DNA of 64,000 bases from Limibacillus halophilus (GTDB taxonomy: Bacteria > Pseudomonadota > Alphaproteobacteria > Kiloniellales > CECT-8803): the NCBI RefSeq assembly GCF_014191775.1, contig NZ_JACHXA010000002.1, positions 186,001-250,000 of the forward strand, in the 5' to 3' direction. This document shows, in pieces, positions 1-64,000 of this stretch. Under the pieces are notes generated by a model that saw nothing but the letters and a program-made list of their open reading frames with translations, was not told the origin of the DNA and searched no databases. The translations under genes were made by a program, and so were the position numbers. Numbering within the stretch: the first letter of the stretch is position 1; each line of letters starts with the position of its first letter.

Positions 1-472
1 CTATTTGTGGCGAGCCGTCGACCACGAGGGCGAGGTTCTGGAAAGCTTCGTGACAAAGAAACGAGACAAGAAAGCTGCGTTGAAATTCCTAAGAAAAGCA
101 CTGCGCAAACACGGTCGGCCCGAAGTTATCGTGACAGATCGGCTGAGATCGTACGGTGCGGCACTCAGGGATATTGGGACCGCAGCTCGCCAGGTATGTG
201 GCCGCTGGCTGAACAACCGAGCAGAGAACTCACATCTGCCCTTCCGACGACGAGAGCGCGCGATACTTCGCTTCAGGCAGATGCGAAGTTTGCAGCAATT
301 CACCGCCATCCATGCCTCCGTCTACAACCACTTCAACACAGAACGCAGCCTTTCCTCTCGTACTATATTCAAGCTGAACCGCGCCGCCGCTCTCTCCGAG
401 TGGCGCGGCCTTCTCGCTGCCTGAAGCTCGGCATGTTTGGGGCATATTGAGACTAGTTCGAATTAGTCTGAC
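1..472 (+). mobile_element. IS6-family insertion sequence, right part (cut by window start)
   Basis: This is the right-hand part of an IS6-type element whose left part lies outside the window. It ends in an inverted-repeat-like sequence ending GTCTGAC at about 472. That end matches the right end of a second copy (ending about 4959) and, inverted, the left end of that copy (GTCAGAAGAA at 4385). Both copies point the same way and flank the 701-4346 cassette. I see no 8-bp target duplication between the visible ends. Confidence 0.75.
2..424 (+). CDS. IS6-family DDE transposase, C-terminal part
   Basis: About 140 C-terminal residues of an IS6/IS26-type DDE transposase, open at the window start. 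Visible family marks are the RAVDHEGEVL segment, a VTDRLRSYGAAL segment carrying the second catalytic Asp, and NNRAENSH carrying the third acidic residue. The frame stays open to a stop at 422-424 and ends in AEWRGLLAA-like residues typical of this subfamily. This copy may be intact if the missing 5' part is intact. Its closest relative in the window is the internally deleted copy at 4435-4911. Confidence 0.85.
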   Translation, partial: YLWRAVDHEGEVLESFVTKKRDKKAALKFLRKALRKHGRPEVIVTDRLRSYGAALRDIGTAARQVCGRWLNNRAENSHLPFRRRERAILRFRQMRSLQQFTAIHASVYNHFNTERSLSSRTIFKLNRAAALSEWRGLLAA

Positions 473-533
473 GGCACCGCCACTTACCCCCGTCTCCTTT
501 ATAGACTTCCATTTTGCGCCAGTTTCGCGAGCT

Positions 534-641
534 ACCTTCAAGCGAAACCCTGTCGCTGCTCTCGCCGAACGGCGCGGTCTTCTCTCTGTTTGACGCTCGC
601 CATTGCTGAGGCATTCTGAGACGAGTTTGAATTCCTCTGGC
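534..641 (+). repeat. Degenerate second copy of the IS6 element 3' end
   Basis: Bases 534-641 resemble the transposase 3' end and right terminus of the upstream element (about 356-472). Both show a TTCAAG..AACC start, a gCcGctCTC..CGA..GGCGCGG core, a stop codon, a GAGAC.AGTT.GAATT stretch and a CTGgc end. The translated piece reads as a diverged LNRAAALSEWRGLL tail. Identity is roughly 70 percent by eye. It is an older remnant lying just outside the newer copy. Confidence 0.6.
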
Positions 642-700
642 GGCCCCAGAGTATCCATTTCCAGATAGACACAGCACAAATCAGGCGGCTAACGTCCAGC

Positions 701-1453
701 ATGATATGGAATGCGGCTGCATATCGAGGACTTGTTCTTGCTGGTGTCGGCATCAACTTGGTGTCGCTTATTGCGTTCGTGGTTCTCACTGTGCTCCAGT
801 TCGACCAGATCCGATCCCGCCTGGAACAGGAGCGACTGGTGGTCGTTGTCGAGCGCGCTTCAGAGCCTCTGGCCTCCGCCGCCGCCATCGGGTTACGGCT
901 TTCAAGCGTCAGGGGCCTCGACGCCCTGCTCGAGCGTGCACGACAGACCGACCCGGCGATCCTGGAACTGCACCTCTTCGACGTCGAGGGGAATATCGTA
1001 GTCAGCACGCAGCCGCGCGATCCCGAATTCTCCAGGGCCGTCATCGCCCGAATCCAAAGCGCCGACGAGACCGAGGTAGCCCTCCGCGAAGGGCAAGATT
1101 TTCTTAGTGTCGTCAGGTTTTGGGATAGCAGCGGCAATGTTGCCGGGAGCCTGCTTCTGGAATATTCCGGCATCGATGCCCGCACTGCAGTGTGGGCGAT
1201 GGCAGGCCGCCTTGCGACGGCCGCCCTGTTCTTCTCCATCGTTGCCAGCGTGCTGACCGCATGGGCGATCCGGTGGGTTCTCGGCCCCGAGATTTCGATC
1301 AACAATTTATATGTCGACGCCGCCACCAAGGCCGACCAATGGCTTTGGCGAGGCCGCCCTACCATACCCGACTCAGAAGAGCCAACGCCGATCGAACATG
1401 CGATTCGCGAGGCCGACCAGCGCTATCGCGCAGTGCGGGACACCCAGACATGA
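701..1453 (+). CDS. Two-TM extracytoplasmic sensor-like membrane protein
   Basis: 250 residues. A transmembrane helix at about 11-33 is followed by about 130 extracytoplasmic residues, a second helix at about 168-190 and a short polar cytoplasmic tail. The layout is that of a PDC/Cache-type sensor, but no kinase, cyclase, GGDEF or methyl-accepting domain follows. The extracytoplasmic part resembles that of the next gene (LEQ near the start, then A.IGLRL..V.GLD spacing), so the two probably arose by duplication. The stop overlaps the next start as ATGA, implying translational coupling. The ATG at 701 is the first in-frame start and its ribosome site is weak. I do not recognise a named family; a partner of the downstream fusion is inference. 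Confidence 0.7.
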   Translation: MIWNAAAYRGLVLAGVGINLVSLIAFVVLTVLQFDQIRSRLEQERLVVVVERASEPLASAAAIGLRLSSVRGLDALLERARQTDPAILELHLFDVEGNIVVSTQPRDPEFSRAVIARIQSADETEVALREGQDFLSVVRFWDSSGNVAGSLLLEYSGIDARTAVWAMAGRLATAALFFSIVASVLTAWAIRWVLGPEISINNLYVDAATKADQWLWRGRPTIPDSEEPTPIEHAIREADQRYRAVRDTQT

Positions 1454-3345
1454 ACGGCCCGGTTCCCACCACGCATCGTAATGTGAGAATACGCCTTACA
1501 CTGGCTCTGATTGTCATTGTCACCATGACGATTGGCATGTTCTCCACCGTGACATTTCGGGCCTTCGATCAGGCCGTCGCACCAGAGTTGGAGCAACGCA
1601 TGCAGCTGCTCGGCATGCTTTTGCGCGCTGATCTTCAGCGCCCACTCGAGTTAGGCATTCCCCTGGACGCTGTCGCGGGCTTTGACGAAAGAGTTGCCGA
1701 TATCGTCAAAAAATTTCCCGAGGTCCAGAGCGTTCAAATCCTCACGCGCGACGGAACGAGCGCGCTCGACATCTCGGATGCCGCCGCGAGCGCGGCACCG
1801 TCGAACCGGCCCGGAACGGATGCCCGAACGTACCGCTTTGCGGTTCTGGTCGGTAGCGTTGTAGCCGCCGAGATTGTCCTGACCGAAAATCCCAGGTTGC
1901 TCGAGACCCAGTTACTGCATGTTCTGTTCGACATCGCCATCGTGGCGCTAGCAATCGTCGTGATCGGGGTGGAAGTCATTCTCCTCCTCGCCGCACGCAG
2001 CATTTGGCTACCGCGAGACGCGGTCGCGGCGCTTCTGGAGGAGCAGAGTCAGGGGCGCTTCGATCGTATCGTCTCAATACCGGCTGGCGGACCGCTCAGC
2101 GCGCTGGCCGCACGGTTGAACGACCGGGCACGACACCTCGCCGGCCGCGAAGTGTCGCCGCCTCATCTGGCTATACCTTCACCATTGATGGCGCGCATGC
2201 CACTGTTTCTTCTTGCGCTCGGCACCGAGACCACGGCCTCTTTCCTGCCGGTCATGGCGCGGGATCTCCATCGCTGGGATTGGCTGTCGCCGGCCGCCGC
2301 CGCCGCCGCGCCGCTTGTCGCCTACCTTCTGGCCGCGGCCACGGTTGCCCCGTTCGCAGGGCCGCTCGTTCGTCATCTCGGACCGCGCAGCGCCTTCCTC
2401 TGGTCCGTCATACCGATCGTTACCGGTCTTGCGCTCATGGCGGAGTCTTCCGGTGTCCTCGGAGCAGCAACCGGACGCATGCTTGTTGCCGTGGGATATA
2501 CGATCGCCGCCACCGCGTGTTCGCTCCATGCTCTGTGGGCGGGCGGACGCGCCGAAGCGGCACGGACCCAAGCGTCCATCAACAGCGCGCTCTACGGAGG
2601 GGTTCTGGCCGGATCGATTATCGGTGGCGTCGCCGCCTTTGAAGTCGGCTATTCCGCGGCGATCTTGCTTGGCGCGGTCGTTGTTATCATCGCAGGGAGC
2701 ACCGCGCATTGCGCATTGTCCGGGTCGGGCACCACACCGTCCACACCCAGAAAATCCAGCACCCCGCAGGTTCACGAAGGCCGCACCTTCGCAGCGATCG
2801 CATTCGGGCTGGCTGTCCCATTGAGCATCACCACGGCGATGGTGATCTGGTACCTCGTTCCACTTCTGCTGTCGTCAGCGGGTTTTGACGCGGCGATGAC
2901 CGCCCGGGTCGTGATGCTTTACTATCTCTGCGCGGTCTTCGTTGCACCGTTGGTCGGCCATTTCCTGGGGACGACCGGTTCCGGAATGGCCGCAAGCGCC
3001 GGGGCGCTGATCTCGGGCTTAGCCCTGCTGATCGCCGGGGCATTGGATGGCTCGACGAGTCTCATTGTCGCGGTAGCGGTAATCGGGGTAGGCCACGCCA
3101 TGCTCCGCGCACCAATCTTCGCGCTTGTCAACGAAGTCGCGGAGAGTCACCCCGAGCGAATTGACCACCTCCGGGTGATTGAGCGAGGGGGTGCGGTTGT
3201 CGCCTTTCTCGTGGCCAGCGTTACCGCCTCTCCCGATCACCCTGCGGTCGTGTTCACCACGCTTGGCGCGCTGACATTGTCAGGGCTAGCGGTTTTTGCG
3301 ATCATTTCTCGTGCCGGGGTCAGCAAGGAGGCGGCGGGGAAATGA
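1450..3345 (+). CDS. Sensor-HAMP-like-MFS transporter fusion protein
   Basis: 631 residues. A first TM helix spans about 15-35, an extracytoplasmic sensor-like segment about 36-155, and a second helix about 157-185. A HAMP-like linker follows at about 187-230 (LLEEQSQGRFD..., then LAARLNDRARHLAGRE). A full-length MFS-type hydrophobic region of about ten to twelve helices runs from 248 to 625, with PLVRHLGPRSAF between helices as in MFS loop 2-3. The start at 1450 overlaps the upstream stop (ATGA) and the stop overlaps the downstream start (ATGA). A sensor module joined through a HAMP-like linker to a permease is unusual; HAMP domains normally feed kinases or chemoreceptors. The exported or imported substrate is unknown. 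The domain boundaries are by-eye. Confidence 0.75.
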   Translation: MNGPVPTTHRNVRIRLTLALIVIVTMTIGMFSTVTFRAFDQAVAPELEQRMQLLGMLLRADLQRPLELGIPLDAVAGFDERVADIVKKFPEVQSVQILTRDGTSALDISDAAASAAPSNRPGTDARTYRFAVLVGSVVAAEIVLTENPRLLETQLLHVLFDIAIVALAIVVIGVEVILLLAARSIWLPRDAVAALLEEQSQGRFDRIVSIPAGGPLSALAARLNDRARHLAGREVSPPHLAIPSPLMARMPLFLLALGTETTASFLPVMARDLHRWDWLSPAAAAAAPLVAYLLAAATVAPFAGPLVRHLGPRSAFLWSVIPIVTGLALMAESSGVLGAATGRMLVAVGYTIAATACSLHALWAGGRAEAARTQASINSALYGGVLAGSIIGGVAAFEVGYSAAILLGAVVVIIAGSTAHCALSGSGTTPSTPRKSSTPQVHEGRTFAAIAFGLAVPLSITTAMVIWYLVPLLLSSAGFDAAMTARVVMLYYLCAVFVAPLVGHFLGTTGSGMAASAGALISGLALLIAGALDGSTSLIVAVAVIGVGHAMLRAPIFALVNEVAESHPERIDHLRVIERGGAVVAFLVASVTASPDHPAVVFTTLGALTLSGLAVFAIISRAGVSKEAAGK

Positions 3346-4346
3346 CGACGCGGCGAATTGTTCTGTTGGCGCTGATGATCCTTGTTGGCGCTTCCCGAAG
3401 CATGGCGCAGAGCGACAAACCTCTTGAGGTGTTGATTGCCACCTGGCGGGGCTGCGAGGAAGCCTGCCAAGGCGCCACTGACTATCTCCAGAGCCTCGAA
3501 CCGGAAATTGTGATTCGGTACCTCGATGCCGGGCGTGAACGTGCGCGCGTACCGGAAATTCTCAACGAGGCCCGAAGGGCGAAGGTGGACCTGATCGTGT
3601 CCTGGGGGACGAGCGTCACGCTTGAAATGGCGGGCACGCTTGCCACGCTTGACGACCCAGCTTTCAACCACGACATCCCGCAGGTCTTCATGATCGTCGC
3701 CGATCCGGTCGGCGCTGGAATCGTCGCGGATTTGGACGCGACTGGACGCAAGAACATCACAGGCACCTACAACCGGGTGCCGGAGAAGGTGAACGTAGAC
3801 ACGCTGCGTCGCCTCTTGCCGGAGATCGACGCCCTCGGGTTACTCTACAACAAGAACGAGAAGAATTCGGTCGTCAAGCGCGACGAACTAGCGGAACTGC
3901 TTCCGAGCATGAGTGTCACGCTGGTCGACCTCGAAATCGAACTGGGGCCAGACGGTTCGCCGCTGCCGGAAGACATCGGCCCTGCGGTCAGGCGGTTAAA
4001 GAATGCAGGTGCTGACGCGGTGTACGTCGGCAGTTCCTCGTTCCTGCGGTCTAATGCCGCCGTGCTTGGGGCCGCCGCCAGAGCGGCGGGCCTTCCGCTT
4101 ATTAGCCCCTATGAAGAGATGGTGCGGGACGGCAACGCCTTAATTTCAGTCGCGGCACGGTACTACGACATCGGCCAGCTTGCCGGGCAGCAAGCCGAAG
4201 CCATTCTTGTCGGCGGCGCCGAACCGGGAGACCTGCCGGTCGCGAGAATGCAGAACTTCGCGCTCACCGTGAACCTCGGCTTTGCCAAGGAAGTGGGAGT
4301 CTGGCCGCCAATTGATCTGCTGGAATTCGCCGATATCGTCAATTAG
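3342..4346 (+). CDS. TrpX/ABC_sub_bind-type periplasmic binding protein
   Basis: 334 residues with an N-terminal signal peptide (basic MTTRR, hydrophobic core, cleavage near SMAQ, about residue 22). The rest fits the ABC_sub_bind family of periplasmic binding proteins related to TrpX: IATWRGCEEAC near the start, DLIVSWGTSVTLEMA, then GLLYNKNEKNS and GADAVYVGSSSF in the second lobe. A GGAGG site lies just upstream of the ATG, which overlaps the preceding stop by four bases. No ABC permease or ATPase gene is adjacent; instead it is coupled to a sensor-like protein and a sensor-MFS fusion. Delivery of a ligand to those sensors or to the MFS part is inference. A scar of a related 3' end occurs at 8492-8558. 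Confidence 0.85.
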   Translation: MTTRRIVLLALMILVGASRSMAQSDKPLEVLIATWRGCEEACQGATDYLQSLEPEIVIRYLDAGRERARVPEILNEARRAKVDLIVSWGTSVTLEMAGTLATLDDPAFNHDIPQVFMIVADPVGAGIVADLDATGRKNITGTYNRVPEKVNVDTLRRLLPEIDALGLLYNKNEKNSVVKRDELAELLPSMSVTLVDLEIELGPDGSPLPEDIGPAVRRLKNAGADAVYVGSSSFLRSNAAVLGAAARAAGLPLISPYEEMVRDGNALISVAARYYDIGQLAGQQAEAILVGGAEPGDLPVARMQNFALTVNLGFAKEVGVWPPIDLLEFADIVN

Positions 4347-4384
4347 CAAAGCATCGCCCGGGTATTGTCAGAAGAAACGGCAGT

Positions 4385-4959
4385 GTCAGAAGAACTTGGG
4401 TTGAGAGGACTTGTGCCGTTCCCTACCTGCGCACATGACAAAACGCAGCCCATTCCGATACTTCGAGATGAGCCCAGAGATCATCCGCCTAGCGGTCATG
4501 ATGTATATTCGGTTTCCTCTCTCACTTCAGAATGTAGAGGATCTCCTTCACGAACGCGGGATTGATTTCAGCCACGAGAAGGTGCGTTTCTGGTGGGACC
4601 GTTTTGGACCGATGTTCGCCTCTGAGATCTGTAAGCGACGGATCCAAAGCATGCGGTTAAACCTCTGGCGATGGCAACTGGACGAGGTGTTCGTTAAGAT
4701 CGACGGCGAAACGCACTACCTGTGGCGCGCCGTCGATCACGAAGGCGAGGTCCTGGATTCCTTCGTGACGAAGAGGCGCGATAAGAAAGCTGCGTTGAAA
4801 TTCCTAAGGAAAGCACTGCGCAAGCACGGTCGGCCCGAGGTTATCGTGACCGATCAACTTCGATCATATGGGGCTGCACTTGCAGAATGGCGAAGCCTCA
4901 TCACTGCCTGACGCTCGACTCGGCTGGAGTATACTGAACCGAGTTCGAATTCGTCTGAC
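4385..4959 (+). mobile_element. Internally deleted IS6-family element
   Basis: The left end starts GTCAGAAGAACTT at 4385 and the right end reads GAATTCGTCTGAC to 4959; the two form an imperfect inverted repeat. At about 575 bp it is shorter than a complete IS6-type element because the transposase gene has lost its middle. The 10-mer GTCAGAAGAA also occurs at 4367-4376, so the left terminus is present twice in tandem. It is in the same direction as the element at the window start. Confidence 0.7.
4435..4911 (+). pseudogene. IS6-family transposase with in-frame internal deletion
   Basis: 158 codons that keep the N-terminal helix-turn-helix region and the catalytic core up to VTDQLRSYGAAL, then jump directly to AEWRSLITA at the C-terminus. 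Compared with the copy at 2-424, about 65 codons are missing, including the NNRAENSH segment with the third catalytic acidic residue. The break sits between two similar GC-GC-ACT/GCCGCTCTC stretches, consistent with slippage or recombination between short repeats. The reading frame is preserved, but the product cannot have a complete DDE triad. The preserved DNA-binding part could still bind the IS ends. Confidence 0.8.
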
Positions 4960-5083
4960 ACCAGCGTTAGTTTCTCTGTTATTCTCCGATAGGGCCATAT
5001 ACCACTGCAACTAAGCTGACGATAAAGCAGGATGGAAAACCTAATTGATGATGGTTCCCTTGATCAGCTGGACCCAATAATTG

Positions 5084-5602
5084 ATGGATTTGCGCTACGG
5101 CATAAAGCGGCTACTTCCCGATTTGATGGCATATGCTCAATCGATCGCACGTGATCGCAACGACGCTGAGGATCTGGTGGGAGATTCAGTAGAAAGGGCG
5201 CTCTCTGCTCGGCGACACCCAGATAATCTCAATGCGCTTCGGCCATGGATGTTTCGAATCATTCGCAATCTTTTTCTAGATGAAGTCCGGAAAAGAAAAG
5301 TGCGGCGGGAATTTTCCGAAGGGTTGGGCCGTTACTTGATTGAGATAAACAATCAACAGAGCGACACACTCAACGATACCTTGACCCGTCTCGCTTTCGG
5401 AAAGTTGAAACAGCCCGAGCGCGAGATTCTGTTTTTGGTGGACGTGCTGGGTATGAAGTACGAGGAGGCCGCGACTGTACTAGACGTGCCGTCGGGTACC
5501 GTCATGAGCCGGGTCAGCCGGGCAAGGCGCACTCTGATAGCCCTGATAGACGGCGCTCATATTCCCGGTCTTAACGATTCTCGAAAGAACAAGAGCGAAT
5601 GA
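5084..5602 (+). CDS. ECF-family RNA polymerase sigma factor
   Basis: About 172 residues with the two-domain ECF layout. Region 2 is at about 10-75 (RDRNDAEDLVGDSVERAL, then WMFRIIRNLFLDEVRKR). Region 4 is at about 105-155 (PEREILFLVDVLGMKYEEAA, then PSGTVMSRVSRARRTL). Region 3 is absent, as expected. The stop overlaps the next gene by four bases, pairing it with a membrane anti-sigma factor. It faces the sulfite dehydrogenase genes. In Sinorhizobium meliloti the ECF factors RpoE1 and RpoE4 are known to respond to sulfite and to control sorT, so a similar role is likely here. The start is uncertain: ATG 5084 or TTG 5081, neither with a good ribosome site. Confidence 0.9.
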   Translation: MDLRYGIKRLLPDLMAYAQSIARDRNDAEDLVGDSVERALSARRHPDNLNALRPWMFRIIRNLFLDEVRKRKVRREFSEGLGRYLIEINNQQSDTLNDTLTRLAFGKLKQPEREILFLVDVLGMKYEEAATVLDVPSGTVMSRVSRARRTLIALIDGAHIPGLNDSRKNKSE

Positions 5603-6339
5603 CGACTGACAAAGACTGGAACCTTCTTAACAGCTATGCCGATGATGAACTCAAGGCAGAGCAGAGGATGGTTTTGGAAGCTAGAATTCAGCAAGAGCCC
5701 GATCTAGCGGCCGCCTTGGAGCGTATTCAGACAGTGAAATTGACACTGGGCCGTACGCAGCCACTGGCGGCGCCCCCAACCTCTTCGCGTCTGCGATCCT
5801 TGTCCCGCGTCGGCGCAATTGCAGCAGGGATTGTTGTTGTCGTTGGGATTTCGATATTCGGATTGAGGACGTTTCAGGTAGATTTGGCAAGCAATACCGC
5901 CGCAGACTGGCACGCAAAATTCAGCGCTAATTCTTATAGTCAGGACCAACCGCAGGTATCAAATGCGGCTTTTGGCGCTTGGGCGGGCTTTATAGCGCCG
6001 CCCGACCTCTCAATCGCGAGACTTGAGTTAATGGAATTGAAGGTCGACGCATCCGAAGACCCGGCCTTCATAGCCATGCATTATCGTGGCCAGAATGGTT
6101 GCCGGCTGACATTGCTGGTCGAGAAGCTGGAAATTGATGAGGATATTTCGGACCAAGCAGAGAATTTGCTGTGGCGTCAGTGGACTACCGAAGAAGCACG
6201 CTTCAGTCTGATTTCAGATACGATGGACCGTGGGCGCTTCAATATGATCGCTGCATACCTAGAGTCGGCCACCCAGACGGGCCGGAGCAACAGGGACCTC
6301 CAGGTTGCAATGGCTGAATCGACAGCATCTTGCGCCTGA
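5599..6339 (+). CDS. Membrane anti-sigma factor of the ECF pair
   Basis: 246 residues. The N-terminus has the short helical anti-sigma layout (LLNSYADDELKAEQRMVLEARI, about 8-30). A single TM helix lies at about 70-90 (VGAIAAGIVVVVGISIFGL), with about 150 extracytoplasmic residues after it. No HxxxCxxC zinc-binding motif is present in the N-terminal domain, so it is not a ZAS-type zinc anti-sigma. The ATG overlaps the sigma stop (ATGA). The C-terminal part contains a single Cys near residue 180 and one at the end. Its role is inferred from position and layout. Confidence 0.8.
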   Translation: MTTDKDWNLLNSYADDELKAEQRMVLEARIQQEPDLAAALERIQTVKLTLGRTQPLAAPPTSSRLRSLSRVGAIAAGIVVVVGISIFGLRTFQVDLASNTAADWHAKFSANSYSQDQPQVSNAAFGAWAGFIAPPDLSIARLELMELKVDASEDPAFIAMHYRGQNGCRLTLLVEKLEIDEDISDQAENLLWRQWTTEEARFSLISDTMDRGRFNMIAAYLESATQTGRSNRDLQVAMAESTASCA

Positions 6340-6357
6340 GATGCGCAACTAGATTTC

Positions 6358-7074
6358 TTAGTTGGTAAAATTAGGTCGATCTTCCCCATAGTTCTTTGAG
6401 AGATAGTCTAGGATCACTGCCTTCGTCTGCTGGTCCAGTTCGCTCATACCCTGTTCCTCAACCATCCAATCCAGCAGCTCGGCCCAGTTATCCCGGGAAA
6501 GACCCTGTTGAGCCACAATCCTCTCAGAGTGACAGGCGGTGCAGTTGTAATAGGTCTCCTCTGCCCCCGCTCCCGGGACTAGAACGCCAAACAGCTCTGT
6601 TGGCGCTGTAGTGGAATCTTGTTCGTTCGGAGCAAACTGTCCTGAACCGAAGGAAGTCGGTGTTGGCCCGCTTGCATTCAAATAGGCAATGAGATCCGCG
6701 CGCGCAGCAGCCTCACTAACACCAGTGAATGTCATACGCGTACCTTTTACGAACTTGCGGGGGTCGGCTAAAAATTCGTCCAGTCGTTCCATAGTCCACG
6801 ATCCGCCGAGATCCCGCAGTGCTTTTGAATAATTTGCGTAATCCTTGGAAGCGGCGACGTCGGCCCCAATAATGCCCCAAAGATTTGGGCCGACACGATT
6901 TTTGCCTCCTTCATCTATGGTGTGGCAGGCCTTGCAGGCTCTAAATACCTTCTCGCCTGTAGCCGGATCGGCTGCGGCTAGCCTGGCATCCAGATCATTC
7001 TGGGCGCTTGACGCACCTGCGATCAATTGAAGGACGCCAAGTAGTATTCCCGTCATCAGAAGACGACAGATCAT
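6358..7074 (-). CDS. Di-heme c-type cytochrome, partner of sulfite dehydrogenase
   Basis: About 238 residues with a signal peptide (hydrophobic segment, cleavage near GASSAQ) and two haem-attachment motifs, CKACH near residue 48 and CTACH near residue 177. The N-terminal half has the class I cytochrome c signature GPNLWGIIG and a distal Met in GTRMTF. The C-terminal half resembles SorB-type haem domains (NWAELLDWMVEEQGM). It lies 59 bp downstream of the SorT-like gene on the same strand and probably accepts its electrons. SorU of S. meliloti is mono-haem, so the fused second haem domain is a difference. I chose ATG 7074 because a GGAG stretch precedes it; GTG 7086 is possible. Confidence 0.85.
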   Translation of the reverse strand: MICRLLMTGILLGVLQLIAGASSAQNDLDARLAAADPATGEKVFRACKACHTIDEGGKNRVGPNLWGIIGADVAASKDYANYSKALRDLGGSWTMERLDEFLADPRKFVKGTRMTFTGVSEAAARADLIAYLNASGPTPTSFGSGQFAPNEQDSTTAPTELFGVLVPGAGAEETYYNCTACHSERIVAQQGLSRDNWAELLDWMVEEQGMSELDQQTKAVILDYLSKNYGEDRPNFTN

Positions 7075-7133
7075 TCCATTCTCCACTCCTGCAAGGCCTT
7101 TCTATTCCACACGTCAAATGTGCAAGCGAGCGT

Positions 7134-8429
7134 TCATCCAACCCGCAAGGCGACCCTGTGCATCGTGTTGTTCAGGTAACCTTTCGGATTCCAATCGATT
7201 GCGAAAGGCTGCATGACCCCGGCGCTGTCCATTGCCCTGGCCCAAACCTCGTAATAACCGGCCTTCGGGAAGGTCACGGTTTGGCGCCAGTTCTGCCAGG
7301 CCCCGGAGTTAACAGGAGCGTCCAGCTCCGCTGTCAGCCAGGTCGCTCCGAAGTCGATGGAAAGGTCAACCCGGTCGACCGTCCGGTCCCCGGACCAGGC
7401 GTGACCGCGGACCTCGATCTCCTGGCCTATCTCACTGTTATTCTCCTGAGATGTGATGAGCGATTTGACCGGCATACGTTCGATAATTACAAAGTCTTCC
7501 TTTGCAACCTCCTCTCCAGGTGCAACCGAACGATTGGGGACGCGATAGGAAGTTCCGGTCATCTTGGGCCCGTCGTGGACCTGATCGCGAAGCTGTATGC
7601 GGGTCAGCCATTTCTGCGAGCAGGATCCGGGCCATCCTGGTACAACGAGGCGCAAAGGCGCGCCGTTTTGTGGGTGCAGTGCCCCGCCATTCATCTCAAA
7701 TGCGATAAGGACGTCGTCGGTCAGCGCCTTGGCAATCGGGACTCCCCGCGAAATCGGCAGCTTGCTGGTATCTCCCGAAAGGTGCCCGTCGGCGCCATAG
7801 TGGGCGGTATAAACGACGTTTGATTTGACGCCGGCCTTCTCCAGGACATCCTTCAACCGCACGCCTGTCCAGTTGGAGCAGCCGACCGCACCCAGCGTCC
7901 ATTGATTGCCTTTCGCCGGAGGATTGAAAAATGCCCTGCCATTTCCGCCGCATTCTATGACGAGAGCCATCGTGACGACTTCGAACTGATTCCTGAGGTC
8001 GTCGATGGAAAGGGTCATCTCCTGGTCGACTAAACCGTCAACTGTGAGCGTCCAAGATGCGGGGTCGACGTCTTCTGGAGGTATACCATTGTTGCGAATG
8101 AAATGCCGATTTGTCGGCGTGATATCATCATCCAGGAAGTGAGGCGGCGTTTCGGCGTTAATTGGCCGGTCATTGAGCAAGGTTAATCCGTCCTTGCCAA
8201 CCAGCACGTCTTCTGCAGCGAAGGCTGCAGGTATCAATCCTTGCGGCATATTGCGATGGAACGGAATGCTCAGGCCGAGCATCGCTCCCACGGTAGCCAA
8301 GCCAGCACCGCCTAGAAACCCGCGCCGATCTGAGTGAGCAATACGACCGAAGAATTCGCGATCGGCCTCTTCAGGATTGCGGGCAAAAAATTCACTGATT
8401 CCTTGGTGTTTTTCATTGTCGAATGGCAT
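7134..8429 (-). CDS. Sulfite dehydrogenase, molybdopterin subunit (SorT/SorA-like)
   Basis: 431 residues with a Tat signal (DRRGFLGGAG at about 37-46, then a hydrophobic stretch) and the sulfite oxidase fold. A molybdopterin domain carries the Mo-ligand Cys in IECGGNGRAFF, and a C-terminal Mo-co dimerisation domain follows (DRVDLSIDFGATW, YYEVWARAMDSAG). The NRHFIRNNGIPPE segment is typical of SorT-type enzymes. It should oxidise sulfite to sulfate in the periplasm and pass electrons to the downstream di-haem cytochrome. The ATG at 8429 follows a GGGAGG site. The adjacent ECF sigma pair supports sulfite-responsive control. A SoxC assignment is less likely because no other sox genes are near. 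Confidence 0.87.
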   Translation of the reverse strand: MPFDNEKHQGISEFFARNPEEADREFFGRIAHSDRRGFLGGAGLATVGAMLGLSIPFHRNMPQGLIPAAFAAEDVLVGKDGLTLLNDRPINAETPPHFLDDDITPTNRHFIRNNGIPPEDVDPASWTLTVDGLVDQEMTLSIDDLRNQFEVVTMALVIECGGNGRAFFNPPAKGNQWTLGAVGCSNWTGVRLKDVLEKAGVKSNVVYTAHYGADGHLSGDTSKLPISRGVPIAKALTDDVLIAFEMNGGALHPQNGAPLRLVVPGWPGSCSQKWLTRIQLRDQVHDGPKMTGTSYRVPNRSVAPGEEVAKEDFVIIERMPVKSLITSQENNSEIGQEIEVRGHAWSGDRTVDRVDLSIDFGATWLTAELDAPVNSGAWQNWRQTVTFPKAGYYEVWARAMDSAGVMQPFAIDWNPKGYLNNTMHRVALRVG

Positions 8430-8442
8430 TTCCACCTCCCTT

Positions 8443-8457
8443 GTTATCTTTAATAAC
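8443..8457. promoter_or_regulatory. Short dyad upstream of the sulfite dehydrogenase gene
   Basis: GTTAT-cttta-ATAAC is a perfect 5-bp inverted repeat just upstream of the ribosome site of the SorT-like gene. It could be an operator or chance. Confidence 0.25.
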
Positions 8458-8491
8458 GTCCCAGGGAGGCATTTTATTTCATTCAGGTTGA

Positions 8492-8558
8492 ATCGTCCTG
8501 CCGCCGATCGATCTGCTGGAGTTTGGCTATATCGTCAATTAGGAAGGCGTTGTCCTTG
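8492..8558 (+). pseudogene. 3'-end scar of a TrpX-type binding-protein gene
   Basis: In frame, 8501-8542 encodes PPIDLLEFGYIVN and a stop, against PPIDLLEFADIVN and a stop at the end of the 3342-4346 gene. Similarity continues past the stop codon (TAGgAAgGCgTtGtCC against TAGcAAaGCaTcGcCC). Upstream of about 8492 an in-frame stop appears and similarity is lost. It is therefore a fragment of a second, related copy that has been otherwise deleted, sitting between the sulfite and arsenic genes. Confidence 0.75.
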
Positions 8559-8606
8559 CATCTGGCTACGCTCGCCGGCCTCCTGCGCGGCCCCTATCTT
8601 TGGTTG

Positions 8607-8645
8607 TTGACAGTCTTCATATATTTCAATATTTCATGATATATG
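8607..8645 (+). promoter_or_regulatory. Putative arsR promoter and operator
   Basis: A -35 element TTGACA at 8607-8612 is followed after 17 bases by a -10-like TATTTC at 8630-8635. An imperfect dyad, CATATAT (8618-8624) and ATATATG (8639-8645), overlaps the -10 and the start codon and is a candidate ArsR operator. The start codon at 8643 lies only seven bases after the -10, so the transcript would be leaderless or nearly so. Confidence 0.55.
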
Positions 8646-8975
8646 GAAGATACACGAGCACTCGCGGCCTTTGCCGCTCTTAGCCAAGCTACACGTCTTG
8701 AGGTATTCCGCCTGTTGATCCGGGTCGGCCCGACCGGCATGGCGGCGGGTGAGATCGGGGAGTCCCTTGGCGTGCGGCAGAACACGCTTTCGGCCAATCT
8801 TTCGGTACTGCTGAATGCCGGGCTGGTGCGCAACGAACGGCAAGGACGCTCCATCCGCTATTACGCCGATATGGATGGATTACGAGGCCTGCTTGGATTC
8901 CTGCTGAGCGATTGCTGCGGCGGCCGCGCGGAGATGTGCCAGCCGCTGATCGATGAAATTGCCTGCGCCTGCTGA
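8643..8975 (+). CDS. arsR: ArsR-family arsenic-responsive repressor
   Basis: 110 residues of the ArsR/SmtB winged-helix family (ALSQATRLEVFRLL, then AAGEIGESLGVRQNTLSANLSVL as the recognition region). Cysteines are clustered near the C-terminus (DCCGGRAEMC, then ACAC), as in proteobacterial ArsR proteins with C-terminal As(III) sites. It heads the arsC-acr3 genes, 14 bp before arsC, and so should repress this operon until arsenite binds. No Shine-Dalgarno sequence precedes ATG 8643 and the promoter suggests a leaderless message. Confidence 0.9.
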   Translation: MEDTRALAAFAALSQATRLEVFRLLIRVGPTGMAAGEIGESLGVRQNTLSANLSVLLNAGLVRNERQGRSIRYYADMDGLRGLLGFLLSDCCGGRAEMCQPLIDEIACAC

Positions 8976-8989
8976 GGGAACCGCCGACC

Positions 8990-9511
8990 ATGTCCGACAG
9001 GGTTTACAACGTACTCTTTCTCTGCACCGGGAATTCAGCCCGTTCCCTGATCGCAGAAGCAATCATGAACGCCGAAGGCAAGGGCCATTTTCGTGCTTTT
9101 TCCGCAGGCTCAAACCCCAAGAGCGAGCCCCATCCCTACACGATCGACCTTCTCAAAAGTCTCGGCCATGACACGGCGCGACTGCGCTCGAAGAACTGGA
9201 ACGAGTTCGCCCTACCCGATACGCCGCAGATGGACTTCGTGTTCACGGTTTGCGATCAAGCCGCCGCCGAGACCTGTCCGGTCTGGCCAGGCCAGCCGAT
9301 GACCGCCCATTGGGACATACCGGACCCGGCCGCTGTGACCGGCAGTGAAGCGGAACGGCGCCTTGCCTTTTCAATGGCCTACAAAATGCTTTCAACCCGG
9401 ATATCCTTGTTTCTGAGCTTGCCTTTCGCTTCTTTGGACAGGCTTTCGCTTAAGCAGAAGCTCCAGGATATTGACCTTGCCGAAACAGCAAGTAGCGCCC
9501 CCACTTCCTGA
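8990..9511 (+). CDS. arsC: Arsenate reductase, low-molecular-weight phosphatase type
   Basis: 173 residues of the thioredoxin-coupled ArsC family. The CX5R loop reads FLCTGNSARS near residues 11-20, and later Cys residues lie in FTVCDQAAAETC, followed by a W-D-IPDPA segment carrying the general acid region. It reduces arsenate to arsenite for export by the downstream Acr3. It is 14 bp after arsR and 27 bp before acr3, in one operon. Confidence 0.92.
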   Translation: MSDRVYNVLFLCTGNSARSLIAEAIMNAEGKGHFRAFSAGSNPKSEPHPYTIDLLKSLGHDTARLRSKNWNEFALPDTPQMDFVFTVCDQAAAETCPVWPGQPMTAHWDIPDPAAVTGSEAERRLAFSMAYKMLSTRISLFLSLPFASLDRLSLKQKLQDIDLAETASSAPTS

Positions 9512-9538
9512 ACCAACAGCAACTGCGGAATACTTTTC

Positions 9539-10585
9539 ATGACAGACACGACCGCGCCCGCGACGCCGGCCATGAGTATCTTCGAACGTTGGCTAACCCT
9601 CTGGGTGGGTCTGGCAATATTGGGCGGATTACTGCTTGGCAGCATCGCGCCCGGGCTGGTCGAGGCCATCGCGGCGGCGGAATTCGCGTCGATCAATCTC
9701 GTGATGGCTGTCCTGATATGGGCAATGGTCTACCCGATGATGGTTGGCGTGGACTTCGCGGCAGCTGCCGGGGTTGCCCGGCAACCGAAGGGACTGCTCA
9801 TCACGCTGACGGTGAACTGGCTGGTCAAACCCTTCACTTTGGCGTTGTTGGCGGTCTTGTTCTTCGACCATATTTTCGCGCCCTTGATCGAGCCTGCGGA
9901 TGCCGCGCAGTACACAGCGGGCCTGATTCTGCTAGGAGCGGCCCCCTGCACGGCCATGGTCTTTGTCTGGTCCCAGCTCACGCGCGGTGATGAAACCTAT
10001 ACGCTGGTGCAGGTTTCGGTGAACGATCTGATCATGATCGTCGCCTTCGCGCCCATCGTCGCTTTCCTGCTTGGCGTTACGGAAATTTCAGTCCCCTGGG
10101 AGACACTGGTCTTGGCGACGCTGCTCTACGTGGTTATGCCATTGCTCGCCGGGTTGCTCACCCGTAGAAGGCTCCGTACGCCCGAACGTATCGCCGGCTT
10201 TACCGCCCGCATTAAACCCTGGTCCATGGTCGGGTTGATCACGACTGTGGTGATCCTGTTTGGGCTGCAGGGCAATGTCATTCTGGACAGGCCGCTGGTC
10301 ATCGGTTTGATCGCCGTGCCGATCGTGATCCAGAGCTATGGCATTTTCGCGCTCGCTTACGGCGCCGCCTACGCCCTCAAGGTGCCCCACCGCATCGCCG
10401 CCCCTTGTGCGATGATCGGTACGTCCAACTTCTTCGAACTGGCGGTTGCTGTTGCAATCAGCCTGTTCGGGCTTAACTCGGGCGCGGCCCTCGCCACCGT
10501 CGTCGGCGTCCTTGTCGAGGTGCCGGTCATGCTGTCATTGGTGAGTTTCGCCAACCGCACCCGCAACAAATTCCCCGGGGCTTGA
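9539..10585 (+). CDS. acr3: Arsenite efflux permease Acr3
   Basis: 348 residues with about ten TM helices, of the bile acid/arsenite/riboflavin transporter superfamily. The Acr3 hallmark [19 protein letters not shown], with its essential Cys, is at about residues 137-156, and the [13 protein letters not shown] segment near the C-terminus is also typical. It exports As(III) across the inner membrane. It is the third gene of arsR-arsC-acr3. An internal ATG at codon 12 is a possible alternative start. Confidence 0.93.
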
Positions 10586-10712
10586 TTGCCGGAAACACCG
10601 CTCACGCGCGCTCCGGCATCTGCGTGTCGCCGGGAATTATAGGTCGGAACAAATTAAGCCACCGATTGAGATTGGATCGAACAGTGCCGGGAGCCGATAA
10701 CCGCACTTGAAG

Positions 10713-11300
10713 CTATGTCTCGATGCCGCGGCCAACAACCAACGCCTCCCGAAGCGTCGGGTCCAAGTCGTTGTAGGCCTTGTCCGGCAAGGTCCCCAAC
10801 GCATCCAGGGTTTTGCTGAAAAAACATCTGACGGCAGCTGCCGATGCGATGTCGAAAATTTCCGGGTCCGAGAGCCCATGCTTGCGCAATCCTGCGACAT
10901 CCTCCTCCGTGATCGCTGACGCATCACGCACAACGGCGCGCGCAAACTCCATTATCGCTTCGTCCGCAGCACTCAGGACGGAAGCATCGGGCGTTTCCAG
11001 AATCTCTTGAAGCTGCGGCGTATCGTAATAGCGTTCGGCAAGCACGGATCCATGTACCAGCATACAGTAGGAGCTTCGAAGCTCTAGAGCGGCTGCAACG
11101 GTGACCAGTTCATAGCGCCGTTCATCCATGTTGCGCTTGATACTGTTAAGCAATTCGTTCCAGCCGGCCATCACCTCCGGTCGATGTGAAAAGGCTTTAA
11201 CCATGTTTGGCAGGTAGCCGAAGCTGTCTCGCACTCTGTTATACATCTGGGATGTGGCCGCGGTTGCTTGCTCTTCTGGAATTACGCTTATGAAAGACAT
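10713..11300 (-). CDS. Peroxidase-related (carboxymuconolactone decarboxylase/AhpD-like) protein
   Basis: 195 residues of the uncharacterised peroxidase-related branch of the AhpD/CMD family. The CxxxH redox motif reads YCMLVH at about residues 80-85, preceded by the helix containing ERRYELVTVAAALEL. The start at 11300 is supported by a GGAGG site (11306-11310); an upstream extension lacks this. It is a predicted alkylhydroperoxidase-like reductase with unknown substrate. It converges on acr3 but is transcribed apart from it. No signal peptide is seen. Confidence 0.8.
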   Translation of the reverse strand: MSFISVIPEEQATAATSQMYNRVRDSFGYLPNMVKAFSHRPEVMAGWNELLNSIKRNMDERRYELVTVAAALELRSSYCMLVHGSVLAERYYDTPQLQEILETPDASVLSAADEAIMEFARAVVRDASAITEEDVAGLRKHGLSDPEIFDIASAAAVRCFFSKTLDALGTLPDKAYNDLDPTLREALVVGRGIET

Positions 11301-11672
11301 TACCCCTCCTAAGGATAGGTCGCCTCGCGTGGCCAACATCGCTGTGCCGGGGATTTCGGTCCGTTACGGTTCACGCGAGAAGCCCTGAACGACCAGCCTG
11401 CAAGAACGCCTCGGTCCTATCAAGTCCAAGTTCCAAGGTAACAGCGGCATTTAAGCGACCTACCTTCACTCCCTGAGGATCGCGGGAAAGCCTTGGAAAA
11501 TGTGCAATTTGGCACCAGAAAGAAGACCAATCCAATATCTGAATTTCAGGCCTTGATCGTCGCCGATGTCCTGGTGGCAGACTCCGCTCCTCATCACCAC
11601 CTACAAATTCTATGATTAGCAGGACTTAGCGCGGTTCACACACTATGCTTCATCGACGAGGAGGACCAAAAG
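11301..11672 (+). other. Intergenic region of about 370 bp
   Basis: No intact gene is seen. It holds the 5' flank of the minus-strand AhpD-like gene, a probable decayed peroxiredoxin fragment (11392-11520) and the 5' flank of the VOC gene, whose GAGGAGGA ribosome site is at about 11658-11665. Confidence 0.6.
11392..11520 (+). pseudogene. Possible decayed AhpC/TSA peroxiredoxin N-terminus
   Basis: One frame reads TSLQERLGPIKSKFQ, then a stop, then SLRIAGKPWKMCNLAPE. Both pieces resemble the N-terminus of redoxin-family proteins (SLQ..LD..K..F, later G.AL..GD.APEF). The stop codon and the loss of the rest make it a fossil. The evidence is only by-eye similarity. Confidence 0.3.
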
Positions 11673-12143
11673 GTGACTGAGACCAAAGATCGCAAGGCCA
11701 AAGCCGTAGGCATCAACCATGTTGCCCTTGAAGTCGGCGACATTGATCAGGCGCTCGCGTTCTATGGTGCCTTTCTCGACTTCGAAATCGAAAGCAAGAG
11801 CGAGAAAGCGGCTTTCATCTATTTCGGCGATCAGTTTATCAATTTTGCGTTGGGCCGAACCCAAGGACCTGACGCGAACCGGCATTTCGGGATCGCCGTG
11901 GATGACAAGGATCAGGTGCGACGGACTCTCGAAAAGATGGGCGTTGAACTGCTGGGCGGGCGCTTTCTCGATTTTCTCGACCCCTGGGGCAACCGGGTGG
12001 AAATCACCACCTACGCCAACATCCAGTTCTCCAAGGCCGACCACGTCCTCCGGGGCATGGGTCTGGGCCACCTCCAAAAAACCGACAACGCGATTGCCGA
12101 GCTTCGGCAGAAGAAGATGGCCCCACCCGACAGGGGTCAGTAA
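11673..12143 (+). CDS. VOC-superfamily (glyoxalase/dioxygenase-like) protein
   Basis: 156 residues with the beta-alpha-beta-beta-beta fold signature of the vicinal oxygen chelate superfamily. The start is INHVALEVGDIDQALAFYGA (metal-ligand His near residue 15), HFGIAVDD comes in the second half, and FLDPWGNRVEITTY carries the final Glu ligand. The start is GTG at 11673 after a strong GAGGAGGA site. The substrate is not predictable. It overlaps the convergent GNAT gene by seven bases. Confidence 0.85.
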   Translation: MTETKDRKAKAVGINHVALEVGDIDQALAFYGAFLDFEIESKSEKAAFIYFGDQFINFALGRTQGPDANRHFGIAVDDKDQVRRTLEKMGVELLGGRFLDFLDPWGNRVEITTYANIQFSKADHVLRGMGLGHLQKTDNAIAELRQKKMAPPDRGQ

Positions 12144-13051
12144 AGAATCGAAGGCATGAAGGCCCCTGATGGCTCATTGTAAAAGCCCTGGCTCATCAGG
12201 GTCATAGGCTGAACGATTTTCAAGCCCTGCTCCAGACACCATAGAAGAAGCGCCGTGTTCCGCGTTGGCAGCAAAAAGCCCGGCCCCGCAAACTCGGGCG
12301 CAGCGCAGATCAAGGCTTTAATATCCTCATTGCTCTCGCCAACCGCATGGCCAAAAAAAGCAATCTGGGTGGTATACCCCGAGATACGGCCATCGTGCTC
12401 GACCACCATAGCGGTGCCTTGAGCGATGGCATTACGCAGATCGCCTTCACGGCTGTAGCCGTTTAGGCTCTGATGGAGCCTCGTGCAGGCCGCAACATCG
12501 GCTTCTGACGCGGCGCGTGCCTTGTAACCTGGAATCGCCACTCTTGGCACGGACCCCTGCATCGTCGAGAGCGGTTCGCGCGCGACGAAGCCCATCTTCG
12601 TATAAAGCGCTAGCGAGCGATTGTGGTAGGCTGCCTGGACAAGACGAACGCTGTTGACGCCGGCGTCGCGGGCCGTGTCCAGCGCCCAGTCCATTAACTG
12701 CCTGCCAACCGTTACGTTCTGGCAAGCCGGATCGATCGTGATCGGTCCCACGCCGGCAACCGTCTCGCTTATCCAAAGGAAATTGCTGCCGACAACCTCG
12801 CCCGCCATTTCAGCGACGACCGAACGGATCGCCGGATTGCTTAACGTGTAGTCGAGAAGTCCCTGCGCAACATCTATTGAAGGGAAATCAGGCGGAAAAT
12901 CGTGGCGTTCCGAGATTGCCTTGAATGCGTGATAGCAGATCTTCCCGCAGGCCGCCGCGTCATTTGGTTGGCCGGGCCTCAAGGTAAACTGATAACCAGG
13001 TTGTTGATCGATGTGAAAGTTTGAACCTACGTCCATGTAACCCGCGCGCAA
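12137..13051 (-). CDS. Tandem GNAT-family N-acetyltransferase
   Basis: About 304 residues. The first GNAT domain is clear at about 20-165: VAEMAGEVVGSNFL, then GVGPITIDPACQNVTVGRQLM as the acetyl-CoA loop and NRSLALYTKMGFV. A second, degenerate GNAT-like half follows (SGYTTQIAFFGHAVGES, then PTRNTALLLWCLEQGL). The start is a choice: TTG 13051 sits eight bases after a GGAGGGAGG run, whereas ATG 13036 has no ribosome site at the right distance and ATG 13120 is further up. The acceptor substrate is unknown. Confidence 0.75.
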   Translation of the reverse strand: MRAGYMDVGSNFHIDQQPGYQFTLRPGQPNDAAACGKICYHAFKAISERHDFPPDFPSIDVAQGLLDYTLSNPAIRSVVAEMAGEVVGSNFLWISETVAGVGPITIDPACQNVTVGRQLMDWALDTARDAGVNSVRLVQAAYHNRSLALYTKMGFVAREPLSTMQGSVPRVAIPGYKARAASEADVAACTRLHQSLNGYSREGDLRNAIAQGTAMVVEHDGRISGYTTQIAFFGHAVGESNEDIKALICAAPEFAGPGFLLPTRNTALLLWCLEQGLKIVQPMTLMSQGFYNEPSGAFMPSILY

Positions 13052-13287
13052 TGAACGCGCCTCCCTCCAATTGATAACGAAAGTGGGGGGATTATTGGTG
13101 CAACAGTTAGCAATTCGCATTCAGGAAATTTGCGATATCAGATCAGAAAAATGCATAAGCGCCCATGGAGTCCCATCAACTGGGCAGCAGACACTGCAAG
13201 CGTCGCCGATTGCGCCTACGCGGCAAAACCTATTCAAGGAGGAAAAGATTAATATATAACATTAATATTTTGAGGTAATTATTTGTT

Positions 13288-14358
13288 TTACCAATGCTTT
13301 CTGTCAGATTCATGAACACGGATTTCGTCACTCCCCAAGAGGCGATAGAGACGCTTCTTACCAAACCCGCGCAACTCTCGTTCACCTATCTCCTCGAAGA
13401 TGAAACCATCGGTCAACTTCTGCCGCATTTCCTCAGCGAGAATGATCTCCATACTGTCGGCCTGTGTTTCCAACCGCGCAGCCAAATTTATTCCCGGGCC
13501 AAAAACATCATAGACGTACTTCTGGATGCCGACGATCGACCCAATTACCGGGCCGCTATTGATCCCGATACGGCAAGCCCACTTTTGGCTGTGGGTTTCG
13601 TTGCGGCGACGCAGGAAATGGACGATGCGCAAAGCGACACCGGCAATATTGTTTGCATGGTCGGGCGTCGCTTCGGGTATCCCCGAGACCGCTATATAAG
13701 CGTCCCCTATCGTTTTCAGGCGCTCGCATCCGAACTGCTCGACGATGCGATCAAAGGCCGTGAAGATATCATTCAATTCGGAAATTAAAGCTGGCGGGTC
13801 TTCCGTAATGGCCATTTCCGTGAAGCCTACGAAGTCCAGCATCAACAACGAGCAATCCTCGAAGCGCTGCGGTGTGGTCACACCGAACTGACGCCATTCT
13901 TCGTAAACCGTCTTCGGCATAATGTTGAGCAGCACCTTCTCGACCCGCTCCTTCTCCTTGCGCAAGTCGCGGTTCTGCTTCTCAATCATCGAGGAGTAGG
14001 ACTGGATCATGTATTCCAGCTCGCGAATTTTAGTGATGTTCTGACATTCCAACATCAAGACCGATAGGGAGTCGGTCTCGCGCAGCGTTATCTCGACGGC
14101 CAATGATATCTTTCGAGTTCCGCGCTGGACCTCACTTGCAAAGGTGAACGCCCGGCCCGCCTCCAACCGCTTTTCCATTTTCTCGCGATCTAGCTGCGGA
14201 AAGAAACCTTCCAGCGTTCGTGCGCCGCCAGTCTGCTCGGAAAACCAGTGATCCATACGATCATTGAGGAAGACTAAATCAAGGCTTTTGCGGTCAAAGA
14301 CGGCAAGGCCAACCCCCACGGACTGCAGCAGCAACTTGTTAAAACGATCCAAGTCCAT
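13288..14358 (-). CDS. PAS-coiled-coil class III adenylate cyclase
   Basis: 356 residues. A PAS-like domain spans about 8-120 (GVGLAVFDRKSLDLVFLNDRM), a coiled coil about 120-150 (KQNRDLRKEKERVEKVL), and a class III cyclase domain about 155-330. Metal-binding Asp residues lie in LMLDFVGFT and IGDAYIAV. The purine-selecting residues look adenylate-like (Lys in RLKTIGD, Asp in YDVFG), and the transition-state Asn/Arg are in INLAARLE. It lies 19 bp after a truncated haemoglobin gene on the same strand, which suggests a haem-based input supplied in trans. No TM helix is seen, so it is probably cytosolic. Confidence 0.9.
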   Translation of the reverse strand: MDLDRFNKLLLQSVGVGLAVFDRKSLDLVFLNDRMDHWFSEQTGGARTLEGFFPQLDREKMEKRLEAGRAFTFASEVQRGTRKISLAVEITLRETDSLSVLMLECQNITKIRELEYMIQSYSSMIEKQNRDLRKEKERVEKVLLNIMPKTVYEEWRQFGVTTPQRFEDCSLLMLDFVGFTEMAITEDPPALISELNDIFTAFDRIVEQFGCERLKTIGDAYIAVSGIPEATPDHANNIAGVALRIVHFLRRRNETHSQKWACRIGINSGPVIGSIVGIQKYVYDVFGPGINLAARLETQADSMEIILAEEMRQKLTDGFIFEEIGERELRGFGKKRLYRLLGSDEIRVHESDRKHW

Positions 14359-14377
14359 GACGCCGCACCGCTCCTCG

Positions 14378-14737
14378 TCAGTTGGTCACAATCACGTGCC
14401 GGCGTTTCTTGATTTCATGAATCACGTTGTGGACATCGGCCGGATCGAACTCGAAATCCTCCAAAGTCTCCTCAAGGATTGCGGCCATCTCGTCGAAAGC
14501 CTCGTCACTGATTGACAGGTTGAGATGCACACGCCTCAAGACTTCATCCGTGTAGGAGGCCGGACCGCCCATCAGCGAAGCAATGAACTTGGTCTGATGA
14601 TCGATCAAGACCTTCATGTCTGAACTAGCAAAATAGGGGGCCAGAATCTCTGAATCCCCGACCCGATCGTAGAAATCCAGAACGACCTTGCTAACAAAGC
14701 CGAAGCCGCCGTATCTGTCAAAAACGGTAGCTGCCAT
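14378..14737 (-). CDS. Group I truncated haemoglobin
   Basis: 119 residues of the trHbI family: VFDRYGGFGFVSKVV at the start, DFYDRVGDSEILAPYF for the B/C region with the B10 Tyr, IDHQTKFIASLMGGP for the E region, and LRRVHLNLSIS with the proximal F8 His. The ATG at 14737 follows a GGGAGG site. The gene is the first of a two-gene unit with an adenylate cyclase, 19 bp upstream of it. An O2/NO/redox input to the cyclase is inference from the gene pairing. Confidence 0.85.
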   Translation of the reverse strand: MAATVFDRYGGFGFVSKVVLDFYDRVGDSEILAPYFASSDMKVLIDHQTKFIASLMGGPASYTDEVLRRVHLNLSISDEAFDEMAAILEETLEDFEFDPADVHNVIHEIKKRRHVIVTN

Positions 14738-14946
14738 CCCGGCCTCCCTCAGGCTAAGGATACTCCCCAAGCCCCAAGAATAAGCCATTCACCCACTCGA
14801 ATGTAACTATTGTCTTTGAGTTGGCACTTTTGCAGATGCTCGGTATCGGGAAGGATTAGCGACCAAACTTTAATTCAGAAAGCGAGCGGCAGGCTGGCAA
14901 CCACCGCTCGCATTCCTGGAATGTTTGTAGCCGTTTGGTTGACTGA

Positions 14947-15336
14947 CTACTTCGAGCTCCGCATGGAATCGATACTCCATGCGCCACCGCCAGCGGCCGC
15001 GATGTAGAGGAACGTGAAGCTGTAAAGCGCCGCTAGCTCACCACCGTTGAGAAGCGGGTAAAAGCCCTGCGGCGCATGAGCATAAAAGTACGCGACAGCC
15101 ATAAGGCCGGACAGAACGAAAGCCACCGGCCGGGTGAACAGACCAACGACCAACAGAGCGCCGCCAATCAGTTCGAACAGACCCGCTGCGCCGCCCATAG
15201 ACGCCATAGGCACATCGTTCATAGGGCTCACAGGGATGCTCAGATACTTTGTCGTGCCGTGCTGCAAGAACAAAAGCCCGGACATAATGCGCAGAACGCT
15301 GAGGAGCTGCGATGAGTACGAGGATAGAAAGTTCAC
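14947..15336 (-). CDS. DoxX-family membrane protein
   Basis: 129 residues, four TM helices, with the DoxX marks LRIMSGLLFLQHGTTK at the start and GLFELIGGALLVVGLFTRPVAF in the middle. GTG 15336 is preferred over an upstream ATG because GGAGG lies eight bases before it (15345-15349) and the length fits the family. DoxX relatives act in oxidative or thiosulfate-linked redox membrane complexes, but the function here is unknown. It lies about 180 bp downstream of the copper ATPase gene on the same strand. Confidence 0.85.
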   Translation of the reverse strand: MNFLSSYSSQLLSVLRIMSGLLFLQHGTTKYLSIPVSPMNDVPMASMGGAAGLFELIGGALLVVGLFTRPVAFVLSGLMAVAYFYAHAPQGFYPLLNGGELAALYSFTFLYIAAAGGGAWSIDSMRSSK

Positions 15337-15520
15337 GTTTATAGCCTCCGACAAGACATCGTAAAGGCAACTCATGCCCGTTACGATAGGTCCAAGACAA
15401 AAGCCGCAGCGAATAATGCGTTGCGGCCATGCCCCGCAGCGAGTGCTGCGACAAAAATTCACGGTAATTTGCTTCTCAGAGCCTTGTCAACGAAAGGCGG
15501 TGTGCGGACGCCCTGCCCTG

Positions 15521-17899
15521 TTACAACTTAACCCCCCGCAAGCGAAGTGCATTGCCCACGACTGAAACCGACGAGAAGCTCATGGCGGCGGCGGCGAACA
15601 TCGGCGATATCAACAGCCCCAGGAAGGGATAGAGAATCCCTGCGGCAATCGGTACGCCCGCAGCGTTGTAGATAAAGGCAAAGAAGAGGTTCTGCTTGAT
15701 ATTGCGCATCGTCGCCAAGGCCAGACGCCGGGCTCTGACGATGCCGTTCAGGTCGCCTTTGACCAGTGTGAAGCCAGCGCTTTCGATGGCCACATCGGCC
15801 CCCGTGCCCATGGCGATTCCAACGTCGGCCTGGGCCAAAGCCGGCGCATCGTTGACGCCGTCGCCCGCCATGGCGACCTTGTGCCCCTGGGCCTGGAGTT
15901 CCTTGACGATGCGCGCCTTATCCTCTGGCATGACGTCGGCCCGAATATCGTCGATTCCAAGCCTGGCGGCGACGGCACGCGCCGTGCGCTCGTTATCACC
16001 GGTAGCCATAACGATCCGCAATCCCTCCGCGTGAAGCGCCTTCAGGGCCTCCGGCGTGGTCTCCTTGACCGGGTCAGCAACCGACACAAGCCCTGCGATG
16101 ACATTATCGATGATAACGAACATGACGGTCTCGCCTTCATCGCGCCGGGCGTTGGCCGCATTTGCAAACGGTGCGCTGTCCAATCCCATTTCGGCGACAA
16201 GCTTCGCATTGCCAAGCGCAACAGCCTTGCCGTCGACAACGCCGCGAACGCCTTTGCCGACCACAGCTTGGAAGTCCTCTGCCTTGGCAAGCGACAATCC
16301 GCGTTCCTCGGCACCAGCAACAATGCTCTCGGCCAGCGGATGTTCGGATCCACGCTCCAAGCTCGCTGCGATACGGAGAACTTCGCCTTCCTCAAACCCT
16401 GCCTCCGGCACCACTGCCGTCAGCATGGGCTTGCCGCGCGTCAGCGTACCGGTCTTATCGACGATCAGGATATCGACCTTTGCGAATCGCTCCAACGCCT
16501 CGGCATTCTTAATCAATACGCCGACCTGAGCACCACGCCCAGTGGCCGTCATGATCGACATCGGCGTCGCAAGTCCCAGGGCGCATGGGCAGGCGATGAT
16601 CAGCACCGCGATTGCTGAGACCAAGGCATAAGCAAAGGCTGGTGAAGGGCCCCAAACCGCCCAAGCGACGAACGCAATGGCAGCAACGGCGACCACCGCC
16701 GGAACGAAGTAACCAGCAACGGAATCCGCTAGCTTCTGAATGGGCGCCCGGCTTCTCTGGGCCTCTGCGACCATATTAACAATTTGGCTTAATACAGTAT
16801 CGGAACCAACTCTTTTTGCTTCAATAATAAAGCTCCCAGTTCCATTAACTGTGGCACCGGTTACGAGATCCCCTTCCGCCTTTTCGACGGGCAAGGGTTC
16901 ACCGGATATCATCGACTCATCGATGGAAGAGTGCCCCTCAATAACGACACCATCGACTGGCACCTTGTCACCCGGACGAACGCGCAGCCGATCACCAACC
17001 TTGACCTCTTCGAGCGGCACCTCCTCTTCACGGCCGTCCTCCCGGATGATGCGCGCGGTCTTGGCGGCCAGATCCAGTAAGGCCCGAATGGCCGTGCCGG
17101 TTCGTTCGCGCGCGCCCAGTTCCAGCAACTGCCCTAACAGGACAAGCACGACGATAACCGCGCCGGCCTCGAAGTAGACCCCGACGTTTCCATGGGCGTC
17201 CTGAAAGCCAGCCGGAAAGATTCCCGGTGCCAACACCGCCACGATACTGAAGCCATAAGCGGCGGCCACGCCCATCCCGATAAGCGTGAACATGTTGAGA
17301 TTACGGCTAATGAGGGATTTGACGGCCCGCACGAAGAATGGCCATCCAGACCAGAGCACCACCGGTGTGGCCAGCACGAGTTCCACCCACAGAGCCGGGC
17401 GTTCGCCGAGCATGTCTCGTAGGAACCCCAGTCCGAGCATCGGACCCATGGTCAGCAAAAGGATCGGCAGCGTCAGAACCGCGCCGACAATGAAGCGCCG
17501 CTTGAAGTCGACCAACTCCGGATTGGGACCCTCCTCGCCGGTGGGAATACCCATAGGTTCAAGCGCCATGCCACAGATCGGGCAATCTCCCGGCTTATCC
17601 TGAACGATCTCCGGGTGCATCGGGCAGGTAAATTGCGTGCCCTTAGGGGCCTCTGCCGCGGCCTTTTTATGAGCACCCGAAAGGAAGTGCTCTGGATCAG
17701 CCGAGAACTTGTCATGGCAACGCTGCGAGCAGAAATGATAGTCCTGCGCTTCATGGGTAAAGCTCGGTTTGCCCTTTCCCAATGCAACTTTCATACCGCA
17801 GACGGGATCGATAACGCTTGGCGCCTCACCCTCGGTTTTGCTGTGACAGCAGTCGCCCTGATGGGTGTGATGGGCGTGGTGTTGGTTGTGCTCTTGCAT
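15521..17899 (-). CDS. copA: Copper-translocating P1B-type ATPase (CopA-like)
   Basis: 792 residues. The N-terminus is His-rich (HHAHHTHQ), followed by a YHS domain ([18 protein letters not shown], about 32-75) and a heavy-metal-binding domain (CPMHPEI, CPICGM, about 92-117). Eight TM helices, the CPC metal site ([13 protein letters not shown]) and the phosphorylation motif DKTGT come next. The ATP-binding SEHPLAES, the hinge GDGVNDAP, and [10 protein letters not shown] with [16 protein letters not shown] in the last helices indicate Cu(I) export. No classic HMA ferredoxin-like domain is present. A CueR-type promoter lies upstream at 17968-17998, but cueR is not in the window. Confidence 0.93.
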
Positions 17900-17967
17900 G
17901 TTCCGCCTCTAGTGTGATCGCCGTGATAGCGCGATCAAAAGGGTTGCTCATACGTCAGTTACGCTTG

Positions 17968-17998
17968 AACATGGACCTTCCACTAACTGGAAGGTCAA
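17968..17998 (-). promoter_or_regulatory. CueR/MerR-type promoter for copA
   Basis: On the minus strand TTGACC (17993-17998) and CATGTT (17968-17973) are separated by 19 bases, the overlong spacing typical of MerR-family promoters. The spacer holds a near-perfect dyad, GACCTTCCA-n5-TGGAAGGTC (17974-17996), matching known CueR boxes. It faces the copper ATPase gene. Confidence 0.8.
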
Positions 17999-18030
17999 GG
18001 GGTTTTCATGTATAATTGTTGCTTCCCTAT

Positions 18031-18047
18031 CTTCCGGTAAGCGGAAG
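18031..18047. promoter_or_regulatory. Second CueR-like dyad
   Basis: CTTCCG-gtaag-CGGAAG is a perfect 6-bp inverted repeat with the same CTTCC/GGAAG half-sites and five-base centre as the copA operator 35 bp away. It lies 90 bp before the TVP38-like gene. I cannot see good -35/-10 hexamers at 19-bp spacing on either strand. Confidence 0.45.
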
Positions 18048-18136
18048 GTTTAGGCCCGCAGTCAGGTCACTCTCTTTACCAACCGACATCTCGCTTCGTC
18101 GCAAGTGACCGATTGCACAAAAGACAGGCTCATCTC

Positions 18137-18838
18137 ATGAGCACGTCCGACCCGACGCCGAGCAATGAAAGTCGCCAATCGTCAAAAGGGCTGCTTTGGC
18201 TCAAGCATGCCCTTGTGTTGGGACTTCTCCTGCTCGGCTGGTACATCCTGGACCATAGCGGAATTGTAGATTTCTTCGTGCGTAGCGAAGGCGTCGAGAG
18301 CGCCGTGAAGGAACTGGGCGCGGGGGGACCCGCGCTGATTGTCTTCGGAATCGCCGTCGCCGTGGTCATAACCCCTCTTCCCAGCGCGCCCGTTGCCCTT
18401 GCTGCAGGGGCGCTCTATGGAATGTACTGGGGTACATTTTATATCGTGCTCGGGGCGCAACTAGGAGCAACCATCGCTTTTCTGGTCGCGCGCCATTTCC
18501 GAAACGGCGTTCTCCACCCCTTTGTCAGCAAGGCAGAAACTCTGCCACTTTTGGGAAACCAAAACACCTTGATGGCTACGGTTCTCGTATCGCGGATACT
18601 GCCGTTCCTGTCATTTGATCTTATCAGCTATGCGGCTGGGCTCTCGATTTTGGAGTTCAACCGCTTTTTCATAGCGACACTGGTCGGCATCGTGCCAATG
18701 AGTTTCCTGCTTGCGCATCTGGGAATGTCGGTACGGGAGATCGATGGCGCGGGCGTCGCAATTACGTTGGTTATCGTTGTGGCCATGGTTGTGGCTGGAT
18801 ACCTGATCAAAAGAATCCTTGCGGCCCGCAATCGGTAA
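18137..18838 (+). CDS. TVP38/TMEM64-family (VTT domain) membrane protein
   Basis: 233 residues with five or six TM helices. The VTT/SNARE-associated core is at about 60-190: PLPSAPVALAAGALYGMYWGT, then GATIAFLVARHF, and SRILPFLSFDLISYAAGLS. These proteins are probable scramblases or DedA-like transporters. It is divergent from copA, with the two CueR-like sites between them, so copper-linked control is possible. ATG 18137 is preferred; an upstream in-frame start exists at 18113. Confidence 0.85.
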   Translation: MSTSDPTPSNESRQSSKGLLWLKHALVLGLLLLGWYILDHSGIVDFFVRSEGVESAVKELGAGGPALIVFGIAVAVVITPLPSAPVALAAGALYGMYWGTFYIVLGAQLGATIAFLVARHFRNGVLHPFVSKAETLPLLGNQNTLMATVLVSRILPFLSFDLISYAAGLSILEFNRFFIATLVGIVPMSFLLAHLGMSVREIDGAGVAITLVIVVAMVVAGYLIKRILAARNR

Positions 18839-18974
18839 TCGCCGTTTAGTGAAGGGCTGCGCTTCCGGCTTGCCAGCGCCCTCCTATAGCGCCAATCTGT
18901 CGCGCCGCTATGTGACTTTGGGGCAGAATTTGTTGGCGACATTACCTAATTGATCTTTTTCGGACCGAATCACT

Positions 18975-20234
18975 TTGGCTTATCTGCAATTCATCATCGG
19001 CAACTATCGCAGCCTTTCCTACGGCTTCATGTTGTCGCTGTTTTCCACCTTCGGACAGACCGCTTTTATCGCTGTCTACGGCGGTCAGATCTTGGTTCTG
19101 TACAACATGACGCCGGGTGAATACGGCCTGCTTTACATGCTTGCCACGCTTTCCAGTGCCGCCCTCATGATACAGGTCGGAAAGCTGGTCGACGATTTGC
19201 CCCGGGTACTTTTTACAGGCGCCGTGCTGGTCGGAATGGCCGTTGCCTGTCTGGCGATGTATGCCCAAGCCTATATCCAGTCAATGCTGTTTCTATACCT
19301 GACGCTGCTCCTTCTAAGGTTGTTCGGCCAGGGTCTAATGAGCCATGCGTCGATGACGGCAATGGCACGCGACTTCAATCGCAACAGAGGAAAGGCACTT
19401 TCCATCGCGGCTATGGGGCACGCCCCTGGCGAAGCCTTCTTCCCATTGATCGCCGTCGGCTTGATGGCCTGGATCGGATGGCGCGAGTCTTGGCTTGCCT
19501 ATGCCCTTGTCTGCCTCTTCGTCGTCTTACCGCTCTCATCATGGCTTGCAACAAAGCCGCGGCAGCCCCGCAGTGGCGCAGAGCCGCAACCAAGCGATGC
19601 GGAACGCTTGGCAGAAAGCCAGGGCTGGACTCGCACGCAGGTCATTCGAGATTCCGGCTTTTACCTACTTCTGCCCGTGGTGTTCGCAGCCCCCTGCTTG
19701 GGGACCGGGCTATTTTTCCACCAAGTCGTCCTCGTCAATGAGAAGGGTTGGGAGCTAAGCGCTTTTGCCTCCGGCTTCACGACCTTCGCCATTGCGACCA
19801 CGACTTTCGGTCTGATCGGTGGAAGATTGATCGACGGACGTAACGCGCGCTGGTTACTGAACTTTTCTCTTTGGCCGATGGCGCTTGGCTTTTTGTTGGT
19901 TTCGCTATCGGGCAACCCGTGGATCGTCCACGCATTGATGCTCCTCGTCGGTATTACTGTCGGCTTCAATCACACAATTGGAACGGCCCTTTGGGCAGAA
20001 CTCTACGGCCTCGCCCATCTGGGATCGATCAGGGCACTCACCTCATCGTTCATGGTTTTCTCGACTGCATTGGGGCCCGCTATGATGGGGCTCCTTTTAG
20101 ACCAGGGGATTTCAATGGATCGGGTCATGTTGCTTTCCGCAGTCTGGGTGGCGGTCACCGCGGCTTGCATACCTTTGATTTTGGCGTCCATCCAACGAAA
20201 GCGCCCGGACCTGGCGGCTATTTCCAGCCGCTGA
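18975..20234 (+). CDS. Major facilitator superfamily transporter
   Basis: 419 residues with about twelve TM helices of the MFS type. Features are FSTFGQTAFIAVYGGQI in helix 1, LVDDLPRVLFTGAVLVG at loop 2-3, FGQGLMSHASMTAMARDFNRNRGKALSIA in helices 4-5, and GGRLIDGRNARW between helices 8 and 9. The only start before helix 1 is TTG 18975, without a clear ribosome site; the next ATG would remove part of helix 1. The substrate is unknown. Confidence 0.82.
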   Translation: MAYLQFIIGNYRSLSYGFMLSLFSTFGQTAFIAVYGGQILVLYNMTPGEYGLLYMLATLSSAALMIQVGKLVDDLPRVLFTGAVLVGMAVACLAMYAQAYIQSMLFLYLTLLLLRLFGQGLMSHASMTAMARDFNRNRGKALSIAAMGHAPGEAFFPLIAVGLMAWIGWRESWLAYALVCLFVVLPLSSWLATKPRQPRSGAEPQPSDAERLAESQGWTRTQVIRDSGFYLLLPVVFAAPCLGTGLFFHQVVLVNEKGWELSAFASGFTTFAIATTTFGLIGGRLIDGRNARWLLNFSLWPMALGFLLVSLSGNPWIVHALMLLVGITVGFNHTIGTALWAELYGLAHLGSIRALTSSFMVFSTALGPAMMGLLLDQGISMDRVMLLSAVWVAVTAACIPLILASIQRKRPDLAAISSR

Positions 20235-20358
20235 GGAGGGCCTGATCAATTAGGATGAAACCCATCAAATGCTTCGCGCCTAGAACCTGGCGCAAAGTTT
20301 AGGTCTGACGATCGTGCAGGGAATTAAACCGACGCGCTTTGATTCAAATCTAAGATGC

Positions 20359-22122
20359 TCAAGATAAGGAATCTGGTAAACCCGCCCGTCGCAACCCTTC
20401 CACGAAACGCTCGATATCAGCGGGAATCTTGCTAGGCACCATCGCGGCATCAGCGGTCGTATGAGTGGGTTCGAGGGTGCGATAATCCTCAACCGCTTGT
20501 CGTGCTTCCTCCATGCGATCCTGCCAAGCCAGTGCCGAAGCCAACTGCCGGCGAAAGGTTGGGTTTCGAGGTGCTAGCCGAATTGCTTGCCTGGCGGTAC
20601 TCGCTGCTTCCCCGTGACGCTCAAGGCTCATGTAGGCCCAAAAAAGTCCCATAAGCCAGAATACCACCATCCCGTCGCGGGGACTGAGGCGGATAGCCTG
20701 GGAAATAGAATCAATTCCCTTCTCGGCCTCTCCAAGCAGGGCAAGCGCCGCCCCTCTGATCCCAATTGCCGAGGCAAAGTTGGGGCTCAAGTCTATGGCC
20801 CGCTCGACCGGCGGCAACACCTCGTCCCATTGGTGCGTCACCACATTTGACCAGGATAGGATTGTCAGCGCCCAGGGATCCGTATCATCGATAGCAACGG
20901 CATCTTTGGCTGTCGATGCCATAGCCTGCAACGATGTCGCGGGATCATCGCTCCAGCGGTAATAGGATTCGAGAAAATGGACGAGAGCTAGATCGCTCAT
21001 GCCAAACTCGCCACTTGGAACAAGGGATATCGCCCGCTCAAACAACAATCGCGCCTCGTTAGCATCTCGACGCCCCAGTTTCCAGAGGTGCGCACGCCCG
21101 CGCATCACGCATTCCCAGGCATCAAGCTGGGAGGCGTCCTTGCGCTTGGCTTGCTGTGCTTCGACCAAAAGGAACTCCGGCGCAATCGCGCCGACGATAG
21201 ATGCCGTCACCTCGTCTTGCACATCGAAGATATCGGCAAGCATCCGGTCGAATCGCTCGGCCCAGACATGATTACCCGTCGTCGCGTCGATAAGCTGGGC
21301 GGTGATCCGGAGACGTTCACCCGCCTTGCGGACGCTACCCTCCAGCAGATATTTGACGCCAAGCTCGGCGGATACCTGCTTCACGTCCATCGAGCGACCC
21401 TTGTAGGTAAAGCTGGAATTGCGCGCGATGACAAAGAACCAAGGCATCCGCGATAGGGCCGTGATGATATCTTCCGTCATGCCATCGGCAAAAAACTCCT
21501 GCTCTGGGTCGCCGGACATATTGTCGAAAGGCAAGACGGCTATCGAAGGTTTATCTGGCCGCTTTGCGAGCCCAGCCGATAGGGGAAGCGCAGCTGCAAT
21601 CGAAGCTGCATCGGGAAGCCACCGCCAAACCCGGATAGGCCGGTCAATATTCTTCAGTGCCTGTTCACCACCGTCCTCAAAGCCAAAGGGCAGTTGACGA
21701 TGGACCTGCTCGTAAACCGCGCCTGAAATACAAACGCCACCGGGATTGGAGAGCGTTTCGAGGCGTGCGGCGATGTTCACGCCGTCGCCATAGATATCGG
21801 ACCCTTCCAGGATGATATCCCCCAGGTTAACGCCAATACGCAGGCGAATCTGCCGTTCATCCGGCTGCGATTGCTCCTGGGTTGTAAGAGTCTGCTGGAT
21901 TTCGATCGCGCAGGTAACCGCATCAACAACGCTGCCAAACTCGACCAGCAATCCATCGCCCATCAACTTGACGACCCGCCCGTGATGTTGATCGATTTTT
22001 GGCTGCACGACTGTCTTGCGTACCTGCTTGAGACGCGCAAGCGTCCCGGTTTCGTCCAGGCCCATCAGGCGCGAAAATCCCACCACATCACCAGCAAAGA
22101 TGGCTGCAAGCCGACGCCCCAT
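20359..22122 (-). CDS. Class III adenylate cyclase with TolB-like and TPR domains
   Basis: 587 residues. The cyclase domain spans about 5-175: metal Asp in FAGDVVGFSRLMG, KLMGDGLLVEF with an adenylate-type Lys, and DIYGDGVNIAARLE. A linker and a TolB-N-like domain follow at about 205-320 (SIAVLPFDNMSGDPEQEFFADGM, LLEGSVRKAG), and then TPR-like helices to the end. This layout is common in soluble rhizobial-type adenylate cyclases. ATG 22122 is supported by GGAGGAG just upstream. The physiological signal is unknown. Confidence 0.88.
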   Translation of the reverse strand: MGRRLAAIFAGDVVGFSRLMGLDETGTLARLKQVRKTVVQPKIDQHHGRVVKLMGDGLLVEFGSVVDAVTCAIEIQQTLTTQEQSQPDERQIRLRIGVNLGDIILEGSDIYGDGVNIAARLETLSNPGGVCISGAVYEQVHRQLPFGFEDGGEQALKNIDRPIRVWRWLPDAASIAAALPLSAGLAKRPDKPSIAVLPFDNMSGDPEQEFFADGMTEDIITALSRMPWFFVIARNSSFTYKGRSMDVKQVSAELGVKYLLEGSVRKAGERLRITAQLIDATTGNHVWAERFDRMLADIFDVQDEVTASIVGAIAPEFLLVEAQQAKRKDASQLDAWECVMRGRAHLWKLGRRDANEARLLFERAISLVPSGEFGMSDLALVHFLESYYRWSDDPATSLQAMASTAKDAVAIDDTDPWALTILSWSNVVTHQWDEVLPPVERAIDLSPNFASAIGIRGAALALLGEAEKGIDSISQAIRLSPRDGMVVFWLMGLFWAYMSLERHGEAASTARQAIRLAPRNPTFRRQLASALAWQDRMEEARQAVEDYRTLEPTHTTADAAMVPSKIPADIERFVEGLRRAGLPDSLS

Positions 22123-22271
22123 GGATCTCCTCCCAGCAGGAGAATAACCAGCAATGCCTGGAAAGACCATGCACCTAGAAGCAACGGGCAAATTGCGGCA
22201 ATAGCGATAGCGCCAGCGCTCCTGGAGCCTATAATGCCGCTCTCACTTACTTCTGTTGAAAGTCCTACTCC

Positions 22272-22658
22272 TTGTTACGACAGACCCATGATCGCCATCG
22301 GCCAAGATTGTTTCCCGCACTTTGGCGTTCCCTAATCGGCCGTTGCCCCAACTGCGGGCAGGGAAGGCTGCTCGCAACCTACTTGAAACCGGTGGAATCC
22401 TGTTCGGTATGTCACGAGGCCTTCGGGCATATCAGGTCGGATGATGCAGCACCATGGCTGACGATTCTGATCGTGGGCCATATCGCTGGGCCGGTCATTT
22501 TAGCGTTTGAAAGCGACAGAACGTGGCCCGACTGGGTTTCGATGGCACTTTGGCCCGCTTTTGCGCTTGTCCTCGCACTGTTGGTTCTCCCGCGCGCAAA
22601 GGCACTCTTCATCGGTGCGATTTGGGCAACCAAGGCCCCAGGCTCGGAACAACCCTAA
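22272..22658 (+). CDS. DUF983 membrane protein
   Basis: Up to 128 residues. A zinc-ribbon-like start (GRCPNCGQGRLL, then SCSVCHEAFGH) is followed by two TM helices (TILIVGHIAGPVILAF, then ALWPAFALVLALLVLPRAKALFIG), the DUF983 layout. There is no in-frame ATG. TTG 22272 and TTG 22308 are the candidates and neither has a clear ribosome site. It is divergent from the cyclase-TPR gene. The function is unknown. Confidence 0.75.
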   Translation: MLRQTHDRHRPRLFPALWRSLIGRCPNCGQGRLLATYLKPVESCSVCHEAFGHIRSDDAAPWLTILIVGHIAGPVILAFESDRTWPDWVSMALWPAFALVLALLVLPRAKALFIGAIWATKAPGSEQP

Positions 22659-22665
22659 CGCCTTT

Positions 22666-23349
22666 TCAGCCGGACCTGAGCCAGTGCTTGAGGTTACGTT
22701 CTCCTGTTTGAGAGAACTGCATGATCCTGGTGCCTTCGATGCGCTCGGCCCAGCCTCTGGCGCGAATGCCCGCCAGCAAGGCCTGCCCCAAGCTGCCGCC
22801 GAGATGATGCCGACGCATGCTCCAATCGAGACAACTGAGAGTCATCGTCCGCCGCTGCGCCGACAAACCCTGAATATCGATTCCAAAGCGAGCAAAGGCC
22901 GCGCGGCCGGATGCGGTCACGTTCAAGGCATCGCCGTCCGTGACCAGCCACCCCCGCTCCATCATTGTATCGTGTAAGAAAACGCCCATCTCCCCCGCCA
23001 GATGGTCGTAGCAAACTCTGGACTTCCTAAGTGCCGGGTCTCTGGGACCGGTTCTTACACGCCTGCCGGAATGCTTCTGCGCCACGCCCATCAGGGCTTC
23101 AATGGCGCCTGCAACCTCAGGCCCCTGAAGGCGATAGTAGTGATGGCGGCCCTGTATCTCCCGTGCCAGCAATCCTCCATCCAGGAGCTTGCTCAGGTGT
23201 GCACTTGCCGTCTGTTTGGAGATACCTGCCTGGAAAGCCAGTTCACTGGCCGTCAGCGCCCGGCCGTCCATGAGAGCCGTCAGCATGTTCGCCCGCCCTG
23301 GGTCACCTATCAGCGCCGCGACGCGGGAAATATCGGGACCTTCTTTCAT
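22666..23349 (-). CDS. ArsR-family transcriptional regulator
   Basis: 227 residues. A winged-helix DNA-binding domain spans about 5-95 (ASELAFQAGISKQTASAHLSKLLDGGLL, REIQGRHHYYRL). A longer C-terminal region then has CYDHLAGEMGVFLHDTMMERGWL, a known layout among ArsR-like regulators next to monooxygenase genes. It diverges from the ABM-domain gene at 23437 and probably controls it through the 87-bp interval. No clustered metal-binding Cys residues are seen. Confidence 0.85.
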   Translation of the reverse strand: MKEGPDISRVAALIGDPGRANMLTALMDGRALTASELAFQAGISKQTASAHLSKLLDGGLLAREIQGRHHYYRLQGPEVAGAIEALMGVAQKHSGRRVRTGPRDPALRKSRVCYDHLAGEMGVFLHDTMMERGWLVTDGDALNVTASGRAAFARFGIDIQGLSAQRRTMTLSCLDWSMRRHHLGGSLGQALLAGIRARGWAERIEGTRIMQFSQTGERNLKHWLRSG

Positions 23350-23362
23350 AGTTCAATCATAA

Positions 23363-23379
23363 ACGTACCATTGACGTAC
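23363..23379. promoter_or_regulatory. Candidate operator between arsR-like and monooxygenase genes
   Basis: ACGTAC repeats directly as ACGTAC-catig-free 5-base centre-ACGTAC (ACGTACCATTGACGTAC), and each GTAC is self-complementary. It lies 14 bp upstream of the repressor start, in the shared divergent promoter region. Confidence 0.4.
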
Positions 23380-23436
23380 AACAAGCTGCTATTCTCATCG
23401 GTAATCTGGAACCGGATACGAAAGGGATTGTGATTC

Positions 23437-23787
23437 ATGCTTGCGGTTATTTTCGAAGTTCTCCCCCACCCGGACTATCGGCAGGAGTATCTGGATATCG
23501 CGGGCGAACTGCGCCCATTGCTGGACGGCATCGATGGCTTTATCTCCATCGAAAGGTTTCAAAGTCTGACAACGCCGGACAAGGTTTTGTCCCTGTCGTT
23601 CTGGCGCGACGAGGCGGCGCTTTCGGCTTGGCGTAACATGGGTGAGCACCGGATGGCGCAGGCCAAGGGTCGCGCTCGCATCTTCAAGGATTATCGTCTG
23701 CGCATCGCTTCGGTTGTTCGCGATTATGGCTTGCAGGATCGCGACGAAGCCCCCAGCGACAGCCGCGGCTTCCACCGTCACTCCTAA
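23437..23787 (+). CDS. Antibiotic-biosynthesis-monooxygenase (ABM) domain protein
   Basis: 116 residues of the ABM ferredoxin-like fold: MLAVIFEVLPHPDYRQEYLDI, then FISIERFQSL and VLSLSFWRDEAALSAWRN. Related small proteins are haem-degrading or quinol monooxygenases; the specific substrate is not evident. It diverges from the ArsR-type gene and overlaps the convergent TauE/SafE gene by four bases. The ATG has an AAGGG site ten bases before it. Confidence 0.85.
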   Translation: MLAVIFEVLPHPDYRQEYLDIAGELRPLLDGIDGFISIERFQSLTTPDKVLSLSFWRDEAALSAWRNMGEHRMAQAKGRARIFKDYRLRIASVVRDYGLQDRDEAPSDSRGFHRHS

Positions 23788-24536
23788 GCCAAAAGCAGCC
23801 GAAAAAAGAAAACACCGCTCATCACGAGACCAATTAAGATAACGCCGCCGCGCACGACCGCCTTGGGCAAAGCCCGTGCCAGGGGTGCGCCCGCGTAACC
23901 GCCTGCGATTGCCGCCGCCATCATGACCAAGGCCTGCGGCCAGGCGACAATACCTGCGGCGGCGAAAGTCGTGACCGAGATTGCCGAAAGGACGAATGAA
24001 AGGCCATTTTTCAAGCCATTCATCTGATTTAGGTCCCGCATTCCCCATAACGAGAAGAGCGCCAACAGCACAATACCCAGGCCGCCGTTGAAGTACCCGC
24101 CGTAGATTGACACCAAGGTCATTGCAACGCCGCCGTTCGGGCGCAAAGCAAACTTGGCGCTCCGCGACCAATCCTGAACTCTGTCACCAAATGCAAAGGC
24201 CCCTGTGGCCAGCAGCAGCAAAAAAGGCACCACGATCGAAAAGGCCTCGTTCGATGAAACAAGAAGCAGAAGCGAGCCCCCTAACCCGCCGAGCAAGGTC
24301 ATGCCGACAAACTTCAGGAGGAGACGACGATCCACCGCCTTCAACTCGCGGATGAAGCCCAACGCGCCACCAAGGTATCCGGGGAAGACGGCAACAGCGC
24401 TGGTTGCATTGGCGGCAACCGGCGGAACTCCGACATAGACGAGTGCCGGGAACGTCAGGAAAGTGCCCCCACCAGCAACGGTATTGAGGACTCCAGCAAA
24501 AAAAGCGGCCAGCGCCAAGAGTGAATACTCATACAT
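23784..24536 (-). CDS. TauE/SafE-family sulfite/sulfonate exporter-like permease
   Basis: 250 residues with about eight TM helices. The family mark AGVLNTVAGGGTFLTFPALV is near residues 14-34, and GYFNGGLGIVLLALF begins the second half. Such proteins export sulfite, sulfoacetate or related anions. It is 15 kb from the sulfite dehydrogenase, so any link to it is only suggestive. The start at 24536 has a weak ribosome site. Confidence 0.85.
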   Translation of the reverse strand: MYEYSLLALAAFFAGVLNTVAGGGTFLTFPALVYVGVPPVAANATSAVAVFPGYLGGALGFIRELKAVDRRLLLKFVGMTLLGGLGGSLLLLVSSNEAFSIVVPFLLLLATGAFAFGDRVQDWSRSAKFALRPNGGVAMTLVSIYGGYFNGGLGIVLLALFSLWGMRDLNQMNGLKNGLSFVLSAISVTTFAAAGIVAWPQALVMMAAAIAGGYAGAPLARALPKAVVRGGVILIGLVMSGVFFFRLLLA

Positions 24537-24714
24537 AAAGCGAAGCCCGTTACTTGAGGCAAGACAAGCAGGTTTGGTGGGCGCGTAAGTTAGAGATAAC
24601 GGTATTTATGTTCAATGCCTGGACCCAAATGCCTCCTTGTCCTTCTCCCAATTCGACTGGCTAAGATAAAGACCTCACGCTACAGTTAACCTGCGATTAG
24701 GTTAGGAGGGCGCA

Positions 24715-41659: not shown

Positions 41660-42571
41660 CTATCGCCCGTTCCGCCGTGCCCGGAGGTTGAGATAATTGC
41701 CCGCCAGGATCAACACGCCGCCGATCAGCAGCCAGATTTCGACCGGCTCACCGTACAGCAGCATTCCCACCAGAGCGATTAACGGCAGGCGCAGATAATC
41801 CATGGGCGCCACGAAGGTGACTTCCGCAAGTCGATAGGCGCGGGTGAGGCAAAAATGGGCTGAAAGGCCGAAGAAAGTCACGACGACCAACCAAGCCCAA
41901 ACCAGCGTGCTCGGGAACGCAAAACCATCCAGCGACAACACCAGGCCAATGGGCGCCTGGATCAAAGCCATATAGAACAGGATCGTCAGTGCTGTCTCGG
42001 ACCCAGAGAGCTTCTTGGTGGCGAGAGTCGAGGCGGCAAAGCCTATGGCGCCGATCACCATGGCAATTGTTCCCTGATTGACGGACTCCAACCCCGGTCG
42101 AGTGATAACCAGGATGCCCGCGAATCCCACAACAATTCCAACCCCACGGAGCGCCGAAAACCGCTCCCCCAACACGAAGGGCGCCAAAATAGCGACCCAC
42201 AGTGGAGAGGTGAACTCGATGGCGAAGACTTCCGCGAGCGGAATATAAACAATCGCGAAAAACCAGCCGTACTGCCCGACGAAGTGCAGTAGGTTGCGCA
42301 GAAGGTGAGTCTTTAGATGACGCGTCCTGAACTGCGCAAGCCCGCGCCGGGTGCCCAGAGCGACGATCAGAATCATCGCAAAGCCGATGATCGAGCGATA
42401 AAACATGAGCTGGCTCGTGGTCAGCTCCTTGGATATCTCCCGACCAGCAATGGCCATGGCCGAAAAGGACAGCAACGCACCCACCATCCAAAGGACGGCG
42501 GACCAGGGGTTTTCACGCCCCACCTGCGGTCCTGGCTCGACCGCCCCTGTCGGCGCGACCTCCGCGGCCAT
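41660..42571 (-). CDS. EamA/DMT-family transporter
   Basis: 303 residues with ten predicted TM helices. Features are WMVGALLSFSAMAIAGREIS in helix 1, IVYIPLAEVFAIEFTSPLWVAILA at the end of repeat 1, and RAYRLAEVTFVAPMDYLRLPLIALVG in repeat 2. The N-terminus before helix 1 is polar. It starts three bases after gatB and is likely read through from the gat operon. It differs enough from its neighbour at 40715 that they are not a recent duplication. Confidence 0.85.
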   Translation of the reverse strand: MAAEVAPTGAVEPGPQVGRENPWSAVLWMVGALLSFSAMAIAGREISKELTTSQLMFYRSIIGFAMILIVALGTRRGLAQFRTRHLKTHLLRNLLHFVGQYGWFFAIVYIPLAEVFAIEFTSPLWVAILAPFVLGERFSALRGVGIVVGFAGILVITRPGLESVNQGTIAMVIGAIGFAASTLATKKLSGSETALTILFYMALIQAPIGLVLSLDGFAFPSTLVWAWLVVVTFFGLSAHFCLTRAYRLAEVTFVAPMDYLRLPLIALVGMLLYGEPVEIWLLIGGVLILAGNYLNLRARRNGR

Positions 42572-42574
42572 GGC

Positions 42575-44029
42575 CTATAATTCCAGTTTCTGGCGCAGAA
42601 TCTGATTTACGAGACCGGGATTAGCTTTGCCTTGCGTTGCTTTCATGACCTGGCCGACGAACCAGCCGACCACCTTGGGATTACCGTCCCTGATTTGCTG
42701 AACCTGTTCCGGGTTCTCAGCGATTAAACCTTCGACGATGGCTTCCAATGCACCGGTGTCGGAAATCTGCTTGAGGCCCTTTTCCTCGACAATGTTCGCC
42801 GCACTCTTGCCGCTGTCCCACATCTCCTCGAAGACCTCCTTGGCGATACGGCCGGAAACCGTACCATCGGCGATCAGGTCGAGCAGATTGCCAAGTCCCT
42901 CTGCGCCGACCGGAGCACTGGCTAGCGTCGCGCCGCTGGTGCGGTTCAACGCCCCGAAGAACTCGCCCATGACCCAGTTTGCCGCCAGCTTGGCATCACG
43001 GCCTTTGGCCACCGCCTCAAAGAAATCAGCGGTCGCCCGCTCGACGACGAGAACGCCCGCGTCATAGGACGATAGGCCATAGTCCGCCATGAAGCGTGCC
43101 TTCTTCTCGTCCGGCAATTCGGGCAGGGTCGCTTTGATCTCAGCGATCCAGTCTTCTTCCAGCACCAAGGGCAGAAGATCGGGATCTGGGAAATAGCGAT
43201 AATCATGCGCTTCCTCTTTGGAGCGCATGGAACGCGTTTCGCCCTTTCGAGCATCAAACAGGCGGGTTTCCTGCCTAATCTCACCGCCGTCTTCGAGAAT
43301 TTCGACCTGGCGGCGAGCCTCGTAGTCGATGGCCTGCTGGACATAGCGGATCGAGTTTACGTTTTTGATCTCGCAGCGCGTCCCGTAGGGCTCTCCTGGA
43401 CGCCGCATCGATACGTTGACATCGCAGCGCATAGAACCTTCGTCCATATTGCCGTCACAGGTCCCCAGATACCGCAGTATTGATCGCAGTTTGTGCAGAT
43501 ATGCGCCAACCTCCTCCGGCGAGCGCATGTCGGGTTTGGAGACAATCTCCATTAGCGCCACACCTGAGCGGTTCAAATCCACGTAGGTCTTGCGGGGATG
43601 CTGATCATGGAGCGACTTGCCCGCGTCCTGTTCCAGATGCAAACGCTCAATGCCGACTTCCTTCGTGGAGCCATCGGCAAGGTCGAGAAGGATCGTACCC
43701 TCGCCCACAATGGGCTGCAGGTACTGGGAAATCTGATAGCCCTGCGGCAGATCGGCGTAGAAGTAATTCTTACGTTCGAAAATGCTAACTAAATTGATCT
43801 GCGCCTTTAGTCCCAAACCGGTGCGTACCGCCTGCTCGACGCACATGCGGTTCAGCACGGGCAGCATACCGGGCATAGCCGCATCGACCATGGATACCTG
43901 GCTGTTGGGATCAGCACCGAAGCTGGTTGGCGCGCCGGAGAAAAGCTTCGAGTTGGAGATGACCTGAGCATGAACTTCCAGCCCGATCACCATCTCCCAG
44001 GGGCCGGTGCGGCCTTCGATCGTCGCCAT
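42575..44029 (-). CDS. gatB: Aspartyl/glutamyl-tRNA amidotransferase subunit B
   Basis: 484 residues, full length. The N-terminal GatB catalytic domain has [32 protein letters not shown] and the ammonia-channel region around [12 protein letters not shown] helical linker and the C-terminal YqeY-like domain follow ([19 protein letters not shown]). With GatA and GatC it converts misacylated Glu-tRNAGln (and Asp-tRNAAsn) to the amide forms. It lies three bases after gatA. Confidence 0.96.
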
Positions 44030-44032
44030 GAC

Positions 44033-45514
44033 TTACGCTCCCTTCCCGCAGAACGGTGGCAGCGCATCGAAGCCCGCCGCCTCTTCCAACACGCCTGCTA
44101 CGCGCAGCAGTGTCTCTTCATCGAATGCCCGGCCGATTATCTGCAGGCCAAGCGGCAAGCCGCCCGCCGACAAGCCCGCGGGAACCGAGATTCCCGGCAA
44201 CCCCGCCAGGTTCACCGGAACCGTGAAAATGTCGTTCAAGTACATTTGCACGGGATCATCCATATTCTCACCGACGGCGAAGGCAGCGCTGGGCGCGGTC
44301 GGTGTAAGAATTGCATCGACTTTCTGATAGGCATCCTGGAAATCCCGGAGGATCAGCGTGCGCACCTGCCGCGCTTTGTTGTAATAGGCATCGTAGTAGC
44401 CCGCCGACAGTACGTAGGTGCCGATAAGCACCCGCCGCTTGACCTCGGCACCAAAGCCTTCGCCGCGCGTGTTCTCGTACATCTCATCCAGGCTTTCGCC
44501 TTCGACCCTCAAGCCGTATCGCACACCGTCATAACGCGCCAGATTTGAAGAAGCCTCAGCGGGCGCAACAATGTAATAGGTCGGCAATGCATACTTTGTG
44601 TGTGGCAGGCTGATATCGACGATCTCGGCACCGGCAGCCTTCAACCAAGTAATGCCTTCCTGCCAGAGCCGCTCGATTTCTTCCGGCATTCCCTCCATGC
44701 GATACTCGGCGGGGACACCAATTCGCAAGCCCCGGATATCACCGGTCAAGGCCGCCTCATAGTCCGGAACGGGCACATTGACCGAAGTTGAATCCTTGGG
44801 ATCATGCCCTGCCATGGCCCCCAGCATGATGGCCGCGTCGCGAACGCTGCGGGTCATGGGTCCGGCCTGGTCCAGAGAAGACGCAAAGGCCACCGTCCCC
44901 CAGCGCGAGCAGCGCCCGTAGGTCGGCTTCAACCCAACAATTCCACATAGCGACGCCGGCTGACGGATTGAACCGCCGGTATCGGTTCCCGTCGCCGCCA
45001 GGGCGATACGGGCCGCCACGGCAGCCGCCGAACCGCCTGAAGAGCCTCCGGGCACCAGAGGCTTCTCCGCCCCTTCCGGCGTCCATGGGTTTCGGACGTT
45101 ACCGTAGTAGCTGGTAATGTTGGCCGAACCCATGGCGAATTCGTCCAGATTGAGCTTGCCCAGCATCACGGCGCCAGCATCCCAGAGGTTGGCGGTAACG
45201 CTCGACTCATAGGTCGGCTTGAAGCCGTCAAGGATATGGGACCCAGCGGTCGTCAGGACACCTTGCGTGCAGAACAGGTCCTTGATGGCAATGGGCAGGC
45301 CTTCCATCTTCCCCACGTCGCCTTTGCGGCGGCGTTCGTCGGAAGCGTCAGCCATCGTCAGCGCCTTCTCGGGCGTCTGGGTGATGAAGGCGTTGAGCTC
45401 TCCTGCCCCCTCGATTGCCTTTACGTGAGCCGCGGTCAGTTCGCGCGCGCTCGATTCGCCCTTGGCCAGAAGATCGCGGGCTTCGGCCAGCGTCAGATGC
45501 GTCAGTTCAGTCAT
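44033..45514 (-). CDS. gatA: Aspartyl/glutamyl-tRNA amidotransferase subunit A
   Basis: 493 residues, amidase signature family. The catalytic Lys lies in [12 protein letters not shown] near residue 78, and the Ser-cis-Ser motif is in [13 protein letters not shown] near 153-165, followed by [13 protein letters not shown]. The C-terminus has [16 protein letters not shown]. It releases ammonia from glutamine for GatB. The ATG at 45514 follows GTGGAG; the gene is six bases after gatC. Confidence 0.96.
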
Positions 45515-45520
45515 CGCTGC

Positions 45521-45808
45521 TTACTCCACGACCTTGGGAACGGCAAAGAAGTTGCCGGTAGCCTCAGGGGCGTTGGCTATGACTTTGTCACCCAGTCCGC
45601 CATCGCTGATAACGTCATCGCGGAGCGGCGGCCGGGTCTCGACGACGGAGGTCATGGGAGCAACCCCCTCGGTGTTCAAAGCACCCAGCTGCTCCACCCA
45701 ATCCAAAATCTGGTTGAGTTCGCTTGCCAAAGCTTCTCTTCCCGTCTCATCCACGCGGATACGAGCCAATCTCGCGATCTGCGTGACGGTGTCTTTGTCG
45801 ACCGTCAT
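45521..45808 (-). CDS. gatC: Aspartyl/glutamyl-tRNA amidotransferase subunit C
   Basis: 95 residues, the usual GatC length: VTQIARLARIRVDETGREALASELN at the start, ILDWVEQLGALNTEGVAPM in the middle, and a C-terminal GNFFAVPKVVE. It is a small stabilising subunit of GatCAB and the first gene of gatC-gatA-gatB. It is divergent from ruvX with about 160 bp between. Confidence 0.94.
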   Translation of the reverse strand: MTVDKDTVTQIARLARIRVDETGREALASELNQILDWVEQLGALNTEGVAPMTSVVETRPPLRDDVISDGGLGDKVIANAPEATGNFFAVPKVVE

Positions 45809-45967
45809 GGCCTCTTCTCCCACTATCAATCGAGGCGCGCTCCAAAGGTGCGCCAAAAGGAAAGTCGCGGCGGAAACTAACACCCCTGTAACGGCCCCTG
45901 CAAGTCGATGGATCAACGTGTCGGATAAGGGTTGCAACCAAACCGCCCCACGGCGCATAGATGGGGC

Positions 45968-46450
45968 ATGAAAGCCGACATTCTTGACCTACACGAACTG
46001 CCTAAGCGCCTGAAACCGCGCCAGAGAGTCCTGGGATTGGACCTGGGTGAAAAAACCATCGGGCTGGCAATTTCCGACTCCGGCTTATCGCTTGCCTCGC
46101 CGCTGGAAACCATCCGCCGCAGCAAGTTCACCAAGGATGCTGCGGCGCTTGGCGCGCTCATTCAAGAACGTAATGTCGGCGCCCTCGTTATCGGCCTGCC
46201 CGTCAACATGGACGGCAGCGAAGGCCCGCGCTGTCAATCTGTCCGCACCTTTGCGGAGAACCTTGCCTCCATCGCAAACGTCATGCTGCCAGCAGCCTTT
46301 TGGGACGAGCGGTTGTCGACCTCGGCGGTCCAGCGCTTCCTGATCGACGAGGCCGACATGACGCGCCAGCGCCGTGGCGAGGTGGTGGACAAGATGGCCG
46401 CCGCCTACATTCTCCAGGGCGCGCTGGACCGCTTATCTAACCCCGTCTGA
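45968..46450 (+). CDS. ruvX: YqgF/RuvX pre-16S rRNA nuclease family protein
   Basis: 160 residues of the RNase H-like YqgF family: RVLGLDLGEKTIGLAISDSG with the first Asp, VIGLPVNMDGSEGPR, and DERLSTSAVQRFL with the acidic pair. E. coli YqgF matures the 5' end of 16S rRNA; a Holliday junction role has also been proposed for the family. It is divergent from gatCAB, a common arrangement in alphaproteobacteria. It converges on the cytochrome gene. Confidence 0.92.
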   Translation: MKADILDLHELPKRLKPRQRVLGLDLGEKTIGLAISDSGLSLASPLETIRRSKFTKDAAALGALIQERNVGALVIGLPVNMDGSEGPRCQSVRTFAENLASIANVMLPAAFWDERLSTSAVQRFLIDEADMTRQRRGEVVDKMAAAYILQGALDRLSNPV

Positions 46451-46454
46451 CCGC

Positions 46455-47303
46455 TTATTTGGGCGGCAGGCTCCTGAGGTAAGCGACAATGGCGTTCATA
46501 TCTTCCTCCGAGACGCTGTTGTAGTAGTAGACGCCCATCGGCGGCAACAAGTGGGATCCATCAGGGCGCACACCTGTCCTTATGATTGTCTTGATCTCCG
46601 TATCGCTATAGCCCGACAAACCTGTTGGCGTCAGGTTGGCGGCATAACTGATACCCCAAGGCCCCTCGAAAGGTATGCCGCCTCCACCAAGGCCATTTTC
46701 CGGATCCGGCATGCCGTTCGCATCCAATGAAGAATGGCATTCCATGCAGTGCCCCAAAGGTCCGGCAAGATACTCGCCGTAAGCAACCAGATCATCCCGG
46801 CTGACTTTCGCGACCGAGACGACCGGTGGGCCATAGCTGGCCGGCAGTGGCATGGCGAACTCCGGCGCCGGCGTTTCGTTGCGGATCGCCGGAACGCTCT
46901 GAAGGTAGGTCACGATTGCGTCCAGATCTTCATCGGCGATGCTACGGTAAAAATGAAAGGGCATCGGCGGGCCGATCAGCGACCCATCGGGCCTCAGGCC
47001 ATCACGAATCGCTCGTTTGATTTCGTCCGCGCTCCAGGTGCCAATGCCGGTCTCCGGGTCCGGCGTAATGTTCGGGCTGATCACCTTTCCCCAAGGTCCC
47101 GAAACGTCCAACCCCCCAGCCAAAGCCATCCCTTCAACAGGTCCGGCAGGGCCTTGCTGCGTGTGGCAGTTCCCGCAGGCCACAACTCCTTCGACAAGAT
47201 AGCGCCCTCGCTCAAAAGGGGTTTGTGCTTGAACAACCGTAGCCAATGAAATGAAACTGAGAATGAATGCGGGGAACGCCCGCGCAATTACCAAACGCCA
47301 CAT
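46455..47303 (-). CDS. Secreted di-haem cytochrome c
   Basis: 282 residues with a signal peptide (VIARAFPAFILSFISLATVV, cleavage near VQAQ) and two haem motifs, CGNCH near residue 45 and CMECH near residue 188. Each domain has an ITPDPETGIGTWS / LTPTGLSGYSD turn and a PPMPF/PPMG Met ligand. The two halves are duplicated. The layout is that of cytochrome subunits of alcohol/aldehyde/gluconate dehydrogenases, but no dehydrogenase gene is adjacent, so its donor is unknown. The ATG at 47303 follows GAGG. Confidence 0.88.
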   Translation of the reverse strand: MWRLVIARAFPAFILSFISLATVVQAQTPFERGRYLVEGVVACGNCHTQQGPAGPVEGMALAGGLDVSGPWGKVISPNITPDPETGIGTWSADEIKRAIRDGLRPDGSLIGPPMPFHFYRSIADEDLDAIVTYLQSVPAIRNETPAPEFAMPLPASYGPPVVSVAKVSRDDLVAYGEYLAGPLGHCMECHSSLDANGMPDPENGLGGGGIPFEGPWGISYAANLTPTGLSGYSDTEIKTIIRTGVRPDGSHLLPPMGVYYYNSVSEEDMNAIVAYLRSLPPK

Positions 47304-47438
47304 CTCTTTGATCCTCGAGAAACATACGCTTAGCCGAAACACGCGTGCGCGACCGGCCGCCTTCGGCTCAGCCGGCCCGGCGCGTGCATACTAGTCTGGA
47401 AACACTCGGTTGCGGAGAGGGTATTTTCGAAATTTTAC

Positions 47439-48347
47439 TTATTCTGGCAGAGGGATAAATTCATCGTCATCGGGCACCGCGTCGAAACGCCCCTCCTTCC
47501 AATCAGCCTTCGCCCGCTCAATCCGCTCCTTTCGGGAGGAAACAAAATTCCACCAGATGAAACGTTCCTCCGGAAAAGGCTCACCGCCCAGAAGCATGAC
47601 GCGCATCGGGCTCTCAGCCTGAAGCACCGGCGCGCCGCCGGGACGCAGGACGGACATGACGCCCGGCGCCAGTGGCCGGCCGTCAAGATTCCCCTCACCC
47701 GAAATTGGATAAATCGCCCGTGCCTCGTATGCGCTTGGAAGCGCAAGGCGCGCACCAGCATCCAGGTTGGCATCGAGATAAAAAAGCGACGATTGAACGG
47801 CGACTGGTGCTGTCTGACCATAGGCCCTACCGGCCAACAGTCGCAAACGGACGCCGTCCAGCTCTATAGTCGGCAGTTCAGCCTCGCTGCAATGCTGAAA
47901 CGAGGGCTCGACTTCCTCTTTATCCGTCGGCAAAGCGATCCAAGCCTGGATGCCGTGCAGTGTGGCATCGGCCGCACGAACCTCCGGGGCGGTGCGCTCG
48001 GAATGCACGATCCCTCGGCCCGCTGTCATCCAGTTGACTGCGCCGGGCCGAATGGGCTGAACATACCCCAAACTGTCGCGGTGCAGAATTTCGCCCTGGA
48101 ACAAATAGGTAATGGTGGACAGACCGATATGCGGGTGTGGCCGCACGTCGATCCCCGTCCCTGGTGCGAAATCCGCAGGGCCCATCTCATCGAAAAACAC
48201 GAAAGGGCCAACGGCGCGACATTCCGCGACCGGCAGAATCCGCCGAACCGAGAATCCACCCAGATCACGTGACCTGGGCTTGATCTCCAATCCTACGCAG
48301 CCCTCGCAGCTATCGCAGTCTGCTTTATCCGCCGGTTGCCAGCTCAT
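47439..48347 (-). CDS. Pirin-family bicupin protein
   Basis: 302 residues. The pirin N-terminal cupin has GPFVFFDEMGPADFAPGTGIDVRPHPHIGLSTITYLFQGEI with the His/His/Glu metal ligands, then AVNWMTAGRGIVHSER. A pirin C-terminal domain contains GGEPFPEERFIWWNFVSS. An unusual Cys-rich N-terminus (DCDSCEGC) precedes the cupin and could bind metal. ATG 48347 follows GGGAGGAA. Bacterial pirins include quercetinases, but this activity is unproven here. It lies 16 bp after the binding-protein gene. Confidence 0.9.
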   Translation of the reverse strand: MSWQPADKADCDSCEGCVGLEIKPRSRDLGGFSVRRILPVAECRAVGPFVFFDEMGPADFAPGTGIDVRPHPHIGLSTITYLFQGEILHRDSLGYVQPIRPGAVNWMTAGRGIVHSERTAPEVRAADATLHGIQAWIALPTDKEEVEPSFQHCSEAELPTIELDGVRLRLLAGRAYGQTAPVAVQSSLFYLDANLDAGARLALPSAYEARAIYPISGEGNLDGRPLAPGVMSVLRPGGAPVLQAESPMRVMLLGGEPFPEERFIWWNFVSSRKERIERAKADWKEGRFDAVPDDDEFIPLPE

Positions 48348-48363
48348 ATTTTCCTCCCGATGA

Positions 48364-50055
48364 CTAATCGTTCCATCGCCAGTTTTCGACCCAGTAGGTC
48401 GTGGGCGAGAGATGCCCCGTTGGGACGACACCCTGCATCTCCTTGGGCAGAACATAGGTTGCCGCCCGCCAGTAAAGCGGTAATACCGGCAGATCCTCGG
48501 CGTAAATTTGCTGTAGCTTGAGCCATAAATCCGCGCGCCGCTCCCTGTCCAACTCCCGCTCAATCGCATCGAGCAACCGATCGACTTCGGGATTGTTGTA
48601 GCCGGTGTAATTCTGCCCCGACCAGTTATTGGCTTCGCTGGGCACTTCCTCGCTGTGCAACGTCGTGCGCGGCACGCTTTCAGGTGCCGATAACCAAGCA
48701 AAGAGTGCCAGTCCGGTAAACTTACGCTTTGAGACCGTCTCGCCGAAGAACACTCGTGCCGGTTCGTTACGGATGCGCAGGTCAATTCCTACTTGCCGCC
48801 AACCGGCTTGCAGCACCTGCTCCACGAGTTCGCGTGTCCGGTCGCCTGCGGTGGTCATCAGTTCCAACCGAAGAGGCTCGCCTTTGGCATTGTGCCTTAC
48901 ACCGCCTTGCATCCGGTCCCAACCGGCTTCGTCGAGCAGTGCCGCCGCCGCTTTCGGATCATAGGGGTAGCGCGCTACTTGGTCGCTGAAGACCCAGTCC
49001 AGCGGCGAAACGTTGGTGAGGGCGACCGGTTGACGACCCTGGAACAACTGCTCGCTGATCGCCTGCCGGTCGGCTGAGAGAATGAGCGCTTTGCGGACCT
49101 TGCGGTCTGCCAGGATCGGGTTCTCCAGCATCAGGTCGAGGTGCTCGTAGATTAAACCGGGCTTAAAGAAGACCTGAAACGTGTCGCCATGGCGCTCTGC
49201 GAAGGCAAGCCCTTGATCAATCGTCAAGCCAAGCTCGCCCGCGATCATATCGATCTCGCCGGACAGGAGATTGGCTTCCAGAGCGGCGGTGTTCTCGATG
49301 GTCCGCACGATGATCCGCTCGAATGCCGGCTTTTCACCCCACCAGGTTTCGTTAAGCACCAGAACAACGTGGGAGCCCTTGACCACCTCGGAAATACGGT
49401 AAGGCCCGAAATAGAGTCCCGGATTGGTCGAATCGCTGTCATAGGCAGTTCGGTTCCGATACTCCGCCGGATTGGCTTCAAACAGCGGCCGCTCGATGTG
49501 AGCCGGGAGAAGTTCAAGTCCGTTCGCCGCGTTGTAGTCAAACGTCACGCGGTCAACGTGCAGCACGAAACGGCGGGCGCTCAACACCTCAACATCCAGA
49601 ATTCGACGAAACCCCTCCAGGCTTGCCACACCGCTTTGCGGATTCCTGCCAACCTGCCAGGTGAAAACAACGTCCTCGCTGGTTACCGGCGTACCGTCCC
49701 CCCACGCCGCTCCCTCGACAATCTCATAGGTAACGGCAATTCCCTCTTCACCGGATGCCGTGGTTTCGCGGACTGCCAATCCATTTTCCAGCGTCGGCAC
49801 CTCGGTACAGACCAGGCAGGCTAATTCCCAATTCTCGTCGTAGCTGGTCAAAGGCCGGCGTGCCAAACCCAACACGTAGCTCTTGGCCAACATGGAATCG
49901 ATCAAAGGATGCAACGTCGAAGGAAACTGCGAGATGCCAATACGCAGGGTGCGCGCCTGGGCCGCCGGGCTCGCGGCCAAGAGCACGATCCCCATAACCG
50001 CCAATAGCGGTAAAAGTCCAAGCCATCCAAGTCGCTGGCGGTTGTGCAAACTCAC
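48364..50055 (-). CDS. Peptide/nickel-type ABC transporter substrate-binding protein (SBP_bac_5)
   Basis: 563 residues. The signal peptide covers about 1-34 (LGLLPLLAVMGIVLLAAS, cleavage near AQA). The rest is the SBP_bac_5 fold: TLRIGISQFPSTLHPL at the start, DGTPVTSEDVVFTWQ, GLYFGPYRISEVVKG, and ADRKVRKALILSADRQAISEQLFQG. A typical C-terminus has NPEVDRLLDAIERELD. The start GTG overlaps the pyrE stop (GTGA). No permease or ATPase gene is beside it, so it is an orphan component. The ligand is unknown. Confidence 0.9.
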   Translation of the reverse strand: MSLHNRQRLGWLGLLPLLAVMGIVLLAASPAAQARTLRIGISQFPSTLHPLIDSMLAKSYVLGLARRPLTSYDENWELACLVCTEVPTLENGLAVRETTASGEEGIAVTYEIVEGAAWGDGTPVTSEDVVFTWQVGRNPQSGVASLEGFRRILDVEVLSARRFVLHVDRVTFDYNAANGLELLPAHIERPLFEANPAEYRNRTAYDSDSTNPGLYFGPYRISEVVKGSHVVLVLNETWWGEKPAFERIIVRTIENTAALEANLLSGEIDMIAGELGLTIDQGLAFAERHGDTFQVFFKPGLIYEHLDLMLENPILADRKVRKALILSADRQAISEQLFQGRQPVALTNVSPLDWVFSDQVARYPYDPKAAAALLDEAGWDRMQGGVRHNAKGEPLRLELMTTAGDRTRELVEQVLQAGWRQVGIDLRIRNEPARVFFGETVSKRKFTGLALFAWLSAPESVPRTTLHSEEVPSEANNWSGQNYTGYNNPEVDRLLDAIERELDRERRADLWLKLQQIYAEDLPVLPLYWRAATYVLPKEMQGVVPTGHLSPTTYWVENWRWND

Positions 50056-50723
50056 GCCCCCTCGCCGCTATTCTTTTTCGACCAGCCATCCGGGTCTTCC
50101 AGAAAGGCTCGTACAGATTTGATGCCCTCAGACGTCAAGTAACCCGCTTCCTCGGCCACGGCCAAAGCATCCCACCAAGTGCAAAGGGCGTGTAACGCCA
50201 CTCCCGCATCCGTCAGCTTCTGCAGGCCTTCAGGAAAGATGCCATAGTGAAAAATGACCGCGGTATGGGCGCATTCAGCCCCAGCAGCCCGCAAGGCATC
50301 AACGAAAATCATCTTGGAACCGCCGTCGGTCGCAAGGTCCTCGATCAGCAATACGCGATCGCCATCCTTGAAAGAGCCCTCAATCTGGGCGTTGCGGCCA
50401 AATCCCTTGGGTTTCTTACGCACATAGATCATGGGCAACCCCGCCCGCTCTGCGATCCAGGCGGCAAAGGGAATGCCCGCGGTCTCGCCGCCTGCCACCA
50501 CGTCGAAACGCTCATGACCGGCACTGTCCTGCACCTTTTCAAGCAGCAGGTCCATCAACCGCGCCCGGGCTCTTGGGAAAGCGATGATCTTCCGGCAATC
50601 GACATATACCGGGCTTTTGCGGCCTGAGGTGAAGGTGAAAGGATCGTCAGGCCGAAACAGAACGGCTTCAATCTCCATCAATATTCGGGCGGTGGTGCGG
50701 GCTGCTGAATCGATCTGGCTCAT
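50052..50723 (-). CDS. pyrE: Orotate phosphoribosyltransferase
   Basis: 223 residues of the PRTase family: FTFTSGRKSPVYVDCRKII at the start, GGETAGIPFAAWIAERAGLP, and the PRPP-binding DRVLLIEDLATDGGSK near residues 125-140. It makes orotidine 5'-phosphate in pyrimidine synthesis; the end of pyrC lies at the other side of the window. It overlaps the downstream binding-protein gene by four bases. ATG 50723 is preferred over an upstream ATG at 50777 on family length. Confidence 0.93.
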   Translation of the reverse strand: MSQIDSAARTTARILMEIEAVLFRPDDPFTFTSGRKSPVYVDCRKIIAFPRARARLMDLLLEKVQDSAGHERFDVVAGGETAGIPFAAWIAERAGLPMIYVRKKPKGFGRNAQIEGSFKDGDRVLLIEDLATDGGSKMIFVDALRAAGAECAHTAVIFHYGIFPEGLQKLTDAGVALHALCTWWDALAVAEEAGYLTSEGIKSVRAFLEDPDGWSKKNSGEGA

Positions 50724-50861
50724 GAGCTTACTGTTGCGTCCTTCGGATTTTGTATTATCGGCCACTATTACTGTCATCGAACATGATTAATGAGAGATAG
50801 CTGTGAGAGCAACAACCGGGGAGCCTTTACAGGGCGCAGCACCGCCGCCACTCTCTTGGGT

Positions 50862-51689
50862 ATGGCTGACGATTCGATGATTGATGATAACCAGGAAACC
50901 GAAGCTCTGGCGGTTTGGCAAACGCTTAGCCGCTTGCGCAGCGCGCGACCGCTCGTGCACTGCGTGACGAATGCGGTCGCAATGGACCTGACGGCGAATT
51001 TACTGCTCGCGGCCGGCGCCTCCCCGGTTATGGCGCACGCCAAGGAAGAAGTGGAAGAAGTTGCCAGCGCCGCCGCTGCCCTGTGCATTAATATTGGCAC
51101 GCTGGACGGGCCGAGTGCCGAAGCCATGTATCTAGCCGCCAAGGCGGCCGTTGAATCCGGTGTTCCATGGCTATTGGACCCGGTTGGCGTGGGCGCCACA
51201 TCCTTTCGGCGGGAGATTGCAGAGCGCTTATCTCATCTTCAACCTAGCGTCATTCGCGGCAATGCCTCGGAGATCACCGCCCTCAGCCAGGAAACCGGCG
51301 GCGGCCACGGTGTCGATGCAACCATCGAATCCTGGGATGCTTTGGATGCCGCCCAGGATCTTGCACGCAAATGCGGAACCGTCGTCGCCGTCACCGGGTC
51401 TATCGATTACGTGACCAATGGTCACGATATGACCGCGATCGCCAATGGCAGCGAAATGATGGGGCGCGTCACCGCCGTCGGCTGCGCGCTCTCCGCCCTG
51501 ACCGCAGCTTGCCTCGCTGTTCAAGAAGATCCCATGCGGGCCACGGTACATGCGCTTGTCATTATGGGAGTAGCAGGTGAGTTTGCCGCCGAACGGGCGG
51601 TGGCTCCAGGCAGTTTCCGAAGCGCGTTGGTGGACGCCATCTACCTGCTCGACGAAGCAACACTGGTCAAGGCAGTGCGCATCGGATGA
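50862..51689 (+). CDS. thiM: Hydroxyethylthiazole kinase
   Basis: 275 residues of the ThiM family: RPLVHCVTNAVAMDLTANLLLAAGASPVM at the start, GVPWLLDPVGVGATSFR, VIRGNASEI, VAVTGSIDYVTNG and VGCALSALTAACLA near the active site. It phosphorylates the thiazole moiety for thiamine salvage. The stop overlaps thiE by four bases. No canonical TPP riboswitch is seen in the short leader. ATG 50862 or 50877 may be the true start. Confidence 0.93.
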   Translation: MADDSMIDDNQETEALAVWQTLSRLRSARPLVHCVTNAVAMDLTANLLLAAGASPVMAHAKEEVEEVASAAAALCINIGTLDGPSAEAMYLAAKAAVESGVPWLLDPVGVGATSFRREIAERLSHLQPSVIRGNASEITALSQETGGGHGVDATIESWDALDAAQDLARKCGTVVAVTGSIDYVTNGHDMTAIANGSEMMGRVTAVGCALSALTAACLAVQEDPMRATVHALVIMGVAGEFAAERAVAPGSFRSALVDAIYLLDEATLVKAVRIG

Positions 51690-52318
51690 AGCTATTCGAC
51701 CCCCGTCTTTATCTTGTCATCGGGCTTGCGGATTGTGGTGGCCGTCCGCTTGGAACGGTTCTTTCAGCCGCGGTCGAAGGCGGTGTAACCCTGGTTCAGC
51801 TCCGCGAAAAGGGGCTTGATGAAGAGGCGTTCATCCAGCGGGCGCGTGAAGTTAAGGCGCTATTGCGGCCGCGTGGCGTTCCCTTGATCATCAACGATTC
51901 GTTAAAAGTCGCCTTGGCCGTCGACGCCGACGGCTTGCATGTCGGACAGTCGGACCTTTCACCCGCCCAAGTGCGCGCTCATATGGGACCGGAGGCCATA
52001 TTAGGAGTCTCTATTGGAAACCTGGAAGAACTTGCACGGACTGACCTGACCGGTGTCGATTATGTCGGTTGCGGGCCGGTTTACGGAACGACGACAAAGG
52101 ACGATGCCGGATCTGCAATCGGATCAATGGGCTTGGCAAGCGTCGCTGGCAAGGTGTCGCTGCCGGTCGTTGGGATTGGCGGCATTACGGCTGATCGCCT
52201 GGCACAGCTACACGGTTGCGGGGCAAGTGGCGTTGCTGTCGTGTCGGCCATCGCCGGCGCCCATGACCCCAAACAGGCGGCGCAAGACCTACGCAAGGCC
52301 ATCGCGCTCAGCCTCTAG
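51686..52318 (+). CDS. thiE: Thiamine-phosphate synthase
   Basis: 210 residues, a TIM-barrel of the ThiE/TenI family: VTLVQLREKGLDEEAFI, LIINDSLKVALAVDADGLHVGQSDL with catalytic Asp residues, and DYVGCGPVYGTTTKDDA with GIGGITADRLAQL as phosphate-binding parts. It joins HMP-PP and thiazole phosphate. It is translationally coupled to thiM. It ends three bases before the convergent patatin gene. Confidence 0.94.
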   Translation: MKLFDPRLYLVIGLADCGGRPLGTVLSAAVEGGVTLVQLREKGLDEEAFIQRAREVKALLRPRGVPLIINDSLKVALAVDADGLHVGQSDLSPAQVRAHMGPEAILGVSIGNLEELARTDLTGVDYVGCGPVYGTTTKDDAGSAIGSMGLASVAGKVSLPVVGIGGITADRLAQLHGCGASGVAVVSAIAGAHDPKQAAQDLRKAIALSL

Positions 52319-52321
52319 CGC

Positions 52322-53395
52322 TCAAAGGTAGGAAGCTTCCAGGTCCACGGTATCGCGCTTACCCAGGGCTTCGAAATTTTCCGCCAACCAATCATCGGTC
52401 CGTGCCCTACCAAGTTCGAATAGACGGTGCAGGAAACCCCAGTCTGCGTTCAGCTTAGAGGAGGTCCCCAATTCACGCATGAAGTCCTCGGCGTCGATGA
52501 CATGCATCAGCATCCGCTTGAGTTTGCCGCCATCATCGAAACCCTTGTCCACCAGTTCGCTGACGAACTGAACGGCGCGCATCTCGCGCATCAACCCCGC
52601 ATTGAAAGTAATTGTGTTCAAACGGTCGATGATCGCCTGGGCCGTGGTCGGCGTCTCCTCGATGTTTATTGGATTGATCTGCACCAATAAAACGTCACGG
52701 CAGTCGCTGCCATAGATTAGCGGATAGATAGCCGGGTTACCCATGTACCCGCCATCCCAATAGGCCTCGCCATCGATTTCAACGGCACGGTGTATATAGG
52801 GTAGGCAGGCAGAAGCCAGGATCGCATCCACCGACATCTCCGCCAGGTCGAAGATCTTAATCCGTCCACGGCGCACATTGGTGGCGCTCACGAAGAGCTT
52901 GACCGCCGCGCAATCCTTCAACACGTCGAAGTCGATTTCCGACGAAAGGACGGCACGCAAGGGATTGATATCCAAGCTATTGAATTCATAAGGAGAAAAA
53001 AGGCGGCTCATGTACTCAAGAGCCCGGTAACCGGGCGAATAGTCCATCCGTCCCAACCCCATCATGCGATCGAGCATCGTCGGCTGCAGCGGTGACAGGG
53101 CAGAAAGAACGGAGGCCTGCCGCCAAACACTGGACAATACCTCCCGGGCTTTCTCGCGGCCGCCCACTGCAAGACCATAAGCCATGGCGGCGCCGTTGAC
53201 GGCGCCAGCGCTGGTCCCGGTAACGGCATCGATGGCAATTCGGTCATCTTCCAGCAGGCGGTCCAACACGCCCCAGGTAAAGGCGCCATGGGCGCCGCCG
53301 CCCTGGAGCGCCAGGTTGACGGTCTTGACCTGCGGACCCTGGGGCCAGACGTCTTGGCGGCCCAGTGAGCAGGCAGCAGCAGTATTACCAGTCAT
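52322..53395 (-). CDS. Patatin-like phospholipase
   Basis: 357 residues. The patatin oxyanion motif is LALQGGGAHGAFTWGVL near residues 28-44, the nucleophile elbow is GTSAGA near 60-66, and the catalytic Asp is in DGGYMGNPAIYPLI. A C-terminal helical extension of about 100 residues is seen in many proteobacterial family members. It is a predicted lipid acyl hydrolase in the cytoplasm or at the membrane. ATG 53395 follows AGGAATCAGG. It is divergent from the crotonase gene. Confidence 0.92.
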   Translation of the reverse strand: MTGNTAAACSLGRQDVWPQGPQVKTVNLALQGGGAHGAFTWGVLDRLLEDDRIAIDAVTGTSAGAVNGAAMAYGLAVGGREKAREVLSSVWRQASVLSALSPLQPTMLDRMMGLGRMDYSPGYRALEYMSRLFSPYEFNSLDINPLRAVLSSEIDFDVLKDCAAVKLFVSATNVRRGRIKIFDLAEMSVDAILASACLPYIHRAVEIDGEAYWDGGYMGNPAIYPLIYGSDCRDVLLVQINPINIEETPTTAQAIIDRLNTITFNAGLMREMRAVQFVSELVDKGFDDGGKLKRMLMHVIDAEDFMRELGTSSKLNADWGFLHRLFELGRARTDDWLAENFEALGKRDTVDLEASYL

Positions 53396-53509
53396 CCTGA
53401 TTCCTTTGTGTTGGTCGTCGGCTCGGCATTTTCCTAAGATAAGCGCCAAGAGCAAGCCTTTTGCTGCGTTGCAGCAGTAATCGTTTTAATAAGGGAATAT
53501 CCTTGGAAC

Positions 53510-54301
53510 ATGGCACACGACAGCGAGAACGGCATTTTAGTTCGGCGAAATCTCCATAGCGCCACTATCTATTTTAAGAATCCCGGGCGGATGAATGCCC
53601 TGTCGCTTGAAATGTGGCGGCAGTTGGGAAGCCAGCTTGGCGCCTTGTCCGCCGACCCGGATCTTCGATGCATCGTACTACGGGGGACAGGCGGCAAGGC
53701 CTTCGCATCCGGCGCGGACATCTCGGAGTTTCCAAATGTTCGGGCCAACGCCGACCAGGCCAAGTCCTACGCAGAGAACATGAAGCCCGCGCTGGATCAT
53801 CTCCACCATTGTCCCCTACCGACGCTGTCGGTGATCGAAGGTGTTTGCGTTGGCGGCGGCCTGGAGCTTGCTGCGCTTTGCGATTTGAGAATCTGTAATG
53901 AGAGCGCCCGTTTCGGCATCCCCATCAATCGCATTGGCCATGTTCTTCCCTACCCCGCGACAGCCGCCTTGGTCGAGTTGATCGGCCGTTCGAACACTTT
54001 GGAGATTCTTTTGGAGGGACGTGTGTTCGGGGCCGAGGAGGCCAAAGCCATGGGACTCGTGAACCGAGTCGTGCCGGACGACGCTATCGAGGATGAGGCG
54101 TCAAAAATGATCGATCGTATTGCCGCGGGCGCACCCATTGCCGCCCGACTCCACAAAAAGATGGCGGCACGTGTGCTTTCCCCAACGCCCATCACGCAAG
54201 CCGATATCGATGAAGCTTTTTCGGCCTGTGACAGCGACGATTACCGGGAAGGCGTCGCCGCCTTCATCGAAAAACGGCGGCCGGTCTTTAACGGAAAATA
54301 G
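53510..54301 (+). CDS. Enoyl-CoA hydratase/isomerase (crotonase) family protein
   Basis: 263 residues of the crotonase superfamily. GKAFASGADISEF forms the first oxyanion segment and VCVGGGLELAALCDLRI the second, carrying the first catalytic-type Glu. The next segment reads INRIGHVLPYPATAALVELIG, where classical hydratases have a second Glu (PE.G). That Glu is absent, so the activity may be an isomerase, hydrolase or other crotonase reaction. It is a single gene. The ATG has a weak GGAA site. Confidence 0.88.
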   Translation: MAHDSENGILVRRNLHSATIYFKNPGRMNALSLEMWRQLGSQLGALSADPDLRCIVLRGTGGKAFASGADISEFPNVRANADQAKSYAENMKPALDHLHHCPLPTLSVIEGVCVGGGLELAALCDLRICNESARFGIPINRIGHVLPYPATAALVELIGRSNTLEILLEGRVFGAEEAKAMGLVNRVVPDDAIEDEASKMIDRIAAGAPIAARLHKKMAARVLSPTPITQADIDEAFSACDSDDYREGVAAFIEKRRPVFNGK

Positions 54302-54306
54302 GCACG

Positions 54307-54340
54307 AAAAAGCCGCCGGACCCGTGGGGTTTCGGCGGCT
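54307..54340 (-). terminator. Rho-independent terminator for rpmG
   Basis: AGCCGCCG (54311-54318) pairs with CGGCGGCT (54333-54340), with further CCC/GGG pairing in the loop. On the minus strand the stem is followed by a T-run (A-run at 54306-54310 on plus). It lies about 50 bp past the rpmG stop and directly after the convergent crotonase stop. Confidence 0.75.
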
Positions 54341-54389
54341 GGTTCGTCTGCGGCCACGGCTCCCCAAACGGAAGCGAGGCCGCGCCAAA

Positions 54390-54557
54390 TCACTTCATCT
54401 TTGATTCCTTGAAGACGACATGCTTGCGCGCACGCGGATCGTACTTGCGCATCTCGAACTTCTCGGTCGAGTTCCGGGGGTTCTTCTTCTTGACGTAGAA
54501 GTACCCAGTATCGGCGGTGCTGACCATCTTGATCAGCTGAATATTCGACTTCGCCAT
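54390..54557 (-). CDS. rpmG: 50S ribosomal protein L33
   Basis: 55 residues, full length: [18 protein letters not shown], then [21 protein letters not shown] and a basic C-terminal [10 protein letters not shown]. The protein has no cysteines, so it is the zinc-independent (C-minus) form. The ATG follows GAAGGA. A GC-rich terminator is downstream. Confidence 0.97.
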
Positions 54558-54650
54558 AATTAACGTCCTTCGCCTGAAAGCGGTGTCCTGATATCCCGAA
54601 GGCCCGGAAGATAACGTTTGGCGCGGCAAAGTCAACGCCCGAGCGTCGTA

Positions 54651-55235
54651 TCAGCCGAGTTCTTCTTTACGGGTGATCTCATAGTATGCGGTATCAGGGT
54701 CGTGCCAAACGGCCAGCGCCTGTTTCATGACCACTTCGGTGACCCGCGGTAAGGGAAGGTGCCGTAACGCCGTCAAGGAATGCCAACGCAAATCTTCGAG
54801 TTCGCCATCACCCGCAAGTTCGCCGGAAAAGTGCGCCCCATCGCCCAGGAAAAATCGTGTGTCGTACCGACGCGGATTTCCGGGCGGCGTGATCGCCCGT
54901 GCAATGAGCCGCAGCGATCTCGCCTTGGCCCTTTGCATGACCAACCCGGTCTCCTCGGACAACTCGCGCAGGGCCGCACGTGCCAATGCGGGTAGAATTG
55001 CACTCGTGGCGGCGTCCACTTCGGCAGGCGCTTGGACAACGGACGCTAGACTGTCGTCCAAGTGGTCCTCGTCCTCCAGACGCCCTCCGGGAAAGACATA
55101 GACCCCGGGCATGAAGACCATCCGACGATGCCGCCTGCCAAGAAGCACCTCCGGCCCTTCGATAGTCGCGCGCAGCAGGATCAACCCGGCTGCGTGTTGC
55201 GGGATGGATGGGGTAGGCGCCATTTCGGTAATCAC
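54651..55235 (-). CDS. NUDIX hydrolase
   Basis: 194 residues. The Nudix box is split: GGRLEDEDHLDDS is followed by an insertion of about 25 residues before AALRELSEETGL, which holds the REXXEEXG metal site. MPGVYVFPGG precedes the box. Insertions like this occur in the NUDT19/CoA-diphosphatase-like branch. The GTG start at 55235 overlaps the stop of the S41 protease gene (GTGA); ATG 55223 is an alternative. The substrate is unknown. Confidence 0.87.
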   Translation of the reverse strand: MITEMAPTPSIPQHAAGLILLRATIEGPEVLLGRRHRRMVFMPGVYVFPGGRLEDEDHLDDSLASVVQAPAEVDAATSAILPALARAALRELSEETGLVMQRAKARSLRLIARAITPPGNPRRYDTRFFLGDGAHFSGELAGDGELEDLRWHSLTALRHLPLPRVTEVVMKQALAVWHDPDTAYYEITRKEELG

Positions 55236-56857
55236 TGTGTCTGAGTATGAGCCGAGAGGGTCCGAGATTCCTCAAACCTTGCCAGCGTGTTCACATTGCG
55301 GCCCAACGCACGGGTATAGAGGTCGGGATTGCGTAACAGTTCTTGGGCCAGTTCGACATCCCGGTCCAGTTCGGCTTCAGATTTTGGGCAACGGCTTTGC
55401 AAGCGTTCCGCTTCGGCTTCGGTAACCGGCGGTTGGTCAATCACCTCGGCGATCGAAGGAATGACCCTGGGCAAGGTAACCGCTTGGCTTTTGCGTAGCT
55501 CATCAAGCGACACTTCCGGCAAACTGGTACAGACGTCCGGCTGGACGCCACGTAGGTGCAGGGCGTATCCAGAGGGTGCATGGAACCGCGCCCAAGTCAG
55601 GGTGATTTCCCCACCGTTTGGCAGGCGCAAGACGGTCTGCACAGACCCCTTTCCGTAAGAGCTGCTGCCAACGACAACGGCACGGCCACTGTCCTGCAGA
55701 GCAGCGGCAACGATCTCCGAGGCCGAAGCCGAGCCGCCATTAATCAAAACAACAATCGGCAAGCCTTCCGCCACGTCGTCTTCATAACCCTGGAAGAGTT
55801 GGTGGCTGTCGGGATGCCGGCCGTGTGTCGAGACAATGCGTCCCTCGCCAACGAACAGGTCGCTAACGTTGACTGCCTGATCCAACAGACCTCCGGGATT
55901 TCCGCGCAGATCGAGGACCAACCCCCGAACCGATCCCTCAGCCCGCGCCAAGGTATCCTCCACTTTGGTCTCCAGGCTACGGGTCGTGCTCTGATTGAAG
56001 CCGGTCACACGCACAATCGCGATACCGTCCTCGGTATGGGCTGTAACGGTCTGCGGCACGACATGGGCACGGATTACCTTTATTGGAAACGGCCGGAAAC
56101 CCTTGCGGTCGATAGTGATAACCACTTCGCTGCCAATTGGCCCGCGCAGGCGCTCGACGACCTCTTGCTGATCCAGAGTGCTGGCCGGCACGCTGCCGAT
56201 ATGCGTAATGATATCGTTATCCAGCAACCCCGCGCGCTCTGCGGGTGTTTGTTCCATGACCTGCAAGATCTCAACGCCCGTTTCGATCATGCGGATACGA
56301 ACTCCAATACCGCCGAAACCGTCGCGCGAGGCTTGATTGTCGCGGGCCTCATCGCGACTGGAATAACGCGAGAAACGATCGAGTTGTCCGGCCATGCCAT
56401 CGAACACCGCTTCGTAAAGCTGCTCTGCTGTCGCTTCTTGAAGTTTGGGCGAACGCCTGCGCCCATCGGCCAGCGCCAAAGCCGTCAAAGCCGCCCAACC
56501 GTCGACATCATCCTGGGGTGGTCTATCGAAAAGAGCGGCATCACTGCTGCCCAATAGCAATGCGACCTGGTGTTCGCGCAGTTCCACGCGCACAGCTGCA
56601 TCAATCTTTTCGAGATTCTCAAGGCCCGCCATCGTCAGGCCCTGGGCGTCCTTGGGTTCGATATAAATGTCGTGAATGTCTTGGAGACCCGTTCGAAACA
56701 ACTGTGTGGCGGAGCCTTCTTCATAGGTGTCATAGGCGCTGGGCACCGCACCGGCGCAGGCCATGAGGAAGATTGCCGCAGGCATCAACAGGAAAGACCG
56801 GAGCCCCGATTTACGCGGCGTGGCCGTTACCTGCCTCACGATCCCTGCACCTATCAT
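55232..56857 (-). CDS. S41-family C-terminal processing peptidase with PDZ domain
   Basis: 541 residues. The N-terminus is basic then hydrophobic, with a lipobox-like LMACAGA near residue 35. A PDZ domain follows at about 175-255 (GFGGIGVRIRMIETGVEILQVM, AGLLDNDIITHIG). The tail-specific protease core has GLVLDLRGNPGGLLDQAV, Ser in NGGSASASEIVAAAL and Lys in SSYGKGSVQTVLRL. It is probably an envelope protease that trims protein C-termini. ATG 56857 follows GGAAGGGG. It is coupled to the downstream NUDIX gene. Confidence 0.9.
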   Translation of the reverse strand: MIGAGIVRQVTATPRKSGLRSFLLMPAAIFLMACAGAVPSAYDTYEEGSATQLFRTGLQDIHDIYIEPKDAQGLTMAGLENLEKIDAAVRVELREHQVALLLGSSDAALFDRPPQDDVDGWAALTALALADGRRRSPKLQEATAEQLYEAVFDGMAGQLDRFSRYSSRDEARDNQASRDGFGGIGVRIRMIETGVEILQVMEQTPAERAGLLDNDIITHIGSVPASTLDQQEVVERLRGPIGSEVVITIDRKGFRPFPIKVIRAHVVPQTVTAHTEDGIAIVRVTGFNQSTTRSLETKVEDTLARAEGSVRGLVLDLRGNPGGLLDQAVNVSDLFVGEGRIVSTHGRHPDSHQLFQGYEDDVAEGLPIVVLINGGSASASEIVAAALQDSGRAVVVGSSSYGKGSVQTVLRLPNGGEITLTWARFHAPSGYALHLRGVQPDVCTSLPEVSLDELRKSQAVTLPRVIPSIAEVIDQPPVTEAEAERLQSRCPKSEAELDRDVELAQELLRNPDLYTRALGRNVNTLARFEESRTLSAHTQTQ

Positions 56858-56974
56858 TCGATTCTGACCCCTTCCGGACAGGATGATCCGGTCCTTACTG
56901 GAGATCGTCAACTTTAGTGGCTCCAGCCAAGGGCTTCCAGCCCAATTCTACTATTACAACTTGAAACGCGACCT

Positions 56975-59299
56975 TCAAGTTCGCCTTTTGCCCGTCATTT
57001 TGGCATCGCGGCTCTTTTTCCTTGTCCCACTGCGTTTCTTTTCAGATGCAGAGCGCCCACCTTTAGAGGAAGGGCGCGTGGGGCGCTGCTGGCGTACGTT
57101 TCGGTCCGGCAGTGGGCGAAAATCCGATTCCTTTGGCTCCTCGCCCTCGATCATCTGCATGACGATCCCGCCGGTAATAGGATTGACCTCGACCAGCCTG
57201 ACGGACACTGTTTCGCCGAGCCGGAACTCCCTGCCCCAGCGCCGGCCGATCAACGCATGCGCCGTCTCGACATGGTCATAATAGTCCTGCGGTAGACTGG
57301 AAATCGGAACCAGTCCGTCCGCACCACTGTCCCGCAGTGTCACGAACAGTCCAAACCGCGTCACGCCATTGATACGACCCTCGAAGATTTCGCCAACCCG
57401 CTCCGACAGGAAGGCCGCCGTAAACCTATCGATCGCTTCGCGCTCTGCTGCTGCGGCGCGGCGTTCAGTACGGGAAATATGATCGGCGATGTCATCGAAG
57501 CGCGCCTCTTGATCCTGATCCAATCCATCCTCCCCAAGCTTCAATCCGCGTATCAGGGCGCGGTGAACCAATAGATCGGAATAGCGTCGGATCGGCGAGG
57601 TGAAATGGGCGTAGCGGGTCAGTGAGAGCCCAAAGTGGCCCAAATTCGTCGCCCCGTAGTAAGCTTGGCTTTGGCAACGCAGTACCAACTCGTTGACCAT
57701 CTGGTCATAGGCCGTTCCTTGAACGTCACCGAGCAGGCGGTTGAAAGTGCCCGGGCGTATCACCTGCCCCTTGGCAAGGCGCAAGCCAATACTGTCGAGA
57801 AACTCCCGCAAGGCCTCTACCTTGGCGGGATCGGGCCCTTCGTGAACCCGATACATACAAGGTTGCCGCTTCTCTTCGAGCGTAATCGCGGCGGCAACAT
57901 TGGCCGAAATCATGAACTCTTCGATCAAACGATGACTGTCCAATCGAGCGCGCGGCTCAATGGCTTTAACCTTGCCGGCCTCGTCCAGCAGGACGCGGCG
58001 CTCTGGAAGGTCGAGATCAAGGGTTCCTCTGCTTTCACGTTCAGCCAGCAAAGAGGAAAAGGCGCCGTATAGCGGCTTTATGACCGGCTCCAGCAAAGGG
58101 GCCGTGACCTCGTCAGGCGCACCATCAACCGCCGCTTGCACCTGCTCATAGGTTAGGCGTGCGGCCGAACGCATGATGCCCCGCAAGAAGCGATGGCGAA
58201 GTCGCCTGCCGTCCTTGTCGAGCCACATCTCGCAGACCAAGCAGCCCCGTTCCTCATCCGGGCGCAACGAACACCAGCCATTGGAGAGCGCCTCCGGCAG
58301 CATCGGCACCACACGGTCGGGAAAATAAACCGAGTTCCCCCGCTCCTCAGCAGTACGGTCCAACGCCTTTCCGGCACGGACGTAGTGGGCGACGTCGGCG
58401 ATAGCGACGAGGATATGCCAGCCGCCGGGGTTTTTCGGGTCCGCGTCAGCTTCCGCCCAGACTGCGTCGTCGAAATCACGTGCATCGGCACCGTCGATGG
58501 TAACCAGGGGTACAGATCGCAAATCCGTGCGGCCTTTCACGGTCACAGGCCCAGCGGCTTCGGCATCTGCGATGGCCTCATCGGGAAACGCGACGGGAAT
58601 CTCGTGCTCGTGAATCGAGATCAGGCTGACCGCCTGCGGTCCGGTCACATCGCCCAGCCGTTCGATCACGCGCACTTCCTGCGCGCCCATCGGCCGGCGC
58701 CTTGGCTTGATTTCAGCCAAGACAAGCTCACCCGCCACTGCACCAGCCGCATCTTCCGGCTTCAACCGGTAATCGCCTTTGGCGCGTTTGCTGGTTGGAT
58801 TGAGCTTTCCTTCGCGACCGGTGGGGTCGTAGATGCCCAGTATCTGATCCTGCTTGCCGGTCCCAACGACCCGCATGATTCGGGCTTCGTAGGTATTCGG
58901 CTCAACAAGCTTGAGGCGGGCGAGCGCCCGATCCCCTCGACCCAGCGCAGCACGGCTGCGCTTTTCCGGCACCACATAAATTTTCGGCACCGGGCCGTCA
59001 CCACGCCAGCGGTGCGGCTCAGCCAACAGCTCTCCATCGCTGTCGGTTCCGATAATCTCAATGACGGTAATCTCCGGAAGCCCTTCCGGACGGGTGAGGC
59101 GTCGCCCGTCGCCCTTTTCAACGACGCCGTCGGCCTCCAACTCGCGCAGCAATGCCTTGAGACGGGGCCGATCCTCGCCCTTGATATGGAAAGCGCGTGC
59201 GATCTCCCGCTTCCCAATGGGTCGCGGGCTCTCAACGATGTAGCGCCGCAACTCGTCCTTCGTCGGAAAAGGGGGCTGCACTTTCTGTTTTTTCGTCAA
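56975..59299 (-). CDS. rnr: Ribonuclease R
   Basis: About 774 residues. The N-terminal helix-turn-helix region has YIVESPRPIGKREIARAF, and cold-shock OB folds follow. The RNB catalytic domain has ITIDGADARDFDDAVWAEAD with the Asp cluster and FTSPIRRYSDLLVHR. An S1 domain follows (GRINGVTRFGLFVTLRDSGADGLVP), then a basic Lys/Arg-rich tail. The start is probably TTG 59299 (family proteins begin TKKQK....PFPTK), with GGAAAG upstream. A triple 16-bp repeat lies just before it at 59343-59390. Confidence 0.94.
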   Translation of the reverse strand: MTKKQKVQPPFPTKDELRRYIVESPRPIGKREIARAFHIKGEDRPRLKALLRELEADGVVEKGDGRRLTRPEGLPEITVIEIIGTDSDGELLAEPHRWRGDGPVPKIYVVPEKRSRAALGRGDRALARLKLVEPNTYEARIMRVVGTGKQDQILGIYDPTGREGKLNPTSKRAKGDYRLKPEDAAGAVAGELVLAEIKPRRRPMGAQEVRVIERLGDVTGPQAVSLISIHEHEIPVAFPDEAIADAEAAGPVTVKGRTDLRSVPLVTIDGADARDFDDAVWAEADADPKNPGGWHILVAIADVAHYVRAGKALDRTAEERGNSVYFPDRVVPMLPEALSNGWCSLRPDEERGCLVCEMWLDKDGRRLRHRFLRGIMRSAARLTYEQVQAAVDGAPDEVTAPLLEPVIKPLYGAFSSLLAERESRGTLDLDLPERRVLLDEAGKVKAIEPRARLDSHRLIEEFMISANVAAAITLEEKRQPCMYRVHEGPDPAKVEALREFLDSIGLRLAKGQVIRPGTFNRLLGDVQGTAYDQMVNELVLRCQSQAYYGATNLGHFGLSLTRYAHFTSPIRRYSDLLVHRALIRGLKLGEDGLDQDQEARFDDIADHISRTERRAAAAEREAIDRFTAAFLSERVGEIFEGRINGVTRFGLFVTLRDSGADGLVPISSLPQDYYDHVETAHALIGRRWGREFRLGETVSVRLVEVNPITGGIVMQMIEGEEPKESDFRPLPDRNVRQQRPTRPSSKGGRSASEKKRSGTRKKSRDAKMTGKRRT

Positions 59300-59342
59300 A
59301 AGATCGTCTTTCCAACCGCCGGCACTTGAACAAACGCACATT

Positions 59343-59390
59343 CCGGGCGCAACTCCGGCCGGGCGCAACTCCGGCCGGGCGCAACTCCGG
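59343..59390. repeat. Three perfect 16-bp tandem repeats upstream of rnr
   Basis: The unit CCGGGCGCAACTCCGG occurs three times head to tail at 59343-59358, 59359-59374 and 59375-59390. Each unit starts CCGG and ends CCGG, and the junctions form CCGGCCGG. It lies in the topA-rnr interval, 44 bp before the preferred rnr start. Confidence 0.95.
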
Positions 59391-59430
59391 TTTCCCTCAC
59401 ACCCTAGCCGACCGACCAAGTCCCGTACAA

Positions 59431-62052
59431 TCAGCCCTTTTTGGGCCTGGCTTTTGTGGATTTTGCTTTGGTGGTCTTGGCCTTAGCGGCCTTGGACTTC
59501 GCGGGAGCGCTTTTCGACGGCTTTTTCGCGGCTTGCTTCGCTACGAGTTCAATTGCGCGGTCGAGTGTTACGGTATCCTTGTCTTCACCACGCGGCAAAG
59601 TGGCGTTCACCTTGCCGTGCTTGACATAAGGCCCGTAACGCCCGCTATGCAAGGTTACTTCGCCGCCATCAGGGTGCGTGCCCAAAGTCTTCAAGGGACC
59701 GGCAGCCGATTTTCCCTTCTGCGGAGCCTCCGCCAGGATCGTAACGGCGCGATTCAAACCCACACTCAGAACATCATCGCCAACCGGCAGCGACACGAAG
59801 CGGGGACCGTGCTTGATGTAAGGTCCGAAGCGTCCGAGTCCTGCCGTCACCATCTCCCCATCCTCAGGGTGTTTGCCGATCTCCCTGGGCAGCGACAAAA
59901 GCGCCAGCGCTTTTTCGAGATCAAGCGCATTGACGTCCATGCCCTTTGGTAGAGACGAGCGCTTGGGCTTCTCGCCCTTCCCGCCTTCGCCAAGCTGGAC
60001 GTAGAGCCCAAACGGCCCCTGGCGCAGGCTTACGGGCAACCCACTATTCGGGTCCTCGCCCAATGTGCGCGGCTGACCTGTCACATCGCCGTTGCCATTC
60101 TCGGATTCGCTCCCCGGTACGGCCAGGGGGCGGGTGTAACGGCAATCCGGGTACTTTGAACAACCTATGAAGCCGCCGGTCTTGCCGAGCCTGAGCCCCA
60201 ATCGGCCCTCGTTGCACGACGGGCAGAGGCGCGGATCGCGGTCCGGACTTTCCGCATCAATTGGAAAGAAGTGCGGCCCTAGATCTTCGTCCAAAGCATT
60301 GATCACGTCGGAAATTTTTAGATCCTTCGTTCCGCCGATTGCGGTATCGAAAGCCTCCCAAAACTCCCGCAAAACCGCTTTCCAGTCGATCCGTCCGCCA
60401 GAAATATCATCAAGCTGGTTTTCAAGGTTCGCGGTAAAGTCGTACTCGACATAGCGTTTGAAGAAGCTACTTAAAAAGGCGGTTACCAAGCGACCCCGGT
60501 CTTCCGGCAGGAAACGTCGTTTCTCCAGGCGGACATAGTTGCGGTCCTGAAGCACCTGCAGGATCGAAGTGTAGGTGGAAGGACGACCGATCCCCAACTC
60601 CTCAAGCTTCTTGATCAAACTGGCTTCCGAATAGCGTGGCGGCGGCTGTGTGAAATGCTGCTCGGCCTCGGCTTCGACCATTTGGCAGGTTTCGCCTTGC
60701 GCCAATGCGGGCAAGCGCGCCGATCCCTCGTCATCCTGCGCGTCGTCCCGGCCCTCTTCGTACAGCTTCAAGAATCCATCGAACTGAACCACGGTGCCGT
60801 TGGCGCGCAAAAGTGCGCGCCCACCGGGTACAGCCAGATCGACAGCCGTCTGATTCAATCGGGCGCTCTCCATCTGGCTCGCTAGGGTGCGCTTCCAGAT
60901 TAGGTCATACAGGCGTAATTCATCGCGATCCAGGTAGCGGGACAGGAACTTGGAATTACGGCGCAGATCGGTCGGACGGATCGCTTCGTGCGCTTCCTGG
61001 GCGTTCTTCGCTTTTGTCTTGTAGACCCTGGGGCTGGAAGGCAGGTAAGCATCGCCAAAATCCGCAGCGACCACCGAGCGCGCTGCGGCGATAGCGTCTC
61101 CGGAAAGCTGCACACCGTCGGTTCTCATGTAGGTAATCAAACCCACGGTCTCACCGTCCAGCGTTATGCCTTCGTAGAGCTTCTGAGCAATGCGCATGGT
61201 ATTGGATGCGCTAAGACCCAGTTTACGGGACGCTTCCTGCTGAAGCGTCGATGTCGTGAAGGGCGGCTGTGGGTGGCGGCGCACCTGCTTTTGCTCGAGG
61301 GTGGTGACCTCGACCGTAGGTGCGGCACGCAGAACCGCCAGCGCGGCGTCTGCTGCAACCTTGTTGGCAATGTCCAGGCGATCGAGCTTTTGTCCGTCGA
61401 GGTGAGTCAAGCGCGCCTTGAAGGTTTCGCCCTCGGCGCTCTTCAACGATGCAGCTAGGCTCCAGTATTCCTGGGCCCGGAAAACCTCAATCTCCGCTTC
61501 TCGCTCAGAGATGAGCCGCAGAGCGACGGATTGCACCCGGCCTGCCGATCGACTGCCGGGCAACTTGCGCCACAGGACCGGCGAAAGCGTGAAGCCAACC
61601 AGGTAATCCAGAGCGCGCCGGGCAAGATAGGCATCGACGAGGTGGTGATCGAGATCACGAGGATTCTCAAAGGCAGCCTGCACTGCTTTCTTCGTGATCT
61701 CGTTGAACACGACGCGCTGAATCTTCACGTCCTTGAGCACCCGTCGACGTTTTAACTCCTCGGCGATGTGCCAGGAAATAGCCTCCCCTTCCCTGTCCGG
61801 GTCGGTTGCCAGATACAACGTATCGGCGCCACGAACACGGGCCGCAATGTCTTTGAGACGCTTCTCGCCACGCCCATCGACCTGCCAAACCATCGAAAAA
61901 TCCTGGGCGGGATCGACCGATCCATCCTTGGCCGGAAGATCGCGCACATGCCCATAGCTGGCCACAACATCGAAATCGCTACCGAGATAACGGTTGATGG
62001 TTTTGGCTTTGGCCGGCGATTCGACAACAACGACGTGTTTAGAAGCAGTCAT
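59431..62052 (-). CDS. topA: DNA topoisomerase I
   Basis: 873 residues. The TOPRIM domain starts HVVVVESPAKAKTINRYLG and has the TDPDREGEAISWH metal site. The active-site Tyr is in GLITYMRTDGVQLS near residue 305. One zinc ribbon (CPSCNEGRLGLRLG, CSKYPDC) is followed by C-terminal repeats (GRYGPYVKHG, GRFGPYIKHG) and a Lys/Ala-rich basic tail. This relaxes negative supercoils. It lies between dprA and rnr, a common alphaproteobacterial order. Confidence 0.97.
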   Translation of the reverse strand: MTASKHVVVVESPAKAKTINRYLGSDFDVVASYGHVRDLPAKDGSVDPAQDFSMVWQVDGRGEKRLKDIAARVRGADTLYLATDPDREGEAISWHIAEELKRRRVLKDVKIQRVVFNEITKKAVQAAFENPRDLDHHLVDAYLARRALDYLVGFTLSPVLWRKLPGSRSAGRVQSVALRLISEREAEIEVFRAQEYWSLAASLKSAEGETFKARLTHLDGQKLDRLDIANKVAADAALAVLRAAPTVEVTTLEQKQVRRHPQPPFTTSTLQQEASRKLGLSASNTMRIAQKLYEGITLDGETVGLITYMRTDGVQLSGDAIAAARSVVAADFGDAYLPSSPRVYKTKAKNAQEAHEAIRPTDLRRNSKFLSRYLDRDELRLYDLIWKRTLASQMESARLNQTAVDLAVPGGRALLRANGTVVQFDGFLKLYEEGRDDAQDDEGSARLPALAQGETCQMVEAEAEQHFTQPPPRYSEASLIKKLEELGIGRPSTYTSILQVLQDRNYVRLEKRRFLPEDRGRLVTAFLSSFFKRYVEYDFTANLENQLDDISGGRIDWKAVLREFWEAFDTAIGGTKDLKISDVINALDEDLGPHFFPIDAESPDRDPRLCPSCNEGRLGLRLGKTGGFIGCSKYPDCRYTRPLAVPGSESENGNGDVTGQPRTLGEDPNSGLPVSLRQGPFGLYVQLGEGGKGEKPKRSSLPKGMDVNALDLEKALALLSLPREIGKHPEDGEMVTAGLGRFGPYIKHGPRFVSLPVGDDVLSVGLNRAVTILAEAPQKGKSAAGPLKTLGTHPDGGEVTLHSGRYGPYVKHGKVNATLPRGEDKDTVTLDRAIELVAKQAAKKPSKSAPAKSKAAKAKTTKAKSTKARPKKG

Positions 62053-62124
62053 TAAATTTCTTACGTCCTGGGATCCCCGAATTTCGACAGCGACAAAATA
62101 GCCGCCATTCGGTGTTATCCGGCG

Positions 62125-63246
62125 CTAGGCAATCAGGCTGATGCGATTGCCGGGATGTCGTTCCAGACGTCCCGCCAATTCCAGCTCCAGTAGCACCGTG
62201 GCAACAACCGACGGAGAGAATTGGCATTCGCGGAGCAGTTCGTCAACCGCCACCGGAGTAGGTGAAAGCAGGAGAAGGAGCTCGGAGCGGGCATTTTTGA
62301 GCAAAGGCTCGTCGGGTTCTGACGGTATACCCGGCTGGAAATCGCCGCCGGTCGGCTCGGCCAAGGGTACGTCGGAAATCTTCGAAAGCACCACCAGAAT
62401 ATCCTCGGCGTTCTCGGTGACAACGGCTCCTTGCTTCAGTAGAGCGTTAGCCCCTCTGGCCCTCGGATCCAGCGGAGACCCTGGCACTGCGAAAACTTCG
62501 CGCCCTTGCTCAAGAGCAAAACGGGCGGTAATCAGTGAACCCGAACGGGGCGCCGCCTCGACGATTATAACGCCAAGAGAAAGTCCGGAAACTATACGGT
62601 TTCGACGCGGAAAGTGCCGCGCCTGAGGTTCGGTGCCTAAAGGCTGCTCGGCCAGGACAACGCCGCTCTGACAAATATTTTCATAAAGTGGTCTGTTCTC
62701 TTCCGGGTAGACGATATCGACCCCGCCAGCAACGACGGCAGCGGTCCCAATGGGCAAAGCCGCTTCATGGGCCGCGGTATCTATTCCACGCGCCATTCCC
62801 GAAACAACCAGGTAGCCGGCTTCCGCCAAGCCCGCGCTCACGTCGCGGGCAAGCCTGCGGCCATTGATGGAGGCGTTGCGGGCGCCGACGACAGCAACCG
62901 CTGGACGGGCAAGCAAATGTTGATGCCCAAGAAGGGAAAGAACAGGCGGCGCATCATCTATGGCAACCAAGGGTGCCGGGTAGTCCGGCTCGCAACTACA
63001 CAGTAGGCACCCTCCGAGTTTATCCAGCCTGTCGGCCTCTTTCGCGATCTCACCGCCGGTCGGAACTCGAATCGGCTTGCGACGACCGCCCCTGCGCGCC
63101 AGTTCAGGCAAGCGCTCCAACGCACGGTTTGCACTGCCGAATTTCTGCAAGAGTTGCTTAAAGGTGACCGGTCCGACATTCTCGCTGCGAATCAAACGCA
63201 ACCATTCGAGGCGTTCTTGCTGGCTCAGGCTGCGGCGTCCTGTCAT
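62125..63246 (-). CDS. dprA: DNA-processing protein DprA
   Basis: 373 residues. An N-terminal SAM-like region (LRSENVGPVTFKQLLQKFGSA) precedes the Rossmann-like DprA core: VAVVGARNASINGRRLARDVSAGLAEAGY, VSGMARGIDTAAHEAAL, and FPRRNRIVSGLSLGVIIVEAAPRSGSLITARFA. A C-terminal winged-helix domain follows (VAVDELLRECQFSPSVVATVLLELELAGR). It loads RecA on incoming single strands in transformation. ATG 63246 is preferred on family grounds. It sits between plsY and topA. Confidence 0.95.
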   Translation of the reverse strand: MTGRRSLSQQERLEWLRLIRSENVGPVTFKQLLQKFGSANRALERLPELARRGGRRKPIRVPTGGEIAKEADRLDKLGGCLLCSCEPDYPAPLVAIDDAPPVLSLLGHQHLLARPAVAVVGARNASINGRRLARDVSAGLAEAGYLVVSGMARGIDTAAHEAALPIGTAAVVAGGVDIVYPEENRPLYENICQSGVVLAEQPLGTEPQARHFPRRNRIVSGLSLGVIIVEAAPRSGSLITARFALEQGREVFAVPGSPLDPRARGANALLKQGAVVTENAEDILVVLSKISDVPLAEPTGGDFQPGIPSEPDEPLLKNARSELLLLLSPTPVAVDELLRECQFSPSVVATVLLELELAGRLERHPGNRISLIA

Positions 63247-63308
63247 GACCAGAAGCTTTGCCCGGCAAGAAAATACAGTCAACCTTTAAGAGTATTGATA
63301 AGGCTTCT

Positions 63309-63926
63309 TTACTTCTTTGAGCCGATACGCGGCTCTTCACCACGCAACAGCCTTCGAATGTTCTCGTGATGACGCAAAAATGCGAGAACCGCCAGTGCGG
63401 CGGCAAACTCCATACGCTGCAAATCACCAGTTACAAACCACATCGCGATAGGGCTGGCTGCCATTCCAAGCAGTGCGGACAGCGAGGAAATCCGGAAAAG
63501 CGCTGCGGTGGCCAACCACACGGCTGCGAAAATCAGACCTACTGGCCAGGAAACGACAAACAGCGTTCCCAGGGTCGTGGCAACCCCTTTGCCCCCCTTG
63601 AACCGCAGCCAAACGGGAAAGTTGTGCCCCAGAACGGCAAAGAATCCGGCCACCAGCATTGTATCGGGACCCCAACCGGCGGCAATCAAAGCAGCCACAC
63701 CCCCCTTGCCGCCATCCAGCAGCAGCGTAAGAAAGGCTAAATCCTTTCGGCCCGTCCGCAAGACATTGGTAGCCCCGATGTTTCCTGAACCGATCTTACG
63801 CAGATCACCCGCCCCAAACAGCCTTGTAAGCAACACACCGAAGGGAATGGAACCCAGCAGATAACCGCCCAGGGCCGCGGAAAAGAGGTACGGCCAGGCG
63901 AACTCCCATGAAATTGGATCGGGCAT
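63309..63926 (-). CDS. plsY: Acyl-phosphate:glycerol-3-phosphate acyltransferase
   Basis: 205 residues with five or six TM helices. PlsY motifs are GSIPFGVLLTRLFG, the IGSGNIGATNVLRTGRK loop, LLDGGKGGVAALIA, and LRFKGGKGVATTLGTL. It makes lysophosphatidic acid in phospholipid synthesis with PlsX. The start codon directly abuts the pyrC stop, so the two are coupled. Confidence 0.96.
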   Translation of the reverse strand: MPDPISWEFAWPYLFSAALGGYLLGSIPFGVLLTRLFGAGDLRKIGSGNIGATNVLRTGRKDLAFLTLLLDGGKGGVAALIAAGWGPDTMLVAGFFAVLGHNFPVWLRFKGGKGVATTLGTLFVVSWPVGLIFAAVWLATAALFRISSLSALLGMAASPIAMWFVTGDLQRMEFAAALAVLAFLRHHENIRRLLRGEEPRIGSKK

Positions 63927-64000
63927 CTATTCGGCCTGAAAAATGACCCGGCCATCGACGATGGTGCGCAGCACGCGCCCCTGGACCGGGTGGTTGTCGA
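63927..64000 (-). CDS. pyrC: Dihydroorotase, C-terminal end (cut by window)
   Basis: The last 23 residues and the stop of a minus-strand gene that continues beyond the window. The residues NHPVQGRVLRTIVDGRVIF are typical of the C-terminus of dihydroorotase in the class linked to aspartate transcarbamoylase. Position directly before plsY supports this, since pyrB-pyrC-plsY is a known alphaproteobacterial order. Too short for certainty. Confidence 0.7.
   Translation of the reverse strand, partial: DNHPVQGRVLRTIVDGRVIFQAE

Follow-up and report, generated by a model that had tools for sequence, protein, structure and literature searches.

A group I truncated haemoglobin kept beside a dedicated class III nucleotide cyclase: a proposed split haem-sensor cyclase in Limibacillus halophilus and its relatives

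Can a truncated haemoglobin and a nucleotide cyclase, encoded side by side as separate genes, form a two-part enzyme that links O2 or NO to cAMP? The question is raised by a gene pair of Limibacillus halophilus, located in a 64,000-nucleotide stretch of DNA (positions 186,001 to 250,000 of contig NZ_JACHXA010000002.1), the whole of which is referred to here as the window. The following features of the pair could be distinguished:

14378-14737, minus strand: 119-aa truncated haemoglobin of group I, proposed as the haem-sensing subunit (Bac_globin, 61.9 bits)
14359-14377: spacer of 19 bp between the globin and cyclase genes
13288-14358, minus strand: 356-aa nucleotide cyclase of class III, by prediction an adenylate cyclase (Guanylate_cyc, 146.4 bits)
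14035-14358, minus strand: N-terminal PAS-like part of the cyclase, residues 1-108 (secondary structure of the AlphaFold2 model; alignment with soluble guanylate cyclase from residue 5)
13921-14034, minus strand: long signalling helix of the cyclase, residues 109-146 (one predicted helix; weak HNOBA match at residues 100-152)
13327-13872, minus strand: catalytic domain of the cyclase, about residues 163-344 (Pfam match 163-340; VIA Z up to 25.1 against class III cyclase domains)

The preliminary description of the window had reported separate, adjacent globin and cyclase genes 19 bp apart, and this is borne out, with both frames intact on the minus strand and the globin upstream of the cyclase. 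Most relatives start the globin at the corresponding Met, so that a longer in-frame start at 14788 is less likely. Purine-rich stretches precede the starts of both genes (by eye), and a promoter and terminator scan of positions 12100-15600 gave counts no higher than shuffled sequence. The genome contains a single Bac_globin match, that of the window, and a profile search of the genome matched neither a myoglobin-type globin family nor H-NOX (HNOB). It holds eleven domains of the class III cyclase type and five that bind cNMP; apart from the pair, the window itself has two of the former, at 21652-22101 (minus strand) and 25747-26259 (plus strand), as converted from genome coordinates. A DoxX protein (14947-15462, upstream of the globin) and a heavy-metal P-ATPase are encoded 5' of the pair on the same strand, and an acetyltransferase, also on the minus strand, beyond it. 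Genes of arsenic type are found near the pair at 8643-12143, with Pfam matches to the LMW phosphatase, SBF-type transporter and glyoxalase families, together with an ArsR-like frame (by eye). The window begins with two similar frames, about 4 kb from each other, that look transposase-like (5-424 and 4411-4911, by eye).

The globin belongs to the truncated family over its whole domain, matching Bac_globin (cut-off 21) at profile positions 1-119 of 121; among chains of known structure, single-sequence comparison places it closest to GlbN/HbN. The AlphaFold2 model of the globin (pLDDT 86.8) has Mycobacterium tuberculosis HbN as its best PDB match, with 1s56_A the best Foldseek match (TM 0.86 by query length), giving a 2/2 fold close to TrHbN. 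The topological positions follow from an ungapped offset of 10 to HbN. On this numbering Y23 (B10), F36 (CD1), H47 (E10), Q48 (E11) and H71 (F8) are invariant in the 18/18 rows of the globin alignment, as are the Gly-Gly motifs G10-G11 and G57-G58. Haem would be bound through His71, and the Tyr B10 and Gln E11 pocket is as in HbN. The distal His E10 had been overlooked in the preliminary description. It occurs in 18/18 alignment rows gathered by similarity alone, against 0/38 of the lower-scoring truncated haemoglobins aligned, among which Lys stands at E10 in 31/38. The larger count of 98/98 for His E10 is partly circular, as the search that yielded loci L032-L111 demanded that histidine. His E10 is not exclusive to cyclase-paired globins, since a second globin copy in genome G094, which lacks a cyclase, also carries it. 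The E10 residue is described as a possible iron ligand, with release of the distal His of cyanobacterial GlbN coupled to a conformational change (PMC11904497), and His or Lys at E10 is likewise described (PMC4720485).

The cyclase retains the residues expected of an active class III enzyme. Among its homologues, a set of 91 that includes some near-identical rows, D175 (91/91), D219 (91/91), N291 (87/91) and R295 (89/91) are conserved, and the two metal-binding Asp as well as the transition-state Asn and Arg are all present in the window cyclase. At the purine-contacting positions it has K215 (Lys in 75/91 homologues, Arg in 16/91) and D284 (91/91). The catalytic and purine-contacting roles of these six residues are those given in the class III literature. 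A purine pair of adenylate type, Lys plus Asp, is suggested on the basis of the sequence, in agreement with the adenylate-type residues that had been proposed for this protein. Conservation extends to the helix region, where M117 (90/91), S120 (90/91), Y121 (91/91) and E126 (91/91) are nearly or wholly invariant.

Its designation as a PAS cyclase fares less evenly. The AlphaFold2 model, built from 15 sequences (mean pLDDT 80.5; pTM 0.53), shows a PAS-type order of strands and helices over residues 1-108, followed by a helix (109-146) and then the catalytic domain. The designation follows from this predicted fold; a Pfam search of the window cyclase returned no PAS model. Weak HNOBA matches occur at the linker, all below the cut-off of 23.4 (16.8 bits; 19.4 bits with the N-terminal part alone; 22.2 bits in the fused homologue L073 described below). 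Ranked by E-value, the Foldseek matches of the model are headed by human soluble guanylate cyclase (8hbf_A; E 7e-21). VIA places model residues 5-343 on 8hbe_A residues 276-660 (308 residues; rmsd 9.4) with a Z of 23.0, which is carried mostly by the catalytic domain, alone reaching 25, while the arrangement of the domains differs. The 8hbe_A segment presumably runs from behind the H-NOX domain to the end of the catalytic domain. Within the helix and catalytic region the structural alignment rows cover cyclase residues 111-347. The weak HNOBA matches point the same way as these alignments, towards a predicted architecture like that of soluble guanylate cyclase without its H-NOX domain, a likeness that had also been missed in the preliminary description.

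Whether the two genes belong together was assessed by the conservation of the pair in relatives, which had been set beforehand as the result on which the proposal could fail. In a sample of 385 Alphaproteobacteria genomes, 66 contain a globin match at E ≤ 0.001. Scores of at least 62 bits are reached at 20 places, all of which were examined, and the remaining matches stay at or below 50 bits. A cyclase homologue lies directly 3' on the same strand in 17/20 of the best places. The three exceptions are L014, where the globin is followed by an oxygenase-like frame (by eye), L018, and the second globin copy in G094 (34 % identical), which has a hydrolase-like frame next to it (by eye); none has a cyclase. 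In L018 a 146-aa frame (1040-1480, minus strand) with a very weak PAS match (E 0.08) overlaps the globin by 4 bp; this may be a pair whose output domain was lost or never present. The cyclase of G094 is identical to that of Desertibaculum subflavum (Sneathiellaceae). Among the lower-scoring globins of the class sample, the cyclase was found near the globin in 0/11 loci fetched, with flanks of at most 1.5 kb.

The association is also close from the cyclase side. A reverse search with the cyclase profile, scoring at most five candidates per genome, recovered 17/385 genomes at E ≤ 1e-60 (all at least 468 bits), exactly the 17 genomes with the pair. With the N-terminal 160 cyclase residues as query the same 17 genomes were recovered at 143.8 bits or above, and the one other match at E ≤ 1e-6 is a 957-aa frame of 35.6 bits. 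The picture is the same in 398 genomes sampled across the phylum, some of them shared with the class sample, with a cyclase beside 3/3 globins above 160 bits and beside 0/27 of the lower-scoring globins (at most 85 bits) in the loci fetched. The cyclase profile scores 561, 525 and 509 bits in these three genomes and at most 222 bits in every other match, and for the five best of the other matches the 2.3-3.9 kb of sequence fetched contains no such globin. On contigs of named genomes 268 relatives were confirmed, and in 78 of the best 80 the cyclase is directly 3' on the same strand; the contigs of the remaining two (L087 and L088) end 26 and 66 bases past the globin. In the samples searched the linkage is thus near-obligate whichever gene is taken as the starting point, with the pair conserved for 17/20 class globins, 17/17 cyclase genomes and 78/80 named relatives. 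Given so faithful a linkage, it is probably through the haemoglobin that the enzyme senses gas or redox state.

The spacing of the two genes ranges from an overlap of 23 bp to a gap of 86 bp (median 7; 95 pairs from both sets, with some genomes counted twice and the fusion excluded). The cyclase frame is interrupted in four loci of three genomes (L006/L057, L020 and L048), by either sequencing error or decay. Two archaeal plasmid globins of about 40 % identity are without a cyclase, and a Halorussus plasmid has two DoxX genes next after its distant group I globin (L177:3986-5803). In family f189, of another class of the same phylum, many genomes have two tandem group I globins (L149-L175); these belong to a different branch, and this cyclase is absent from the loci fetched. 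A search of viral contigs returned no relative. Pairwise globin and cyclase distances are correlated (r 0.787; 0/2000 permutations as high), which shows joint inheritance and not contact, as shared inheritance alone would suffice.

Isolates with the pair include Roseibium aggregatum, Stappia and Marinobacterium species and Novosphingobium pentaromativorans. The pair on plasmid pLA3 of N. pentaromativorans US6-1 is annotated as two separate proteins (WP_007014575.1 and WP_007014576.1) encoded 4 bp apart, and the cyclase is 43 % identical to that of the window over residues 1-342. An ATP-binding protein and a response regulator directly follow the cyclase of this pair (L176:7413-9996), and arsB, an arsenate reductase, ArsI/CadI and an ArsR-family regulator are annotated nearby (L176:119-2512). 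A PAS histidine kinase and a response regulator also occur near the pair in some other loci, for example L101:569-3522. Labels outside the Pseudomonadota, namely Chloroflexi, Actinomycetota, Gemmatimonadota, Nitrospinae and Polyangiaceae, are all those of metagenome bins. The cyclase labelled Polyangiaceae falls among the Kiloniellaceae in the tree, and contamination of the bin is therefore likely, at least for this label.

In one homologue the two proteins are encoded as one. On a 6-kb contig from a Nitrospinae metagenome bin (L073, 4535-5863) a single frame of 442 codons includes the globin (4-105) and the cyclase domain (259-438), with the PAS-like part and the helix between them. The globin lacks about its last 20 residues, and since the frame comes from a single metagenomic contig an assembly error is possible. 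If it is real, the fusion has the globin in the position that is held by the H-NOX domain in soluble guanylate cyclase. The near-obligate linkage and the single-frame fusion together support a two-protein haem-sensor cyclase.

The pair is probably best read as a split haem-sensor cyclase, in which the globin is the sensory subunit that switches cAMP synthesis by the PAS-helix-cyclase protein. The haem of the globin would be held by the proximal His71 (F8) and, in the unliganded state, probably also by the distal His47 (E10). Binding of O2, NO or CO, or a redox change of the iron, would displace His47 and alter the shape of the globin, which may dock on the PAS-like and helix part of the cyclase dimer. 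The change would then travel along the long helix to the catalytic domains and alter the rate of cAMP synthesis, so that the globin would play the role that the H-NOX domain has in soluble guanylate cyclase. In that enzyme the H-NOX and PAS domains are reported to rotate, with the result that the coiled coils become straight and the catalytic domains shift (PMC6839917). The gene pair, its near-obligate association, the intact catalytic residues, the architecture resembling soluble guanylate cyclase and the one fusion are features of the sequences or of structure prediction; haem binding, physical contact, the ligand, the direction of regulation, the cAMP product and coordination by His47 are what we infer for such a split cyclase. 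The proposal that a two-protein enzyme links O2 or NO to cAMP through a group I truncated haemoglobin is thus strengthened in its genetic part, by the linkage and the fusion, while the interaction, the ligand and cAMP retain the standing of predictions. The five cNMP-binding domains and the absence of H-NOX and myoglobin-type globin matches in the genome were counted in favour of the split-sensor reading. Counted against it were a covariation analysis that gave no sign of contact (below), the possible assembly error in L073, the globins without cyclase (3/20 in the class sample and the two archaeal ones) and the His E10 of one of these, the interrupted cyclases, Arg at the position of K215 in 16/91 homologues, and a Tyr B10/Gln E11 pocket that would equally suit an O2-binding NO dioxygenase.

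This pocket, similar to that of HbN, also favours another explanation, in which the globin is an NO dioxygenase, peroxidase or redox protein that removes or produces a small molecule sensed by the PAS-like part of the cyclase, without the two proteins touching. The PAS-like part could bind a ligand of its own, and no covariation signal between the proteins survives the controls. The covariation set comprised 86 non-redundant globin-cyclase pairs (effective number 65), and 35 of the top 60 inter-protein residue pairs fell in the PAS-like part before correction. A docking focus on this part was rejected, as an inter-protein correction left 30 such pairs, whereas 30 row shuffles gave 36 ± 4, and covariation yielded no docking face for the globin on the cyclase. 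The single covarying pairs E30 of the globin with T81 of the cyclase, and A33 with N107, are suggestive only, and in sister-pair contrasts two of the eleven residue pairs checked lie in the top 1 % of all pairs. An enzyme acting merely as a neighbour is nevertheless unlikely, considering that in the class sample this cyclase always accompanies the globin and the globin almost always the cyclase, that the two proteins occur as a single frame in L073, and that the predicted architecture matches an enzyme with a haem domain beside its PAS domain and helix.

It is less likely still, and quite improbable, that the genes are co-transcribed for the sake of co-regulation only, with the cyclase under another input and the globin a housekeeping protein. 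The compact spacing, with its overlaps and short gaps, fits an operon whatever its function, and some pairs have genes for a histidine kinase and a response regulator in their vicinity. However, the tested neighbours vary where the pair is constant. Among 53 loci with at least 6 kb on either side, the pair is present in 53/53, while the next commonest of the eight proteins tested, which were picked from the window and from frequent neighbour clusters, are the PAS histidine kinase (15/53) and the response regulator (11/53). In the 250 bp upstream of 99 globins of the clade, with some genomes counted twice, the best matches to FNR- and CRP-like sites are distributed no better than for 821 control genes, and the fusion L073 likewise argues against this explanation. 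Chance neighbourhood, or hitch-hiking in a recently spread island, recalls the metal-related genes that flank the window pair on both sides and the ars genes near the Novosphingobium plasmid pair, but can be given hardly any credence, being contradicted by the class, reverse, named-relative (78 of the best 80 loci) and neighbour counts, with the linkage spanning strongly diverged cyclases and the DoxX, P-ATPase, acetyltransferase and AhpD-like proteins that flank the pair in the window found in 0/53 loci.

The split haem-sensor cyclase, as proposed, has elements in common with several known systems. Soluble guanylate cyclase (H-NOX-PAS-coiled coil-cyclase) shows the same order of PAS-like part, helix and class III cyclase that is predicted here, alignable over residues 5-343, and has a haem protein as its input, as is presumed for the pair. 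It differs in that the window cyclase and the L. halophilus genome are without H-NOX, the haem protein being a separate truncated globin, and in the adenylate-type K215 and D284, where GTP-specific enzymes have Glu and Cys. Soluble guanylate cyclase is a heterodimer, which the present cyclase is not known to be. Globin-coupled sensors carry 3/3 sensor globins, and the window globin is of the 2/2 truncated type. In globin-coupled diguanylate cyclases and HemAC-Lm, a globin likewise serves as gas sensor for a nucleotide cyclase (PMC5549716, PMC12755159). Those sensors are single chains, whereas the globin and cyclase of the window are encoded by two genes and are fused only in L073. The separate partners of bacterial H-NOX proteins are kinases or c-di-GMP enzymes, in contrast to the class III cyclase found here, and the haem fold is a different one. 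The principle of a small haem sensor that acts via a separate signalling partner is shared with them (PMC10746521, PMC8738867). The hexacoordinate TrHbN-1 proteins, including cyanobacterial GlbN and Chlamydomonas THB1, are group I globins in which a residue that may bind the iron occupies E10 (His in GlbN, Lys in THB1), and its release is coupled to a conformational change (PMC11904497), whereas the coordination of the window globin is predicted only.

Globin-coupled cyclases, H-NOX partner systems and soluble guanylate cyclase are thus already known, while a truncated haemoglobin with a dedicated class III cyclase appears new within the literature searched. No such pair was described in the titles, abstract openings and best-ranked matches of a literature search, nor in the portions consulted of PMC1592074, PMC4319818, PMC4648194, PMC4720485, PMC11904497 and PMC12755159. 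The word cyclase is absent from the main text on TrHbN-1 globins (PMC11904497), as it is from the main text, supplement aside, of a study of rhizobial globin gene contexts, which reports truncated globins with variable flanks in the part consulted (PMC4648194).

What truncated haemoglobins do physiologically is described as largely unsettled (PMC4304232), and a branch that is kept almost exclusively with one cyclase offers a concrete, testable signalling function. The wider proposition, that a widespread group I branch is the dedicated sensory subunit of a cAMP cyclase resembling soluble guanylate cyclase, with the globin replacing H-NOX and ligand exchange at the distal His as the switch, has about an even chance of being correct. 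If true, it would represent a second route to a haem-gated PAS-helix-cyclase and would define a signalling role for truncated haemoglobins. Bacteria would then also offer a soluble counterpart of soluble guanylate cyclase in two parts, which could be assembled and taken apart in vitro and may show how a haem protein drives a PAS-helix-cyclase.
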